Shown: positions 1-64,000 of the stretch, in pieces
How positions within the stretch are numbered: the first letter of the stretch is position 1
Layout of the letters: each line of letters begins with the position of its first letter
Source of the DNA: Niastella koreensis GR20-10
GTDB lineage: Bacteria; Bacteroidota; Bacteroidia; Chitinophagales; Chitinophagaceae
Assembly (NCBI RefSeq): GCF_000246855.1
Contig: NC_016609.1
Location: 62,001-126,000, forward strand
DNA: 64,000 nucleotides
Direction of reading: 5' to 3'
Program-made: the position numbers and the translations under genes
Notes under the pieces: model-generated
The model's input: the letters and a program-made list of their open reading frames with translations, nothing else
Told to the model about the DNA's origin: nothing
The model's database searches: none

Positions 1-2120
1 GTTGGAAAAATGCGATCTGGAAAGATGGCATTGCCAATATAGATGAACACCTGAATGGTTTTGCCGGTTGGGGAAAAACGGCGCCGATAGACCTGGTAAA
101 AGATATGGAAAAACACGTGTGGGCCATGAACGAGACCCAGCGTTTTTTTATAGAACAAACCCGCCTGGGTATTCCCGCCGATTTCACCAATGAAGGCATT
201 CGCGGGGTGGAAGCCTACGAAGCTACCGGCTTTCCTACAGAGCTCAATATGGGCATGACCTGGAATAAAGAACTGGTGCACCAGGAAGGTATTATTACCG
301 GGCGCGAAGCCCGCGCCCTGGGTTACACAAACGTGTATGCGCCTATTATGGATGTGGCGCGCGACCAGCGCTGGGGCCGGCTGGAAGAAAGTTATGGCGA
401 AGATCCATACCTGGTAGCCAGTATGGGCATTGCCCTGGCAAAAGGTATTCAGCAGGATGGAAAGGTTGCCTCCACAGCGAAACATTTTGCGGTGTACAGC
501 GCCAATAAGGGCGCCCGGGAAGGACAGGCCCGCACAGACCCGCAGGTAGCGCCGCGCGAAGTAGAGAATCTCCTGTTGTATCCTTTCAAGAAAGTAATAA
601 AAGAAGCAGGCATCATGGGTGTAATGAGCTCGTACAACGATTACGACGGTATTCCTGTTTCGGGCAGTAATTACTGGCTCATCCAGCGCCTGCGGGTGGA
701 GATGGGTTTTACCGGTTATGTAGTGAGCGACAGCGATGCCCTTGAGTACCTTGCCACCAAACACCATGTGGCTGCTAATTTAAAGGAAGCCGTTTTCCAG
801 GCATTTATGGCGGGCATGAACGTGCGTACCACATTCAAGGCGCCGGATAGCATTATCATCTACCTGCGTCAGTTGGTGAAAGAAGGCCGCATACCCATGG
901 ATACCATCAATCACCGCGTGGCAGATGTGTTGCGCGTGAAATTCCGGTTGGGCTTGTTCGATCATCCGTATGTGGAGAGTGCAGCAGAAACCCGCAAAGT
1001 AGTAAACAGCGATGCCAGTCAGCAGATAGCCTTGCAGGCATCCCGCGAAAGTGTGGTGCTGTTGAAAAACAATAACAATATTCTTCCCCTGGTAAAAAGC
1101 CTGGATAAAATAGCCGTAGTAGGGCCCAACGCCACCGACGACGATTATGCGCATACGCATTATGGTCCGTTGGGGTCGCCCAGCGTAAATGTCTTACAGG
1201 GCATTCAGGCAAAGCTGGGCGCCGGTAAAGTATTATATGCAAAAGGTGTTGACCTGGTTGATAAAAACTGGCCGGAAAGTGAAATACTGCCCGAGCCAAT
1301 GGATGCCGGCGAACAGGCCATGCTCGATTCTGCCGTAAATATTACCAAACAGGCGCAAATGGCGATTGTTGTTTTAGGCGGAAATACGCGTACTGCCGGC
1401 GAAAGCAAGAGCCGTACCGATCTCGATCTGCCCGGCCACCAGTTGGAACTGGTAAAAGCCATCAAAGCAACCGGCAAACCTGTGGTGGTAGTATTGCTCG
1501 GCACCCAACCCATGACCATTAACTGGATTGACAAGTACATCGATGGGATCGTATATGCAGGTTATCCAGGCGTAAAAGGCGGAATTGCCGTAGCCGATGT
1601 GTTGTTTGGTGATTACAATCCGGGTGGCAAGCTTACGCTTACCTGGCCAAAATCGGTTGGACAAATACCATTGAATTTCCCCAGCAAACCCGGTGCGCAG
1701 TCGGACGAGGGGGAACATGCAAAAATAAAAGGCCTGTTGTATCCCTTTGGTTTTGGCTTAAGCTATACCAGCTTTGGTTACACTAACCTGAAAATAAGCA
1801 CCGGTAAAACGGCCGCCGATCCTGTTGCCGTAACCGTTGATGTTACCAATACCGGCAAGCTGGCCGGCGATGAAGTGGTGCAATGTTACATTCGTGATGT
1901 ATTGAGTTCGGTAACCACGTACGAAAAGTTGTTGAAAGGCTTTGAACGCGTGCACCTGCAGGCCGGTGAAACCAAAACAATTTCCTTTACCATTCCACGT
2001 GAGGAGTTGAAATTATATAACCGTGAAATGAAATTTGTGCTGGAGCCCGGTGAGTTCAGCGTAATGATCGGTGGTTCCTCATCGGACATCAAACAAAAGG
2101 AAAGTTTCTTTATAAAATAG
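1..2120 (+). CDS. Glycoside hydrolase family 3 (beta-glucosidase/beta-xylosidase type), 5' end outside window
   Basis: The reading frame is open from the first codon at base 3, so the true start lies upstream; the first internal ATG is at 105. The product is a GH3 enzyme that removes terminal beta-linked glucose or xylose from oligosaccharides. Counting from that ATG, the KHF motif lies near residue 126. The likely nucleophile is Asp209 in VVSDSDALEYL, closer to the SDCDA form of beta-xylosidase-like GH3 proteins than to the SDWGA form of BglX. The second alpha/beta domain spans about residues 310-530, and a fibronectin III-like domain closes the protein (about 575-660). The substrate cannot be fixed from sequence. 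The N-terminus and any signal peptide are not visible. A strong terminator follows at 2145. Confidence 0.93.
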   Translation, partial: WKNAIWKDGIANIDEHLNGFAGWGKTAPIDLVKDMEKHVWAMNETQRFFIEQTRLGIPADFTNEGIRGVEAYEATGFPTELNMGMTWNKELVHQEGIITGREARALGYTNVYAPIMDVARDQRWGRLEESYGEDPYLVASMGIALAKGIQQDGKVASTAKHFAVYSANKGAREGQARTDPQVAPREVENLLLYPFKKVIKEAGIMGVMSSYNDYDGIPVSGSNYWLIQRLRVEMGFTGYVVSDSDALEYLATKHHVAANLKEAVFQAFMAGMNVRTTFKAPDSIIIYLRQLVKEGRIPMDTINHRVADVLRVKFRLGLFDHPYVESAAETRKVVNSDASQQIALQASRESVVLLKNNNNILPLVKSLDKIAVVGPNATDDDYAHTHYGPLGSPSVNVLQGIQAKLGAGKVLYAKGVDLVDKNWPESEILPEPMDAGEQAMLDSAVNITKQAQMAIVVLGGNTRTAGESKSRTDLDLPGHQLELVKAIKATGKPVVVVLLGTQPMTINWIDKYIDGIVYAGYPGVKGGIAVADVLFGDYNPGGKLTLTWPKSVGQIPLNFPSKPGAQSDEGEHAKIKGLLYPFGFGLSYTSFGYTNLKISTGKTAADPVAVTVDVTNTGKLAGDEVVQCYIRDVLSSVTTYEKLLKGFERVHLQAGETKTISFTIPREELKLYNREMKFVLEPGEFSVMIGGSSSDIKQKESFFIK

Positions 2121-2144
2121 GGTAGTAAGCATACAAATTGAAAT

Positions 2145-2170
2145 GGTCCGCCGCGTGGCGGACCGTTTTT
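2145..2170 (+). terminator. Intrinsic terminator after the GH3 gene
   Basis: A perfect 8-bp stem (GGTCCGCC, loop GCGT, GGCGGACC) is followed by GTTTTTG. It sits 25 bp after the GH3 stop codon. Confidence 0.85.
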
Positions 2171-2296
2171 GTTTATATACCTTTCTGTTTTGGCATAATT
2201 CACCCCTAAGTTGTCATTTTTACCCCGCATCAGATCCCGCCGGGAATTTTAGTTTTGTATTGTCAATAACAATTAAACTAAAAATTATCCAGCGTT

Positions 2297-2790
2297 ATGA
2301 ATCTACTCAAAACACGTACGCCACTCAGATCGGTACTACTGGTTGCAATTATGTTTGCCTCCTTCGTTTCAAACGCACAACAAACCAAACCTTCCGGCAG
2401 TGGTTACGCATCTGTTAATGGCGGTAAAGTGTATTACGAAGTATATGGTGAGGGTAAGCCGCTTGTTTTATTGCATGTGCCGTAGCGCCCGACAAAACAA
2501 AATGGACAAAGTTCCTGGAGCAGATGATTGCCTTTGCCGGCGTGCCCTTTGACCTGGGTGATGCCAATATTGCAAAGATCACTGCACCCGTATTACTGAT
2601 CTCCGGCGACAATGACGGGCTGGATAAAATTGAACTGATAAAAACATATAAGCTATTGGGTGGTACGGTATGTGCTGATTTTGTAGGAATGCCAAAATCG
2701 CAGCTGGCCATTGTTCCATCACAAAGCCATGTGAGCCTGATGATGCAGACAACGACAATTTTAACCTGCCTGAACGGTTTTTTAAAGTAG
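2297..2790 (+). pseudogene. Alpha/beta-hydrolase, internally deleted and frameshifted
   Basis: Two frames together read as the two ends of one secreted alpha/beta-hydrolase. The first (2297-2485) has a signal peptide ending near SNAQ and the usual fold entry (YYEVYGEGKPLVLLH), then stops just where the oxyanion HG motif should follow. The second frame resumes with TKFLEQMIAFAGVPFDLGDA and continues through PVLLISGDNDG and the region of the catalytic His (PSQSHVSLMMQ) to a normal C-terminus at 2790. The stretch between, normally more than 100 residues and holding the nucleophile elbow GxSxG, is missing, and the frame shifts by one. The product cannot be active. A possible -7 box (TAGTTTTG) lies at 2250. 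That this is a deletion and not an assembly error is inferred. Confidence 0.85.
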
Positions 2791-2829
2791 CATAACCACT
2801 TTTATCTTAATTATAAAAAAGCAAATACA

Positions 2830-3423
2830 ATGAGAAAAATAATTGTTTTTTCAATGATCACCTTAGATGGTGTAATGCAGGCCCCGGGCGGCCGGGAAGA
2901 AGACACCGCAGGCGGCTTTAAATTTGGCGGCTGGACAGCCCCTTACAGCGACGAGGTTTTTGGCAGGGTCTTACAGGAGGAGTTGAAACCGGCAGATTAT
3001 CTTTTGGGCAGAAAAACATTCGAGCTGTGGGAAAGCTACTGGCCGCAGCATGCAGACTTTTGGCCAGCTATCAATGAGGGCGCCAAATATGTGTTTTCGC
3101 AAACCAGGGATCAATCAGATTGGAAGCACAGTAATTTCCTCAGGAGTGTGGAAGATCTCAAAAAGCTGAAGCATTCGGACGGTGGCGATATTCACGTTTG
3201 GGGCAGCAGCGAGCTTATTCAACTGTTGCTTAAACATGACCTGGCAGACGAGCTGCGGCTTAAAATTTATCCGTTGATCCTTGGAGAAGGAAAAAAACTG
3301 TTCCGGAACGGCGCCATCCCGGCAGCATATACATTATCAGAAAGCCAGGTAACAACAAAAGGGGTTATTGTGGCGTATTATAAGCGGGCTGGTGAGGTAG
3401 TAACCGGCAATGTAGGCGCTTAA
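2830..3423 (+). CDS. Dihydrofolate reductase family protein (RibD C-terminal fold)
   Basis: A 197-residue cytoplasmic protein of the RibD C-terminal/DHFR-like family (YyaP/YwjB type). Recognisable segments are the N-terminal strand IIVFSMITLDGVMQAPGG, the mid-protein motif YLLGRKTFELW (about residues 57-67), and the NADPH-site region IHVWGSSELIQLLLKHDLADELRL (about 122-145), followed by YPLILGEGKKLF. Members reduce pteridine- or pyrimidine-like substrates with NADPH, but most are uncharacterised, so no reaction is assigned. It stands 40 bp after the hydrolase pseudogene. No terminator is visible after it. Confidence 0.85.
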   Translation: MRKIIVFSMITLDGVMQAPGGREEDTAGGFKFGGWTAPYSDEVFGRVLQEELKPADYLLGRKTFELWESYWPQHADFWPAINEGAKYVFSQTRDQSDWKHSNFLRSVEDLKKLKHSDGGDIHVWGSSELIQLLLKHDLADELRLKIYPLILGEGKKLFRNGAIPAAYTLSESQVTTKGVIVAYYKRAGEVVTGNVGA

Positions 3424-3458
3424 ATTTTGGAACAAATGATCTACATATCTCAATCAAT

Positions 3459-3554
3459 TTCTATATCGATATAGAAGTTTGAATTTTCTGCCCAAATACC
3501 GCTTACAATACTTTCTTTCAAAGCGGATTGCTAAAGTTTTCTATAACGCTATAG
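3459..3554. promoter_or_regulatory. Pair of related palindromes, operator-like
   Basis: CTATATCGATATAG (3461-3474, inside an 18-bp perfect palindrome 3459-3476) and CTATAACGCTATAG (3541-3554) share 12 of 14 bases and start exactly 80 bp apart. They could be binding sites for a dimeric protein. No promoter is visible next to them, so the role is unknown. Confidence 0.4.
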
Positions 3555-3690
3555 TATAACTTACGCTATGGGGGCTTCCCGAATGGCGCTCCTATTCCGC
3601 CGGGATAGTGCCAGTCTGAACCGGGATTCATGAGATACATGGGATGGCTGGGAAATGGACGGCAAGTTCATGGGTTTTACTGCAACTTTC

Positions 3691-3778
3691 TTCGCAAATC
3701 CTTTTAGATTGCTCTTAGAATTCCCTTAGGCTTCTTCGCAAATTTGCGAAGAACTTGCGAAGCCTTTGCGAAGAAGGG
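3691..3778. repeat. 11-bp phased array, eight units
   Basis: The sequence divides without gaps into eight 11-bp units built from the words TTCGCAAATnn, nCTTAGnnTTC and GCGAAGnnnTT. Units 5 and 6 join as a perfect 22-bp palindrome centred at 3742/3743 (3732-3753). Confidence 0.75.
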
Positions 3779-3890
3779 TAAGGGGAGTCTTTGATCTGTC
3801 CCGGCAGAGTCGGAGAGTTGCTGGCCAGAACCCAGGATAGATCCGAAGCCAATTAATTTCAGTAGGTGTGTTGTTTACATAATCTCCTGT

Positions 3891-3926
3891 CCCAAACATC
3901 CCAACAATCCCATAAATCCCAGTTCA
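3891..3926. repeat. 9-bp phased array, four units
   Basis: Four successive 9-bp units of the form CCCAnnnAT (the last is diverged) lie between the two 11-bp arrays. Confidence 0.6.
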
Positions 3927-3972
3927 GACAGTAGCAACATGGCAGGGTAGTGGTAGGGATATACTCTGGAGA

Positions 3973-4071
3973 CTGCCTGCAAACCGCCTGCGAACCCTAC
4001 AGATACCCTGGTGGCTGCCAGACAATACCCAGGCAATCCTCAGGCAATACTTAGACAATACCCAGGCAGTA
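3973..4071. repeat. 11-bp phased array, nine units
   Basis: Nine consecutive 11-bp units with no phase break. The last five (4017-4071) are close variants of CCCAGGCAATA. The first four are more diverged but keep the register. Confidence 0.75.
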
Positions 4072-4267
4072 TCACTACCATTATGCTCCCTTACAATTTG
4101 TCCTGCTCTTCTCCCATTCCAGGAACTCATACATTCCAGTTCCGATAATTTTCGTTCGTAAATAATCAAAAATTATACATTTACACTATTTGATCTGATA
4201 ATCAGTGAGATAGTATTTTTCTCATCCATCCGTCTATCCAAAAAATCCCAATCCAGACTTCTTTTAT

Positions 4268-4300
4268 TTTGTTTTTTCTTCGATTGTTTTCCTATTTTTG
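4268..4300 (+). promoter_or_regulatory. Bacteroidota sigma-A promoter of the sugar operon
   Basis: TTTG at 4268-4271 and TATTTTTG (TAnnTTTG) at 4293-4300 are separated by 21 bp, a full match to the Bacteroidota -33/-7 pattern. Transcription would start near 4307, about 20 nt before the DeoR start codon. Confidence 0.7.
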
Positions 4301-4326
4301 ATTCCTGGCCCCTCAAACTAAACTAT

Positions 4327-5094
4327 ATGTTAGCTAATCAAAGGCGGGAGAAAATTCTCGAAATGCTCCGTGAGGACGGTTCGGCAAAAGTGGGTGACCT
4401 GGCGCGGATCTTCAAAGTAACCGAAGTGACCATCCGCCAGGATCTGGAAAAGTTGGAGAAAGAAGAAATGGTGATCCGCGAACATGGCGGCGCCTATTTG
4501 AAAAATATCGGGAACCACGTAAACGAGTTTTATGTGGCCCACTCGGAATTACAAACAGCAGCCAAAGAAAAGATCGCTGCCAAATGCCTCGAGTTCATTG
4601 AAAGCGGCGACACCATCATTCTCGATTCCGGTTCAACCGTAACCGAGATCGCGCGTAAATTAAAAGGGTTCAGAAACCTGACGGTAATCACCAACGCCCT
4701 GAACATTGCCATGATGCTGGGAACCGAACCAGGCATAGAAGTAGTAATGACCGGCGGTGAATTTAAACCTCCCACCTTATCGCTGACCGGTCAAAAAGCA
4801 GCCGACTTTTTTAAAGGCATCAATGTTTCCAAGCTCTTTTTAGCTACAGCGGGCATTTCCCTGAAATCGGGATTGACCTACCCCAGCTTAAGCGATATTA
4901 TAGTAAAGAAAGCCATGATAGAAGCGGCCGAAACCACTTACCTGGTGGCCGATTCTTCCAAAATAGGAAAGAACGCCTTTGCCAGTTTAGGCGCGTTGTC
5001 GCTTATTAATTACATCATTACCGATGATGGCATTGATGACAAAGACAGAAAACTGTTTGAAGAACACGAAATCGAACTCATAGTAGCCAGTTAA
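4327..5094 (+). CDS. DeoR/GlpR-family transcriptional regulator
   Basis: This 255-residue regulator starts with a winged helix-turn-helix of DeoR type (about residues 4-57: RREKILEMLREDGSAKVGDL, then VTEVTIRQDLEKLE). The C-terminal DeoRC sugar-phosphate sensor domain (about 75-235) carries the ligand-loop motif DSGSTVTEIA. Family members repress sugar operons until a phosphorylated sugar binds the C-terminal domain. As first gene of the operon behind promoter 4268, it probably controls its own operon, with an intermediate of the pathway as inducer (inference). It is followed 21 bp later by the isomerase gene. Confidence 0.9.
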   Translation: MLANQRREKILEMLREDGSAKVGDLARIFKVTEVTIRQDLEKLEKEEMVIREHGGAYLKNIGNHVNEFYVAHSELQTAAKEKIAAKCLEFIESGDTIILDSGSTVTEIARKLKGFRNLTVITNALNIAMMLGTEPGIEVVMTGGEFKPPTLSLTGQKAADFFKGINVSKLFLATAGISLKSGLTYPSLSDIIVKKAMIEAAETTYLVADSSKIGKNAFASLGALSLINYIITDDGIDDKDRKLFEEHEIELIVAS

Positions 5095-5115
5095 TAAACC
5101 ACAATAAAATTACAG

Positions 5116-6528
5116 ATGAAGACTGCTAAAACAACGCTCGGTGTTATCATTGGAAACAGAGATTTTTTTCCTGATAAATTAGTGGCCGAAGCACGCACCG
5201 AAATTGTTGCCCTGTTTGAAAAACTGAACATCACGCCCATCTTATTAACTGATGCCGATACCAAATTGGGTGGCGTGGAAACTTTTAAAGAAGCGCAGCG
5301 TTGCGCCGATCTGTTTAAAAAACATGCTGCCGATATCCAGGGTATCCTGGTGGTGTTGCCCAACTTCGGTGACGAAAAAGGTGTGGCCGAAACCATCAAG
5401 CTGGCTAACCTCAACGTACCCGTGCTGGTGCAGGGTTATCCCGATGACCTGAAGAAAATGGATGTAGTGAACAGAAGGGATGCCTGGTGCGGAAAGATCT
5501 CTGTTTGCAATAACTTATATCAATTTGGAATAAAATACTCCCTTACTACCAAACATGTGGTAAGCCCCTCTGACGAATCGTTTATTGCCGATCTTCAACA
5601 TTTCATTGCCGTGTGCCGGGTTGTAAAAGGTATGCGCAATGTACGTATCGGTGCTGTAGGCGCCCGTCCAGGCGCCTTCAATACCGTGCGCTACAGCGAA
5701 AAGATCCTGCAGCGCAATGGCATCTCCGTTACCACGGTTGACCTGTCTGAAATTTTAGGCAACGCCAACAAATTAACAGCCGACCATGCCCGCGTAAAAG
5801 AAAAACTGGAAGGTATTAAAGCATATACCCCAACGGGTAAAACGCCTAATGATAAGCTGGTGCAAATTGCCAAGCTGGATGTGGTGCTGGCCGATTTTAT
5901 GGCCGAGAACGCACTCGACGCCACCGCTATTCAATGCTGGACCTCCCTGCAGCAAAACTATGGTTGCAATGTGTGTACCAACATGAGCATGATGAGTGAG
6001 AACATGCTGCCAAGCGCCTGTGAAGTGGATGTTACCGGAACCTTAAGCATGTATGCCATGCAGTTAGCATCCGGCACTCCCAGCGCCCTGGTTGACTGGA
6101 ACAACAACTACGCCGATGACGATTCCAAATGCGTACTGTTCCATTGTGGTAACTGGGCCAAATCATTCCTGCCCGATATCCAGATCAGCACGGCGCCCAT
6201 CCTGGGTACCTCAGTAGGGGTTGAAAATACTTACGGTGCACTGGATGGCCGTACGCCTGCTTCGCCATTGACATTTGGCAGAATCAGTACCGACGACAGC
6301 CAGGGCATTATTAAAGCCTATGTAGGTGAAGGTGAGCTCACCAACGATGCATTGAACACCTTTGGTAACCGCGCCGTTGCCCGGATCAATAACCTGCAGG
6401 GCCTTATGCAGTATGTATGTAGAAATGGCTTCGAGCACCATGTGGTGATGAATGCGTCTAAAACAGCGGGTATTTTAACAGAGGCATTTGATAATTATTT
6501 GGGATGGAAGGTGTATACACATGCTTAG
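5116..6528 (+). CDS. L-fucose/L-arabinose isomerase family aldose-ketose isomerase
   Basis: A 470-residue protein of the FucI/AraA-like isomerase superfamily, which interconverts aldoses and ketoses with a divalent metal. The N-terminal Rossmann-like halves (about 1-170 and 185-330) include VGARPGAFNTVRYSEKIL. The C-terminal part holds the probable metal-site segments ACEVDVTG (about 301-308), VDWNNNYADDD (about 326-336) and FHCGNW (about 342-347); the liganding role of the E, D and H in them is inferred from family comparison. Placed directly before a split transketolase and in one operon with a sugar ABC importer and FGGY kinase, it should convert the imported sugar to its ketose. D-apiose to D-apulose is one plausible reaction, but specificity cannot be read from sequence. 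The remainder of the isomerase superfamily offers alternatives. Confidence 0.82.
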   Translation: MKTAKTTLGVIIGNRDFFPDKLVAEARTEIVALFEKLNITPILLTDADTKLGGVETFKEAQRCADLFKKHAADIQGILVVLPNFGDEKGVAETIKLANLNVPVLVQGYPDDLKKMDVVNRRDAWCGKISVCNNLYQFGIKYSLTTKHVVSPSDESFIADLQHFIAVCRVVKGMRNVRIGAVGARPGAFNTVRYSEKILQRNGISVTTVDLSEILGNANKLTADHARVKEKLEGIKAYTPTGKTPNDKLVQIAKLDVVLADFMAENALDATAIQCWTSLQQNYGCNVCTNMSMMSENMLPSACEVDVTGTLSMYAMQLASGTPSALVDWNNNYADDDSKCVLFHCGNWAKSFLPDIQISTAPILGTSVGVENTYGALDGRTPASPLTFGRISTDDSQGIIKAYVGEGELTNDALNTFGNRAVARINNLQGLMQYVCRNGFEHHVVMNASKTAGILTEAFDNYLGWKVYTHA

Positions 6529-6606
6529 TTAACAGGTTGACAGGTTAACCTGTTAACAGGGGTGACAGGGTTGACAGGTTGATAAAGTTGATAAAGTTGA
6601 CAGAGG
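6529..6606. repeat. 8/9-bp repeat array (GTTGACAGG words)
   Basis: Nine imperfect units of 8 or 9 bp (variants of GTTGACAGG and GTTGATAAA) start directly after the isomerase stop codon and end 12 bp before the first possible start of the next gene. Related words recur at 33805 and 37686. Confidence 0.65.
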
Positions 6607-6647
6607 AAGCGTGAAGTATGAAGTCTTCTGCCAAAAAAGAACATGAT

Positions 6648-7478
6648 ATGAACAAACAACAACTGGAGCAAAAGTCTGTCGAGTACAGAAAAAAGATCCT
6701 CAAGTATATAGTGGGGGCTAAAGCCGGTCATACCGGTGGCAGCCTGTCGTGTACCGATATCCTGAACGTGTTGTACAACCATGCGTTGAAGGTATCGCCA
6801 CAAACCTTTACTTCGCCCGACAGGGACCGGTACATTCAAAGCAAGGGGCATTGTGTGGAAGCGTTGTTTGTAGTGCTGGCCGATAAAGGATTTTTTCCGG
6901 AAGAACATTTGGAAACGCTTTGTCAGTATAAATCGCATTACATCGGTCACCCTACGCGTAAAGTAAAGGGGGTAGAACAAAATACCGGCGCCCTGGGTCA
7001 TGGCTTACCCATTTCCGTGGGAAACGCCATTGCCGCCAAACTGGACAAACGCGATTATAAAGTATATACCCTCATGGGCGATGGAGAATTGCCCGAAGGC
7101 TCCAACTGGGAAGCGGCTTTAACCGCAGCGCACTACAAGCTCGATAACCTGTGCGCCATCGTAGATAAAAATACCTTGCAGATCACTGCGCCTACGGCAG
7201 AAGTATGTAATACCGATCCGTTGGATGAAAAATGGAAAGCGTTTGGCTGGGCCGTAAAGGAAGTAGACGGACACGATATAGACGCATTGAAAGCAGCCTT
7301 CGACAGCCTGCCGTTTGAACCCGGTAAACCCAGTGTGATCATTGCCCATACCGTAAAAGGCAAGGGCGTGAGCTTTATGGAGAATAATTTGAAGTGGCAC
7401 CATGGGGTACCTAGTAAAGAAGAGTATGCGTTGGCGTTGAGTGAGCTGGATAATAGCATGGCAAAGGCAGTTGTTTAA
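6648..7478 (+). CDS. Transketolase, N-terminal (ThDP-pyrophosphate binding) subunit
   Basis: A 276-residue half-transketolase, the size usual for split enzymes. It has the GHTGGSLS motif, the IGHP substrate-site segment, and the thiamine diphosphate motif that starts GDGELPEGSNWEAA and ends in the metal-binding DKN. It transfers a two-carbon ketol unit together with the C-terminal subunit encoded next. I chose the ATG at 6648 because the protein then starts a few residues before the first conserved helix. An in-frame ATG at 6618 would add ten polar residues and lies against the repeat array. Members of such operons act on specialised ketose phosphates, such as apulose 4-phosphate. A housekeeping role cannot be excluded. 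Confidence 0.88.
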   Translation: MNKQQLEQKSVEYRKKILKYIVGAKAGHTGGSLSCTDILNVLYNHALKVSPQTFTSPDRDRYIQSKGHCVEALFVVLADKGFFPEEHLETLCQYKSHYIGHPTRKVKGVEQNTGALGHGLPISVGNAIAAKLDKRDYKVYTLMGDGELPEGSNWEAALTAAHYKLDNLCAIVDKNTLQITAPTAEVCNTDPLDEKWKAFGWAVKEVDGHDIDALKAAFDSLPFEPGKPSVIIAHTVKGKGVSFMENNLKWHHGVPSKEEYALALSELDNSMAKAVV

Positions 7479-7481
7479 AAG

Positions 7482-7565
7482 AAGGCTGAAGGCCAAAAGC
7501 CAAAAGCCAAAAGCTGAAAGCAAACAGCCAGCTATAAGCTGTAAGCCATAAGCTTTAAGCAATAC
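7482..7565. repeat. 7-bp phased array, twelve units
   Basis: Twelve successive heptamers without phase break begin 4 bp after the transketolase stop codon. The words drift from AAAGCCA to GCTnTAA, so part of the array is inverted relative to the rest. Another short heptamer run (TTTTTGC, TTTTACC) lies near 7600-7640. The rest of the gap to 7688 shows nothing else. Confidence 0.8.
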
Positions 7566-7688
7566 ACTTCAGCGCGGCAGAAGCGGTAAAACAGTTGTAT
7601 TTGCTTTTTGCTTTTACCTTAAGGCTTTTACCCCGCAACAAAGAACCAGGGACTTCCAACCTGAAACATGTAACCTGTAACAAAAAGT

Positions 7689-8648
7689 ATGGCTCATATA
7701 GAACCAACAGATCCGAACGGATACAAACCCAACCAGGAGATCTTCTCGGAAGTGCTCCAGGAATTAGCAGCAAATGACAGGGACATCATTGCGGTGACCA
7801 GCGACTCCCGTGGATCGGGCAAACTGGTTCCCTTTGGCAAAAAATTCCCTGAGCAGATTGTTGAAGTAGGTATTGCCGAACAAAACCTGGTAGGCGTAGC
7901 CGCTGGTTTGGCTGCTGCCGGTAAAAAAGTATTTGCAGTTTCTCCCGCCTGCTTTTTAACCGCGCGGGCGCTGGAGCAGATCAAGAACGATGTGGCGTAT
8001 AGCGACAATCCCGTTACGGTAGTAGGCATCAGCGCCGGCGTAAGTTATGGCGCGCTCGGTTCTACCCACCACAGTCTGCACGACTTTGCCGCGCTCCGCT
8101 GCATCAACAACATTACCGTTGTAGTGCCCGCCGATAATTTTGAAACGGCCCAGGCTACGGCGCTGGCGGCAAAAACCAACAGTCCGGTGTACCTGCGTTT
8201 TGGCAAAAAGGTAATGAACAGCCTGAAGGAAGTGAACGACGATACCTTCGCCTTTGGCAAGGGCCGCGTGATCACCGAAGGGAACGATGCCGCTGTTATT
8301 GCTTGTGGTGAAACGGTATATCCTGCTGTACAGGCGGCAAAGCTGCTGGCCGAACGGGGTATTAACGTTACCGTGGTAAGTATGCATACCATCAAGCCGC
8401 TGGATACCGATCTGCTGGCGAAGCTGGCTGCTAAATGCAAAGCCATTGTTACCGTGGAAGAACACAGTGTGTACGGCGGATTGGGTGAAGCCTGTGCATC
8501 TTACCTGATGCAGCATGGTTTGCACAAGCCATTCCGCATTATTGGTATTCCCGATGAATATACGGTGACCGGTTCACAACAGGATATTTTCAATCACTAT
8601 CAGCTTACCAAAGAAGGGATAGCTGATGTGGTGAAAGAATTAATATGA
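7689..8648 (+). CDS. Transketolase, C-terminal (pyrimidine-binding) subunit
   Basis: A 319-residue second half of transketolase. The pyrimidine domain carries the catalytic Glu in EVGIAEQNLVGVAAGLAAAG (about residues 57-76), the segment GVSYGALGSTHHSLHDFAAL (about 118-137), and the C-terminal transketolase_C domain from about 190 with VVSMHTIKPLD and VTVEEHSVYGGLGEA. It forms the active site with the subunit encoded upstream. The two genes are 210 bp apart, the gap being occupied by heptamer repeats. Its TGA stop codon lies inside the left arm of the 62-bp palindromic element at 8647. Confidence 0.88.
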   Translation: MAHIEPTDPNGYKPNQEIFSEVLQELAANDRDIIAVTSDSRGSGKLVPFGKKFPEQIVEVGIAEQNLVGVAAGLAAAGKKVFAVSPACFLTARALEQIKNDVAYSDNPVTVVGISAGVSYGALGSTHHSLHDFAALRCINNITVVVPADNFETAQATALAAKTNSPVYLRFGKKVMNSLKEVNDDTFAFGKGRVITEGNDAAVIACGETVYPAVQAAKLLAERGINVTVVSMHTIKPLDTDLLAKLAAKCKAIVTVEEHSVYGGLGEACASYLMQHGLHKPFRIIGIPDEYTVTGSQQDIFNHYQLTKEGIADVVKELI

Positions 8649-8708
8649 CCTGTCAGGTGGACGGCATTGGCTTGAAATTTCAGCATGCATAAGTCCACCT
8701 GACAGGTC
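8647..8708. repeat. 62-bp palindromic element, copy 1
   Basis: Perfect 16-bp terminal inverted repeats (GACCTGTCAGGTGGAC and its complement) enclose 30 bp that can themselves pair imperfectly. A second copy of identical length lies at 14302-14363; 55 of 62 bases agree and all changes are in the interior. The left arm overlaps the stop codon of the preceding gene. Confidence 0.85.
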
Positions 8709-8726
8709 TGCCAAAAACATTTCCAT

Positions 8727-9674
8727 ATGAAGCGTAGCTTGCCGATATTGATAACATTGCTTGGTCTGCTGCTGGGGTTTACCCGGTGTAAACAACAAAA
8801 GACCACAACCGGGAAAAAGAAAATAGCCGTTGTGGTATCAACGCTCAATAATCCCTGGTTTGTTTTCCTGGCCGAAACCGCGGCCGCCAAAGCCACGGCC
8901 CTTGGCTACGATGCCAAGATCTTCGATTCGCAGAATAACACCAGTACCGAAGGCGATAACTTCGACAACATTATTGTAGCCGGTTATGATGCCATTCTCT
9001 TTAACTCAACCGATGCCAATGGCTCGGTGGCCAATGTAATGAAAGCAAAGGCGGCAAAAATTCCGGTGTTTTGTATGGACCGTGAGATCAATGCCACCAA
9101 TGCCGCTACCTCGCAAATCCTCTCCGACAGTTACTCCGGCGCCGTTGCCATAGGAGTAGACTTTACCAGACAATTGAATAAGAAAGGCAACTATGTGGAG
9201 CTGCTTGGCCTGGTTGGTGATAACAACACGTGGGCGCGCTCAAAAGGTTTTCACAGCGTTACCGATAATTACCCGGGTTTAAAAATGGTGGCCCAGCAAA
9301 GCGCCGACTTCGATCGCAATAAAGCCATGGAAGTAATGGAAAGCATTCTGCAGGCGCATCCCGATATCGACGCCGTGTTCTGCGGCAACGATGGCATGGC
9401 CATGGGCGCCTATCAGGCACTGGTAGCCGCCGGCAAAGCCCTCAAAGTAAAAGTGTTTGGCTTTGATGGCGCAGAAGACGTGATTACCGCCATTAAAGAA
9501 AATAAGGTGTATGGCACCGGCATGCAGTTTCCCAAAGTAATGGCGGAAACCGCCGCGCAGTTTGCCGATGAATACATTAAGGGCAGAAGGGATTTTCCCC
9601 AGAAGATCCCGGTAGCGGTAGAACTGGTGACACCCAAAAATATCAACGATTATATTGCCTACGGAAAAAAATAA
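8727..9674 (+). CDS. Sugar ABC transporter substrate-binding lipoprotein (RbsB-like)
   Basis: A 315-residue type I periplasmic sugar-binding protein (Peripla_BP_4). A hydrophobic signal ends at Cys21 (GFTRC), a weak lipobox but consistent with lipidation. The family core begins [15 protein letters not shown], has NSTDANGS (about residues 92-99), the ligand-site MDREIN (about 113-118) and [15 protein letters not shown] (about 213-227). It delivers a monosaccharide to the importer encoded by the next genes. The ligand cannot be read from sequence; ribose, xylose, apiose or a polyol are possible. The gene starts 18 bp after the palindromic element, which may separate it from the transketolase genes. 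Confidence 0.88.
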
Positions 9675-9677
9675 AGT

Positions 9678-10313
9678 ATGGCCAGGAAAATTATAAAATA
9701 CGGGTTGCTTACGCTTATTGTATGTTTGGTTGCCTATAAATCTGTGTTCATCGCAAAACTCAGCGAACTGCAGTCGGTAGAACCCAAAGCTTTTGATGCC
9801 CCTGCGTATGTGGCAAAGCTATGGGATGGCAGGCTACCCGCCCGCCTCGACAGCGCCATCTCCCTCGATGCCTTGCAAACAGCTATGAAGTCAAATGCCG
9901 GCGCTGCTTTCGATACGTATTTCAATTCCATGAGCATTGGTAACATCCGCTATGGCCTGGTGAAATTAACCGGTAAAGTAACGGCGGTGAATGACGATGA
10001 TGTAACCGTGGTAACCGGTAACAGCAATGAACCGCTCACTGTGAAGATTGCTACCGAATACGTATATGGCAATGCGATCAGGGATGCCTCCCGCCTGGTT
10101 GACATCAAGGATTTTGTAAACACCCAGGACCTGAATGGTATATCTGAAGAACTGAATAAAAGGATAAGGAATGTAGTGCTGCCGCCTTTTAAATCGAAAG
10201 TGAAGAAGGATGATGCTATTGCCTGTGTAGGTGCTATAGAGTTGAATGAAGCGCATTATTCGCTCAATGATCTGGAAATTATACCTGTTCAATGTAAAAT
10301 CATTCAACAATAA
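9678..10313 (+). CDS. DUF2291 family protein of sugar ABC operons
   Basis: This 211-residue protein has one N-terminal membrane segment (about residues 7-25) and an exported globular part. I assign DUF2291 from the conserved start of the domain (FDAPAYVAKLWDGRLPARLD, about 39-58) and the strands LVKLTGKV and DDVTVVTG. DUF2291 genes are known to accompany RbsABC-like transporters, but their biochemical role is not established. Here it lies 3 bp after the binding protein gene and 2 bp before the ATPase gene, so it is certainly part of this operon and probably an accessory to uptake. Confidence 0.75.
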   Translation: MARKIIKYGLLTLIVCLVAYKSVFIAKLSELQSVEPKAFDAPAYVAKLWDGRLPARLDSAISLDALQTAMKSNAGAAFDTYFNSMSIGNIRYGLVKLTGKVTAVNDDDVTVVTGNSNEPLTVKIATEYVYGNAIRDASRLVDIKDFVNTQDLNGISEELNKRIRNVVLPPFKSKVKKDDAIACVGAIELNEAHYSLNDLEIIPVQCKIIQQ

Positions 10314-10315
10314 CC

Positions 10316-11830
10316 ATGTTGATTGCACAAAACATAACGAAAAAGTTTGCCGGGGTTACCGCCCTCAATAACGTGAACCTGGAGTTGCATCCCGGTAAGG
10401 TGAATGCAATAATAGGGGAGAATGGCGCCGGTAAGAGTACCCTCATGAAAGTGTTGTCGGGCGTGTACGTTGATTATGAAGGGAGCATTATTTACAACAA
10501 CGAGCCGTTAAAACTCACCGGCACCAAAGATGCAGAAGCAAAAGGCATAGTGATCATTCACCAGGAGCTGAACCTGGTGCCGGGCCTCAGCATCACCGAA
10601 AATATCTTCCTGGGCCGTGAGCGTTGCAATGCCGTAGGCATACTGGATAAAAAAGCAATGGCGCGCGAAACCCGCACGCTGCTGGAAAAAGTAAAACTGG
10701 ATGCCGATCCCGGTCAGCTGGTAGGCTCCTTAAAAGTTGGTCAGCAGCAATTGGTAGAGATCGCCAAAGCCCTGCATACAAAGGCCAATGTGATCATTAT
10801 GGATGAGCCTACGTCGGCCATCAGTGATAAAGAGGCAGACAACCTGTTTGTGATCATCAACGAACTGCGCAGCGAAGGCAAAACCATCGTTTATATTTCA
10901 CATAAACTGAAAGAATTGTTTACCATAGCTGACCGGTTTGTGGTGATGCGCGATGGCTGTTCGGTAGATAGCGGGTTAATGGCCGAAATGACGCAGGATG
11001 AACTGATCCGTAGAATGACGGGCCGTGCAGTGAACGGGACCACCAACCATCCCACGCAAACATTTACCGAACCGGTGTTGCAGGTGCGTGACATCAATCT
11101 GAAAAGCGCCTCCCGCCTTAAAAACAATGTGCTCACAGATATTACCTTCACCCTGCACAAAGGCGAGATCGTTGGATTGTATGGATTGATGGGCGCCGGC
11201 CGCACGGAGTTGATGGAGACCTTGTTTGGCATGCATCCCAAAAGGGCCACCGGTAACATCTTCGTCAATGAAAAAAGAGTACAGATCCAATCGCCCATCC
11301 AGGCCATTCAACAGGGAATTGCCCTGGTGCCGGAAGACAGAAAAGCACATGGCCTGATCCTGGACCAAAAGATAAAAACGAATATCAGCATTACGGTGCT
11401 GGACACGCTGGAAAAATGGGGGATCGTACTTCGTAATAAAAAAGAAACCGAGTTATCGAAAGACTATATTCAACAGCTGGGTATTAAAACCCATTCTGAA
11501 AACAACCTGGCCGGTAACCTGAGCGGAGGCAATCAGCAAAAGATCGTGCTGGCCAAATGGCTGGCTACCAATCCCAGCATTTTGTTGTTGGATGAACCTA
11601 CGCGGGGTATCGACATCAATGCCCGGTTCGAGATCTACAACCTGATGAAGAAACTGGCATCGGCCGGCATGGCCATTCTGCTGGTATCGTCGGAACTGCC
11701 GGAGATCCTCATTGCTTCGCACCGCGTGCTGGTAATGGCAGAAGGAAGGCTCACTGCCAATATTCCCATTGCCGAAGCCACCGAAAGCAATATTCTGAAA
11801 CATGCCATACAACATAATATTACTGCCTGA
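10316..11830 (+). CDS. Sugar ABC transporter ATPase (RbsA-like, two nucleotide-binding domains)
   Basis: A 504-residue fused ATPase of the ribose/xylose importer class. The first domain has Walker A GENGAGKST (about residues 36-44), a Q-loop HQE, a signature LKVGQQQLVEIAKAL and Walker B VIIMDEPTSAI. The second domain has a degenerate P-loop region YGLMGAGRTE (about 288-297), the signature LSGGNQQKIVLAKWL and Walker B ILLLDEPTRGID. The altered P-loop in the second half is usual for RbsA/MglA. The gene overlaps the permease start codon by one base (TGATG), indicating translational coupling. Confidence 0.93.
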   Translation: MLIAQNITKKFAGVTALNNVNLELHPGKVNAIIGENGAGKSTLMKVLSGVYVDYEGSIIYNNEPLKLTGTKDAEAKGIVIIHQELNLVPGLSITENIFLGRERCNAVGILDKKAMARETRTLLEKVKLDADPGQLVGSLKVGQQQLVEIAKALHTKANVIIMDEPTSAISDKEADNLFVIINELRSEGKTIVYISHKLKELFTIADRFVVMRDGCSVDSGLMAEMTQDELIRRMTGRAVNGTTNHPTQTFTEPVLQVRDINLKSASRLKNNVLTDITFTLHKGEIVGLYGLMGAGRTELMETLFGMHPKRATGNIFVNEKRVQIQSPIQAIQQGIALVPEDRKAHGLILDQKIKTNISITVLDTLEKWGIVLRNKKETELSKDYIQQLGIKTHSENNLAGNLSGGNQQKIVLAKWLATNPSILLLDEPTRGIDINARFEIYNLMKKLASAGMAILLVSSELPEILIASHRVLVMAEGRLTANIPIAEATESNILKHAIQHNITA

Positions 11831-12807
11831 TGACTGCGATTCAAAGAAATAATACGATAAACCTTTCCCGGTTGCAATCCCTGATCGCGCTGGTTGTGCT
11901 GTGTACCATCATTGCCATCTTAAGCGATAAGTTCCTTACCATGGACAATGGCTGGAATGTGTTAAGGCAGATAGCAGTGAATATTTGCATATCCGTGGGC
12001 ATGACCCTGATTGTTTTAACAGCAGGCATCGATTTGTCTGTAGGATCTATACTGGCCTTGTGTGGCGCTGTCACCGCCGGATTATTAAAGAACGGGATCA
12101 AGCTGCCATCGGCCGATCTTTTTGTTGGTTTTACACTTTTAGGAGCCTTGCTGGGGGGCATCATTGTGGGCTCCCTGCTTGGCTGGTTCAATGGATTTGT
12201 AATTACGAAATTCAAAGTGCCGCCGTTTGTAGGCACCCTGGCCATGCTCACCATTGCACGCGGGCTGACCATGTTGTGGACGCAGGGCCATCCCATCAGT
12301 AACCTGGGGGCGCCGTTTGCCACTATCGGTACCGGCTGGCTGCTGGGTATTCCCGTACCGGTTTGGATAGCAGGTGTGGTGGTATTGCTGGCGGTATTTA
12401 TTACCAGACAAACAAGGCTGGGCCGCTATATTTATGCCATTGGTGGTAATGAAAATGCGGCCATCTTATCGGGCATCAACATTAATAAAGTAAAACTTAT
12501 TGTATACAGCATTGCCGGTGCATTGGCAGCAGTAGGTGGCATTATGGTCACCTCCCGGCTCGACTCGGCGCAACCCAATGCCGGTACCGGTTACGAACTG
12601 GATGCTATTGCAGCAGTCGTGATCGGTGGCACTTCTTTATCAGGAGGGAAGGGCAGCATTGGCGGTACCGTAATGGGCGCAGTGATCATCGGCGTATTGA
12701 ATAACGGCCTCGTGTTGTTGAACGTATCACCCTTCTGGCAACAGGTAGTAAAAGGGGCTGTTATTTTAATTGCAGTTATAATTGACAAAGGCGGTAATAA
12801 GAAATAA
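11830..12807 (+). CDS. Sugar ABC transporter permease (RbsC-like)
   Basis: A 325-residue membrane permease with about eight to ten hydrophobic helices. Family landmarks are VGMTLIVLTAGIDLSVGSIL (about residues 55-74), the long central helix region with GWFNGFVITKFKVPPFVGTL, TRLGRYIYAIGGNENAA, and ELDAIAAVVIGGTSLSGGKG near the C-terminus. It forms the channel of the importer with the binding protein and ATPase encoded upstream. The kinase start codon follows 4 bp after its stop. Confidence 0.93.
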   Translation: MTAIQRNNTINLSRLQSLIALVVLCTIIAILSDKFLTMDNGWNVLRQIAVNICISVGMTLIVLTAGIDLSVGSILALCGAVTAGLLKNGIKLPSADLFVGFTLLGALLGGIIVGSLLGWFNGFVITKFKVPPFVGTLAMLTIARGLTMLWTQGHPISNLGAPFATIGTGWLLGIPVPVWIAGVVVLLAVFITRQTRLGRYIYAIGGNENAAILSGININKVKLIVYSIAGALAAVGGIMVTSRLDSAQPNAGTGYELDAIAAVVIGGTSLSGGKGSIGGTVMGAVIIGVLNNGLVLLNVSPFWQQVVKGAVILIAVIIDKGGNKK

Positions 12808-12811
12808 GAAC

Positions 12812-14296
12812 ATGAGCAAACAACAGTATGTATTAGCTATTGACCAGGGAACCAGCAGTACCAAAACCATTATTTTTAATGAGCAGGGGAAAGTGGTGGC
12901 GCGTGGTCAGGAGCCTTTGCAAACGAATTATGGCGCCAATGGTTTTGTGGAGCAGGACCCCGAGGGTATTGTACAAAACGTGCTGGCATCGGTAAAACAT
13001 TGCCTGGAAAATTTTGCCAGTCAGCAGTTGGATGTGTGGGCCATCAAAGCCATCGGCATCAGCAACCAGCGCGAAACATTTGTTGTATGGGATAAGAGCG
13101 GCAAACCATTGTATAACGCCGTGGTATGGCAATGTAAGCGGTCGGTAGAAATTTGTGAGCGGTTAAAACCATTGCCCATTGCCGATGATATCCGCACAAA
13201 AACCGGTTTACTGGTTGATCCCTATTTCTCGGGCACCAAACTGGTTTGGTTGTATGAAAATGTAGCCGAAGTAAAACAGGCCATCGATAAAGGGGAAGCT
13301 TATTTTGGCACCATCGATACCTGGTTGTTGTATAAATTCACGAACGGACAAAGCTATTACACCGATCATACAAACGCCTCCCGCACGTTGTTTTTCAACA
13401 TCGCCACCCTCGATTGGGATGCCGATCTGTTGAAAGCATTCAACCTGCAAACCCTCAACCTGCCGCGTTGTGTGCCTGCTTCCTTTATGTTTGGTGAAAC
13501 CAACCTGCTGGGCGTGCTGGAGAATGTCATTCCCATCACCGGGATGATCGGCGATTCACACGCAGCTGCCTTTGGCCAGGCCTGTCTTGAACCCGGTTCG
13601 GCCAAAGCCACGCTGGGCACAGGTTGTTCGGTAATGATGAACATCGGCGATAAACCCAAAGCCTCTTCTACCGGCATGGTGACCACCATTTGCTGGAGCA
13701 CCGGGCAACAGGTTTGTTATGCGCTGGAAGGCGTGATCGTTACCTGCGGCGCTACCATTGAATGGTTGAAGAACGAATGGGAATTGTTTAACGACAGCCG
13801 CGATACTGAAGCCATGGCTATGGCCATCGAAGATAACCAGGGCGTATACCTGATACCTGCGTTCAGCGGTTTGGGCGCTCCCTATTGGGAAATGAACCGC
13901 AAGGCCAGCATTCATGGCCTCACCTTTGCCACTACCAAAAATCATTTGGTGCGTGCTGCCCTGGAAACTATTCCCTACCAGATAAAAGACGTTATTGGCG
14001 CCATGGAAACCGATGCCGGCTTATTATTAAACCAGTTAATGGTTGATGGCGGTATTACCGGTAATCGTTTTGTAGTACAGTTCCTGGCCAACCAGCTAAA
14101 CCGTAAGGTTGTTATCAGCGGTTTTCCTGAAGTCTCCGCCCTGGGCGCGGCATATATGGCGGGGTTGAAAGCAGGGGTGTATACAGGGTTGCAGCAATTA
14201 CAGCAGTTGAAGGTTATTAAAGATACATTGGTTCCTGCAGATGTGGAGAGGAATAAAGTGTGGTATCAAGGTTGGAAAAAAGCTATTGGTTCTTAG
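12812..14296 (+). CDS. FGGY-family carbohydrate kinase (glycerol kinase-like)
   Basis: A 494-residue kinase with the two RNase H-like domains of FGGY enzymes. Visible are the phosphate-1 loop AIDQGTSSTKT (about residues 8-18), ISNQRETFVVWD (about 81-92), the catalytic-Asp region GDSHAAAFGQ (about 245-254), and the adenosine-site motif DGGITGNRFVVQFLANQL (about 411-428). It looks closest to glycerol kinase, but glycerol kinase residues alone do not prove substrate, and the operon argues for phosphorylating the ketose made by the isomerase, for example apulose. I used the ATG at 12812; the frame is open to 12782, inside the permease gene, but that extension has no family match. The 62-bp palindrome follows the stop by 5 bp. 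Confidence 0.88.
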   Translation: MSKQQYVLAIDQGTSSTKTIIFNEQGKVVARGQEPLQTNYGANGFVEQDPEGIVQNVLASVKHCLENFASQQLDVWAIKAIGISNQRETFVVWDKSGKPLYNAVVWQCKRSVEICERLKPLPIADDIRTKTGLLVDPYFSGTKLVWLYENVAEVKQAIDKGEAYFGTIDTWLLYKFTNGQSYYTDHTNASRTLFFNIATLDWDADLLKAFNLQTLNLPRCVPASFMFGETNLLGVLENVIPITGMIGDSHAAAFGQACLEPGSAKATLGTGCSVMMNIGDKPKASSTGMVTTICWSTGQQVCYALEGVIVTCGATIEWLKNEWELFNDSRDTEAMAMAIEDNQGVYLIPAFSGLGAPYWEMNRKASIHGLTFATTKNHLVRAALETIPYQIKDVIGAMETDAGLLLNQLMVDGGITGNRFVVQFLANQLNRKVVISGFPEVSALGAAYMAGLKAGVYTGLQQLQQLKVIKDTLVPADVERNKVWYQGWKKAIGS

Positions 14297-14301
14297 GGGA
14301 A

Positions 14302-14363
14302 GACCTGTCAGGTGGACAGCGTTAGCTTGAATTTTCAGCGTGCTGAAGTCCACCTGACAGGTC
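14302..14363. repeat. 62-bp palindromic element, copy 2
   Basis: The terminal repeats are the same perfect 16-bp arms as copy 1 at 8647, extended to 17 bp here, with the same length and 7 interior differences. It separates the convergent kinase and nuclease genes and could act as a two-way terminator; short pyrimidine-rich tracts follow it. Confidence 0.85.
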
Positions 14364-14377
14364 TCTCCCTCTCCCTT

Positions 14378-16270
14378 TTATTTAGCAAAGTAGTTCCTCA
14401 ACTCACCGCTATTCTCCCCATAATTCCAACGCACCTGATCCGCCTTCCCATCCCCATTCACATCATTGAAATAGAAGTACGTGTTCTCGCTTTGAGAAGT
14501 GCCGCGTAAGGTATAAACAGGGCCGTTAAAGGCGCCGGATTCGGAATAATATACTTTCAGATAGCCGTAATAGTTACCCGGGTTCCAGTATACCTTATCG
14601 GCAAAGCCATCACCGTTTATATCGGCAAAATAGAAGCGGGTGTTTGATAAACCGCTGGTAGCAGAATTGCTGAAGGAGGAATTCGCCGTAAAGGTGCCAT
14701 CGCCATCAGCAATGTATACCATTGTTTTGCCAGCGTTCAGATCAGGATGCCAGTAAATTTCATCCGCTTTGCCATCGCCATTCACATCGGCATACCAGAA
14801 TTGTGTACCGGCAGTAGTGCTGGCGCCCTCAGCGCCTGATACAACGGTACCGCTAAAGCTGCCACCGGAAGTAGCTAAGTAAACGCGGGTATGGCCATTA
14901 TCGAAAGTAGCATTCCAGTAAATTTTATCGGCCTTGCCATCGCCATTCACATCAGCGAAATTGTAAATAGTAGTGGTGCCGGCGCTGGTGCCTTCGGGAT
15001 TGTCAATGGCTGTGGCGCTGAAGTTGCCGCCGCCTGTTGCCAGGTAAACGAGGGTATGACCGGAGTTGAGCGTGGGGTTCCAGCGAACCTCATCTGCTTT
15101 GCCATCGCCATCGATATCTGCATAATAATAGCGGGTAGTAGAAGATGTGGAAGCACCCGCAGCATGGGTAATAGCGGTTGAGGCAAAGGTACCATCGCCA
15201 TTGGAAAGGAACACTCTTGGTTTGCCGCTGTCAAATGTATAGTTCCAGTAAATTTTGTCGGCATCGCCGTCGCCATCAACGTCAGCAAAGAAATAATCGG
15301 TGGCCGAACTGGCGCTGATGCCATTGGCATCGGTATGGGCGCCACCAAAGATACCGGGTACATAGGAAGCCATTACCGGCCAGTGGTCGGATGGCCAGAG
15401 CGTTTGTCCGTTTACGGTAAAGCTTTTGGTGATTACGCTGGAGCTGGTGAAGGCCATGTTGCGGGTGCTGAGCAGCCAGTCGATCTTATGGTCGCCGGTG
15501 GCATCCCAGCCATGGAAGGTAGGATCGCCGCTGCTATCGAACAAGGCATCAACCATGTTGAGGCCGCTGGCATCTTTAATAATACCTATTTCGGCAGTGC
15601 CGGGTTGGGCGTTAAAGTCGCCAATACAAATAACCGGCAGGTTGGCGGTGTTATTGTTATTGATGTTCAGTAATACCGTATCGGCATCGAGCTGACGTTC
15701 TGCAGAGCTTACAGTTGTCCAGTGGCTGTTCACCACAAAGTAGCTGTTGGCCGTGTTGAGCTTGTCCTGCAGCACCACCCATTTGCCGCTGCGGAATTCT
15801 GATGTTTGCATTGTGAAATTGCCCGCGCTGGTACGGGTAAACCGGCTGTTCTTATAATAGATCGTTTTGGGTGAACCGTTAGCGGGACCGGTTTTGTAAT
15901 AACCATAACCGGCTGCTGTTAGTTGGGTATTGAACCAGGTCTCGATGCTGTCAACCGCAATTTCCTGCAGGCCCAGGACATCTATATCGTTATCGAGGAT
16001 GATCTGCAGACAATAGTCCTTACGAACATACTGCGAGAACGGATCAGTGGGATCGTCGTTTCTGACGTTAAACGACATCACCTTGATGGGGTCCATGCCG
16101 GAAAGGGTAGCCGAGGCCACCGCTGCCCGGGCATTGGGTTTGGAGGAAACGGCGGCGGGTTGGTTGGCCTGCGTTTCAAACCGGGCCTTTTTACAGGCTG
16201 CAAAGCCAATGACAAGCATAAGAAGCCCGGCCAGGATCATGCCCGGCTGACTTAAATAATCTTTTTTCAT
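14378..16270 (-). CDS. Lipoprotein endonuclease/exonuclease/phosphatase with six VCBS/FG-GAP repeats
   Basis: This 630-residue protein has a lipoprotein signal (Cys26 in VIGFAAC), then an EEP-superfamily domain (about residues 60-310): IKVMSFNVRNDDP, GLQEI, VICIGDFNAQPG, DHKIDWLL and the terminal SDHWPVMA, which supply the metal and catalytic His sites of DNase I-like phosphodiesterases. Six VCBS-type calcium-binding repeats follow, each with a DxDGDGxAD or DxNGDGxAD loop followed by the K/E-x-Y/R-W tail. The EEP fold covers nucleases, phosphatases and sphingomyelinases, so the substrate is open. It is surface-exposed or periplasmic. It runs convergent to the sugar operon. Confidence 0.88.
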   Translation of the reverse strand: MKKDYLSQPGMILAGLLMLVIGFAACKKARFETQANQPAAVSSKPNARAAVASATLSGMDPIKVMSFNVRNDDPTDPFSQYVRKDYCLQIILDNDIDVLGLQEIAVDSIETWFNTQLTAAGYGYYKTGPANGSPKTIYYKNSRFTRTSAGNFTMQTSEFRSGKWVVLQDKLNTANSYFVVNSHWTTVSSAERQLDADTVLLNINNNNTANLPVICIGDFNAQPGTAEIGIIKDASGLNMVDALFDSSGDPTFHGWDATGDHKIDWLLSTRNMAFTSSSVITKSFTVNGQTLWPSDHWPVMASYVPGIFGGAHTDANGISASSATDYFFADVDGDGDADKIYWNYTFDSGKPRVFLSNGDGTFASTAITHAAGASTSSTTRYYYADIDGDGKADEVRWNPTLNSGHTLVYLATGGGNFSATAIDNPEGTSAGTTTIYNFADVNGDGKADKIYWNATFDNGHTRVYLATSGGSFSGTVVSGAEGASTTAGTQFWYADVNGDGKADEIYWHPDLNAGKTMVYIADGDGTFTANSSFSNSATSGLSNTRFYFADINGDGFADKVYWNPGNYYGYLKVYYSESGAFNGPVYTLRGTSQSENTYFYFNDVNGDGKADQVRWNYGENSGELRNYFAK

Positions 16271-16590
16271 CTTGACAAAGTTTTAGTTGGTAGTTGTTTG
16301 TGTTTGATTTATGGAAATGATTAATCCATTATTGGTTGACAATAATTAAAATATAGGGGAATGAATAAAAACGGGCGGTTCGAACCTGGTGTGTTTCCGG
16401 CTATAATTAAAGAGAACGTGCAGCACTTGTGAAACAAAAATAACTGTAATTAAAGTTAAGTAAACTGCTGGTAAGTATAAATTTAATTAAATTAAAGTTA
16501 TGGACATGAAAATATAAAGATTAATTAATAGAGTTGCCAGACGGCAGACATAGAAGGCAGTAGGCTCCCGATAGCTTTCGGGATTCAGTG
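16271..16590. other. AT-rich upstream region of the nuclease gene
   Basis: There is no gene here. It must hold the minus-strand promoter for the nuclease gene, but I see no full TAnnTTTG match. A small hairpin with a CCCGAT/TTCGGG stem lies at 16566-16582. Confidence 0.5.
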
Positions 16591-16767
16591 GGGAAGGCAA
16601 AGGGCAAAGGGTAAAAGGCAAAGGGCAAAGGGCAAAAGGCAAAGGCCTCATCGCGGCAATGAAGAACTCAAAACTGAGAACTCAAAACTGAGAACTCTGA
16701 ACTCTGAACTCTGAACTCTGAACTGAGAACTGGAAACCGGTATCTGGTAACCGGTTCCAGTTGCAGG
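16591..16767. repeat. Two heptamer arrays, eight and fifteen units
   Basis: 16591-16646 is eight units of the word CAAAGGG and close variants. 16663-16767 is fifteen units, first alternating AGAACTC and AAAACTG, then TGAACTC, then diverged GTAACCG-like units. Both keep an exact 7-bp phase, and the second runs up to the stop codon of the OsmC-family gene. Confidence 0.85.
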
Positions 16768-16771
16768 TTTA

Positions 16772-17434
16772 TTAAGAAGGAGTATTTTCAGTAGTATCAT
16801 CATTCTTAAACCAACTCAACGCGCCGGTAGGGCATTTATCTACCTGCGCTTTTATTGTTTCGGAATCGGCGCCGGTGATGGTGACCCAGGGTTTTGTTTT
16901 CAGGTTGAACACCTTGGGTAATTGGGTTACGCAGCGGCCGGAGTGTTTGCAGAGCTCGGGTTTCCAAACCACGGTAATATCGCCGTTGGTGTATTTGATC
17001 TTCTTATCAACATCCTCATCGTGATACACATAGCTGCGCACTTTGATGTTCCCTTCCAATATTTTCGAAACGGGGCATTGCGCCGCAATTTCCAGCAGCC
17101 TGTTCTTTTGCTCTGGATCGGTTCCTTCGGGTAGCACTACATCGCGGTCGAGGTAAGTGGTCAGGATGTCGTTTTCCTTTGTCTGCCACATGTTCACATT
17201 CACTTTAATTACCGGAATGTCCCAGCCTTTTCTATCGATATACATGCGCAGGGTCACCAGGGTACAACTGGCCAGTGATGACAATAATAGGGTATAAGGA
17301 TCGGGGCCGGTGTCCTGGCCGCCTTGTTTTTCCGGTTCATCGGCAATGAACTGGCCATTGCGCCACTCAATAACATGCTGGTATTTGGTGGTGCCGATGG
17401 TGCCCTGAACCGGTTTTTGCAATTTATATTCCAT
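16772..17434 (-). CDS. OsmC-like protein fused to a divergent [4Fe-4S] ferredoxin domain
   Basis: A 220-residue fusion. Residues about 1-135 are an OsmC/Ohr-type domain, with GPDPYTLLLSSLASCTLVTL (about 45-64) holding one redox Cys and AAQCPVSKIL (about 112-121) the other. About 150-210 is a short Fer4_19-type cluster domain with CKHSGRC and CPTGAL. OsmC proteins reduce organic hydroperoxides; the role of the attached iron-sulfur domain is not known to me. I chose ATG 17434 because the OsmC domain begins there. The frame stays open to 18115, but that extension overlaps a convincing gene on the other strand and is spurious. Confidence 0.87.
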   Translation of the reverse strand: MEYKLQKPVQGTIGTTKYQHVIEWRNGQFIADEPEKQGGQDTGPDPYTLLLSSLASCTLVTLRMYIDRKGWDIPVIKVNVNMWQTKENDILTTYLDRDVVLPEGTDPEQKNRLLEIAAQCPVSKILEGNIKVRSYVYHDEDVDKKIKYTNGDITVVWKPELCKHSGRCVTQLPKVFNLKTKPWVTITGADSETIKAQVDKCPTGALSWFKNDDTTENTPS

Positions 17435-17608
17435 TTGATAGCTTTTAATTTTCCCAGTAATCAATTGCTGCAAAGTCGTTATTTTTTGCAAATAACGCAT
17501 TAAGAAATTGTAAGTATCTATCCCACTTAAATGTTTATAAGGATGGCGCAGGATGGTTGCGCAAGCTGAATTGGGTAATTTAAGCGATACCAAACGATTG
17601 AACCATCT

Positions 17609-19249
17609 ATGAAAAAATTGTATGCTGCAGCGGCGCTCTGCCTGCTGCTGACCGGGTTTGCCACACCCGCTTTTAGTAAGATCTATTATGTTGCCACCAA
17701 TGGCAACGATACCAATGCCGGCGCCATCGGTACTCCCTTCCTCACTATTCAACGGGCACAAACTTCCGCCGCAGCAGGCGATACGGTGTACATACGGGGA
17801 GGTACCTACGTAATGACCACCGCACAGATTGCCCAGTATTCCGGCATCTGGGCCTATGTTACCCTGCTTAATAAAAGCGGCACCAGCAACAACCGTATCA
17901 AATACTGGAACTATCCCAACGAAAAGCCGGTGTTTAATTATTCGGGCATCAATCCCGCGGGTTTTCGCATCAATGCCTTTGAGGTGACCGGTTCGTGGAT
18001 CCATATCAGGGGGATTGAAGTGGTGGGCGTACAGGTAAATATTACCACGCATACCCAGAGTGAGTGCTTTGAGAACACGGGCAGCAATAACATTTATGAA
18101 CAACTGAGTATGCACGATGGGAAGGCTATTGGGTTTTATTTAACCAAAGGAGGAAACAACCTGATCCTGAATTGCGATGCCTATAACAACTGGGACAATG
18201 TTTCTGAAAACAAGCTGGGCGGCAATACAGACGGATTTGGCTGTCACCCCAACAACGACCTGGTAGGGTACACCAATAATGTGTTCAGGGGCTGCCGGGC
18301 CTGGTTTAACAGTGACGATGGCTTTGATTTAATCAACGCTTTTGAAGCGGTGACCATCGAAAACTGCTGGAGCTTTTACAATGGGTATTCTACTTCCTTT
18401 GCCAGTTTGGGGGATGGGAATGGCTTTAAAGGAGGCGGTTTTGGCGTTACCGATTTCAGTAACCTGCCGGCTACTATTCCCCGTCACAATATTCGTTTTT
18501 GTTTAGCCGTGCGGAACAAATCAGCGGGTTTTTATGCCAATCACCACCTGGGCGGCAACAACTGGTATAATAACTCGGCGTATTTGAATGCCGTAAATTA
18601 CAATATGCTGAACCGGAGCGCCGATCATACGACTGATGTTCCGGGTTATGATCATAACCTGAAGAACAACCTGGGCTGGGGCGCCCGCAGTTCCGAGGTG
18701 AGCAACCTGGATAATGCTGCCAGCGATGTGAGTTTTAATTATTTTACGTTACCGGTAACCGTGAACAGTTCAGATTTTCTGAGTACAGATCAAAGTCTGC
18801 TTACGGCAGCCCGCCAGGCAGATGGCAGTTTGCCTGCCGATAATTTTATGCGGCTGGTCACCGGAAGTGATTGTATCAATAAAGGCACTAATATCGGTTT
18901 TGCATATAATGGTTCGGCGCCCGACCTGGGATGTTTTGAATCATCGGTAACAACAGCCACTACCTTATCGGAAGTTATAACATCCCATGAAGTAGTTACG
19001 AAATTATCTGTTTTTCCCAATCCGGTAGGGGAGACTTTTACTGCCAGGTATCTGCTCACCAAACCGGTTAAGGTGAACCTGGGTTTGTATGATGCAACCG
19101 GTTCATTGGTGGCGGTACTGCTGGAGCAAAAACAGGAAGCCGGTACCTACACTTTACCCATTGAGAAAAACTATTTAAAAACAGCAGGCGTTTATTTTCT
19201 TAAGCTGCGCATGGGTGATAAAACGGAAACGGTAACGTTGTTGAGGTAG
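17609..19249 (+). CDS. Secreted right-handed beta-helix protein, PL9-like, with T9SS sorting domain
   Basis: A 546-residue exported protein: signal peptide ending near PAFS (about residue 23), then YYVATNGNDTNAGAIGTPF, the usual opening of beta-helix polysaccharide lyases. The helix has the turns NTDGFGC (about 209-215), SDDGFDL (about 233-239) and GDGNGFKGGGFG (about 268-279), typical of the pectate lyase PL9/PelL group. The last 80 residues (LSVFPNPVGETF to the end) form a type A type IX secretion sorting domain, so the enzyme is likely sent to the cell surface. Pectate is the likely target, though PL9 also includes other activities. It is transcribed divergently from the OsmC-like gene. 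A second PL9-like gene lies at 20353. Confidence 0.87.
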   Translation: MKKLYAAAALCLLLTGFATPAFSKIYYVATNGNDTNAGAIGTPFLTIQRAQTSAAAGDTVYIRGGTYVMTTAQIAQYSGIWAYVTLLNKSGTSNNRIKYWNYPNEKPVFNYSGINPAGFRINAFEVTGSWIHIRGIEVVGVQVNITTHTQSECFENTGSNNIYEQLSMHDGKAIGFYLTKGGNNLILNCDAYNNWDNVSENKLGGNTDGFGCHPNNDLVGYTNNVFRGCRAWFNSDDGFDLINAFEAVTIENCWSFYNGYSTSFASLGDGNGFKGGGFGVTDFSNLPATIPRHNIRFCLAVRNKSAGFYANHHLGGNNWYNNSAYLNAVNYNMLNRSADHTTDVPGYDHNLKNNLGWGARSSEVSNLDNAASDVSFNYFTLPVTVNSSDFLSTDQSLLTAARQADGSLPADNFMRLVTGSDCINKGTNIGFAYNGSAPDLGCFESSVTTATTLSEVITSHEVVTKLSVFPNPVGETFTARYLLTKPVKVNLGLYDATGSLVAVLLEQKQEAGTYTLPIEKNYLKTAGVYFLKLRMGDKTETVTLLR

Positions 19250-19351
19250 TTTGCAGGTGCATTCCAATCAAATAAATTGCCTGTTTCAAATATGTTATAA
19301 TTTTAATATAGATTGCGTGTTTTTAAAAGATTTTGTAGCTTAGAACACTTC

Positions 19352-20191
19352 ATGAAAAAGGCATTATTATTACCTGTATTGGTTTGCATGCTGCTTTTAG
19401 GCAGTTGCGCCAGGTTCGATAACGATCTGTTTGACTCCATCAACAAGAATGATATTGGCAGTGTAGACCATATGCTGAGAATGGGCAAGGTTGATGTGAA
19501 TAAGAAAGATGCGGAAGGCCGCACCCCTTTATTGGTGGCCGCCGCCCTGGGCGAAAAAGACATGGTGCATTTGCTGATAACCAATGGCGCACATGTGGAA
19601 GACAAAGACAAATCCGGTGAAACGGCTCTGTCTATTGCTGCTATGAAAGGGCACACCGAAGCCGCTCATGTGCTGGTGGAAAATAAGGCAAACGTAAATA
19701 CCGTAAACAAGGATGAGGTTACCCCGCTGATGTATGCCGCCAACCATGGCTTTCATGACATTGTTTCGCTGTTATTAAACAACGATGCGAAGGTTAATAT
19801 AGAAAGCAGGGAAAAACTAACCCCGCTTGTATATGCCTGTAACAATAATCATAAAGAGATTGCCAGCCTGCTGATAACGCATGATGCCGATGTGAATTTC
19901 CTGATGCATGATAGTGAAACCATCTTAATGACGCTTGCAGCGAAAGGCTATGCAGACCTGGCCCGGTTGTTAATTGATAATGGTGCGCAGGTAAATACGC
20001 AAACCACTTATAAAGCCACCGCATTAATGGCTGCCTGCCGTAACCGCCATCCCGAGGTAGTAAAAGTATTGCTGGCTGCCAATGCCGATCCAAACATCAA
20101 GGATGAAAATGGAGAGACCGCGTTGGATCATGCTAAAAGGGCAGGAGACCAGGAGAGTGTGGCGTTGTTGCAAAAGGCCCTTCTGCGCTAA
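19352..20191 (+). CDS. Ankyrin-repeat lipoprotein
   Basis: A 279-residue lipoprotein (LLLGSC, Cys19) made almost wholly of ankyrin repeats: about seven 33-residue units, such as EGRTPLLVAAALGEKDMVHL, SGETALSIAAMKGHTEAAHV and DEVTPLMYAANHGFHDIVSL, ending ENGETALDHAKRAGDQESVA. Such proteins bind other proteins; no partner can be named. I used ATG 19352 because it gives a clean lipoprotein signal; the frame is open back to 19313. It sits between two PL9-like genes and shares a 44-bp palindromic terminator with the second. Confidence 0.88.
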   Translation: MKKALLLPVLVCMLLLGSCARFDNDLFDSINKNDIGSVDHMLRMGKVDVNKKDAEGRTPLLVAAALGEKDMVHLLITNGAHVEDKDKSGETALSIAAMKGHTEAAHVLVENKANVNTVNKDEVTPLMYAANHGFHDIVSLLLNNDAKVNIESREKLTPLVYACNNNHKEIASLLITHDADVNFLMHDSETILMTLAAKGYADLARLLIDNGAQVNTQTTYKATALMAACRNRHPEVVKVLLAANADPNIKDENGETALDHAKRAGDQESVALLQKALLR

Positions 20192-20273
20192 AGCTACGGC
20201 GGGCGAAGCAGAGAGATGAAAAAGAGGGAAGAAATATTGAATATTTAATTGCCGATTTCCAACAGGCACCAGA

Positions 20274-20317
20274 ATAAAGCAAAAGCATCCCGATGCATCG
20301 GGATGCTTTTGCTTTAT
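20274..20317. terminator. 44-bp perfect palindrome, bidirectional terminator
   Basis: A perfect inverted repeat of two 22-base halves with GATGCATC at the centre, A-rich on the left and T-rich on the right (stem core AAAAGCATCCCGATG). It lies between the convergent ankyrin and PL9-like genes and would terminate both. Confidence 0.85.
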
Positions 20318-20330
20318 AATACTTATCACT

Positions 20331-20351
20331 CCCCCTTTAGGGGGCCGGGGG
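20331..20351. repeat. CCCCC-TTTA-GGGGG hairpin followed by CCGGGGG
   Basis: A short C/G hairpin with a second G-run, directly after the minus-strand stop codon of the PL9-like gene. A related arrangement is at 33899-33930. Confidence 0.6.
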
Positions 20352-20352
20352 T

Positions 20353-21222
20353 TTAATAAATTCTCGTCATCAATCCGGAACCATTTCCCGAGCCACCACT
20401 TCCAGTGATAGTTATATGGCCGGTATTGCCATTGCCATCGTAGCCCCAGGCTTTGTTGTTGGTAGCTGTGCAATTGGTAACGGTATGGGGTACGCTTTGT
20501 CCGGCGCTGCCCAGTTTGAAACCATTGCCATCGCCATCGGTGCCATAGCCATTGTTAGAGGCAGTGCAACCGGTAATGGTAACGGTGGAAGGTTGGCCGT
20601 ACAGGTCCCAGCCATCATCGGAGTTGTGGTTGCTTACGCAGCTTTGGAACTTGTTGTTGGCGCCGCCTGATAATTTACAGGCAAAGCCATCGGCATTTTC
20701 ACCACCATTGGCTGGATCGTAGTTCTCATTCGATTTGCAGGAAAGAATGTAGTCGTCGTGAGCACTGTTATACACCTGCAAACCGGTGTCGTGATTACCG
20801 GTAGTGGTAACATTATTACAGTAGTTGTTACCGCCAGTCTGGAATACCAGGCCGGCATCGGGCGCATTCTTGATCACCATATTGGTGATGTTCCAGTAGC
20901 TGCCATTGCATTTTACACCCCAGCTGCCGCTTGGCTGGCCGGAGCAATCGAGGGTGCCTCCTGTAAAGTTGATCTTGGAGCTGGAGGTGCCGCTGTTGAG
21001 CAATTGCAGGGTAGATGTTAGCTTAATAGTACCGCTAACCGTAATAATATCACCGGCTTTCGCATTGGCGATGGCTGTTTTTAAAGCCGATTCGGTTGTA
21101 ACGGTAGTGCTTGTTTCAGCAGAGGCGGAGCGGTCTGATGGATCTGATGGCAGTTCGTGGTTTTTTGCGCAACCGGCAAAAAGGATAACTAGCGCCGCCA
21201 GGGCGCTGAGATTTTTTTTCAT
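20353..21222 (-). CDS. PL9-like beta-helix lipoprotein
   Basis: A 289-residue lipoprotein (ILFAGC, Cys18) followed by a Ser/Thr-rich linker and a right-handed beta-helix. The turns ENADGFACKL, NSDDGWDLYG and GDGNGFKLG correspond one for one to NTDGFGC, NSDDGFDL and GDGNGFKGG in the protein at 17609, so the two share the same fold and probably substrate class. The domain is shorter than usual for PL9 and there is no T9SS tail; anchoring is by lipid instead. The helix ends in Gly/Ser/Asn-rich coils. Pectin-type substrates are inferred. Confidence 0.82.
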   Translation of the reverse strand: MKKNLSALAALVILFAGCAKNHELPSDPSDRSASAETSTTVTTESALKTAIANAKAGDIITVSGTIKLTSTLQLLNSGTSSSKINFTGGTLDCSGQPSGSWGVKCNGSYWNITNMVIKNAPDAGLVFQTGGNNYCNNVTTTGNHDTGLQVYNSAHDDYILSCKSNENYDPANGGENADGFACKLSGGANNKFQSCVSNHNSDDGWDLYGQPSTVTITGCTASNNGYGTDGDGNGFKLGSAGQSVPHTVTNCTATNNKAWGYDGNGNTGHITITGSGGSGNGSGLMTRIY

Positions 21223-21547
21223 ACTTTAAGGCAAGTTTAATCGTTAAAAAAAATGTTCGCTGCTAAATTTAAAGCTTGTACCTAGTTGTTAGCGTTAGCT
21301 TTTAACATTAATTTGTGCAAACGATACCGGTAACGATTGCAGCTGCTTTAATAATAGTAAAAACCACATTTGTAAACAACTGCAAGCCTCAGGCTGCAAG
21401 CAATATACCTCTGCGCGGCATGAAAGGCAGAAGGCAGAGAACAATGGCCAACAGGCAATAAGCAATAGGCAAAGGTTGCCGGCTGTGCAACATCGCTTAT
21501 AGGATTTAAAGCTCGCGAGCCATTGACAATTGTCTATTGCTAATTGA
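21223..21547. other. Gap with a heptamer array at 21423-21471
   Basis: There is no gene. Seven exact heptamers (AAAGGCA, ACAGGCA, ATAGGCA and others) occupy 21423-21471. An 11-bp inverted word (ACAATTGTCTA region) lies near 21527. The part next to 21222 must contain the PL9-like promoter, but I cannot point to boxes. Confidence 0.65.
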
Positions 21548-22084
21548 TCAGAACTCCTTCCCATCTATATTATATAAATTATAATCAGTCATAGGCGCAT
21601 CGGTGTAGCCCAGGTTTCTGCCTATGGTTATTACCTGGCCCCGGTGATAGGTGCTGTGGTTGGCCACCTGTACGATGTATTCAAAATTCCTGAAGTCGCA
21701 GCTGAACCAGGGGCTTTCAATAAAGGTCCTTTCCTGTACGGTTTCATCGGTCATGGTACTGATGTGGGTAGCCAGTTCACCGGATGTTTTCAACAGGACG
21801 TCAAATACATCCTGCAGGGTGCCGGTGAATTCGCTGTAGGGCTGCTGGTCCTGCTTTTTGATTATGGAGAGCCAGTAACGTTCTGTTTGCCAGATGTGCA
21901 GCAGCGTCAGCTTTATACTGGGAAAGCTGCTGGCCACTTCCTGTTCCAGTTCGGCGGCGGGTTTGCTTTTCAGCCATCTTACCAGGGTGGTGTTGGCCCA
22001 CAGGTTATAATTCGCATAGTTCTTCATTAAATAGGCTATTGCTGTGTCTGTTGGGGTGGCCGGGGCCATGTATTGGGTTGTCAT
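21548..22084 (-). CDS. DinB/YfiT-family protein
   Basis: A 178-residue four-helix-bundle protein of the DinB superfamily. Metal-site histidines fit LTLLHIWQTERYW (about residues 55-67) and the pair NHSTYHRGQVITIGRNLG (about 139-156). Members are metal-dependent, some being thiol S-transferases, most unassigned. The ATG at 22084 gives a start close to the first helix; an in-frame upstream start at 22129 would add 15 residues with no family support. It stands alone. Confidence 0.82.
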   Translation of the reverse strand: MTTQYMAPATPTDTAIAYLMKNYANYNLWANTTLVRWLKSKPAAELEQEVASSFPSIKLTLLHIWQTERYWLSIIKKQDQQPYSEFTGTLQDVFDVLLKTSGELATHISTMTDETVQERTFIESPWFSCDFRNFEYIVQVANHSTYHRGQVITIGRNLGYTDAPMTDYNLYNIDGKEF

Positions 22085-22252
22085 AATTGTATTTTTTATT
22101 GGTACAAAGTAAAACAGGGGTAGTGACAACGGTATGTCAGGAGGGGGAAGAAATACTGCCTACTGCCTTTGTTTGCCGTTTGCCAGGCGCCGGAACTTCC
22201 CGTTTTTATATTTAAGAAATGTATATTATCTTGTCAGCTAATCATTATATCT

Positions 22253-22984
22253 ATGAAATCCATTAGTTTAATCCTGGTTGCCCTCGTGTCTTTTATGGTA
22301 CAGGGTTATGGTCAGGCTGCCGCTGGGCAGGAGTATGGGGAAGACATCAGATCCTGGTTGAAGCTGGGTGAACACAAGGTTGACCTTATGGCTGTAAAGC
22401 AATCGCTCACCCCCCGGCAGGTTGAGCTGAGTAACAAGGTGATGAAGGCCATGCAAAGAAACGCAGCCTGGGTGCGCGACTCCCTTCCAAATGTTACCGA
22501 TTCTTCAGTTATCTACGCAAAGTTTGGCTTATCAAAAGCGGAATTTGATGAATACCTCCTTTCCGGCGAAAAAAAGAGTACGCCCGAGCTGGTAAAAACC
22601 GGGGAAGAAACCCTGACAATTACCCGCAAGAAAAATAGCCTCGTTTTTACCGGTACAGGCAAGTTGAAAGTACTTGACTCATTACGGTTCAATACGGCGC
22701 TGAACGAACCACTGTACAACAGCAAGGAGCTGGAGTTGAGTAATAAAGCAGGTGTTGATAATAGTGACAATCCTTTTAAAAGCCCCTGGAACGGCTACCA
22801 TTTTTCCTACGAGCATTATGGCGATGTAATGGACAATGATCCCAAAAACTTGACCGCACAAACCATTACGTTTGATGTGGGCCAGATCAAAGACAGCGGC
22901 AATACCATTGTTATGTTCATGCTCATGAATTTTGAGAACGGCAAGATGGTGCAAAACTCAACCGTTATTTGTATGTTTAAATAG
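22253..22984 (+). CDS. Secreted protein of unknown function
   Basis: A 243-residue protein with a signal peptide (about 1-20, ending GYGQ). I recognise no domain. It is rich in Lys, Ser and Asn, with amphipathic segments at about 30-100 and predicted strands after 120 (TLTITRKKNSLVFTGTGKLK). I used ATG 22253 because it starts the signal peptide; the frame is open to 22169. A strong terminator at 23035 follows, so it is probably a single-gene unit. Confidence 0.7.
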   Translation: MKSISLILVALVSFMVQGYGQAAAGQEYGEDIRSWLKLGEHKVDLMAVKQSLTPRQVELSNKVMKAMQRNAAWVRDSLPNVTDSSVIYAKFGLSKAEFDEYLLSGEKKSTPELVKTGEETLTITRKKNSLVFTGTGKLKVLDSLRFNTALNEPLYNSKELELSNKAGVDNSDNPFKSPWNGYHFSYEHYGDVMDNDPKNLTAQTITFDVGQIKDSGNTIVMFMLMNFENGKMVQNSTVICMFK

Positions 22985-23034
22985 CGGGGTAACAGTAATA
23001 TAACATTCTACAATAATATTGGGTATATTTTTCC

Positions 23035-23079
23035 AAACCCCAATCTTTTTGATCATTTCAGTCAAAAGGATTGGGGTTT
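23035..23079. terminator. Terminator after the secreted protein gene
   Basis: An 11-bp stem AAACCCCAATC/GATTGGGGTTT with additional pairing of TTTTTGA to TCAAAA inside. The region from 23080 to 23371 has no gene; it is AT-rich leader DNA of the polysaccharide locus, without a clear TAnnTTTG box. Confidence 0.75.
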
Positions 23080-23371
23080 GAGTATTTTATTACACATAAC
23101 CACGGTCAGTTTTTGTTAATAACCTCATTATATTGTAATAAACTATATATTAAGATTGAGGCTTATCATTTGCATAATGGTGTGGGGTTCCATGCATAAC
23201 CTTTTGGAGATTGACCACTAAATTCTTTTGAGTGATAGAACATGAGTTGCTTCGATTGGGGGATATTTAGTTTTTCCATTTCAACTATTAACGATTTGCT
23301 ACTAACATTTCACAAACTGTTTTCGTGTTTGTTAGGGCAACTTTTATTGCTTAAACAAAATAAGAACGTGT

Positions 23372-24508
23372 ATGCAACGATCGACTTATGTGGTAATTAT
23401 GGCTGGTGGTATAGGCTCCCGTTTTTGGCCGGTAAGCAGAACAGATTATCCCAAACAATTTCTTGATATCCTGGGTACCGGAGAAACACTGATCCAGCAA
23501 ACATTCCGCCGGTTTGAGCGGCTGGCGCCACTGGAAAATATTTATGTAGTTACTTCCACAGATTATACCGGTATTGTAGAGAAGCAATTACCGCTGATGC
23601 CTAAGGAAAATATCTTAAGTGAGCCCGACAGAAAAAATACGGCTCCCTGTATAGCGTACGCTTCCTTTAAAATATTGCAAAGAGACGCCAACGCTTCAAT
23701 TATCGTAGCGCCGGCCGATCACCTGATCCTCGATCAGCAGGAGTTTGAAGCTGTTTGTACAAAAGGATTGGATTTTGTTGAAACACATGAAGCACTCCTA
23801 ACTATTGGAATTAAGCCATCTTACCCAAATACTGGGTATGGATATATACAGTTCAACAAAGAGGCAGGTAAAGATGGGGTTCACCGGGTAATTACGTTCA
23901 CTGAGAAACCGGATGCGCAACGCGCGGCAAATTTTGTAAGTAGTGGGGAATACCTGTGGAACTCAGGCATTTTTGTGTGGAAGGCCAGATCAATTATAAA
24001 TGCAATTGAAAAATATCTCGGCGATCTGTATCAGCTATTTAAAGAAAAACAAAACTGGCTTGGAACAAGTTTTGAGAAGTTAATGATCGCTGATATCTAT
24101 GCAGTGTGCGAAAATGTGTCGATCGATGTTGCTGTAATGGAAAAGGCAAACAACGTATACATCATCCCGGCATCGTTCAGATGGAGTGATTTGGGCACCT
24201 GGAACAGTGCATGGGAAAACATGGGTAAAGATGTACGTAATAACGCGGTGGCCGGCAATAGTGTACTGACAATAGATACTACCCAATGTGTGGTACATGC
24301 GTCGAACGAAAAACTGGTAGTGTTACAGGGCCTGCATAATTATATAGTAGTTGATACAAAGGATGCGCTGTTGATATGCCAGAAAGAAAAAGAGCAGGAT
24401 ATAAAGCAATACGTGAATGAGGTAAAGAAGTTGAAAGGAGAACGCTACTTATATTCTGTTAAGAACAATATAAAACCGGCACCCGCAGGAGTTGAACAGA
24501 TTTCTTAA
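23372..24508 (+). CDS. manC: Mannose-1-phosphate guanylyltransferase
   Basis: This 378-residue enzyme makes GDP-mannose from mannose 1-phosphate and GTP in the cytoplasm. The nucleotidyltransferase signature MAGGIGSRFWPVSRTDYPKQ (about residues 10-29) and the motif FTEKPDAQRA (about 176-185) identify it. It lacks the C-terminal phosphomannose isomerase domain of bifunctional ManC, so it is the short GMP type. It is the first gene of the polysaccharide locus, and GDP-mannose is the substrate of Gmd encoded at 28717. No phosphomannomutase gene is in the window. Confidence 0.92.
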   Translation: MQRSTYVVIMAGGIGSRFWPVSRTDYPKQFLDILGTGETLIQQTFRRFERLAPLENIYVVTSTDYTGIVEKQLPLMPKENILSEPDRKNTAPCIAYASFKILQRDANASIIVAPADHLILDQQEFEAVCTKGLDFVETHEALLTIGIKPSYPNTGYGYIQFNKEAGKDGVHRVITFTEKPDAQRAANFVSSGEYLWNSGIFVWKARSIINAIEKYLGDLYQLFKEKQNWLGTSFEKLMIADIYAVCENVSIDVAVMEKANNVYIIPASFRWSDLGTWNSAWENMGKDVRNNAVAGNSVLTIDTTQCVVHASNEKLVVLQGLHNYIVVDTKDALLICQKEKEQDIKQYVNEVKKLKGERYLYSVKNNIKPAPAGVEQIS

Positions 24509-24740
24509 GTAGAATGGTTTGAGTGCTGAAAATCATAAAAAAACAATAGTTATCCACAGGTTGCACATAAAAATAATATGCTATTCGCTGATAATGTGCA
24601 AGCTTTTTGATAAACATACCTGACCTTAACGAAACCACCTTAGGCTTGCCATTAAAAAACTCCCTGCCTCTGGCGCCTGATTGTATGGGGATTTTCCCCA
24701 GGTAGCTGAAATGCTTAACAAGCAAAATTAAATAACATAT

Positions 24741-25559
24741 ATGGGTTATAGGAATATAACGCAGCCATTCACGTGGCGTGCACTACACAGTTTTTGGCTT
24801 TTATTAATCATCCTGGTGAGTGCTTCGTGCACCAATACCAGGAAGGCCACTTATTTCTCTGGCCAGCAAACGGGTACATTTCAACCCCCCGCCATGCCCA
24901 AACCAATAATACAAAACAACGACCTGTTAAGTATAACAGTAAGCAGTTTGAACCCTGAAGCATCCGCAGTATTCAATACACCGGGAGGGGCTAATAATAC
25001 TAATAGTAGTAATGCTCAGCCAACTGCTACCACTACAACGGCAACCGGATACTTGGTGGATGGAGAAGGCAATATTCAATTTCCTTTTTTAGGAACTGTT
25101 AAAGCGGTTGGGATGACAAAAGAGGAGTTGAAAGATAAACTTACCAAATCGCTGGTTGATAAAAAGCTGTTGGTGGACCCCATTATCACAGTTCGCTTCC
25201 TAAACTTTAAAGTTACCGTACTCGGTGAAGTAGCGCATCCTACGGTGGTAACAGTTCCCAGTGAAAGTATCACGCTGCTGGAAGCACTGGGGCTGGCAGG
25301 TGATTTGACTATTTATGCGCAACGAGACAATGTATTGGTGATCCGGGATGAAGATGGTAAAAAAGTTACCCATCGTTTAAACCTTAATAATACAGAATTA
25401 TTTTCTTCCCCATACTATTACCTGAAGTCGAATGACGTGGTGTATGTGGAACCAAATAAAGCAAAGGTGGCCAGCACCAGCCGTTCGCAAATGTGGATCC
25501 CAATCATATTAAGTGCCTTATCGTTAGGAGTAATAGTAGTAGATCGCGTAACAAGATAA
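24741..25559 (+). CDS. wza: Polysaccharide export outer-membrane lipoprotein (Wza-like)
   Basis: A 272-residue lipoprotein (LVSASC, Cys30). The Poly_export domain starts IIQNNDLLSITVSSLNPEAS (about 54-73), followed by a Ser/Thr/Asn-rich insert (about 80-105) and VDGEGNIQFPFLGTVKAVG. An SLBB segment follows (VTVLGEVAHPTVVTVPSESI, about 156-175), and the C-terminus has a hydrophobic helix (MWIPIILSALSLGVIVV). It forms the outer-membrane exit channel together with Wzc encoded 10 bp downstream. The preceding 232-bp gap shows a lone DnaA-box-like site at 24550 and nothing else I can assign. Confidence 0.9.
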   Translation: MGYRNITQPFTWRALHSFWLLLIILVSASCTNTRKATYFSGQQTGTFQPPAMPKPIIQNNDLLSITVSSLNPEASAVFNTPGGANNTNSSNAQPTATTTTATGYLVDGEGNIQFPFLGTVKAVGMTKEELKDKLTKSLVDKKLLVDPIITVRFLNFKVTVLGEVAHPTVVTVPSESITLLEALGLAGDLTIYAQRDNVLVIRDEDGKKVTHRLNLNNTELFSSPYYYLKSNDVVYVEPNKAKVASTSRSQMWIPIILSALSLGVIVVDRVTR

Positions 25560-25569
25560 AAAATATTAT

Positions 25570-27969
25570 ATGCAAGTGACACACAAAAACGGACTCGAGA
25601 TGGAGAGCAAGGAAACCAGCGCTGCCCAGCTGTGGAACCGTTATGTTTCGTACTGGCCCTGGTTTGTCTTTCTGTTGTTACTGGCAGTTGGCGGGGCTTG
25701 CCTGTATATGCGGTATGCTATTCCAAAGTATGAATCCACCGCCCGGTTGTTAATTAAAGATGAAAAGAAAGGAGTAGAAGATTCAAAAGGGTTGGAATCA
25801 CTCAACCTGATCTCTACCAAAAAGATCCTGGAAAATGAAATTGAGGTGTTATCGAGCCGCACCCTGGTAAAGGAAGTGGTAAACGATTTACAACTGTATG
25901 CGCCCGTATTTGAAGAAAGAAAGATCAATTCCTGGCTGGAATCAAACACAGCCTGGCTTACAAAAAAAGGCGTGGCGCCCGGCGGACTGCCCGCCTATAC
26001 AACTTCACCGATAATTGTGAAGCTAAAAAGTCCGGACAGCCTGCGGGAAGTAAAGAAAGTACCATTTGTGTATGACAGGGCCCAACAGAAAGTAGTGTTG
26101 GGTACAGAAGGGTATGCCTTGAATGAATGGGTGGAAACCCCGTATGGTACGCTGCAATTTGTACGCAATCCCCGGTTGGAAGATTCGACCTATTCACCAA
26201 ACGGACAATTCTATTTTTCTTTACAACAACCCAAAAAAGCAATAGCAGATATTCAGAACCGGTTAGTAATTGCATCGGCCAGTAAATTATCGTCCATTCT
26301 CAACCTCACTATTCGCGATGAAGTGCCCGAACGCGGGGAAGACATCCTGAATTCATTGCTCACGGCCTATAATGTGGCCATGCTGAAAGATAAAAACACC
26401 CTGGCTTCCAATACGCTTAAGTTTGTGGAAGACAGGTTGAACCACGTATCACGTGATCTGAGTGGCATTGAAAAAAAGATTGAAAGTTATAAATCATCAG
26501 AACAGGCAGTAGATGTAAGCGAGCAGGGTAAACTGTTCCTGGAAAATGTAAGCGCCAACGACCAGAAGTTAAGTGAGATAGATATGAAACTGGCCGCGCT
26601 TGACCAGGTAGAGCATTATGTAAAGGCAAAAGATGACAACAGCAGCATAGCACCTTCTACCTTAGGGGTAACTGACCCGGTGTTGTCGAGCCTGTTGGAT
26701 AAATTATATGAAAAGGAGCTGGAATACGAAAAGAAGAAATCAACTACCGGTGAAGGTAACCCATTACTGACTTCAGTAGCTGACCAGATCAACCGGATAA
26801 AACCCGGTATCCTGGAGAATATTCAAAACCAGCGGAGAAATCTGCAAGCCAGCAAAACGAACCTGGCCAGCACCAACAATTCCTATACTTCGGTATTGCA
26901 AACCATTCCTAAAAAGGAACGTGACCTGATAGAAATAAGCCGTCAGCAAAATACCATGCAAAGCATTTATGCTTTCCTGTTGCAGAAGAAGGAAGAAACA
27001 GCGCTTTCCTATGCAGCCAATGTATCTGACAGCCGCGTGGTTGACCACGCTTCTACCACAGTGGCGCCGGTTAGTCCCAAAATGCCGATCGTGTTTGCGA
27101 TTGCGATCGTAGTTGCCATGGCATTCTTTGTAATATGGGTTACCCTGAAAGAATTGTTCACCAGGAAGATCATGTATCGCCAGGATATTGAACGCCTGAC
27201 CAGCCATCCGGTAATAGCAGAGATCTCAAAAAGCAAGGAAAAGAATCCGATCGTGATAGGATCAAACAACCGCACGTTTGTGGCTGAGCAGTTCCGGAAA
27301 TTGCGGGTGGCGCTCAATTACCTGGGTATAAATACCACGCATAAAAAAGTACTGGTTACTTCCGGTATTTCGGGCGAAGGGAAAAGCTTTATAGCTACCA
27401 ACCTGGCGCTGAGTATGGCCCTGACCGGTAAAAAGGTGGTGTTGCTGGAAATGGACCTGCACAGTCCGGCCATTAGTGAGAACGTGGGAATTGACAGAGA
27501 AGTGGGCATGTCGAGCTATTTGCTGGGTACCCGCGAACCGGAAGAGATCATCAAACGCACGGAATTAAATGATAATTTATTCTTTATTCCTGCCGGACCG
27601 TTGTCGGGCAATCCAACCGAATTATTAATGAGCAACAAGCTGCCCGAGCTGCTGAATTACCTGGAGGCTATCTTTGACTATATCATCATCGATTCGGCGC
27701 CGGTTGCCCCGGTAACAGATGCATACATCATTTCGCCTTTATGCGACGCCACCTTATATGTTATCAGGCACCGGCATACGCCAAAAGTGCTGGTTGAACA
27801 GATAGACAAGAACAGTAAAGTAAATATCCTGAAAAATATGGCCATTGTGTTCAATGGCATTCGTCCCCGCGGCTTTGGTAAACACCACTATGGCTACGGC
27901 TATGGTTATGGTGACGGCTATGTATACAAAGAGAACAGAAGCAAAAAGAAATCATTTAAGCCAATATAG
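25570..27969 (+). CDS. wzc: Polysaccharide co-polymerase with tyrosine autokinase domain (Wzc-like)
   Basis: A 799-residue inner-membrane protein with fused co-polymerase and BY-kinase. The first membrane helix (about 32-50) leads into a Wzz domain, then a long periplasmic coiled coil (about 280-480) and a GNVR-type segment. The second helix is near 500-520. The kinase domain has Walker A SGISGEGKS (about 598-606), Walker A' VVLLEMDLHSP (about 621-631) and Walker B YIIIDSAP (about 703-710). The C-terminal tail has at least six Tyr in HHYGYGYGYGDGYVY, the autophosphorylation cluster. It controls chain length and export with Wza. An internal ATG at 25600 is an equally possible start. Confidence 0.92.
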   Translation: MQVTHKNGLEMESKETSAAQLWNRYVSYWPWFVFLLLLAVGGACLYMRYAIPKYESTARLLIKDEKKGVEDSKGLESLNLISTKKILENEIEVLSSRTLVKEVVNDLQLYAPVFEERKINSWLESNTAWLTKKGVAPGGLPAYTTSPIIVKLKSPDSLREVKKVPFVYDRAQQKVVLGTEGYALNEWVETPYGTLQFVRNPRLEDSTYSPNGQFYFSLQQPKKAIADIQNRLVIASASKLSSILNLTIRDEVPERGEDILNSLLTAYNVAMLKDKNTLASNTLKFVEDRLNHVSRDLSGIEKKIESYKSSEQAVDVSEQGKLFLENVSANDQKLSEIDMKLAALDQVEHYVKAKDDNSSIAPSTLGVTDPVLSSLLDKLYEKELEYEKKKSTTGEGNPLLTSVADQINRIKPGILENIQNQRRNLQASKTNLASTNNSYTSVLQTIPKKERDLIEISRQQNTMQSIYAFLLQKKEETALSYAANVSDSRVVDHASTTVAPVSPKMPIVFAIAIVVAMAFFVIWVTLKELFTRKIMYRQDIERLTSHPVIAEISKSKEKNPIVIGSNNRTFVAEQFRKLRVALNYLGINTTHKKVLVTSGISGEGKSFIATNLALSMALTGKKVVLLEMDLHSPAISENVGIDREVGMSSYLLGTREPEEIIKRTELNDNLFFIPAGPLSGNPTELLMSNKLPELLNYLEAIFDYIIIDSAPVAPVTDAYIISPLCDATLYVIRHRHTPKVLVEQIDKNSKVNILKNMAIVFNGIRPRGFGKHHYGYGYGYGDGYVYKENRSKKKSFKPI

Positions 27970-27985
27970 AATCGACCGACCTCCG

Positions 27986-28019
27986 GGTGAGCCATTCAGC
28001 AAATGGCGGATGGCTCACC
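27986..28019 (+). promoter_or_regulatory. Hairpin in the leader of the UpxY gene
   Basis: A 10-bp stem GGTGAGCCAT/ATGGCTCACC with a 14-nt loop follows the wzc stop codon by 16 bp. There is no T-run, so it is not a standard terminator. Four heptamer words (AAACTCA) follow at 28104-28131 before the UpxY gene. Confidence 0.5.
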
Positions 28020-28140
28020 TTACTTCTACAGCGATAGTATAACAGATTGATAATTAGTTGCCAGTTACGAAGCCCTGTAACTGAGTTGGGCGGAGCCCGT
28101 TTTAAACTCTAAACTCAAAACTCAAAATCAAACAAAGCAT

Positions 28141-28689
28141 ATGGAAGCGAATAAGAAATGGTATGCCGTTTATACCCGGCCACGGTGGGAAAAGAAGGTA
28201 GCTGATCTGCTGGTAAAAAAGCACATAGAGAGTTATTGTCCTTTGAACAAAATAGTTCGTCAATGGGCTGATAGAAAAAAATTAGTGCTGGAGCCTTTGT
28301 TTACCTCCTATGTTTTTGTGCACACTACTCCGCAGGAGCACCTGGCCATAAAACAAACAGATGGCATTCTCAATTTTGTTTACTGGCTGGGACAACCGGC
28401 TGTTATCCGTGATGAAGAAATAGACGCAGTAAAACAATTCCTGGATGAATACCACAACGTACAACTGGAAAAAATAAATGTAAACATGCACGACCGTGTG
28501 CGTATTTCCAGCGGTCCGTTAATGGCGCAGGAAGGCGATGTGATAGAAGTAAGAAGCAAAACAGTGAAAGTACAGTTGCCTACGTTGGGTTATGCGCTTA
28601 CAGCGGAAGTAGAAAAGAGCAACGTGGAAGTCATACACCTGACGCCCTCGTACAGCAACAACTATTTTTATAATGCACTTTTTAGATAA
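28141..28689 (+). CDS. UpxY-family transcription antiterminator (NusG paralogue)
   Basis: A 182-residue NusG-like protein. The NGN domain (about 5-110) has KKWYAVYTRPRWEKKVADLL and LEPLFTSYVFVHT; the KOW domain lies at about 120-165 (RVRISSGPLMAQEGDVIEV). UpxY proteins in Bacteroides act on the leader of their own capsule operon to let RNA polymerase read through. Here the gene sits inside the locus, after wzc and before gmd, so it would favour transcription of the downstream glycosyltransferase genes (inference). It is close to RfaH/LoaP in domain make-up. Confidence 0.9.
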   Translation: MEANKKWYAVYTRPRWEKKVADLLVKKHIESYCPLNKIVRQWADRKKLVLEPLFTSYVFVHTTPQEHLAIKQTDGILNFVYWLGQPAVIRDEEIDAVKQFLDEYHNVQLEKINVNMHDRVRISSGPLMAQEGDVIEVRSKTVKVQLPTLGYALTAEVEKSNVEVIHLTPSYSNNYFYNALFR

Positions 28690-28716
28690 TCAAAAAACAA
28701 GACCTTAATAAATAAC

Positions 28717-29814
28717 ATGAAAACAGCGCTCATCACCGGTGTTAATGGTCAGGACGGTGCGTACCTGGCGGAATTATTATTGGAAAAAGGTTATATGGTC
28801 CATGGCGTAAAAAGGCGTTCATCGCTGATCAATACCCATCGGATAGATCACCTGTACCAGGACCCGCACGAAAAGGAAGTACGCTTTCGCCTGCATTATG
28901 GCGATATGACCGATAGCACCAACCTTATTCGCATTATCCAGGAAACACAACCTGATGAAATTTATAACCTGGCGGCCATGAGCCATGTAAAGGTGAGCTT
29001 TGATACGCCTGAATATACCGCCAATGCCGATGGTATTGGTACCCTGCGGTTACTGGAAGCCTTAAGAATTCTGGGATTGGAAAAAAAGACCCGCATTTAC
29101 CAGGCTTCTACTTCTGAGTTGTACGGGCTGGTGCAGGAAGTGCCGCAGAAAGAAACAACGCCCTTCTACCCACGCAGTCCCTATGCCGTAGCTAAATTAT
29201 ACGCCTACTGGATTACGGTAAACTATCGTGAAGCATATGGCATGTATGCCTGCAATGGGATTTTATTCAACCATGAAAGCCCCTTGCGCGGTGAAACTTT
29301 TGTGACCCGTAAAATTACCCGGGCAGTAGCAGCCATTGGGCTGGGCCTGCAGGATTGCCTGTACCTGGGTAACCTGAATGCACAACGCGACTGGGGCCAT
29401 GCAAAGGATTATGTGGAAGCCATGTGGCGCATTTTACAACAGGACCAACCCGAAGATTTTGTAATTGCCACCGGTATAACCACACCTGTGCGCGAGTTTG
29501 TAAGAATGGCCTTTGCCGAGTTGGGTATTATGATAGCCTTTACCGGGGAAGGCGTGAACGAAAAAGGGGTAGTGGTAGCCTGCACCAATGACGCTTATCA
29601 ATTGGGAATTGGCAAAACAGTAGTATCTGTAGATCCTGAATACTTCCGCCCTACAGAAGTGGAACTGTTGATCGGCGATGCTACCAAAGCAAAAACAAAG
29701 TTGGGTTGGGAACCCAAATACGACCTGCAAATGCTGGTGAAGGAAATGGTAGCCAATGATGTGCTGGAATTTGAGCAGGCAGGCAAAGTACAATTTGAAC
29801 ATTTGATCAGTTGA
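28717..29814 (+). CDS. gmd: GDP-mannose 4,6-dehydratase
   Basis: A 365-residue short-chain dehydrogenase-type enzyme that makes GDP-4-keto-6-deoxy-mannose. Evidence: N-terminal NADP loop [20 protein letters not shown] (about 7-26), VKRRSS typical of Gmd, the catalytic triad in [10 protein letters not shown] and [12 protein letters not shown] (about 128-137, 157-168), and [10 protein letters not shown]. The product is normally reduced to GDP-fucose (Fcl) or GDP-rhamnose (Rmd), but no such reductase gene is in this locus. It would have to be elsewhere. The gene follows the UpxY gene by 27 bp. Confidence 0.93.
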
Positions 29815-29832
29815 TCGCAACAACTCTAACAT

Positions 29833-31158
29833 ATGAAATCACTAGGGGTGGTTTTAACCGCCGCCGCAATACTGGTATTTGTAGTTTTGGTACTGCTCAG
29901 CAAGCAGCCCCGCAGAACATATCTGTTGTATATGTTGTACGTGATGCCGCTGATAGATTTCAAGGTTACGCCCTGGCAATTTGGAAGCTTAACCCTGTTT
30001 GATGCATTTTCCTATGTAATGCTGTTTTGGCGGTACAAGGATTTCTTAAGCATTTATAAACCGAACAGGTTTTACTTTGGCGGTTTTTGTACGTTGATCT
30101 TCCTGCTGCTGCTCGGCAGCCTTACTTCTTCGTTCATCACCAATTCCCTGCTGTCACTTTTATCTGTGTTCCCGGTATTCATTTACGCCCGCCTGTTGAT
30201 GGTGGAGTGTATGCAGGATAACCAGTTCATGAATAAAATGATAAAAGTATTACAGTTTGCCTGTTTGTTTTCCATGGCGTTCCTGGCAGTGCAGCTGGTG
30301 GTGGGGCTCAACTTCAGGCTGTATTCAGAACTGAACCAGAATACCCAGGATGTAAATGGTATTCGCTACCCCAGTTATTTCCACGATTCACAGAAGTACG
30401 GACAATTTCTGGCCATGCTCAGCTTTTTGTTCCTGTTGAACAAAAAGAATGTAAAAAGGCCGGCACTAATAAACCTGTTGCTGTTTTTATTGGTAGCAGT
30501 AGCTATGTTCTTAACCGGTGGCCGCTCAGCCTTTCTGGGGCTGAGCGCCGGCGTGTTATTCCTGTTGGTGTTTGCCGGTATGCAATTTAAAAAGTACATC
30601 ATTGCAGGTTGTTTGGCCGGTGGGGTGCTGATAGCCATTTTCTCTCACTCGCTGGTGGTATTTAACCGGGATGATGACATCAATAATTCACTCGATTTCA
30701 GGGCCAGCATCTGGAAGGAAGCCTTTGAGATCTACAAAGCGCATCCCTATTTAGGAATTGGTGTGGGCAACTACCAGGATTATGTTTCATTGTACGCGCA
30801 GGACCAATACCTGGTGCTGGAAGATGAGATCATTTTTCTTGACCAGCCAGAGAACGGCTATTTAAAAATACTTACCGAATATGGCGGTCCGGCCTTTTTA
30901 GTGGCATTCGTGCTTATAATTGGTAGTGCGGCAGGCGGTATGCGGGCCATGGTGAAAAAGCAAACGGATGCCCGGGTATTGTTATTTATAGCCCCTATAA
31001 TAAGCTGGCTGGTGTCGTTTGTGTCGTTGTATTCCATCACCGACCGCAGGAACCTGATTGTGTTGATCTGCCTGTGTTCATTCCTGATCTATTTATCTAA
31101 TCGTTCAAAAATTGTTGATGATAAACAAACTGAAGAAGTTAACGGGCAGCCTGTTTAA
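29833..31158 (+). CDS. O-antigen/exopolysaccharide polymerase (Wzy-like)
   Basis: A 441-residue membrane protein with about 10-12 predicted helices. The periplasmic loop region holds the O-antigen ligase domain signature LGIGVGNYQDY (about 312-322), and a Gly/Arg-rich cytoplasmic loop is present at TGGRSAFLGL (about 228-237). By position between Gmd and a flippase, it most likely polymerises lipid-linked repeat units (Wzy) and not lipid A ligation. It overlaps the flippase gene by 41 bp. Confidence 0.85.
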   Translation: MKSLGVVLTAAAILVFVVLVLLSKQPRRTYLLYMLYVMPLIDFKVTPWQFGSLTLFDAFSYVMLFWRYKDFLSIYKPNRFYFGGFCTLIFLLLLGSLTSSFITNSLLSLLSVFPVFIYARLLMVECMQDNQFMNKMIKVLQFACLFSMAFLAVQLVVGLNFRLYSELNQNTQDVNGIRYPSYFHDSQKYGQFLAMLSFLFLLNKKNVKRPALINLLLFLLVAVAMFLTGGRSAFLGLSAGVLFLLVFAGMQFKKYIIAGCLAGGVLIAIFSHSLVVFNRDDDINNSLDFRASIWKEAFEIYKAHPYLGIGVGNYQDYVSLYAQDQYLVLEDEIIFLDQPENGYLKILTEYGGPAFLVAFVLIIGSAAGGMRAMVKKQTDARVLLFIAPIISWLVSFVSLYSITDRRNLIVLICLCSFLIYLSNRSKIVDDKQTEEVNGQPV

Positions 31159-32587
31159 GTCGCGGTTAATAAAAAACAGCTTCTGGGGTATTGCGGCCAA
31201 CGGCGTGCAAAGCGTGCTGTTGAGCCTGTTTTTTGTGATCATAGCGCGTAAGTACACTACCAATGAGTTTGCATATTTTTTAATAGCCAATACTATTTAT
31301 CAGTTCCTGGCAGCCATCTCCACTATGGGGCTGGGTCAGTGGTTTACGCGGGAACTGGTTGATATCACCGATAAACAGGCACTGGTTAGCCGGTTTGTGA
31401 AAATACAATTATACAGCGGGGTTTTCTTTTATGTGTTGAGTATAGCTGTAGCTTTTCTGCTGTACAGCGAACCGGTGCTACAATACCTGATTGTTTTGCT
31501 GGGAGTAAATATCATTTTCGATAATATCATCTATGCCATCAAGTCGTTGAACATTGCCGAGTTCAACCAGAACAAAACATTTATTATTCTCATCATCGAT
31601 ACCGTGCTCCGGTTTGCGATCGGTTGTTTGCTGTTTCTTTTCCCGATGAGCATTATGATGCTATGCGTGTTGCTGATAGGCGTCCGGTTTATAACCCTGA
31701 ACTTTTTCCTGGCTTTTGGTTCTTCAAAGGCCATCAGCCTGAAATCGTTGTTCAGGTACCCGCTGGCGCGGAGTGAGGTGAAGAAGATCGTATTCGCCAA
31801 CTGGCCCTTTATCATTATTGGCAGTGTATCTATTGCTTACTGGCGCATTTCAAACATCATTATTTCAAAGACACTTACACTGGCCGATGTGGCTAATTTC
31901 GAGATCTCGTTCCGGGTGTTTGCCATAGCGCAGATCCTGCCGCTGATCGTTTCCATGTCGGTTTTCCCGGCGCTGGTTCAGCATTTTAAAACCGGTACCA
32001 AACAGGACTTTGGCAATTATTACAAGAAAGTATTTAACTACTACTTATTGTTTGGCCTGTTTGCCTACACCTTTATGTATTCATTTGCCGATATGTTAAT
32101 TCCCTGGGCATTTGGTCATACGTACAGTGGTACCGGGGCGTTCACCAAAGAAATGTTCCTGACCATCCTGATCTTTCCTACTGCCTTGTTACAGGCGAAT
32201 GTACTGGTGGCCATGAACATGGAACGGTCCGATATGTGGTTTAATGTAATTAGTCTGGTGCTGAATATAGTTTTCTGTTTTACCGGCTTCCTGTTTGCAA
32301 AAAACCTTACTACAGTAAACCTGGCCATCTTTTTCTCCTTCCTGATCTTTCATATTTGCCAGGATGCGTTGTTGCTGCGCAAGGGCATGGTCACGATGGG
32401 GCATGTACTCAAATTCTATTTGCTCACCGGCGCGCTGGCGGGTTTATATGTATTGTTATCAATGAAATTTCCACCAGTGGTATTATTTGCAGGATACTGG
32501 CTGCTGCTGGGACTGGCTTTTATAAAATTGCCTGTTGCCAGTTTTCAACTCTCCCCTAATACAAAACCAGAAAATAGTTTACCATGA
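31118..32587 (+). CDS. Polysaccharide flippase (Wzx-like, MOP superfamily)
   Basis: A 489-residue integral membrane protein with about 12-14 helices, starting SRLIKNSFWGIAANGVQSVL, the usual N-terminus of Polysacc_synt flippases. A conserved charged region follows the fifth helix. It moves undecaprenyl-linked repeat units across the inner membrane. I used ATG 31118 and not the TTG at 31112. It overlaps the polymerase gene upstream, and its stop codon overlaps the next start (ATGA), so the three genes are translationally coupled. Confidence 0.88.
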   Translation: MINKLKKLTGSLFKSRLIKNSFWGIAANGVQSVLLSLFFVIIARKYTTNEFAYFLIANTIYQFLAAISTMGLGQWFTRELVDITDKQALVSRFVKIQLYSGVFFYVLSIAVAFLLYSEPVLQYLIVLLGVNIIFDNIIYAIKSLNIAEFNQNKTFIILIIDTVLRFAIGCLLFLFPMSIMMLCVLLIGVRFITLNFFLAFGSSKAISLKSLFRYPLARSEVKKIVFANWPFIIIGSVSIAYWRISNIIISKTLTLADVANFEISFRVFAIAQILPLIVSMSVFPALVQHFKTGTKQDFGNYYKKVFNYYLLFGLFAYTFMYSFADMLIPWAFGHTYSGTGAFTKEMFLTILIFPTALLQANVLVAMNMERSDMWFNVISLVLNIVFCFTGFLFAKNLTTVNLAIFFSFLIFHICQDALLLRKGMVTMGHVLKFYLLTGALAGLYVLLSMKFPPVVLFAGYWLLLGLAFIKLPVASFQLSPNTKPENSLP

Positions 32588-33753
32588 CAGTTGTGTATTA
32601 CATGCAGGTTTCATTTTTGGATGTTTCCATTGAATTGATCAATGTGTTGAAGAAGCATGTACAGTTACATGTGTTGATTGAATTAACGCCTCATGGCAAG
32701 AACCTGACTATTCTGGAGATTGAAAAATTCCCGCAGGGAAAAACCCTGGTTACACCGGAAGAAATACTTACCAAACGTTGCTACGAAAACCTGAAACCAT
32801 ATTTTACCGGTGTGGCCAGCGTGCATTTTGTGATGCATAACCACAGAACAGGTTTCTCATACAGCACCTTACAGGCTTCGTTCGATACCTGGAAGTACAT
32901 CCGGCAGTTTAAACCCGATATTCTTCATTTTGAAACATTCGGTTTGCGTACCGTGGGGCTATTGTTCTATTTGAAAGCATTCAAGAATGTATGCATCACC
33001 ATTCACGATCCGGTGCCGCATACCGGGGAAGACAGCTGGAAGGTAACGCTGCCCCGCACGTTATGGTTCAGCCTGCCGGTTAAAAAGAAATATTTGTTCT
33101 ACTCTCAATTTGCCCGGCAACAATTTGAGCAACATTATAAAAAAGAAAAGCACGAAAAAACGGTGCTGCAAATGAGCCCCTATGGGTATTTGAAAAGTAT
33201 GGTGAAGCCTGAAGAGGAAGTGCAGAAGAAGCACATTCTTTTTTTTGGCCGCTTATCGCCTTACAAAGGAATTGATGACCTGTTAAACGCCATGCCGGCA
33301 GTGTTTAAGGAATTCCCCAACGAACAATTGGTGATCGCAGGTAAAGCAGTGCATGGCTTCGACATCGATGAGGAAATAATAAACAAATACCGGGACAACA
33401 TTACGGTGCTTGATAAACACGTACCCAACGAAGAGCTGGCGGTACTGATACAGGAAGCAAAATTTATTATTTGTCCGTATAAAGACGCCACACAAAGCGG
33501 GGTACTGATGACCGCCTTTGGTTTAAATACCCCGGTAATTGCCACCAGTGTTGGTTCGTTCCCCGAATTTATCAGGGAAGACATGAACGGATTACTGGTT
33601 CCGCCCAGTGATCCCCAAAAACTGGCTGAAGGTATATGCTTTGCATTACGTAACGACCATTACAAACAACTGGCAGAGAATATTAAAAGTACTACGGTGG
33701 AGGATATGTGGAGCAGGAATACGGAGATACTGTTAGATGCGTATGCGTCTTAG
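32584..33753 (+). CDS. Glycosyltransferase family 4
   Basis: This 389-residue GT-B enzyme has the C-terminal GT4 domain from about residue 215 (HILFFGRLSPYKGIDDLLNA). The usual E-x7-E motif is replaced by PYKDATQSGVLMTAFGLNTP (about 297-316), a variant seen in a subgroup of GT4 proteins with ATQSGV. It presumably adds one sugar to the repeat unit in the cytoplasm; donor and acceptor cannot be named. The gene is coupled to the flippase gene by a 4-bp overlap. Confidence 0.88.
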   Translation: MTVVYYMQVSFLDVSIELINVLKKHVQLHVLIELTPHGKNLTILEIEKFPQGKTLVTPEEILTKRCYENLKPYFTGVASVHFVMHNHRTGFSYSTLQASFDTWKYIRQFKPDILHFETFGLRTVGLLFYLKAFKNVCITIHDPVPHTGEDSWKVTLPRTLWFSLPVKKKYLFYSQFARQQFEQHYKKEKHEKTVLQMSPYGYLKSMVKPEEEVQKKHILFFGRLSPYKGIDDLLNAMPAVFKEFPNEQLVIAGKAVHGFDIDEEIINKYRDNITVLDKHVPNEELAVLIQEAKFIICPYKDATQSGVLMTAFGLNTPVIATSVGSFPEFIREDMNGLLVPPSDPQKLAEGICFALRNDHYKQLAENIKSTTVEDMWSRNTEILLDAYAS

Positions 33754-33804
33754 TTGACGGGTTTACGAGTTAACACGTTAGAAGTAAGTGGAATTAAGAA
33801 GGTT

Positions 33805-33920
33805 GTTGATAAGGTTGATAGGGCTGATAAGGTAGATAGGGATGGCCAGGAAAGTCGGGATGAGGATCGGTTAAATATTATCGCGAGGTTGCCAAACTCC
33901 CTCCCGATTTATCGGGAGGG
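33805..33920. repeat. 9-bp array and a CCCTCCCGAT hairpin
   Basis: Four 9-bp units (GTTGATAAG type) occupy 33805-33840. At 33899-33920 a 10-bp inverted repeat CCCTCCCGAT/ATCGGGAGGG has only TT between the arms and is followed by a G-run (CCGGGGGAGG). There is no T-run after it, so it is not a typical terminator. Confidence 0.65.
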
Positions 33921-33961
33921 CCGGGGGAGGCCTCTCCGAAGCAAAGCAAACAATATTTGGT

Positions 33962-35194
33962 ATGAAGAAAGTATTATTAAGTGCGTATGCCTGTTCACCC
34001 ATAAGAGGAAGCGAGCCAGGCAACGGCTGGAGCTGGGCGTTAAACCTGGCATTGCAAGGGTATGATGTATGGTGTTTAACCAACCTGGAGGATAAGGAAG
34101 CGACAGAGATAGAATTACAAAAACTGGGGTTGCCCAACCTGCACATCGTTTTTGTAGAGTTGAAGTACAACCTCGATAAAAAGTTGTTGAACGCTTCTTC
34201 AAAAACCATATACCTGCATTACTATTTATGGCGGAAGAAAGCGGCCCGCATTGCCAAGCAGTTGCACCGGAAAATGCATTTTGATGTGGCCCATCACGTA
34301 ACGTTTGGCAGTTTTCAGCAGGGTACTTTTTTGTGGAAGCTGAAAGATACCCGCATCATTTTTGGCCCGGTAGGGGGCGGGCAAGAAGCGCTGCCAGCAT
34401 TTAAAGAGTATTTTGGCAAGGCGTGGAAAATTGAACAGATACGCAGCCTGATTTCAAAACTCAGTATTAAATTCAGTGCTAACCTGAAGAACACCGTTAC
34501 CCGTTCGCACCACATTCTGGTAACAAACCAGGACACTGCCAATATTGTACAAAAGATAAAAACAACAGCGCCGCAAAATATTCACCTCATCCTGGATAAT
34601 GCCATTCCCTTATCCATGCAGCATATGGAATACATCGATCGCAAACCCGGCAAGCAGATAAACCTGCTGTGGGTGGGCAGAATGTTGCCCCGCAAGGGTT
34701 TGAACCTGATCCTGCATGCGTTGTCGCTGGTGCCGAAGGAAGTGGATTATACATTTACAATAGTGGGCGGCGGTGAACAATACCAGTTTTTACAGGGCTG
34801 GATAGAACAATATGGGCTTGACCCCAAACGCCTGCGCATCCTGGGACAGATCCCGTTTAACGAAGTGGTTCATCACTATGAGCAGGCAGACGTATTTATT
34901 TTCTGTTCGCTGCGCGATTCCTGTCCGGCCCAGTTGAATGAAGCCATGGCCTTTGGTTTGCCCATTATCTGTCTGGATTTACATGGGTCGTCACTGGCGG
35001 TAAGCAGTGATTGCGGCATTAAAGTAAAACCAACTACAAAAGAAGAAACGGCGCAGGGTATTGCCAAAGCAATTATTAAGTTTCATGAAGATACCGCCTT
35101 TAGAAAACAATGTTCGGTAAATGCATTCAATTATGCCAAGAGCAATACCTGGGAACGCAAAGTGCATTTAATAACCTCTCAATTCTACAATTAA
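33962..35194 (+). CDS. Glycosyltransferase family 4
   Basis: A 410-residue GT-B enzyme. The N-terminal acceptor domain opens KVLLSAYACSPIRGSEPGNG, common in capsule GT4 proteins. The donor domain starts about residue 235 (INLLWVGRMLPRKGLNLILH) and contains SLRDSCPAQLNEAMAFGLP (about 317-335) in the place of the E-x7-E motif. It transfers a sugar to the lipid-linked repeat unit; specificity is unknown. The preceding 208-bp gap holds repeats only. Its stop overlaps the next start by one base. Confidence 0.88.
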   Translation: MKKVLLSAYACSPIRGSEPGNGWSWALNLALQGYDVWCLTNLEDKEATEIELQKLGLPNLHIVFVELKYNLDKKLLNASSKTIYLHYYLWRKKAARIAKQLHRKMHFDVAHHVTFGSFQQGTFLWKLKDTRIIFGPVGGGQEALPAFKEYFGKAWKIEQIRSLISKLSIKFSANLKNTVTRSHHILVTNQDTANIVQKIKTTAPQNIHLILDNAIPLSMQHMEYIDRKPGKQINLLWVGRMLPRKGLNLILHALSLVPKEVDYTFTIVGGGEQYQFLQGWIEQYGLDPKRLRILGQIPFNEVVHHYEQADVFIFCSLRDSCPAQLNEAMAFGLPIICLDLHGSSLAVSSDCGIKVKPTTKEETAQGIAKAIIKFHEDTAFRKQCSVNAFNYAKSNTWERKVHLITSQFYN

Positions 35195-36291
35195 TGGCTC
35201 AACGGATCCTGGTGGGCGTGCCACCAAAACATCACGTTCTTTTATCACAGGATGAAATTGCAGGTTTTACCGATCTGGGATATACCTGCAAACCGGTAAC
35301 CTATGGCCGGAACGATGCAACTGCCGGCAAGCTCAAAAAAATATGGGGCACCATGGGAAAGGCGTTTAATGTTGTTAAAGAACTCTATGCTTTTAAACCA
35401 CATATTTTGTACTTAAACTCCCGGTTTGAACCGGTTGGGAGTGTACGTGATTTTATTACTATTCTGATCATAAAGCTATTTTATCTGCGCAAAGTAAGGA
35501 TCGTGATCAAAACGCATGGTTCTGATATTTCAGTTTTAGAAAGGGAATCTTTCTTTTACCGGAAACTGTTGATCCCCTTTTTGAGGAAACATGTGGTGGC
35601 ATGGTTCTTTTTATCAAACGATGAGAAGGAGTTAGTGAGGAAATATGATCCCGGATTAGCGCGAAAAGTATTTGTTACAGCAAACATTGTTGATCCCGCC
35701 CGTTCAGTGGCTTCACTCGCGTTCCGTGAAAAGTATTCGCTGGATGAAAACAAATTCAAGGTATTATTCTGTGGCCGAATGGTACGCGCAAAAGGCGTGT
35801 TCAGTTTGTTGGAAAGTATTCCGCTGCTTTCGTGTAAGGAGGATTGTCAGATCGTTTTTGTGGGTGATGGACCGGATATGGCAGCGTTGAAAAAAAGAGC
35901 GGAGGAATTGAACATAACCGAGTATACACGTTTCCCGGGATTTGTTCCCGATCACGAATGCGATCATTTTTACGCCAATGCCGATATGCTGGCTTTTCCT
36001 ACTTATGACAGCGAGGGATTTCCCATGGCGCTGTTTAAATCGGTAGCAGCCGGTTTACCGGTAATCACTTCCTGCATAAGGGCCGCAAAAGACCATTTAT
36101 CCGAACCCGATAATGTGTTGTGGGTAGATGGACAATCGGCAGCAAGTGTGGCAAAAGCAATAGATACATTATACGATAACCATGCATTACGAAATGCCAT
36201 GTCGCAGAACAACCGGACCATTGCAAAGAAATTCACCCGGCTGGAAGTATGTGCCGGCATGCATGAAGTAATGATGTCGCTTAGTCACTAG
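35194..36291 (+). CDS. Glycosyltransferase family 4
   Basis: A 365-residue GT-B enzyme. I used ATG 35194 (TAATG overlap with the gene upstream); the frame is open to 35110 but that is inside the previous gene. The donor domain has FKVLFCGRMVRAKGVFSLLE (about 185-204). In the nucleotide site the motif reads SEGFPMALFKSVAAGLP, so the second Glu of E-x7-E is Lys. That is unusual, since this Glu normally holds the donor ribose, but not unknown in the family. Sugar specificity is not predictable. Confidence 0.86.
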   Translation: MAQRILVGVPPKHHVLLSQDEIAGFTDLGYTCKPVTYGRNDATAGKLKKIWGTMGKAFNVVKELYAFKPHILYLNSRFEPVGSVRDFITILIIKLFYLRKVRIVIKTHGSDISVLERESFFYRKLLIPFLRKHVVAWFFLSNDEKELVRKYDPGLARKVFVTANIVDPARSVASLAFREKYSLDENKFKVLFCGRMVRAKGVFSLLESIPLLSCKEDCQIVFVGDGPDMAALKKRAEELNITEYTRFPGFVPDHECDHFYANADMLAFPTYDSEGFPMALFKSVAAGLPVITSCIRAAKDHLSEPDNVLWVDGQSAASVAKAIDTLYDNHALRNAMSQNNRTIAKKFTRLEVCAGMHEVMMSLSH

Positions 36292-36347
36292 TGACTAACA
36301 GTAGTTGACCGACCACTTAGTTAAACAAAACCCGGAAAATAGTCAAT

Positions 36348-36905
36348 ATGTCGATTATCAATGTAATCAGGCAATCGCGAGATCTTTTGTTACGTAAGGT
36401 GCTGTACAGGCGCTACGACATAGCAAAAGGTTTTCATGCCGGTTTACGGGTGCGTATCTGGGGAAGGCAAAAGGTTGTGATTGGGCGTAACTTTTATATT
36501 GGGAGGGATTCCTTTATTGAAGCGGATGTAATAATAGGCAATAACGTTATGTTTGGAAACAGAGTAGCCATTATAGGACGCTACGACCATCATTATCAAA
36601 AGGCAGGTATACCTATACGCCTGGCAGAACAGATCAGGGATCCTGCATATAATTGGAAAGGGCTCGGTATGGTCACCATCATTGAAGATGATGTGTGGAT
36701 CGGATACGGGTCTACGGTACTGTGTGGGGTAAAGATCGGGGAAGGGAGCATCATTGGCGCTGGTTCGCTGGTAACAAAAGATGTGGAGCCCTATTCCATT
36801 TATGCAGGCGTTCCTGCCCGCAAAGTAAGAAGCCGTTTCGACGAACCCCTGGATCTGCAAACCCACCTTAAACTGGTTCAATCCAAATATTACGGCAAAC
36901 TGTAA
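36348..36905 (+). CDS. Hexapeptide-repeat (LbH) O-acetyltransferase
   Basis: A 185-residue left-handed beta-helix acyltransferase of the WcaF/NodL type. Hexapeptide turns run from about residue 43 (KVVIGRNFYIGRDSFIEADV) to IIEDDVWIGYGSTVLCGVKI (about 110-129), IIGAGSLVTKDVEPYSIYAG and the end motif GVPARKV. The catalytic His may be in GRYDHHYQ (about 77-84). It probably acetylates a sugar of the exopolysaccharide with acetyl-CoA. Confidence 0.86.
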   Translation: MSIINVIRQSRDLLLRKVLYRRYDIAKGFHAGLRVRIWGRQKVVIGRNFYIGRDSFIEADVIIGNNVMFGNRVAIIGRYDHHYQKAGIPIRLAEQIRDPAYNWKGLGMVTIIEDDVWIGYGSTVLCGVKIGEGSIIGAGSLVTKDVEPYSIYAGVPARKVRSRFDEPLDLQTHLKLVQSKYYGKL

Positions 36906-36932
36906 AATTTCATCTCCCAAATATTTATTGGT

Positions 36933-37697
36933 ATGGAAAGGAAAAGTATTATCAATTTTGGTATTACAACGGGCAACTATTCTTCTTTCGTAAATAACAT
37001 TGTTACGCTGGCGCATCAGAAAGAGAGCGCCAATGTATGCGTAGCGAATGTGCATATGTTCATCGAGGCCTACAAAGACCAGTCGTTCAACAGCATTATC
37101 AACGACGCCACCATGGTAACGCCCGATGGTAAGCCGCTTACCTGGGTGTTGAACTATGTGTATGGCATCCGGCAGGACCGTGTAGCAGGGATGGACCTGT
37201 TACCCGATCTGTTACAGCAAATGATGCTGAAAAGGTTGCCGGCCTTCTTTTATGGCGGCACGCCCGCTTTGCTGGAGAAGACAGAGCATTATTTACGGTA
37301 TGCATTTCCCTATTTGCCAATTGCGGGTATGTACAGTCCGCCGTTCAGACCTGCCACACCCGAAGAAGAAGATCAGCTGGTGGAGCGGATCAATAATTCC
37401 GGCGCTGCTGTAGTACTGGTAATATTGGGTTGTCCCAAACAGGAACGCTGGATGGCATCCATGAAAGGCCGCATCAATGCCGTGATGATTGGCGTAGGTG
37501 GCGCTTTACCCGTTATGGTGGGTATGCAAAAACGTGCTCCGGGCTGGTTGCAGGGCATGGGCCTGGAATGGTTGTACCGCCTGATGCAGGAACCGCGCCG
37601 TTTGTTTAAACGGTATGTAGTTACTAACTCATTATTTATATATCTGTTCTTTAAGAAGATATTTAAGGTGCATGGGGTGAGGAGGTTGACAAGTTAA
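36933..37697 (+). CDS. WecG/TagA/CpsF family glycosyltransferase (GT26)
   Basis: A 254-residue GT26 enzyme. Family motifs are VCVANVHMFIEAYKD (about 35-49, close to the conserved T-x-N-x-E pattern), VTPDGKPLTW (about 61-70), DRVAGMDLLPDLL (about 82-94), VLGCPKQERWM-like VLVILGCPKQERWMAS (about 154-169), and GVGGALPVMVG followed by RAPGWLQGMGLEWLYRL. Such enzymes add N-acetylmannosamine or a related sugar to a lipid-linked acceptor. The stop codon lies within a 9-bp repeat array. Confidence 0.9.
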   Translation: MERKSIINFGITTGNYSSFVNNIVTLAHQKESANVCVANVHMFIEAYKDQSFNSIINDATMVTPDGKPLTWVLNYVYGIRQDRVAGMDLLPDLLQQMMLKRLPAFFYGGTPALLEKTEHYLRYAFPYLPIAGMYSPPFRPATPEEEDQLVERINNSGAAVVLVILGCPKQERWMASMKGRINAVMIGVGGALPVMVGMQKRAPGWLQGMGLEWLYRLMQEPRRLFKRYVVTNSLFIYLFFKKIFKVHGVRRLTS

Positions 37698-37737
37698 CAC
37701 GTTGACAAAGTTGATAGGGTTGACAGCGTTGATAAAG
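37686..37737. repeat. 9-bp array overlapping the GT26 stop codon
   Basis: Units of the form GTTGA(C/T)ARR, with one 7-bp unit at 37695-37701 that carries the TAA stop, then four exact 9-bp units. Heptamers of the GTTTGCC/CTACTGC type follow at about 37758-37798, so the gap to 37812 is filled with repeats. Confidence 0.7.
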
Positions 37738-37812
37738 TAAGGCCCCGTCGCGGCCGTTTGCCGTTTGCCTTTTCACAACTGCCTACTGCCTTTTTACCAT
37801 TAATCGTGACAT

Positions 37813-39204
37813 ATGAATAGCAGATTTTTGCGTCATTTACAGCTTACTTTGCTGGCAATGGACCTGGTGGCTATTAACATGGTATTTTTTATAGCCCGGT
37901 TCTTTTTCAGGAGAGAAATGCTGATAGATGCGTATGTAGAGTATACTTATTTTGGTGTTTATTTAACCGTTGCCTGGCTGATAGTAGCCCTCTCGAACAA
38001 CGTATACCATGAGCGCAATATCTTTACGTTTGAATTGTTTGCCGGGCGATCGACCAGGGCCTTTCTTTACTTTTTGCTCATGATCTGTGCGTTCCTGTTC
38101 TTTTCGCATTGGTTTATCATTTCCCGGTTATTTATTGGAGTTATCATTTGTGGCATTCCACTGTTGCTAACGTGTAACCGGTTCTTATACCTGGCGGTTT
38201 ATCATTATTTTAAAAAGAAGGATTTCTTCTCCCATAAAGTAGTGGTGCTGGGGTATAATGATCTGTCGAGACGCCTGGTTGATTACCTGGAAGAAGACGG
38301 GGTGAACAAGGAGGTGGTTGGGTATTGCGAAGAAGTGGAGAACATTCATGAGCTGTCGCGGTATCCCATACTGGGCAGCATCAATAAAGCGCTGGATGTT
38401 TGTAAACACTACGGCGCCACAGAAATATATTCAACCATAGTGCCTGAGGAAAATCCCGGTATTTACCGGTTGATCCAGAAGGCCGATCAGAATTGTATCC
38501 GTTTCCGCATAGTGCCCGATATTGGTGCGCTGGTAAAACGGCAGGTATATGTAGATTACCTGAACGAGATCCCGGTACTGTCGTTGCGGAAAGAACCGTT
38601 GGATGACCTGGGCAACAAGATCAAAAAACGGGTATTTGATATTATCGTGAGCGGATTGGTTACCATCTTCATTCTTTCCTGGCTGATCCCCCTGATCGGG
38701 TTGCTGATAAAACTCGAATCGAAGGGACCCATATTCTTCAGACAACAACGCAGCGGGCAGGATAATAAATCTTTCTGGTGTTTGAAGTTCAGAAGTATGA
38801 AGGTGAACGACAGTGCGAACACCATGCAGGCCACGCGCAACGATGCACGTATTACCAAACTGGGTCAGTTCCTGCGGCGCACCAGCCTGGATGAGTTTCC
38901 ACAATTCCTGAACGTGCTGATGGGCGATATGAGTATTGTAGGGCCTAGGCCGCATATGTTAAAACACACCGCAGATTATTCAAAGATCATCGATGAATAT
39001 ATGATTCGCCAGTTCCTGAAACCCGGTATTACCGGCTGGGCGCAGGTGAATGGGTTCAGGGGCGAAACAAAAACACTCGATCAAATGAAAAAGCGCGTGG
39101 AGTATGACCTCTGGTACATGGAGAACTGGAATTTGTGGCTGGACATCAAGGTAATGTTCCTGACCGTATTTAACACCATAAAAGGCGAAGAGAATGCATT
39201 CTAA
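37813..39204 (+). CDS. Undecaprenyl-phosphate sugar phosphotransferase (WcaJ-like initiating enzyme)
   Basis: A 463-residue polyprenyl-phosphate hexose-1-phosphate transferase. Four N-terminal membrane helices are followed by a CoA_binding_3-type Rossmann domain (about residues 140-250) and then the bacterial sugar transferase domain from about 275 (KKRVFDIIVSGLVTIFILSW). The catalytic region contains PIFFRQQRSGQDNKSFWCLK, RRTSLDEFPQFLNVLMGDMS and the signature VGPRPH. It starts repeat-unit synthesis by loading the first sugar phosphate, commonly glucose, onto the lipid carrier. Its 3' end overlaps the VanZ-like gene by 11 bp. Confidence 0.92.
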   Translation: MNSRFLRHLQLTLLAMDLVAINMVFFIARFFFRREMLIDAYVEYTYFGVYLTVAWLIVALSNNVYHERNIFTFELFAGRSTRAFLYFLLMICAFLFFSHWFIISRLFIGVIICGIPLLLTCNRFLYLAVYHYFKKKDFFSHKVVVLGYNDLSRRLVDYLEEDGVNKEVVGYCEEVENIHELSRYPILGSINKALDVCKHYGATEIYSTIVPEENPGIYRLIQKADQNCIRFRIVPDIGALVKRQVYVDYLNEIPVLSLRKEPLDDLGNKIKKRVFDIIVSGLVTIFILSWLIPLIGLLIKLESKGPIFFRQQRSGQDNKSFWCLKFRSMKVNDSANTMQATRNDARITKLGQFLRRTSLDEFPQFLNVLMGDMSIVGPRPHMLKHTADYSKIIDEYMIRQFLKPGITGWAQVNGFRGETKTLDQMKKRVEYDLWYMENWNLWLDIKVMFLTVFNTIKGEENAF

Positions 39205-39589
39205 GACAAGTGTGACGAAAGCAGAGAAGTATAAAGTTGAGGGGGCGGGTAAGATCTTTTTGTTTATCGCCTTGCTTATTATAACCGGGTTATTTTGCGA
39301 ATGGCCTAATTTTCACCCGGAACATTATTTTGGTTCTGAATATCACTGGTGGCTCGACATGATCTTTCATGGAGGCTATTATTTTGTAATTACCATTCTG
39401 TTATATATTGTTTTTTGTCGCGGCCGCCATAAGGCCGTGTTCTGGATAGCTGTATTTCTATCTTCCGGTCTTTTTGAGATCTGCCAGTCCTTTGTGCCCG
39501 GAAGGTCTGTTTCCTGGCTGGATATGACCAGTAATTTCATTGGCATTACGTTAGCCACATTGACCTGTTCCTTCTTTTACAGGTCATAA
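39194..39589 (+). CDS. VanZ-like membrane protein
   Basis: A 131-residue membrane protein with four hydrophobic helices. The VanZ-like signature EICQSFVPGRSVSWLDMTSN (about 97-116) is present, corresponding to the E-x-x-Q-x-x-x-x-x-R-x-x-x-x-x-D pattern of the family. VanZ-like proteins are known from glycopeptide resistance and polysaccharide loci; the function in the latter is not known. It starts within the end of the phosphotransferase gene. Confidence 0.82.
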   Translation: MHSKTSVTKAEKYKVEGAGKIFLFIALLIITGLFCEWPNFHPEHYFGSEYHWWLDMIFHGGYYFVITILLYIVFCRGRHKAVFWIAVFLSSGLFEICQSFVPGRSVSWLDMTSNFIGITLATLTCSFFYRS

Positions 39590-39693
39590 TCCCCGCTATT
39601 TACCTTATCCGCTACGATTGCTGCGCCGCCAACTGGTTTTCCTTTTCCCTGCCGACCACATTTTACAATCGTTCCATTAATCAATCTATCCGG

Positions 39694-40800
39694 ATGAACA
39701 GACCAAGAATACTCTTCATTGTTCAGCTTCCGCCACCTATTCATGGGGTAACCGTAATGAATCAACACACGGTTGATAATCCCAATTGGAAATTGAAGTA
39801 TGATGTAAAAACCTTACCCCTGCATTTTGGCCAAACGCTGGATGACATTGGTAAAATAACGCCGTCGAAAATGGTGCACATGGTAGGGTTCCTGTTCAGG
39901 CTTTGCGGCATTCTCATCAGGTTCAGACCATCCCTGGTATACTTTACGATCGTACCAACCGGAAAAATCTTTTACCGGGATGCATTGATCACCTCGCTTA
40001 TAAAATTATTCCGCCGCCGTATTGTTTTTCATTTGCATAAAAAGGGTATTGAGGAAATGGCTGCCGGTTCCCGCCATAAACGGTGGTTGCTAAAGAAAAC
40101 ATTCCGCAATACCGGGGTTATCTGCCTGTCGAAGAAATTAACGGCCGACATTAGAACGGTGTACAAACCGGAGCCATTTATCCTGCTCAATGGAATTGAG
40201 GTGGTGAACAAAAAGATCATCCAGCGCGATGCGGCCGCACCGCGCATTTTGTATTTATCGAACCTGGTGATCAACAAAGGCATAGAAGTGTTCCTGCAAA
40301 GCCTGGCCGAATTGCATAAGCAGGGCTGTTCTTTTCACGCCAGTGTAGTTGGGGCGCCGGTTGATTATTCGCTGGATATGGCAAAAGCATTCTGTGAAAG
40401 GGCCGGCATTGCGCACCTGGTTGAAATACCCGGTCCCAAGTTTGGGGCCGATAAATTTGATGAACTGGCCAGGGCCGACATTTTTGTATTGCCTTCCTTT
40501 AACGAATGCGTGCCGTTAACGATCCTGGAAGCCATGCAGTTTGGGTTGCCTGTGGTGGCTACCAGCGTGGGTGGTATTCCCGATATTCTGCAGGACGGCG
40601 TAAATGGCATGCTGGTGCAACCCGGCAGTGTAGAGGAATTAACAACCCGCCTGCAGCACTTATTAGTAAATAAAATGGAACGTTTACAAATGGGTTATAG
40701 CGCCCGGGAACGGTTTATGCAGCGCTATACCCTCGCCAAATTTTATGAAGGGCTGGACGATATTTTTGAGCAGTCGTTGCAGGATGGATCACGACGGTAA
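39694..40800 (+). CDS. Glycosyltransferase family 4
   Basis: This 368-residue GT-B enzyme opens [20 protein letters not shown], a common start of capsule GT4 proteins with PPP-HG. The donor domain has [20 protein letters not shown] (about 186-205), and a canonical E-x7-E is present in [17 protein letters not shown]. It is the last gene of the polysaccharide locus. A 104-bp gap without features separates it from the VanZ-like gene. Confidence 0.88.
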
Positions 40801-40850
40801 AAAAGGTATTTATTCATTATTTTAGTGCAGGGAATAAAATACCTGCACAT

Positions 40851-41696
40851 ATGAAATTATATAAAACGGCCAAAGGGATACTGTTACAGTTTAAAGAGGA
40901 ATATTATGTATTGCAGCACGAATGGGATAAACTGATCAACCGCGATAATTTATACACTTACCTGCAAAGTGAGTATTTACATGGAAAGAAAATAACCACC
41001 GCAGAAGCCGGCGAATACCAGCGCGAGCTCTTGCCGCCCATTGGTGCGCAGGAGGTGTGGGCGGCGGGCGTTACGTATTTGCGCAGTCGCGATGCGCGCA
41101 TGGAAGAATCTAAAGATACCGGAGGCGCCGATTGCTATTCCCGCGTATATGAGGCCGAACGGCCCGAATTGTTCTTTAAAGCATTACCCCACCGCGTGGT
41201 TGGCCACGAGCAAACAGTGTACATCCGTAAAGATTCTACCTGGAATGTGCCTGAGCCCGAACTGGCCTTGTACATCAATGCAGGGGGTGTTATTCAGGGC
41301 TATACCATTGGTAACGATATGAGCTCAAGAAGCATCGAGGGGGAGAATCCGCTGTACCTGCCGCAAGCCAAGGTATATGAGAAAAGCGCCGGTTTAGGTC
41401 CTTGTTTGTATGTGCCTGAGCAACCCATTTCTCCTGAAACCGGCATTTACATGACCATCCACCGCAACGAGGTGAAAATGTATGAAGGCAGCACCACAGT
41501 AAGCCGCATGAAGCGGATGCTGCCCGAGCTGGTTGATTACCTGTATAAGGAATGCGATTTTGTGCCCGGTTGTTTCCTCATGACCGGCACCTGCCTGGTA
41601 CCACCTACCGATTTCACATTACAACCCAACGACCGTGTTACCATCAGCATCGACGGTATTGGCACCATGGTGAACAGGGTGGATGTTAAAAGTTAA
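40851..41696 (+). CDS. Fumarylacetoacetate hydrolase family protein
   Basis: A 281-residue FAH-fold enzyme. The metal site is visible as EPELALYI (Glu-x-Glu, about residues 139-146) followed by the Asp in [20 protein letters not shown] (about 159-178). [17 protein letters not shown] (about 69-85) is typical of the branch that includes 2-keto-3-deoxy-sugar-acid dehydratases such as 2-dehydro-3-deoxy-D-arabinonate dehydratase. It may therefore act on sugar acids, but other FAH hydratases or hydrolases are possible. It has no partner genes of a sugar-acid pathway beside it. A short gap of 50 bp follows the polysaccharide locus. Confidence 0.83.
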
Positions 41697-41725
41697 ACTG
41701 TTAATCAGGAAACTGCTTTTCTATA

Positions 41726-41897
41726 AGTTTAAGTTATTGGGTTTGCAGGTTATTAAGTTCATAGGTTCAAGTTTAAAGTTGAATGTTTTAAGTTCAAAGT
41801 TTGGTGAACCTAAAAACCTATGAACTTAATAACCTAATAACCAGAAAAATTAAATAACTCAAAAACTCATAACTTAAAACATTGAACTTTAAACTTG
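41726..41897. repeat. 8-bp phased repeats with two interleaved inverted repeats
   Basis: The gap is made of 8-bp words (AAGTTATT, AGGTTATT, AAGTTCAT, then their complements) with few slips. Inside are a perfect 21-bp inverted repeat (41747-41767 with 41815-41835) and a 27-bp inverted repeat with one mismatch (41768-41794 with 41871-41897). The arm order is left1-left2-right1-right2, an interleaved layout. The last arm contains the TTG start codon of the next gene. Confidence 0.8.
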
Positions 41898-43189
41898 CAA
41901 CTGCATCTCTTTTTACAGCGATCCTGATACTAACAACCGCCCCAACGATTGCCCAAACCCTGTCAACAGTTGGCAAAGGCTGGGCCGCCAATTCCGTCAA
42001 TACCGTTATCTTCCGGCATAATTCCCTCACGAGTTATAAAAATTCCCAATACATCGCGTATTACGATTCTGCCCAACGGCTGGTGGTTGGTAAACGAACC
42101 ATCGGGTCCGATAAATGGACAGTGGTAACCACGCCCTACAACGGCAAAGCCACCGATGCGCACAACACCATCAGCATTATGGCTGACGGCGAAGGTTATC
42201 TGCATATTTCGTGGGACCATCACAACAATGAATTGCGGTACATCCGCAGTATAAGTCCCGGTTCATTACAGTTTACTGAGAAGCTGCCTATGACCGGCAT
42301 CAGGGAAAAAAGTGTGACCTACCCGGAGTTTTACCGTTTGCCCAATGGCAACCTCTTGTTCCTGTACCGCGATGGCGCCAGCGGTAATGGCAGTTTGATG
42401 CTGAATCACTACGACACCAAAACAAAAAAGTGGACACAACTACAGGATGGCTGGATCAATGGTGAAGGACAGCGCAGTCCCTATTGGCAACTGACCGTTG
42501 ATAAAACCGGCGTTATTCATATTTCCTGGGTGTGGCGGGAATCGCCGGACGTAGCCAGTAACCACGATATGGGCTATGCCTGTTCAAAAGACGGCGGGCG
42601 TACCTGGGAAAAGAGCACGGGTGAAAAATATGTGCTGCCCATCACGGCAGCCACTGCAGAATATGCGAGTCGCATTCCGCAGAAAAGCGAGCTCATTAAC
42701 TCCACTGCCATGACTACTGATGAGGCCGGCCATCCGTATATTGCTACCTACTGGCGCGATTCGGGCAGTACGGTTCCGCAATACCGGCTCATTTATCACA
42801 ATGGCCGGCAATGGAACACCCAGCAGATAACCAATCGTACAACGCCATTTTCTCTATCAGGGGGAGGCACCAAGCGCATCCCGGTTTCACGCCCGCAATT
42901 ATTGGTATTGAATAAAAAGGGCACGGTCCAGGGCATTCTTATTTACCGGGATTCAGCATTAGGCGATAAAGTAAGCATGTCCGTTTGTGATAACATAACC
43001 CAGGGGAAGTGGCAGGTAAAGCAACTTACCACCACGCCTGTTGGTTTATGGGAACCCAGTTATGATAAAGAGCTCTGGCGGCAGAATAAAGTCCTGAACT
43101 TATTTATAGAACGGGTGGAGCAGGGCGATGCCGAAACCACCCGGGCCATTGAACCGCAGCCTGTGCAGGTGTTGGAGTGGAAGCCCTGA
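41882..43189 (+). CDS. Secreted BNR_4 beta-propeller protein (possible polysaccharide lyase or glycosidase)
   Basis: A 435-residue exported protein with a clear signal peptide (about 1-25, ending TIAQ) and BNR_4-type repeats. Conserved segments include DAHNTISIMADGEGYLHISW (about residues 87-106) followed by DHHNNELRYIRS, and a later blade with HISWVWRESPDVASNHDMGY. The paired His/Asn and DHHNN pattern resembles the catalytic His region of BNR_4-fold ulvan lyases (PL24/PL25), but the assignment to a lyase is inference. The start is TTG 41882, since no ATG occurs at the signal peptide; this codon lies in a repeat arm, which makes the start less certain. Confidence 0.75.
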   Translation: MNFKLATASLFTAILILTTAPTIAQTLSTVGKGWAANSVNTVIFRHNSLTSYKNSQYIAYYDSAQRLVVGKRTIGSDKWTVVTTPYNGKATDAHNTISIMADGEGYLHISWDHHNNELRYIRSISPGSLQFTEKLPMTGIREKSVTYPEFYRLPNGNLLFLYRDGASGNGSLMLNHYDTKTKKWTQLQDGWINGEGQRSPYWQLTVDKTGVIHISWVWRESPDVASNHDMGYACSKDGGRTWEKSTGEKYVLPITAATAEYASRIPQKSELINSTAMTTDEAGHPYIATYWRDSGSTVPQYRLIYHNGRQWNTQQITNRTTPFSLSGGGTKRIPVSRPQLLVLNKKGTVQGILIYRDSALGDKVSMSVCDNITQGKWQVKQLTTTPVGLWEPSYDKELWRQNKVLNLFIERVEQGDAETTRAIEPQPVQVLEWKP

Positions 43190-43192
43190 GCG

Positions 43193-43212
43193 TCCTGAGC
43201 GGCGTCGAAGGA
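43193..43212. repeat. Dispersed 20-mer TCCTGAGCGGnGTnGAAGGA, copy 1
   Basis: A second copy with two base changes lies at 57911-57930. Both are extragenic. The ends TCCT and AGGA are inverted, so a small imperfect hairpin is possible. Confidence 0.6.
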
Positions 43213-43227
43213 TAGAAAGCCTTCACT

Positions 43228-44199
43228 TCATATGGTAACCACCAGACGTTGACCGCTGGGAACTTCTACTTCCCACAGACTGGCGAGATTGCTCATTGGT
43301 ACGGTAATGGTATCGGCTTTCAACTTTCCTTTTGCTGCGAGTTGGAACGCTTCGGGCATTATGTCACTAAAGAACTCACCAACCTGTGATTTTGTCCAGG
43401 CGCCCAGTCCTGACCCGGTTAACTGCAGGTCAATACTGCGCAGAATAGCGGAAGATAACTGTATGGTATCACCTGCCATGCTGCCCACCGATACAAACCG
43501 TATTTTGTTGTTAAAGTGGCCTTTGCCTTTGATGCAGGCGAATAGTAACTCTGCGCTGTGTCCCCAGAGGTAATCAATGATGATATCAATGGGAGTTTGG
43601 GCGTGAATGGCCGACAATTGCTTTTTGAAAGACTCATCATCCTTTGTTACCGGAATAATTTCATCGGCCCCCAATAATAACAGGTCATTTAATGATTCCT
43701 GGTTTCTACCGGTAACAATCACTCTTTTTGCACCCAGGTATTTGGCTATTTGTACGGCTACCCGGCCAGTGAACCCGGTAGCGCCATTGATTAGTACTAT
43801 ATCGCCCTTTTGAATATCAGCTTTAAATTTCAGTCCCATGGCGGCGCCAACAACTGCATTGGGCAGGGCGGCTGCCAGGGCATCATCAACACCATCGGGT
43901 ATGGGTACAATTCTGTCACGATCGATAATGGCTTTTTCCGCCATCATGCCGGTTTCGCCCAGGGCATATACCCGCCTGCCATCAGGTAACAGGCAAACGC
44001 CGTCGCCGCCAATTATGCGGCCAGCTTCACTGGCGTCTTCACTTGAATAGTGTTGACCGGCGGCCCGGCTTTTGTCGAAATGTTTAACGGCTACCGCTTT
44101 AACTGTTACCAGTACTTCATCTCTGTGCTGCGCCACCGGTTCCGGAAAATTCGGGTTCTCCGCAATGGTTCCGTTTGGATATGCAACTACTGCCTTCAT
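43228..44199 (-). CDS. Zinc-independent quinone oxidoreductase / alcohol dehydrogenase (MDR family)
   Basis: A 323-residue medium-chain dehydrogenase without the zinc ligands of alcohol dehydrogenases. The GroES-like N-terminal half is followed by the NADPH-binding loop GDIVLINGATGFTGRVAVQI (about 137-156) and VIVTGRNQESLNDL. Such proteins reduce quinones or enones. I used ATG 44199 (MKAVVAYPNG), where family homology starts; the frame is open to 44247. The Crp/Fnr-type regulator gene lies just upstream on the same strand and a 16-bp palindrome stands between them. Confidence 0.85.
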   Translation of the reverse strand: MKAVVAYPNGTIAENPNFPEPVAQHRDEVLVTVKAVAVKHFDKSRAAGQHYSSEDASEAGRIIGGDGVCLLPDGRRVYALGETGMMAEKAIIDRDRIVPIPDGVDDALAAALPNAVVGAAMGLKFKADIQKGDIVLINGATGFTGRVAVQIAKYLGAKRVIVTGRNQESLNDLLLLGADEIIPVTKDDESFKKQLSAIHAQTPIDIIIDYLWGHSAELLFACIKGKGHFNNKIRFVSVGSMAGDTIQLSSAILRSIDLQLTGSGLGAWTKSQVGEFFSDIMPEAFQLAAKGKLKADTITVPMSNLASLWEVEVPSGQRLVVTI

Positions 44200-44249
44200 T
44201 TTGATTTGTTTTGTAAGCACAAAATTAGCGCAGTGGGTAGCCGCCAAAC

Positions 44250-44265
44250 GATAACATATGTTATC
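44250..44265. promoter_or_regulatory. Perfect 16-bp palindrome GATAACATATGTTATC
   Basis: It is placed 50 bp upstream of the oxidoreductase start codon and 5 bp past the end of the regulator gene. The half-site spacing suits a dimeric Crp/Fnr-type regulator, so it is a candidate operator (inference). Confidence 0.55.
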
Positions 44266-44270
44266 AAGTT

Positions 44271-44855
44271 TTAGAAATGGGATTTGCCTTTGGCCAGTTT
44301 GCTTTTTATGCGGCTGAGGTGTACGGTACTTACCCCCAGGTAGGAAGCAATATAGTGTTGTGGTACCCGCTGAACGATTTTGGTTTTTTTCTTCAGCAGG
44401 TTCAGGTAACGTTGCTCAGGTGTATCGCGAATGAAAGAAACAAACTCATTCATATAATGGGATTGCCGCTGGGCGCTGATCTGCAGCAGCATGGGCACGA
44501 AGTAGGGTTCCTTGCTCAGCTCATCGATCAGTTGCAGCACATATTTTTTGGGCAGCGTATACAGCACCGATGGCTCAATGGTTTCTATAGAAATTAAACT
44601 GGGCACGTTGTTAACGAAACTCTCGAACGAAGCCAGGCCTTCCTGTTCAAAAAAGAATTGCACCGTTTTGTCGTCCCCATCCTTGTTCAGGAAGGCGCGA
44701 ACACATCCTTTTTCAACAAATATATATTGTTGTGATCGCTTGCCTGCTGCTAACAATAAGGTTTTCGCGGGCACTTCCTGCCGTTTTTGAAAAGGCAGGT
44801 ATTTGTCCCAGTAGGCGTTTAACTGTGGGAATTTTTGTCTGAAATGGAAAAACAT
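44271..44855 (-). CDS. Crp/Fnr-family transcriptional regulator
   Basis: A 194-residue regulator with a cyclic-nucleotide-type sensor barrel (about residues 20-110, with KGCVRAFLNKDGDDKTVQFF) and a C-terminal DNA-binding helix-turn-helix (VPQHYIASYLGVSTVHLSRI, about 164-183). The barrel lacks the cAMP-binding Arg/Glu set that I can recognise, so the ligand may be other than cAMP. A second ATG at 44876 would add seven residues. Bacteroidota have many such short Crp/Fnr proteins that control a nearby gene. The likely target is the oxidoreductase gene 72 bp downstream. Confidence 0.85.
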   Translation of the reverse strand: MFFHFRQKFPQLNAYWDKYLPFQKRQEVPAKTLLLAAGKRSQQYIFVEKGCVRAFLNKDGDDKTVQFFFEQEGLASFESFVNNVPSLISIETIEPSVLYTLPKKYVLQLIDELSKEPYFVPMLLQISAQRQSHYMNEFVSFIRDTPEQRYLNLLKKKTKIVQRVPQHYIASYLGVSTVHLSRIKSKLAKGKSHF

Positions 44856-44921
44856 AATGGTTGAAAAGATAACCATTTTCGCGATTTTCTTCGTATATTC
44901 GGTTAGAACCCATTCACCAAT

Positions 44922-44947
44922 GCCTCACTGCCCGTGAGGCTTTTTTT
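44922..44947 (+). terminator. Terminator-like hairpin upstream of the JAMM gene
   Basis: A 7-bp stem GCCTCAC/GTGAGGC with a 5-nt loop and a run of seven T. It lies between the divergent regulator and JAMM genes and points toward JAMM, so it ends no annotated gene. A leader RNA attenuator or small RNA end is possible. Confidence 0.65.
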
Positions 44948-44987
44948 ATTTTAGGGCGTAGCCGGACGTAATTTAAAATATTATAAC

Positions 44988-45416
44988 ATGATCATTCTGG
45001 AAAACGACGTACAAAAAATAATTGTGGAAGATGCCGTACAGGCCTTCCCCAATGAATGTTGTGGTTTTGTGTTTGGCCATGAAGACAGCAATGGCCGCCG
45101 CCACATTACGCAGGCGCGTACAGTAACCAATGTAAAGGAAGGTGATAAGCGGCGCCGTTTTGAGATTGCACCCCAGGATTATATTGATGCGGAAAAATAT
45201 GCCGAAGAGCAACAGCTCGAATTGCTGGGCATCTATCATTCGCACCCCAACCATCCTGCCATCCCTTCCGAACACGACCGGGCGGCTGCACAACCCTTCT
45301 TTTCGTATCTGATAATTTCAGTAAATGAAAAAGAACCGGGACCGATACGTTCCTGGCGGCTGAATGATGAGCTGCAGTTTGAGGAGGAGAACAATCATTT
45401 GATAGCAGGTTATTAA
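44988..45416 (+). CDS. JAMM/MPN+ metalloprotease (M67 family, Mec/QbsD-like)
   Basis: A 142-residue JAB1/MPN+ domain protein. The catalytic set is Glu23 in PNECCGFVFG, the HSHPNHPAIPSEHD motif (about residues 84-97) and the zinc-binding Asp in it. Bacterial stand-alone members cleave C-terminal extensions or amino acids from ThiS/MoaD-like sulfur carriers (Mec of the CysO pathway, QbsD). The downstream ThiF-like activating enzyme and a degenerate carrier between them support that role here. Confidence 0.88.
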   Translation: MIILENDVQKIIVEDAVQAFPNECCGFVFGHEDSNGRRHITQARTVTNVKEGDKRRRFEIAPQDYIDAEKYAEEQQLELLGIYHSHPNHPAIPSEHDRAAAQPFFSYLIISVNEKEPGPIRSWRLNDELQFEEENNHLIAGY

Positions 45417-45433
45417 GTTCGTAGGTTATTTGG

Positions 45434-45563
45434 CTCCGTGTAATAATCCCAACTCGTTAAGAAAATTTACGACATTCGTGATTTGCAGCGAGGGGATGCG
45501 GTGGTTAAAGCAGATACTGTGATAAGTATTGTGCCGGCGATTGCGGGTGGAGCAGGTTGGTAA
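45434..45563 (+). pseudogene. MoaD/ThiS-like sulfur carrier, internally deleted
   Basis: Two short fragments in different frames read as the ends of a MoaD/ThiS-type carrier. At 45440-45471 the frame gives VIIPT, then a one-base shift and LRKFT, typical of the N-terminus. From 45471, another frame gives DIRDLQRGDAVVKADTVISI and VPAIAGGAGW followed by TAA at 45561. This matches the C-terminal half, including the conserved GG. Some 45-50 residues between the two are missing and no start codon is visible. GG is followed by AGW, an extension a JAMM protease could remove, as in the QbsE/QbsD pair. I know of no intact carrier in the window. Confidence 0.75.
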
Positions 45564-45633
45564 GTTATTAAGTTATTGAGTTTGTAAGTTAGTTAACCTA
45601 AGAACTCAATAACCTATGAACTTAATAACTGAC
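45562..45633. repeat. 8-bp phased array, nine units
   Basis: Nine exact 8-bp units, from AAGTTATT through GAACTCAA to GAACTTAA, run from the pseudogene stop codon to 20 bp before the ThiF gene. The second half is roughly the complement of the first. The same words occur at 41726-41897. Confidence 0.75.
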
Positions 45634-45653
45634 TCATTTTAAAACAAACAAAC

Positions 45654-46811
45654 ATGAGTACTCAAGTGACATTTACCAAAGAAGAATTAGCCAGATACAA
45701 CAGACATATAATAATCCCCGAATTCGGCCTGGCCGCCCAGCAGAAATTAAAAGCTGCCAAAGTACTGGTGGTGGGTTCGGGCGGATTGGGAAGCCCGGTC
45801 TTATTATACCTGGCCGCGGCTGGTATTGGCACCATTGGGATTGTTGATTTTGATGTGGTAGATGACAGCAACCTGCAACGCCAGGTGTTGTTTGGGGTAA
45901 ATGAAATAGGCAAGCCAAAAGTGGAAGCCGCCAAAGCAAGGCTGCAGGCATTGAACCCACACCTGGAATTTGTATTGTACAATACCCAGCTTACTTCGCA
46001 AAATGCGCTGGACATTATAAAAGACTACGACGTGGTGGCCGATGGCACCGATAACTTTCCTACGCGTTACCTGGTGAATGACGCCTGTGTATTATTGGGC
46101 AAACCCAATATCTATGCATCCATCTTCCAGTTTGAAGGACAGGTATCGGTATTCAATTATACAAATGCCAACGGGGAGCTGGGACCGAATTACCGCGATT
46201 TGTATCCAACCCCGCCCCCGCCGGGGTTAGTGCCCAGCTGTGCCGAAGGCGGCGTATTAGGCGTATTGCCCGGCATTATTGGTAGTTTGCAGGCGCTGGA
46301 GGTGATAAAGGTTATTACCGGGGTAGGGGAGCCATTGGCAGGACGCTTTTATATTTTTGATGCCCTGAACTTTGAAAGCCGCACATTTAATATTTCCCGC
46401 CGCGACGACAATCCATTGAATGGAAAAAATCCCACCATCACGCAGCTCATCGACTACGAACAATTCTGTGGGGTAAAAGCAGTAGAAAAACCGGTAAAAG
46501 AAATTACTGCTGCAGAATTATATGAACTGCAGGTAAAAGGTGAGCCATTTCAACTCGTTGATGTACGCGAGCCTTATGAATACGACATTGTAAACATCGG
46601 CGCCGAACTGATCCCATTGGCAACGGTTGCTGAACAGGCCGGTAAATTCAATAAAGACATTCCGGTGATAGTTCACTGTAAAATGGGCGGCCGCAGCGCC
46701 AAAGCCATCCGGGAGCTGGAAGAAAAGTTTGGGTTTACGAATTTGTATAACTTAAAGGGAGGTATACTGGCATATATAGAGGAGGTGAAGCCGGAGTTAA
46801 CGAGGTATTAG
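45654..46811 (+). CDS. ThiF/MoeB-type adenylyltransferase with C-terminal rhodanese domain
   Basis: A 385-residue E1-like enzyme that adenylates the C-terminal glycine of a ThiS/MoaD-type carrier, with a rhodanese domain to supply sulfur (MoeZR/MOCS3 type). The ATP-binding loop is VVGSGGLGSPVLLYLAAAGI (about residues 39-58), with IDFDxVDxSNLxRQ-like VDFDVVDDSNLQRQ (about 64-77), the catalytic-Cys segment VPSCAEGGVLGVLPGIIGSL (about 192-211), and the rhodanese active loop HCKMGGRSAKAI (about 343-354). Its natural partner is a carrier such as the broken one upstream. No zinc CxxC pair of MoeB is visible. Confidence 0.9.
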   Translation: MSTQVTFTKEELARYNRHIIIPEFGLAAQQKLKAAKVLVVGSGGLGSPVLLYLAAAGIGTIGIVDFDVVDDSNLQRQVLFGVNEIGKPKVEAAKARLQALNPHLEFVLYNTQLTSQNALDIIKDYDVVADGTDNFPTRYLVNDACVLLGKPNIYASIFQFEGQVSVFNYTNANGELGPNYRDLYPTPPPPGLVPSCAEGGVLGVLPGIIGSLQALEVIKVITGVGEPLAGRFYIFDALNFESRTFNISRRDDNPLNGKNPTITQLIDYEQFCGVKAVEKPVKEITAAELYELQVKGEPFQLVDVREPYEYDIVNIGAELIPLATVAEQAGKFNKDIPVIVHCKMGGRSAKAIRELEEKFGFTNLYNLKGGILAYIEEVKPELTRY

Positions 46812-46863
46812 TTAAACAGTTAACCAGTTGATCAGTTGATCAGTTAACCGGGAATGCGGGTAT

Positions 46864-47010
46864 AAATCCTGGAAAAACAGGGTGAAATCCTGGGATTATA
46901 TATCAAAATCCCGGGATAATGTACCAGAATCCCAGGATTACAGTATGAAATCCTGGGAAAACGAGGTGAAATCCTATGAAAACAGAGTGAAATCCTGGGA
47001 TTTTATCACA
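46864..47010 (+). repeat. 21-bp tandem repeat, seven exact-length units
   Basis: Seven units of exactly 21 bp with the first nine bases near AAATCCTGG and a diverged second half. All seven read through without a stop in one frame, giving heptapeptides of the form KSWENxV; the open frame runs from 46840 to the stop at 47038-47040, with an internal ATG at 46945. The hydrophobic residues at positions 3 and 7 fit a coiled-coil heptad. I list it as a repeat, not a gene, since no good start codon is present. Nothing else is visible between 46812 and 47062. Confidence 0.8.
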
Positions 47011-47062
47011 ACTCCATCACCAACAAACCTGCCTCTTTAAACTTTGAACATAAAACGTAAAA

Positions 47063-48634
47063 CTAAGAAGGCGAACTATCTGCCTTCCGTTTCATTTTAG
47101 CCAAAAACTTTCTTCTGATAACAATCTCCGTAGCCGGAATATTCTCCATTTTGCTTTCGAGCCAGCTGATGATATCCAGGTAGGCGAAAGCCCGGGTTTC
47201 AAAGCGATTGGCCTGTAATTGCTTTAACTGTTCCAGCAGTTTGGCGAATTCGGGCTTTAGCTGGCGGGGCGACAAATGGAACGTACGGCGCAAAAAGCGA
47301 AAGATCTCTTCTTCCACCACGCTGAGATTGCCCATTTTGGCCATAAAGCGATAAACCGACTTGAACAGGTATTCCAGCAGCTGAAAATTACCCAGCTCGT
47401 AATGGGCTATTAAATGCAACAGGCGGCTATAGCATTGCAGATCGGTACGCAGGTCAACCTTCCAGTTGATGATCTTGTTCAGGTAATCGATGGCCTTCTC
47501 ATAATGTCCGCTGCCAAAGTACAGGGAAGCGAATTTGTAATAGAACACCAATATGCGGTGACGATCTAGATAGATCTCGAATTCCTTCAGGTTTTCTTCG
47601 ATATAGGGTACCAGTTTCAACCCCTCGGTAAACGTGCCCTCCATAAAGTGCATGTTGATCTTGCTCACATGGAGGTATACAAACACCTGGATGCGGTTAT
47701 TGTGGTTATTCACCACCAGGTCGCTGTTGGCAAAGGCCTCGAATTTCTCCAGCGATTCTTTTAGCTTGGTATGGTTCTGCAGATCGAAGTGGGCGCCCAT
47801 GAGGTTGTGCATGCCCTTTATGTAGTGGGCTGTTTCCACCTCAATCATAAATGGCTCTTTTTCAAACAATTCAACCCATTTTTGGGTGTAGCGGTAGTAC
47901 TGCAGAAAATCCTGGCGGATGAAGGCGTACCAGCAATAGCTTTGGTACAGGTACAGGCGTTCGTAAAAGCCTTTAGCCTCAGCGGCGCCCTGGGGAAAGT
48001 GCTGGTCGAAGAACTGCTGGATCTCCTTTTCATCATTTTCGTCGCGGGCATGGCCGTTCTTTATATACCAGCTGTAGAGCAGCAGCGATAAATTGCTCAG
48101 TTTGCTTACCATTACCAGGCGGCGGTTGGTTTCATCCACTTCACCCGTTAGCTGCTCGGCACGGTCGGTCATACTGCGCGTAATGTGCAGGGCCTCGATC
48201 TTCTTCTCAAAAAACAGCACCTGCAGTAAATAGGTGATCTGGTTATTGGAGCGGGCCATTTCCTTCATGCGGTCCAGCATCTTGAGGCTTTGGTGGTACA
48301 GCCCCTTGTTGTACAGGATACGGGCATGGTCCATCATCTCATGCAGCTGAATATCGATGTTGTTCTCATTTTTAATGAGCCGGAGGCTGCTGAGGATTTG
48401 TTTGTATAAATGGGCCTTTATGTTAGATAACTGCTGCTTTTTCAAGTCTTTATACTTACTCAGCAATAAATTCTCGTCGTAAGTGTCCATTTTATCCAGG
48501 GCATCGAACAACTGCACAATTTTCAGGTTCTCACTGGATGAATTTCTTTGTACATACAGCTTGAAATTGCGTTTTTCCGATTTTTCCAGGGATTTCACCA
48601 GCTGGAACAAGGCGTCTGTGGAACGGTTGGGCAT
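47063..48634 (-). CDS. Conserved helical (TPR-like) protein of unknown function
   Basis: A 523-residue cytoplasmic protein without a signal peptide. It is almost wholly alpha-helical and has a TPR-like look (for example HYEKAIDYLNKIINWKVDLR) with many Tyr and Phe in helices. I do not recognise the family. The ATG at 48634 starts MPNRSTDALFQL; the frame is open to a TTG at 48643. It is transcribed alone, divergent from leuA. Confidence 0.72.
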   Translation of the reverse strand: MPNRSTDALFQLVKSLEKSEKRNFKLYVQRNSSSENLKIVQLFDALDKMDTYDENLLLSKYKDLKKQQLSNIKAHLYKQILSSLRLIKNENNIDIQLHEMMDHARILYNKGLYHQSLKMLDRMKEMARSNNQITYLLQVLFFEKKIEALHITRSMTDRAEQLTGEVDETNRRLVMVSKLSNLSLLLYSWYIKNGHARDENDEKEIQQFFDQHFPQGAAEAKGFYERLYLYQSYCWYAFIRQDFLQYYRYTQKWVELFEKEPFMIEVETAHYIKGMHNLMGAHFDLQNHTKLKESLEKFEAFANSDLVVNNHNNRIQVFVYLHVSKINMHFMEGTFTEGLKLVPYIEENLKEFEIYLDRHRILVFYYKFASLYFGSGHYEKAIDYLNKIINWKVDLRTDLQCYSRLLHLIAHYELGNFQLLEYLFKSVYRFMAKMGNLSVVEEEIFRFLRRTFHLSPRQLKPEFAKLLEQLKQLQANRFETRAFAYLDIISWLESKMENIPATEIVIRRKFLAKMKRKADSSPS

Positions 48635-48759
48635 CGTAATCAAAAGTCATTAAAGTCCTTGACCTACAAGGGTTTTGGACAGGTTCTCGCTATTTAAATA
48701 GTGTAAATTAAGTACAAATTAGGTTTTTGAAGTTAGTTAAACAGGAATAATTTCGACTC

Positions 48760-48820
48760 AGCAGGTTGTTATTCTCTTTAATAGCAAGCAACACAAAATC
48801 GAACAGCCTGCTTTTTTTTA
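48760..48820 (+). terminator. Terminator-like hairpin upstream of leuA (possible attenuator)
   Basis: An 11-bp stem AGCAGGTTGTT/AACAGCCTGCT (one G-U pair) with a 32-nt loop is followed by nine T, 28 bp before the leuA start codon. I see no leader peptide upstream, so if it attenuates leuA the sensor is not visible. Confidence 0.65.
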
Positions 48821-48848
48821 ATAAAAATCCTACTTTATAGAGTCACCT

Positions 48849-50012
48849 ATGCCAAAGAACAAAGTCTATATTTTCGACACAACATTGCGCGACGGCGAAC
48901 AAGTGCCAGGCTGTAAATTAAATACGAAAGAGAAGATAGAGATTGCTTTGGCCCTTGAAGAATTGGGTGTAGATATTATTGAAGCTGGTTTTCCGATTTC
49001 CTCACCTGGCGATTTCAAAAGCGTGAGTGAGATTGGAGCAGTTATCAAGAACGCAGTCATATGTGGTTTAAGCCGGGCCGTGCAGAAGGATATTGAGGTA
49101 GCGGCAGAAGCCCTGAAAACAGCTAAAAGATCCCGTATTCACACGGGGATCGGTACTTCCGATTTCCATATTAAATCGAAATTCAATTCAACCCGCGAAG
49201 AGATCCTGGAGCGCGCTAAACAGTGCGTGAAATGGGCGCGGAACTTTACAGATGATGTTGAATTTTATGCCGAAGATGCCGGCCGTACCGAAAACGAGTA
49301 CCTGGCCCGCGTGGTAGAAGCAGTGATCGCTGCCGGCGCCACTACGGTAAATATTCCTGATACGACAGGTTACTGCCTGCCGCATCAATATGGCGAGAAG
49401 ATCGCATACCTGATCAACAATGTACCTAATATCGACAAAGCAGTTATCAGCTGCCATTGTCATAACGACCTGGGACTGGCTACCGCCAACTCAATTGCCG
49501 GTGCAATGAACGGAGCCCGCCAGATCGAGTGTACGATAAACGGTTTGGGTGAAAGAGCTGGTAACACCTCACTGGAAGAAGTGGTAATGGTTATTCAGCA
49601 GCACCAAAGTCTCGGTTTTTATACCGACATCAAAACACAGCAATTGAACCCATTGAGCAGGCTGGTTTCCGATACCATGCGGATGCCTGTTCAACCAAAT
49701 AAAGCTATTGTAGGCGCCAATGCATTCTCGCATTCATCGGGCATTCACCAGGATGGATTTTTGAAAGATGCACAAACCTACGAGATCATTAACCCCGAAC
49801 AAGTTGGGGCAGATGGAAGTAAGATTGTATTAACAGCGCGCAGCGGCCGAAGCGCTTTAGCCCATCGTTTTCATAAACTGGGATTTATGTTCAACCGCAA
49901 TGATATTGACGTGTTGTACGAACAGTTTTTGAAAGTAGCAGACAGGAAGAAAGAAGTGGAAGATGAGGATCTGAAGGTATTGGGAAATCAATACCAGGCC
50001 GCCACAGTGTAG
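48849..50012 (+). CDS. leuA: 2-Isopropylmalate synthase, short form
   Basis: A 387-residue LeuA-type TIM-barrel enzyme that condenses acetyl-CoA with 2-oxoisovalerate in leucine synthesis. Motifs are [15 protein letters not shown] (about residues 10-24), [20 protein letters not shown] (about 200-219) with the metal ligands, and [17 protein letters not shown]. It ends without the C-terminal allosteric domain of about 120 residues that gives leucine feedback in classical LeuA. It could be a leucine-insensitive form or have related substrates (citramalate, homocitrate); the leuB gene beside it supports LeuA. Confidence 0.85.
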
Positions 50013-50050
50013 TGAGCAGTATTTTCTCATAATCATGTAGTTTTTGTTAC

Positions 50051-50077
50051 GCGTGGTGCGTCTGCACCACGCTTTTT
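50051..50077 (+). terminator. Intrinsic terminator after leuA
   Basis: A 9-bp stem GCGTGGTGC/GCACCACGC with a 4-nt loop and five T, 38 bp after the leuA stop codon. Confidence 0.85.
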
Positions 50078-50261
50078 CTCAAAACCAACCAGCCCTATTA
50101 CTAAATTATACGTTTTTGTATCGCGCCTGATGGTGCAACCATTGATTGAAAAAATAACCTGAGCAGGTATGTATTTTCATTACTAACGGTTGACACTTGT
50201 TAGGCTATAGGTGTATGAAAGAATGCGGGGATTTGATAACCGTGTCTTGAAACTCCATTTT

Positions 50262-51377
50262 ATGGAAAAAAATATTGTTGTTATAGAAGGTGATGGCATT
50301 GGGCCTGAAGTTACGCGACAGGCAGTAAAAGTATTGAATGCCATTGCTGAGCAATTTGGTCATGAGTTCAACTACAGGTATTGCTTAATGGGCGCCGATG
50401 CCATTGATAAAACCGGCAACCCGCTGCCCGATGAAACCATTGAAGCCTGCCTGAACAGCGATGCAATATTATTTGGCGCCATCGGCCATCCAAAATACGA
50501 TAACGATCCTTCCGCCAAAGTACGCCCCGAGCAGGGCCTGCTGAAACTGCGGAAAAGCTTACAATTGTTTGCCAACATTCGACCTGTAATCACGTACCCC
50601 TCACTTCAACACTTATCTCCTTTAAAGGCACAGCAATTAGAAGGAGTTGATTTTATAATCTTCAGAGAACTGACCGGCGGCATTTATTTCGGGAAGAAGG
50701 AATTGAGTGAAGATGGAACCCGTGCTGCCGATGACTGCGTATATACGCGCCCGGAAATTGAGCGTATTGCGCACCTGGCATTTCAATATGCCGGGCAGCG
50801 CCGCAAAAAACTAACATTGGTTGATAAAGCCAATGTACTGGAAACATCGCGCCTGTGGCGTAAAGTGGTGCAGGAAATAGCTGCCCGGTATGCCGAGGTG
50901 AAAGTTGATTTCCTGTTTGTTGATAATGCGGCCATGCAGATTATTTTAAACCCGAAACAGTTTGATGTAATTCTTACCGAGAACATGTTTGGCGATATCA
51001 TCAGCGACGAGGCCAGTGTTATCAGTGGTTCGCTGGGCTTGTTGCCATCGGCTTCGATCGGGGCCGGAGTAGCGCTGTTTGAACCTATCCATGGTTCTTA
51101 CCCGCAGGCAGCCGGTAAAGACATCGCCAACCCGCTGGGATGTATACTATCAGCAGCCATGTTGCTCGACCATTTTGGACTGGCGAAAGAAGCAGAGGCC
51201 GTACGGCTTGGGGTAGAATGGACGCTGGTAAATGGTTTTGTAACAAAAGATATTGATCCGATTAATTTTTATTTCACGTCAACCATTGGTGAACTGGTGA
51301 GTGATTTTGTAGCGAACAGGATACCAGGTGGGGTGAATAAGGCTAATATAGAACTGAGGAAGTCGACAATCATTTAG
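50262..51377 (+). CDS. leuB: 3-Isopropylmalate dehydrogenase
   Basis: A 371-residue NAD-dependent beta-decarboxylating dehydrogenase. GDGIGPEVTRQAVKVLNAI (about residues 9-27), the catalytic-Tyr/Lys regions FRELTGGIYFGKK and VDKANVLETSRLWRKV, the metal-site Asp set in NMFGDIISDEASVISGSLGL and FEPIHGSYPQAAGKDIANPL identify LeuB. It oxidises 3-isopropylmalate in leucine synthesis. I used ATG 50262, where the family starts; the frame is open to 50211. The isomerase genes leuC and leuD are not in the window. Confidence 0.92.
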   Translation: MEKNIVVIEGDGIGPEVTRQAVKVLNAIAEQFGHEFNYRYCLMGADAIDKTGNPLPDETIEACLNSDAILFGAIGHPKYDNDPSAKVRPEQGLLKLRKSLQLFANIRPVITYPSLQHLSPLKAQQLEGVDFIIFRELTGGIYFGKKELSEDGTRAADDCVYTRPEIERIAHLAFQYAGQRRKKLTLVDKANVLETSRLWRKVVQEIAARYAEVKVDFLFVDNAAMQIILNPKQFDVILTENMFGDIISDEASVISGSLGLLPSASIGAGVALFEPIHGSYPQAAGKDIANPLGCILSAAMLLDHFGLAKEAEAVRLGVEWTLVNGFVTKDIDPINFYFTSTIGELVSDFVANRIPGGVNKANIELRKSTII

Positions 51378-51451
51378 CTTATTAATGGCTGATGTATTGA
51401 TGACGCGAAGGCGAAGTGGGGCCAGAAAAACAAAAAATTAGAAAAAAGCTC

Positions 51452-51482
51452 TTTATTATTACAACCGGCGGGTGTATATTTG
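51452..51482 (+). promoter_or_regulatory. Promoter of the ilv leader
   Basis: TTTA at 51452-51455 (-33, one base off TTTG) and a perfect TATATTTG (-7) at 51475-51482, 19 bp apart. Transcription would start near 51489, 12 nt before the leader ATG. Confidence 0.7.
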
Positions 51483-51500
51483 TTGCACACGAATTCCTCT

Positions 51501-51602
51501 ATGCAAAGAAGCAGCTTTAATAACATCATCTCTGTGGTTACTGCAATAATAATTATTGTGGTGGTGGTGATTATTCCTGCAACGCATGGAGGTGGTGCTT
51601 AA
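51501..51602 (+). CDS. ilv leader peptide, 33 residues, Ile/Val-rich
   Basis: A small open frame starting MQRSSFNNIISVVTA and ending in PATHGGGA. It holds eight Ile and six Val, with an uninterrupted run of ten (four Ile, four Val, two Ile) at residues 16-25. There is no Leu. Together with the terminator at 51627 and the start of ilvD at 51710, this is the layout of amino acid attenuation: the ribosome pauses at Ile/Val codons when charged tRNA is short. I saw no longer alternative coding frame. Confidence 0.85.
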   Translation: MQRSSFNNIISVVTAIIIIVVVVIIPATHGGGA

Positions 51603-51636
51603 CGTATACTAAAAAACAGCATAAAGACCCGCCTCC
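51588..51636 (+). promoter_or_regulatory. Candidate antiterminator of the ilv attenuator
   Basis: GGAGGTGG at 51588-51595, in the last codons of the leader peptide, can pair over eight positions (one G-U) with CCGCCTCC at 51629-51636, which is most of the 5' arm of the terminator. The two structures exclude each other. A ribosome stalled in the Ile/Val run leaves the first strand free; one that reaches the stop codon covers it. Confidence 0.65.
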
Positions 51637-51654
51637 AACGAGGCGGGTTTTTTT
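51627..51654 (+). terminator. ilv attenuator terminator
   Basis: A perfect 9-bp stem ACCCGCCTC/GAGGCGGGT, loop CAAC, then seven T, 25 nt after the leader stop codon and 55 bp before ilvD. Confidence 0.9.
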
Positions 51655-51709
51655 ATGTCTCGAATAAATAATAAATAAATCCAATTTTAACAGTTTTTAG
51701 ACAGGTTTT

Positions 51710-53395
51710 ATGGCAGAAATAAACAAATATTCAAAGACACTTACGCAGGATGAAACCCAACCTGCCGCCCAGGCCATGTTATACGGCATTGGCTTAACTG
51801 ATGAAGATCTGAAGAAAGCACAGGTAGGTATTGCCAGCATGGGTTACGATGGCAACACCTGTAACATGCACCTGAACGACCTGGCTAAAATTGTAAAAGA
51901 AGGGGTGTGGGCTAACGACCTCGTAGGGTTGATCTTTAATACCATTGGGGTGAGTGATGGTATGAGCAACGGAACCGATGGGATGCGCTATTCACTGGTA
52001 AGCCGCGATGTTATTGCGGATTCCATTGAAGCGGTTTGTGGCGCACAATATTATGATGCCGTAATTACCATTCCTGGTTGCGATAAAAATATGCCGGGTT
52101 CATTAATGGCAATGGGCCGGTTGAACCGCCCTTCCATCATGGTATATGGTGGAACCATTGCACCCGGTCACTATAAAGGACAGGACCTGAATATTGTTTC
52201 TTCCTTTGAAGCGTTGGGACAAAAGATCGCCGGTAATCTGAGCGATGCCGATTTCAAAGGCATTGTAATGAACAGCTGCCCCGGCGCCGGCGCCTGTGGC
52301 GGTATGTACACGGCCAACACCATGGCATCGGCCATTGAAGCGTTGGGTATGAGTTTGCCTTACTCCTCATCAAACCCGGCGCTGAGTGAAGAGAAGCGAA
52401 AAGAATGTTTTGATGCCGGTAAGGCCATTCGCCTGCTGATGGAAAAAGATATCAAGCCAAAGGATATCATGACCCGCAAAGCCTTCGAGAACGCCATCAT
52501 CACTATTATGATCCTCGGCGGCAGTACCAACGCAGTTCTGCACCTGATCGCCATCGCCAAGAGTGTAGACGTTCCCCTCACACAAGACGACTTCCAGAAT
52601 ATAAGCAATAAGATCCCCATGCTGGCCGACTTTAAACCCAGCGGCAAATACCTGATGCAGGACCTGCACGAGCATGGTGGTTTGCCTTCAGTAATGAAGT
52701 ACCTGTTACAAAAAGGATTGCTGCATGGCGATTGCTTAACGGTAACCGGTAAAACTTTAGCTGAGAACCTGGCCAATGTTCCGGACCTGGACTTCAACAA
52801 ACAAAAAATAATTTTCCCGCTCGAAACACCTATCAAAGCTACCGGTCACTTACAAATTCTGTATGGTAACCTGGCTGAGAATGGCAGCGTAGCAAAGATC
52901 ACCGGTAAAGAAGGCGAACGTTTTGAAGGACCCGCCCGCGTATTCGATGGCGAGTTTGAACTGATTGCCGGTATTCAAAGTAAAAAAGTACAACCGGGCG
53001 ACGTAGTGGTGATCCGTTATGTAGGACCCAAAGGCGGACCTGGCATGCCGGAGATGCTGAAACCAACCTCCGCCCTGATTGGCGCCGGTTTAGGTAAAAG
53101 CGTAGCCCTTATAACTGATGGTCGTTTCAGCGGTGGTACGCACGGTTTTGTGGTAGGACACATTACCCCTGAAGCGTTTGATGGCGGCGGTTTGGCTTAT
53201 GTGAAAGATGGTGATATTATTGAGCTGGATGCCGTTAAGAATACCATCAATGCAAAGGTAAATGCCGACGAATGGGCAAAACGAAAAGCAGCGTGGAAAC
53301 AACCCCCACTGAAAGTAACAAAAGGACTATTGTATAAATATGCGAAGCAGGTAAAAGATGCTTCCGAAGGATGTGTAACTGATGAGGCGGAATAA
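51710..53395 (+). CDS. ilvD: Dihydroxy-acid dehydratase
   Basis: A 561-residue Fe-S dehydratase that forms the 2-oxo acids of valine and isoleucine. The Cys residues for the cluster are in [35 protein letters not shown] and [20 protein letters not shown] (about residues 46, 123 and 196). The C-terminal substrate domain has [20 protein letters not shown]. It is the first structural gene after the Ile/Val attenuator and is followed 39 bp later by ilvB. Confidence 0.95.
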
Positions 53396-53434
53396 AATTG
53401 AACTAAACGACAATTGAATCACAAAAAAAAGTTT

Positions 53435-55180
53435 ATGAGTACAATCGAAAAGGCACCTGCCAAAGGAACGACGGAAAAGAAGCCAGCAGTTAAAAATATC
53501 AGCGGCTCGGTCGCTGTGTTGGAAGCATTCCTGGCAGAGGGTGTCAGTACCATCTTTGGGTACCCAGGTGGCGCTATCATGCCTATCTATGATGCGCTGT
53601 ACGATTACCAGGAAAAACTACATCATATACTGGTGCGTCATGAACAGGGGGCTACCCATGCTGCCCAGGGTTATGCGCGCTCATCCGGCGAGGTTGGTGT
53701 CGTGTTCGCCACCAGTGGTCCTGGTGCTACCAACCTGGTAACAGGGTTGGCAGATGCCATGATCGATAGTACACCATTGGTATGTGTTACCGGCCAGGTG
53801 TTTGCGCACCTGCTGGGAACTGATGCATTCCAGGAAACAGACGTGATCAACATAACCACACCGGTAACCAAATGGAACTACCAGGTAACAGATGCTACCG
53901 AAATTCCAGCCGTGCTGGCAAAAGCGTTCTACATTGCCCGCAGCGGTCGTCCCGGCCCGGTGTTGATTGATATTACCAAGAACGCACAAATACAAAAATT
54001 CGATTACGAAGGCTATACCAAATGTGATCATGTACGCAGCTACCGCCCTGCACCCATAGTACGCAAAGAGTATGTAGCAGCGGCAGCCAGGCTGATCAAC
54101 GAAGCACAAAAACCTTTTGTGATCTTTGGTCAGGGTGTTATCCTGGGTAAAGCAGAACATGAGTTTATAAAGTTCATTGAAAAAGCGGGTATCCCTACCG
54201 CATGGACGGTTATGGGATTGAGCGCTATCCCTTCAGACCATCCGCTGAACGTTGGGATGCTGGGGATGCATGGTAATTATGGCCCCAACGTACTTACCAA
54301 CGAATGCGATGTATTGATCGCGATCGGGATGCGCTTCGATGACCGGGTTACCGGCCGGTTAGATAAATATGCTAAACAGGCAAAGGTGATTCACCTGGAT
54401 ATTGATCCGGCTGAAGTTGACAAGAACGTAAAAACAACTGTTCCGGTTTGGGGCGACTGTAAAGAAACCCTTCCTTTGTTAACCGCGCTGATAGAACAAA
54501 AAGTATATCCGCAATGGCTGCAAAAGTTCAAGGATATGATGAAAGAGGAAGAAGATGCCTGCATCAATCCTGAACTGAATCCCACCACCGATGAAATGAC
54601 TATGGGTGAAGTAATAAAAACCCTGAATGAATTGACTGGTGGCGATGCGATCATTGTAACCGACGTGGGCCAGCACCAGATGGTAGCCTGCCGTTATGCA
54701 AAATTCATACAATCGAAAAGTAATATCACCTCCGGTGGTTTGGGAACCATGGGCTTTGGCTTACCTGCAGCTATAGGTGCAAAAGTAGGCGCGCCCAAAA
54801 GAACTACCGTTGCTATCATTGGCGATGGCGGTTTCCAGATGACCCTCCAGGAACTGGGCACCATCATGCAAACAGACATCGATGTAAAGATCCTGATCCT
54901 GAATAACCAGTTCTTAGGTATGGTGCGCCAGTGGCAACAGCTGTTTAACGACAAGCGTTATTCATTCGTAGATATTGCCAGTCCTAATTTTGTAACGCTG
55001 GCCAGTGCATATAAAATACCCGGACAAAGTATTTCAAAAAGGGAAGACCTGAAAAAAGCATTGAGCGAAATGCTGAATACAAAAGGCGCTTACCTGTTGG
55101 AAGTAATGGTAGGGAAGGAGAACAACGTATTCCCGATGGTACCCCAGGGATGCAGCGTGGCGGAAATCCGTTTAAAATAA
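53435..55180 (+). CDS. ilvB: Acetolactate synthase, large (catalytic) subunit
   Basis: A 581-residue thiamine diphosphate enzyme that makes acetolactate or acetohydroxybutyrate. The catalytic Glu is in VRHEQGATHAAQGYARSSG (about residues 66-84), preceded by FGYPGGAIMPIYDAL. The ThDP motif is IGDGGFQMTLQELGTIMQTD, ending in LNNQFLGMVRQWQQLF. I used ATG 53435; the TTG at 53414 is weaker. It works with the small subunit encoded at 56023, with a methyltransferase gene placed between the two. Confidence 0.95.
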   Translation: MSTIEKAPAKGTTEKKPAVKNISGSVAVLEAFLAEGVSTIFGYPGGAIMPIYDALYDYQEKLHHILVRHEQGATHAAQGYARSSGEVGVVFATSGPGATNLVTGLADAMIDSTPLVCVTGQVFAHLLGTDAFQETDVINITTPVTKWNYQVTDATEIPAVLAKAFYIARSGRPGPVLIDITKNAQIQKFDYEGYTKCDHVRSYRPAPIVRKEYVAAAARLINEAQKPFVIFGQGVILGKAEHEFIKFIEKAGIPTAWTVMGLSAIPSDHPLNVGMLGMHGNYGPNVLTNECDVLIAIGMRFDDRVTGRLDKYAKQAKVIHLDIDPAEVDKNVKTTVPVWGDCKETLPLLTALIEQKVYPQWLQKFKDMMKEEEDACINPELNPTTDEMTMGEVIKTLNELTGGDAIIVTDVGQHQMVACRYAKFIQSKSNITSGGLGTMGFGLPAAIGAKVGAPKRTTVAIIGDGGFQMTLQELGTIMQTDIDVKILILNNQFLGMVRQWQQLFNDKRYSFVDIASPNFVTLASAYKIPGQSISKREDLKKALSEMLNTKGAYLLEVMVGKENNVFPMVPQGCSVAEIRLK

Positions 55181-55195
55181 TTTAAAAGGTAACGA

Positions 55196-55981
55196 ATGGC
55201 TATAACAGAAAAAAATACCTGGAATACTTCACTGTACGATAACAAACATGATTTTGTTTTCAAGTATGGTGAGTACCTGGTACAACAGCTGCTGACCCCA
55301 CAGGAAGGCGAACGTATTCTGGATATAGGGTGTGGTACCGGTTATTTAACCAGCCTGATCGCCGCATCCGGCGCAATGGTTACAGGGATGGATAGTTCAA
55401 TAGACATGATTGCCAGGGCGAGAAATGAATATCCACACCTGCCTTTCAGACTGGCCTCCGTAACCGACTTCGACTTTAATGAACCATTCGATGCCTTGTT
55501 TTCCAATGCAGTACTGCACTGGGTAACCGAAAAGGAACAGGCCATTCAATGCATGTATAAGAACCTGCGGCCCGGCGGCCGGCTGGTACTGGAGATGGGC
55601 GGAAAAGGAAACGTGCAACTGATTATGCGTGCTTTGAACAATGCGCTGATCGAGTACGGTTACCCCGAGAAGGCTGACCGCGATCACGAGCTCTGGTACT
55701 ATCCTTCCTTAAGCGAGTACACCGGTTTGTTGGAAAAACAGGGATTCAGGGTTACCTATGCGGCCCATTATAATCGCGAAACCGAATTGAAAGATGCGCA
55801 GGATGGCATCAAGGATTGGGTGAATATGTTTTGTGGCGCCTTGCTGGAAGGGGTAAGTGAGGATAAGAAAGAAAAGATCCTGGAACGCGCGCAGGAAACA
55901 TTACGGCAAACCCAGTTCAGGAACCAGAAATGGTATGCAGATTATAAAAGGTTACGCGTAGTAGCCATCAAAGAAAACTAA
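55196..55981 (+). CDS. Class I SAM-dependent methyltransferase inside the ilv operon
   Basis: A 261-residue methyltransferase with the SAM motif ILDIGCGTGYLTSLIAASGA (about residues 43-62), the acidic loop GMDSS, and a motif II/III region ALFSNAVLHWV (about 100-110). It resembles the trans-aconitate methyltransferase (Tam) group. Substrate unknown. It lies 15 bp after ilvB and 41 bp before ilvH and would be transcribed with them. Its place between the two subunits of one enzyme is unusual. Confidence 0.85.
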   Translation: MAITEKNTWNTSLYDNKHDFVFKYGEYLVQQLLTPQEGERILDIGCGTGYLTSLIAASGAMVTGMDSSIDMIARARNEYPHLPFRLASVTDFDFNEPFDALFSNAVLHWVTEKEQAIQCMYKNLRPGGRLVLEMGGKGNVQLIMRALNNALIEYGYPEKADRDHELWYYPSLSEYTGLLEKQGFRVTYAAHYNRETELKDAQDGIKDWVNMFCGALLEGVSEDKKEKILERAQETLRQTQFRNQKWYADYKRLRVVAIKEN

Positions 55982-56022
55982 AGCACAAATTGTAATTCAT
56001 CTAAAACCCATTGGGTTATATT

Positions 56023-56610
56023 ATGAAACAGGAATTCACCGTAACGGTATATACTGAGAACCAGATTGGCCTGCTGAACCGCATCGCCATCATGTTCTCG
56101 CGCCGTAAGATCAATATCGAGAGTTTGAATACCTCTCCTTCAGAAATCGAAGGCATCCACCGCTTTACCATTGTCATCAACGAAGTGGAAGAAGTAGTGA
56201 AAAAACTGGCGCGCCAGATTGAAAAACAAGTGGAAGTACTGAAAGCCTATTACAACACCAATGATGAAATTGTATGGCAGGAACTGGCTTTGTACAAAGT
56301 ACCAACCGATGAAATTGCTGAAAAAGTAAAAGTAGAACGGTTGTTGCGGGAGTATGGTGCAAGAGCAGTAGTGATCAGAAAAGATTATACCGTGTTTGAA
56401 ACCACCGGTCAGCGCGAAGAGATCAACAAACTCATTGCTGTACTGGAACCATTTGGTTTAATTGAATTTGTACGCAGCGCCCGGGTGGCCATCATTAAAG
56501 CAAGCAGTGGTTTCCACAGCAAGCTGAAAGAGTTTGAGAAAAAAGAACCCGGCGAAGAAGTAATCGAAAATGAATATTTAGGTAAAGGCGATCAGGTGTT
56601 TACCATGTAA
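56023..56610 (+). CDS. ilvH: Acetolactate synthase, small (regulatory) subunit
   Basis: A 195-residue subunit with an N-terminal ACT domain (FTVTVYTENQIGLLNRIAIM, then INIESLNTSPSEIEGIHRFT), and a C-terminal domain typical of longer IlvH/IlvN (LIAVLEPFGLIEFVRSARVA). It activates the large subunit and gives feedback control, usually by valine. I used ATG 56023; an upstream TTG at 56011 would add four residues. Confidence 0.92.
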   Translation: MKQEFTVTVYTENQIGLLNRIAIMFSRRKINIESLNTSPSEIEGIHRFTIVINEVEEVVKKLARQIEKQVEVLKAYYNTNDEIVWQELALYKVPTDEIAEKVKVERLLREYGARAVVIRKDYTVFETTGQREEINKLIAVLEPFGLIEFVRSARVAIIKASSGFHSKLKEFEKKEPGEEVIENEYLGKGDQVFTM

Positions 56611-56716
56611 ACACTGAAGGAAAAACGCTTAACGCTATACGCAAAATACAGGAAAGGCAGTAAGGACACTTACTTTCCAATACACAAAAAACCAATAACA
56701 ATAAACATTCTCAACA

Positions 56717-57784
56717 ATGGCAAAATTAAATTTCGGCGGGGTGGAAGAAAATGTAGTAACTCGTGATGAGTTCCCACTTGCCAAAGCGCAACAGGTATTG
56801 AAAAATGAAGTAGTAGCTGTAATTGGCTACGGTGTACAAGGTCCAGGCCAGGCGCTGAACCAGAAAGACAATGGTATCAATGTAATCGTAGGCCAGCGGA
56901 AAAATTCAAAAACCTGGGATAAAGCGGTGAAAGATGGTTTTGTACCCGGCGAAACATTGTTCGAAATTGAAGAAGCATTACAACGTGGTACTATCATTTG
57001 CTACCTGTTGAGCGATGCTGCCCAGATTCAACTGTGGCCTACCGTTAAAAAACATTTAACTGCAGGTAAAGCATTATATTTCTCACACGGTTTTGGTATC
57101 ACCTTCAACGAGCAAACAGGCATCGTTCCTCCTAAAGATGTAGACGTGTTCCTGGTAGCTCCTAAAGGTTCTGGAACTTCACTGCGTCGCATGTTCCTGC
57201 AAGGCCGTGGTTTGAACAGTAGCTATGCCATCTTCCAGGATGCTACTGGTAAGGCTAAAGAAAGAGTAACTGCTCTGGGTATTGCTGTTGGTAGCGGTTA
57301 CCTGTTTGAAACCGATTTCAAAAAAGAAGTATACAGCGACTTAACCGGTGAAAGAGGAACCCTGATGGGTGCTATTCAAGGTATCTTCGCTGCACAATAC
57401 CAGGTATTGCGTAGTAAAGGCCATACCCCTTCAGAAGCATTCAACGAAACTGTTGAAGAGCTGACTCAGTCACTGATGCCACTGGTTGCAGAAAATGGTA
57501 TGGATTGGATGTATGCCAACTGTAGCACTACTGCTCAACGCGGTGCATTGGATTGGTGGAAGAAATTCCGCGATGCTACATTGCCTGTATTCAACGACCT
57601 GTATGAAAGCGTTGCTACCGGTAAGGAATCTCAACGTTCAATCGACAGCAACAGCCAGGTTGACTACCGTGAGAAACTGGAAGCGGAGCTGAAAGAACTG
57701 CGTGAAAGCGAAATGTGGCAAGCCGGTAAAACAGTTCGCAGCCTTCGTCCGGAAAATCAAAAACCAGCCGAAGTAGTTGCGTAA
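56717..57784 (+). CDS. ilvC: Ketol-acid reductoisomerase
   Basis: A 355-residue NADPH enzyme of the second step of valine/isoleucine synthesis. The Rossmann loop VIGYGVQGPGQALNQKDNGI (about residues 35-54) and the NADPH-side GQRKNSKTWDKA are present. Metal ligands fit DLTGERGTLMGAIQGIFAAQ (about 212-231), and Glu residues in NETVEELTQSLMPLV. The length is that of the short, class I type. A short heptamer array and a terminator follow. Confidence 0.94.
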   Translation: MAKLNFGGVEENVVTRDEFPLAKAQQVLKNEVVAVIGYGVQGPGQALNQKDNGINVIVGQRKNSKTWDKAVKDGFVPGETLFEIEEALQRGTIICYLLSDAAQIQLWPTVKKHLTAGKALYFSHGFGITFNEQTGIVPPKDVDVFLVAPKGSGTSLRRMFLQGRGLNSSYAIFQDATGKAKERVTALGIAVGSGYLFETDFKKEVYSDLTGERGTLMGAIQGIFAAQYQVLRSKGHTPSEAFNETVEELTQSLMPLVAENGMDWMYANCSTTAQRGALDWWKKFRDATLPVFNDLYESVATGKESQRSIDSNSQVDYREKLEAELKELRESEMWQAGKTVRSLRPENQKPAEVVA

Positions 57785-57785
57785 G

Positions 57786-57834
57786 TCAATAGGCAATAGA
57801 CAATAGCCAATAAGCAATTGCCTATTGCCAATTA
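57786..57834. repeat. 7-bp phased array, seven units
   Basis: Seven exact heptamers just after the ilvC stop codon, TCAATAG, GCAATAG, ACAATAG, and then their near-complements CCTATTG and CCAATTA. The two parts can pair. Confidence 0.75.
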
Positions 57835-57836
57835 AA

Positions 57837-57912
57837 ATAGCCACCGTTCTGAAATTTCTGATAACTAAAACAGCGGAAAAAATTTCAATAAAGGACGGTG
57901 GCTATTTTTTTC
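57837..57912 (+). terminator. Long terminator between ilvC and ilvA
   Basis: An 11-bp stem ATAGCCACCGT/ACGGTGGCTAT with an inner stem (TGAAATTT with AAATTTCA), then seven T. It ends 30 bp before the ilvA start codon, so it either separates ilvA or attenuates it; no leader peptide is seen. Confidence 0.8.
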
Positions 57913-57942
57913 CTGAGCGGAGTAGAAGGACAAAAATCAAAT

Positions 57943-59199
57943 ATGAGCACATTCACACAAACCAGGCCCGAACTGGAATTTCATAAAGCAGCCCTGCGGT
58001 TGAAAAAGGTGGTGAACAAAACCCCACTGATGTACAACCACAACCTGTCGAAGAAGTACCAGTGCAATGTGTACCTGAAGCGGGAAGATCTGCAGGTTGT
58101 ACGGTCGTACAAATTGCGGGGAGCGTATAACATGATGAGCAGTTTGCCTGTTGAGCAATTACAGCGCGGGGTGGTATGTGCCAGTGCGGGCAACCATGCA
58201 CAGGGCTTTGCCTTCTCCTGCAAAAAGCTGAATGTAAAGGGTGTGGTTTTTATGCCCATTATAACACCGAGGCAAAAGGTGAACCAAACCAAAATGTTTG
58301 GTGAGGAGAACATCGAAATTCAATTGATCGGCGATACGTTTGATGATTGCGCCATCGCTGCCAAACAGTATACCGAGCAGCAGGGCATGACCTTCATTCC
58401 GCCATTTGATGATTACCGTATTATTGAAGGACAGGGAACCGTAGCTGTTGAAATACTGGAAGAACAAACGGATATTGATTATGTGTTTATACCGGTAGGT
58501 GGTGGAGGCTTAAGTGCCGGGGTTGGATCGTATATGAAAACGTATTCACCCAAAACAAAAATTATTGGCTGCGAGCCCGAAGGCGCTCCTTCCATGTTTG
58601 AAGCGTTAAAGGCAGGTGCACCCGTATTGTTAAGCGAGATAGATCGCTTTGTGGATGGGGCAGCTGTTAAAAGAGTAGGGGACATTACTTTCTCTATTTG
58701 TAAAGAGGTGTTGGATGATATGCACCTGGTACCGGAAGGAAAAGCCTGTTCAACCATTTTGAAATTGTACAATGAAGATGCTATTGTTGTTGAACCGGCT
58801 GGTGCATTATCAATCGCGGCATTGGATGATTATGCCGAAGCCATAAAAGGCAAGACTGTTGTATGTATAATAAGCGGCAGCAACAATGATATTGATCGCA
58901 TGCAGGAGATAAAAGAAAGGAGCCTGCAGTATGAAGGGTTGAAACATTATTTCCTGGTAAAGTTTGCACAACGGCCAGGCGCCCTGAAAGAGTTTGTGAA
59001 TCACGTACTGGGACCCAATGATGACATTACACGGTTTGAGTATATGCAAAAAACAAACAAAGAAACCGGACCTGCTTTAGTAGGTGTTGAGTTGAAGAAA
59101 AAAGAAGACTACGATATACTGTTGCAGAACATGCAACGTTATAACATAAACTATACAGCGTTAAATAAGAACGATACGCTGTTTGGGTATTTGGTATAG
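57943..59199 (+). CDS. ilvA: Threonine dehydratase (biosynthetic)
   Basis: A 418-residue PLP enzyme that forms 2-oxobutanoate from threonine for isoleucine synthesis. The PLP lysine is in VRSYKLRGAYNMM (about residues 48-60); the phosphate-binding Gly loop is VGGGGLSAGVG (about 185-195). A single C-terminal ACT-like regulatory segment starts near YFLVKFAQRPGALKEFVNHV (about 335). I used ATG 57943; the frame is open to 57898 but that part is the terminator. It ends the branched-chain cluster. Confidence 0.93.
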   Translation: MSTFTQTRPELEFHKAALRLKKVVNKTPLMYNHNLSKKYQCNVYLKREDLQVVRSYKLRGAYNMMSSLPVEQLQRGVVCASAGNHAQGFAFSCKKLNVKGVVFMPIITPRQKVNQTKMFGEENIEIQLIGDTFDDCAIAAKQYTEQQGMTFIPPFDDYRIIEGQGTVAVEILEEQTDIDYVFIPVGGGGLSAGVGSYMKTYSPKTKIIGCEPEGAPSMFEALKAGAPVLLSEIDRFVDGAAVKRVGDITFSICKEVLDDMHLVPEGKACSTILKLYNEDAIVVEPAGALSIAALDDYAEAIKGKTVVCIISGSNNDIDRMQEIKERSLQYEGLKHYFLVKFAQRPGALKEFVNHVLGPNDDITRFEYMQKTNKETGPALVGVELKKKEDYDILLQNMQRYNINYTALNKNDTLFGYLV

Positions 59200-59226
59200 A
59201 CAAATTTGTTATCTGTTTAAGTGGTG

Positions 59227-59254
59227 GCCCCTCGATCTATCGGGGGGCTTTTGT
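59227..59254 (+). terminator. Terminator after ilvA
   Basis: A GCCCCTCGA/TCGGGGGGC stem with one G-U pair and a 4-nt loop is followed by TTTTG. It lies 27 bp after the ilvA stop. Confidence 0.8.
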
Positions 59255-59268
59255 TTTTATAAGGTATG

Positions 59269-59310
59269 CTGAATGCAAAACGCTGAACGCTGAATGCAGA
59301 ACGCAAAGCC
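59269..59310. repeat. 7-bp phased array, six units
   Basis: Six exact heptamers of the words CTGAATG, CAAAACG and CTGAACG lie between two terminators. Confidence 0.75.
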
Positions 59311-59356
59311 AATGTTCAACATAAACGGTTACTGCGTTAAGCGTTTTGCATAAATC

Positions 59357-59387
59357 AAAAACCCCCCGATACTTCGGGGGGCTTTTT
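59357..59387. terminator. Bidirectional terminator-like hairpin
   Basis: A perfect 8-bp stem CCCCCCGA/TCGGGGGG with loop TACT, A-rich on the left and CTTTTT on the right. Confidence 0.75.
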
Positions 59388-60665
59388 GTCATAAAGTCTG
59401 ACGGGTAGTCTTCATTTACCGGATACTGGATTAAACGGAAGAGTTGCTATCGGTTGCTTATGGGTGGTCTTGTCATAGATATTGGAATCCGTCAATGATC
59501 TGAAAGGGACGGGACAAAACATACACATATGAGTCTACTTGGGACAAATAAAAATTGATTGTCCTCATAGAACCGGATTGGCTTTTCCTGGATATTGGTT
59601 GCACTAATAGGTTAATTAAATGGTACAGGGCAACTGATATTGGATTTCTGTACACATGGTTTTCCCCGGATATTGAATACTAATAGGGATTAAAGCGAAC
59701 ATAGTTCGATATTGGATTTTCGTAGCCTGGTTTTTCGCGGATATCAGAAACAATAGTGTTAAAAAGTGCACAAGGACTGATATTGGATATTATGAACCTG
59801 GTCTTCCATGGATAATGGAATGCTTGTCCCGGTTGTTAGCCAGGATGGATATTCTAAATAAAAAATTATGTTTGATTAACCGTTACGGCAAAGCACTGTC
59901 AGTGATTTGTTATTGATACATGGCGACGAATGCACAAAGAGAAATGAAATAGCTATAGCTATGGCTGTGACACAACAAAGGTTAGAATGATCGTAGAGTA
60001 TTTTTGTCGATATTGCTGTCAGCTAATATTGGATTTTGCGCTGCAAATGTACGCCGTTATAGCACAGCAGACAAATGTGTTTGATGCAAACTTATACACA
60101 TATAACCGTTTATAACAACCGCTTAGTAGCAAACACTTAGCACACTGATGAGCGTTAGTTGCCAGGTATAATAACCAATTAACAAGTGTATAAGGGTAAA
60201 ATGCAGTGATCTTGAGGGAGATATTACTTTTAACTACAGGTGTTGTGGTGGTTTGTACTACACAGCTGCTGATGAGTTTCCTACACTGCTTTCAATATGT
60301 TAAAATCATCCTGACAGACAGGATAATTGCCTGTTTTCCTGCTATAGAAAATTAGCAGGGGAATTTGCTGCCGGGATGGGGTACCTGCACCATCCTGTTG
60401 CATCCTGCCTTCATAGCCTGCCGGGGAGGTAAACAATAGCAAGTCATTATTTGTCATATATGTTGGCGTATTTGTCGTTTGACAGTATTGCAGGGGTCAT
60501 AAAAACTTAATAAGTATTGATAGTTATTTTGTGAAAAAAATTGCATAAACTCCGGGCAATAAGCAGTTTTTTTCGTAATTTCAATCGCTTGCTTGCTATG
60601 TAATTAAACGATTTAAAGAGAAACTGACTTTTAATTGAATATTTTTCAAAAAACTATGCATTTCC
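59388..60665. other. 1.3 kb gene-free region upstream of gltB
   Basis: No open frame of interest on either strand. It includes the GATATTGG repeat region (next entry) and, from 60030 on, AT-rich leader DNA of gltB in which I could not find a full promoter match. Confidence 0.7.
59478..59846. repeat. Degenerate 72-73-bp tandem repeat with the motif GATATTGG
   Basis: The motif GATATTGG or a close variant occurs about eight times (59478, 59591, 59636, 59669, 59708, 59740, 59781, 59811), at alternating spacings near 33 and 40. Two units, 59634-59706 and 59707-59778, are aligned over their whole length, each with a CTGGTTTTC-type word between two GATAT motifs; partial units flank them. Confidence 0.7.
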
Positions 60666-63600
60666 ATGGCAAGTAACCTGGGTTTATACCATCCTTCCTT
60701 TGAGCGTGATGCCTGTGGCATTGGATTCGTAGCCAATATTAAGGGGCACAAAAGTCACCAGAACATCAGCGATGCTTTAACCATATTGGAAAATATGGAA
60801 CATCGGGGTGCCTGCGGCTGTGAAGCAAATACGGGCGATGGTGCCGGTATTATGATCCAAAACCCCCACGAGTTCTTTTTCGACGAGTGCTTGAAGCTGG
60901 GCGTACATCTGCCAGCCTTCGGCCGCTACGGCGTTGGGGTGATCTTCTTCCCCCGCGAGATCCGTTTACGTGAAGAGTGTCGCGATATCTTCAATCGCGC
61001 TGCCGAGAAATTAGGGCTGGAAATTCTGGTTTACCGAAAGGTACCCGTAAATCCAGATGGCATTGGTCCCTCAGCATTGAGTGTGGAGCCTGAAATGGAA
61101 CAGGTATTCATCGCCTGTCCCGACCACATCAACAACCCCATTGACTTTGAACGCAAATTATTTGTGCTGCGCAACTACGCCAGCCATACTATAAACAACA
61201 CGGTTAAGAAAGACGCGATCGGTTTTTACATTGCATCGCTTTCTTACAAAACCGTTGTATACAAGGGACAGTTAACCAGTAACCAGGTTCGCGGTTATTT
61301 CAACGATCTTAGCAATAAGAGAATGGTTTCTGCTTTTGGCCTGGTACACTCCCGCTTTGCCACCAACACCTTCCCCAGCTGGAAACTGGCGCAACCTTTT
61401 CGCTACATAGCGCATAACGGAGAAATCAATACGCTTCAGGGTAACCTGAACTGGTTAAAGACCAGCGAGCATGGCTTTACGTCACCTTTCTTCACCAATG
61501 AAGAAATGGAAATATTGCTGCCGATCGTTACCGAAGGACAGAGCGACTCTGCCTGCCTGGACAACATGATCGAGCTGCTGGCATTGACCGGTCGTTCATT
61601 ACCCCACGTTATGATGATGCTGATCCCTGAAGCATGGGATGGCAACGACCAGATGGACCCGGTGAAGAAGGCGTTCTACGAATTCCACGCTTCTATCATG
61701 GAACCATGGGATGGTCCCGCTTCTATCTCCTTCACTGATGGAAAGATCATTGGCGCTACCCTCGACAGAAACGGTCTGCGTCCTTCAAGATATTGCGTTA
61801 CCAACGATGACCGCGTGATCATGGCATCTGAAACCGGTGCATTACCGGTTGATCCTGCCATCATCATTGAAAAAGGCCGTCTGCAACCCGGTAAAATGTT
61901 CGTGGTTGATATGGAGCAGGGCCGCATCATCAGCGATGAAGAGCTGAAGAATGATATCTGCTCACGCAAGCCTTATGGCGACTGGTTGAACCAATACAAG
62001 ATCCGGTTGGAAGAACTGGATGAACCACGTGTTGCGTTCACTCACTTATCAGATGCTTCTATTCTTAAATACCAGAAGGCATTAGGTTATTCAACCGAAG
62101 ACATCGACGACATCATCACGCCCATGGCTGTTGATGGTAAAGAACCCATCGGTTCAATGGGTACCGATACGCCGCTTGCTGTATTGAGCGATCAGCCGCA
62201 GCACATTACTTCTTACTTCAAACAATTATTCGCACAGGTAACCAACCCGCCCATCGACCCTATTCGCGAAAGAATGGTAATGAGCCTGGCTACCTTTGTT
62301 GGAAATAACGACAACTTGTTATTAGAAGATCCCAAACATTGCCATACTGTGGCATTGAACCATCCGATACTCACCAGCACCGAACTGGAAAAGCTGCGCA
62401 GTATCGATACCGGCATCTTCCAGGCTAAAACCCTGCAAACTTATTTCAGGGCAGATGGCAAACCAGGTTCTTTGAAGAAAGGTTTGGACAGACTTTGCCG
62501 CTACGCTGAAGATGCCGTGCACGACGGATTTGAAGTGTTGATCCTGTGCGACCGCGCGGTAGATTCTGACCACGCTGCTATCCCTTCTTTATTAGCTACC
62601 GCTGCAGTTCACCACTATCTTATCCGCAAAGGCTTGCGTGGTAAAGTAGGTATTGTGGTTGAAGCCGGTGACGTTTGGGAAGTACACCACTTTGCCTGCT
62701 TGCTGGGCTTTGGAGCTACTGCCATCAACCCATACCTGGCGCTGGCAACCATCCGCAACATGAAAGTGAACAACACGCTGCAAACAGAACTTACCTGGGA
62801 CCAACTGCGTAAGAACTATATCAAAGCAGTGTGCGACGGTTTGCTGAAAGTGTTCTCTAAAATGGGTATTTCAACCCTGCAATCATACCAGGGTGCACAG
62901 ATATTTGAAATACTTGGTTTGAACAAAGACCTCGTAGAAAAATGTTTCACTGGCGCTGTTAGCCGCATTGAAGGTATTGGCCTGGATGAGCTGGCTAAAG
63001 AAGCACTTGCCAAGCATTGGTTTGCATTCAGCCGCAAAGACATTCCGGTTGACCGCTTACCTGTAGGTGGTGTTTACCAATGGAAGCGTAAAGGCGAGTT
63101 TCACCTGTTTAACCCAACTACCATCCACCTGTTGCAATATGCAACCCGGATGAACGATTACAATACGTATAAGAAATATGCAAAGGCAGTAAACGATCAA
63201 AGTGAGAAAGCGGCCACCCTGCGCAGTATGTTCCAGTTTAAAGTGAACAGACCCGCCATCTCCATCGATGAAGTGGAATCGGCTGAAAGCATTTTGAAAC
63301 GTTTTGCTACCGGCGCTATGAGCTTTGGTTCAATTTCGTGGGAAGCGCACACAACCCTGGCTATTGCTATGAACCGCATAGGTGCAAAAAGCAATACCGG
63401 TGAAGGTGGTGAAGATGAAGCGCGTTATACGCCATTGCCTAACGGCGACAGCATGCGCAGCGCCATCAAACAGGTAGCAAGCGCCCGCTTTGGTGTAACC
63501 AGCTACTACCTGACTGAAGCTGATGAGCTGCAGATCAAAATGGCGCAGGGTGCAAAACCCGGTGAAGGTGGTCAGTTACCCGGTCATAAAGTGGATGACT

Positions 63601-64000
63601 GGATTGGTAAAACCCGTCACTCTACACCAGGCGTGGGTTTGATTTCGCCGCCACCACACCACGATATTTATTCTATCGAGGATCTGGCACAGCTGATCTT
63701 TGACCTGAAGAACAGTAACCGCGCAGCCCGTATTAACGTGAAGCTGGTGTCAAAAGCAGGTGTAGGTACTATTGCAGCCGGTGTGGCCAAAGCCAAAGCG
63801 GATGTGGTATTGATCTCTGGATTTGATGGTGGTACAGGTGCTTCACCTATCAGTTCTATTAAACATGCCGGTTTGCCCTGGGAATTAGGTTTGGCCGAAA
63901 CCCATCAAACACTGGTAAAAAATAAATTACGCAGCCGCGTAACCGTACAGGCCGATGGCCAGATGAAAACCGGTCGTGATATAGCTATTGCTACCTTACT
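60666..64000 (+). CDS. gltB: Glutamate synthase, large subunit, 3' end outside window
   Basis: The frame from ATG 60666 is open to the end of the window, at least 1111 residues. The catalytic N-terminal Cys is in DACGIGFVA (about residues 15-23), where the mature protein would start after removal of the preceding residues. The class II amidotransferase domain (about 16-430) includes [17 protein letters not shown] and [10 protein letters not shown]. The central domain is about 470-770. The FMN-binding synthase domain begins near residue 860 with [20 protein letters not shown] and has [20 protein letters not shown] and [20 protein letters not shown]. It makes glutamate from glutamine and 2-oxoglutarate. 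The gltD gene, if present, lies beyond the window. Confidence 0.95.

Follow-up and report, generated by a model that had tools for sequence, protein, structure and literature searches.

Organization of the ilvD leader region

The window (the whole 64,000-nt stretch of DNA analysed here) belongs to a genome consisting of a single contig of 9.03 Mb. On its forward strand, leuA and leuB are followed by a short leader, a terminator, and then ilvD, ilvB, a methyltransferase gene, ilvN/H, ilvC and ilvA, the gene names being assigned from Pfam matches. The distance from the end of leuB (51377, same strand) to the leader ATG is 123 nt. The following features were recognised:

51448..51482, + strand: promoter, with a GCTCTTT upstream element and the -7 box TATATTTG at 51475-51482
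51494..51499, + strand: candidate strand 1, TTCCTC in the short 5' UTR, proposed from predicted folds
51501..51602, + strand: leader peptide frame of 33 codons, from the ATG at 51501 to the stop codon TAA at 51600-51602, encoding MQRSSFNNIISVVTAIIIIVVVVIIPATHGGGA
51546..51575, + strand: sensing run of ten consecutive Ile/Val codons (IIIIVVVVII), read from the sequence
51588..51595, + strand: strand 2, the 5' half of the putative antiterminator, GGAGGTGG, formed by Gly codons
51629..51636, + strand: strand 3, CCGCCTCC, common to the putative antiterminator and the terminator
51623..51654, + strand: intrinsic terminator (strands 3:4), stem at 51623-51652 and T-run at 51648-51654
51710..53395, + strand: ilvD, dihydroxy-acid dehydratase, the first gene presumed to be controlled
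53414..59199, + strand: remainder of the presumed operon (ilvB, methyltransferase, ilvN/H, ilvC, ilvA), presumably co-transcribed

The initial annotation had placed here a promoter box, a 33-codon leader with ten Ile/Val codons, a terminator and the start of ilvD, all of which can be read directly, and had paired 51588-51595 with 51629-51636; these two stretches are complementary over their full length, with eight pairs including a single G-U. For the promoter box, the flavobacterial -7 consensus is TAnnTTTG, as it appears in parts of the Flavobacterium psychrophilum study (PMC9723704). Within the genus the promoter directly 5' of the leader is conserved, and it can be recognised in many relatives; in many of them the upstream element reads AGTTCTTTGTTT. 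In many of the leader promoters (51465-51482 in the window, and in relatives), GGCGGG abuts the -7 box TATATT(T/C)(G/A), with AGTTCTTTGTTT lying farther 5'; such a G-rich stretch is unexpected in the spacer of a promoter of this kind and might act as an operator. Farther downstream, the methyltransferase gene (55196-55981) separates ilvB from ilvN/H, and two GC-rich terminator-like hairpins (59226-59249 and 59362-59381) follow within ~190 nt 3' of ilvA.

Conservation and spread of the leader

The leader is present in nine of the ten genomes of the genus, the window's own included, the contig of the tenth stopping before the site. Within the genus, the leaders show few residue differences, with a whole-codon difference in one genome. 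The pattern GGAGGYGG-N20..50-CCGCCTCC has a single match in the 9.03-Mb genome, namely the ilvD leader, and no second copy of the attenuator was found there with this exact pattern.

Outside the genus, loci were scanned with a strict rule calling for an ATG frame with at least 8 Ile/Val codons, an Ile/Val run of at least 4 and a terminator within ~100 nt. Among 147 genomes searched in the family, 101 possess ilvD (upstream reach 0.5 to 2.4 kb), and an Ile/Val leader with terminator was detected in 72 of these 101 loci as against one on the reverse strand. The initial annotation had expected the leader peptide to be conserved in relatives, and those examined bear this out, both in the genus (9/10 genomes) and in the family (72/101 loci). 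A relaxed rule passes five of the 29 loci that fail the strict scan, and two further failures show leaders whose terminator was missed by the rule. Under the relaxed rule, the family yields 77/101 loci on the forward and 36/101 on the reverse strand. In 60 loci of the phylum outside the family, taken from 76 genomes with ilvD, the strict rule is satisfied 11 times (0 on the reverse strand) and the relaxed rule 31 times (8 on the reverse strand). Since the reverse strand passes the relaxed rule in 36/101 and 8/60 cases, single relaxed matches are weak. A putative Ile/Val attenuator is present at ilvD far beyond chance, and the predicted element is spread in Bacteroidota, where it sometimes occurs in tandem.

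After removal of seven loci that had been fetched twice, 115 leader rows remained, 86 of them at <75% identity. These 86 non-redundant leaders include five Chryseobacterium rows; the other 81 form the family alignment, A1. Ile accounts for 24% of the codons in the 86 leaders, Val for 16% and Leu for 7%. The absence of Leu codons, from which it had been argued that leucine would not be sensed, holds for the window leader and for the nine leaders of its genus, but not more widely: 77 of the 86 leaders contain at least one Leu codon, and in 22 of the 86 Leu lies inside the longest run. Ile and Val are the predicted general signal, and some lineages may respond to Leu as well.

Evidence for base pairing in the leader RNA

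In the 81 family sequences, 91.0% of the 643 cells of the antiterminator helix (2:3) are paired, compared with 50-72% in slid controls. Its covariation score and its number of double-change cells were matched by none of 500 shuffles, the number of pairs with a double change by 7/500 and that of further pair types by 50/500, these shuffles ignoring relatedness. The terminator (3:4) is stronger than 2:3 on all covariation measures, with 97.8% of cells paired, 35 double-change cells and 0/500 on every measure in shuffles that likewise ignore relatedness.

Strands 2 and 3 were also exchanged between leaders in a swap test using 21 hand-picked rows, one per terminator type, some of these types resembling one another; the types were taken from 45 rows, two of the 47 hand-picked ones having no terminator by the rule. 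The mean energy of the 2:3 duplex was -13.6 kcal/mol with the leader's own partner and -8.2 kcal/mol with swapped partners, and none of 20,000 permutations was as good. The own partner tops its row in 12 of the 21 types, while two types rank 16 and 10; shuffled strand-2 regions were beaten at p<0.05 in 15 types and not in the other six. Paired changes in strands 2 and 3 can be followed individually, as in GGAAGTGG/CCACTTCC (L163, L171) and, in Chryseobacterium, GAAACGGC/GCCGTTTC and GTGAGA/TCTCAC.

Two relatives separate the RNA strand from the peptide that it encodes. In leader L129, GGAGGTGG is translated in a different frame (..REVV*), and in leader L160 the stop codon stands immediately 5' of GGTGG, so that the RNA, and not the peptide end, seems to be what is kept. 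The 2:3 pairing looks to be maintained by selection at the RNA level. Synonymous recoding hardly weakens 2:3 (p<0.05 in 7 of the 86 leaders) and is uninformative for this helix, because the Gly codons alone impose GGN.

Strand 2 (51588-51595) also contains GGAGGUG, which we take to be a perfect Shine-Dalgarno sequence, in a phylum that mostly initiates translation without such sequences. As the strand-2 sequences of other lineages are unrelated to it, this likeness is probably a coincidence. The absence of Shine-Dalgarno sequences is mentioned in parts of PMC9723704.

Geometry and proposed mechanism

A spacer of 12 or 13 nt separates the Ile/Val run from the strand-2 helix in 60 of the 86 leaders; across the whole set the median is 13 nt and the range 8-33 nt. 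In the window leader, strand 2 begins 12 nt beyond the run. Relative to the last base of the stop codon, the strand-2 helix has its end in the interval from -16 to +8 nt in all 86 leaders. A ribosome reaches about 10 nt past the codon that it occupies, and with a gap of 12-13 nt a stalled ribosome should therefore leave strand 2 free. When the RNA was folded as free from 10 nt past the run, 2:3 was predicted to form in 86/86 leaders, which, together with the 12-nt gap, agrees with the earlier proposal that a ribosome stalled in the run would leave this strand available. The fold representing a ribosome at the stop was started 9 nt past the stop codon, and 2:3 is absent there by construction.

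A run of cognate codons is found in a short frame ahead of ilvD-ilvB-ilvN-ilvC-ilvA, an intrinsic terminator lies between the leader frame and ilvD, and a mutually exclusive antiterminator is present at the position that a ribosome on the stop codon would be expected to cover. We infer from these sequence features that the leader is very probably a ribosome-mediated transcription attenuator measuring charged Ile-tRNA and Val-tRNA, through predicted ribosome stalling, read-through and coupling. The Ile/Val leader-peptide attenuator of the initial annotation, whose terminal Gly codons supply the antiterminator strand, is in this respect upheld by conservation, covariation, the swap tests and spacing. 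Transcription would start ~13 nt 5' of the leader ATG, to judge from the -7 box. With ample Ile and Val, the ribosome would proceed to the stop codon and mask strand 2 (51588-51595), 3:4 would pair and RNA polymerase would halt ahead of ilvD. If Ile or Val were scarce, the ribosome would pause in the run with its leading edge just short of strand 2; this strand would then be free to pair with strand 3, the terminator would be blocked and the ilv genes would be transcribed.

The terminator might merely end the leuB transcript, the frame encoding an independent small hydrophobic protein. Such an arrangement would suit both the co-directional leuB, whose end (51377) is 123 nt away from the leader ATG, and the strongly hydrophobic character of the leader peptide. 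We nevertheless consider it very improbable, as leuB and the leader are separated by a conserved promoter, 2:3 covaries, and the end of the peptide varies while the RNA strand persists (L129, L160). It is likewise very improbable that the terminator answers to another ligand or protein (a T-box, ppGpp or another riboswitch) with the frame being incidental: T-boxes or ppGpp riboswitches do serve some ilv leaders elsewhere, according to parts of PMC5794164 and PMC10272879, yet the window and 20 related loci contain no Rfam family at gathering score, and the in-frame Ile/Val run stands at a near-fixed distance from strand 2.

A classical three-hairpin version of the attenuator, in which a strand 1 (the 5' UTR TTCCTC and/or the head of the leader) pairs with strand 2 and the untranslated leader terminates, is conceivable, although we regard it as doubtful; it would differ from the initial annotation, which saw no separate pause hairpin. 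Before strand 3 is present, the mean probability of pairing between strand 2 and the 5' part is 0.68 over the 86 leaders. It falls to 0.56 when the heads are recoded synonymously and to 0.53 when the 5' UTRs are shuffled, a separate calculation giving a similar picture, and partition functions attribute most of this pairing to the 5' UTR (0.54 vs 0.34). For the window's own leader, however, the controls are no lower (0.71 for the real sequence, 0.71 for synonymous heads and 0.95 for shuffled 5' UTRs). Folded without its 5' UTR, the window leader does pair its head with strand 2, which suggested a strand 1 confined to that head, but the duplex energies lend it no support (-8.98 vs -8.90 after synonymous recoding; p<0.05 in 4/86 leaders, no excess) and the partition functions favour the 5' UTR, except in the window's own leader. 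When the RNA extends to the terminator loop and includes strand 3, 2:3 prevails in 82/86 leaders, from which read-through by default would follow, and the pyrimidine-rich 5' UTR could instead be kept for initiation. A strand 1 in the 5' UTR that acts kinetically is, from these folds, possible.

Comparison with known leaders

The two-strand design had been called unusual. This does not stand, since in E. coli thrL, ilvL and ivbL strand 2 likewise falls within the terminal part of the leader frame or straddles its end: with the last base of the stop codon as reference, it occupies -12..-2 in thrL, -34..-26 in ilvL and -9..+2 in ivbL, while in trpL and pheL it is located just past the stop codon. 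Folding untranslated RNA as far as the terminator loop gives 2:3 a probability of 0.97 for the window leader, 0.84 for ilvL, 0.83 for ivbL, 0.35 for thrL and 0.00 for trpL and pheL; by these values, not all E. coli leaders favour a protector (1:2) hairpin either. Because both the position of strand 2 and the untranslated 2:3 preference agree, the design closely resembles the one seen in the ilv leaders of E. coli. The E. coli leaders leuL and hisL were omitted from the comparison because the best duplex found in them may, we assume, differ from the known antiterminator.

With ilvL and ivbL, the window leader shares a BCAA-rich frame (32 codons in E. coli), an antiterminator strand that sits within this frame or crosses its end and an intrinsic terminator after the leader (23 nt past the stop in E. 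coli); the ilvL peptide contains VVVIIIP, as do many Chitinophagaceae leaders. It differs from them in its lack of Leu codons, which ilvL and ivbL possess, and in the gap between the longest regulatory run and strand 2, which is 5-6 nt in E. coli and 12 nt in the window. The resemblance between the two is likely convergent. The thrABC leader of E. coli (thrL, RF00506) similarly has strand 2 in its last Gly/Ala codons, with the terminator 16 nt on; unlike the window leader, it uses Thr/Ile codons and its untranslated 2:3 is not favoured (0.35). The corresponding Rfam model, Thr_leader (RF00506), gave the sub-threshold match of lowest E-value (27.7 bits, E 0.0024, against a cut-off of 55 bits). 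With Rfam 15 at gathering score, T-box and riboswitches included, neither the window nor the 20 related loci gave any match. This also applies to Bacteroid-trp (RF01692), presumably a trp leader from its name, for which there was no gathering-score match in the window or the 20 loci. This RNA is listed as a Bacteroidetes cis-regulatory motif in part of PMC2864571.

In Corynebacterium, the ilvB-II and ilvB-OMG motifs are BCAA-rich uORF motifs upstream of ilvB genes, and ilvB-II, likened here by its published description, also has a terminator and an antiterminator (parts of PMC10272879). Nearer to the window, the work on the 5' regulatory RNAs of F. psychrophilum, a member of the same phylum, offers strong hints that leader peptides attenuate amino-acid operons (parts of PMC9723704); "ilv" is absent from the main text of that article, as far as this text goes. 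For B. thetaiotaomicron, small frames reminiscent of attenuation leaders are mentioned in part of PMC7366714. Among the matches listed, no title or abstract opening names an ilv attenuator of Bacteroidota, and an earlier mention is possible in the Lopatovskaya 2010 survey. On sequence grounds, the window leader is very probably a new member of the known class of leader-peptide attenuators, near the E. coli ilv leaders.

ilvE, tandem units and implications

In nine congeners ilvE lies directly 5' of ilvD, and in the eight of these with a readable leader the latter stands 5' of ilvE. The window locus lacks ilvE, and its stretch 51655-51710 matches the one found 3' of ilvE in three congeners (L003-L005). 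Three other aminotransferases of the IlvE class, with 24-32% identity to a congener's IlvE, are encoded in the window genome.

Two serial Ile/Val leader-terminator units precede ilvE/ilvD in 7/7 Chryseobacterium loci (L098, L106, L108, L112, L115, L116, L118), and tandem units are likewise found in the Bacteroidota loci L208, L209 and L246. In L098, the second ATG follows the first hairpin by only ~28 nt, too little space for a second full promoter.

One could go further and propose that ribosome-mediated BCAA attenuators exist phylum-wide in Bacteroidota, that the ~13-nt 5' UTR doubles as strand 1 and that Chryseobacterium-like lineages carry two units on one transcript, a combination that we consider unlikely. 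If true, a single RNA of ~170 nt would read leader initiation, Ile/Val charging and termination. Ribosome-mediated attenuation requires a ribosome close behind RNA polymerase, and conserved attenuators in Bacteroidota, where Shine-Dalgarno initiation is largely lacking, would be evidence of transcription-translation coupling, at least at operon starts. The attenuator would also explain the small Ile/Val-rich frames ahead of ilv genes, and the Bacteroidota ilv leaders would offer a ready set of natural variants. Beyond these points, the leader represents expected regulation for an expected operon.

A conserved hairpin upstream of leuA

A separate element was noticed at 48760-48820, upstream of leuA (48849), where a hairpin with 11-nt arms (AGCAGGTTGTT / AACAGCCTGCT) and a 31-nt loop is followed by a T-run. 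No Ile/Val leader is visible there by eye, and Rfam has no match in the window. The hairpin is nearly invariant in 10/10 genomes of the genus, the window's own included, and its loop contains a conserved TAGCAAGCAAC that could pair alternatively, making it a candidate for a novel leuA regulatory RNA.
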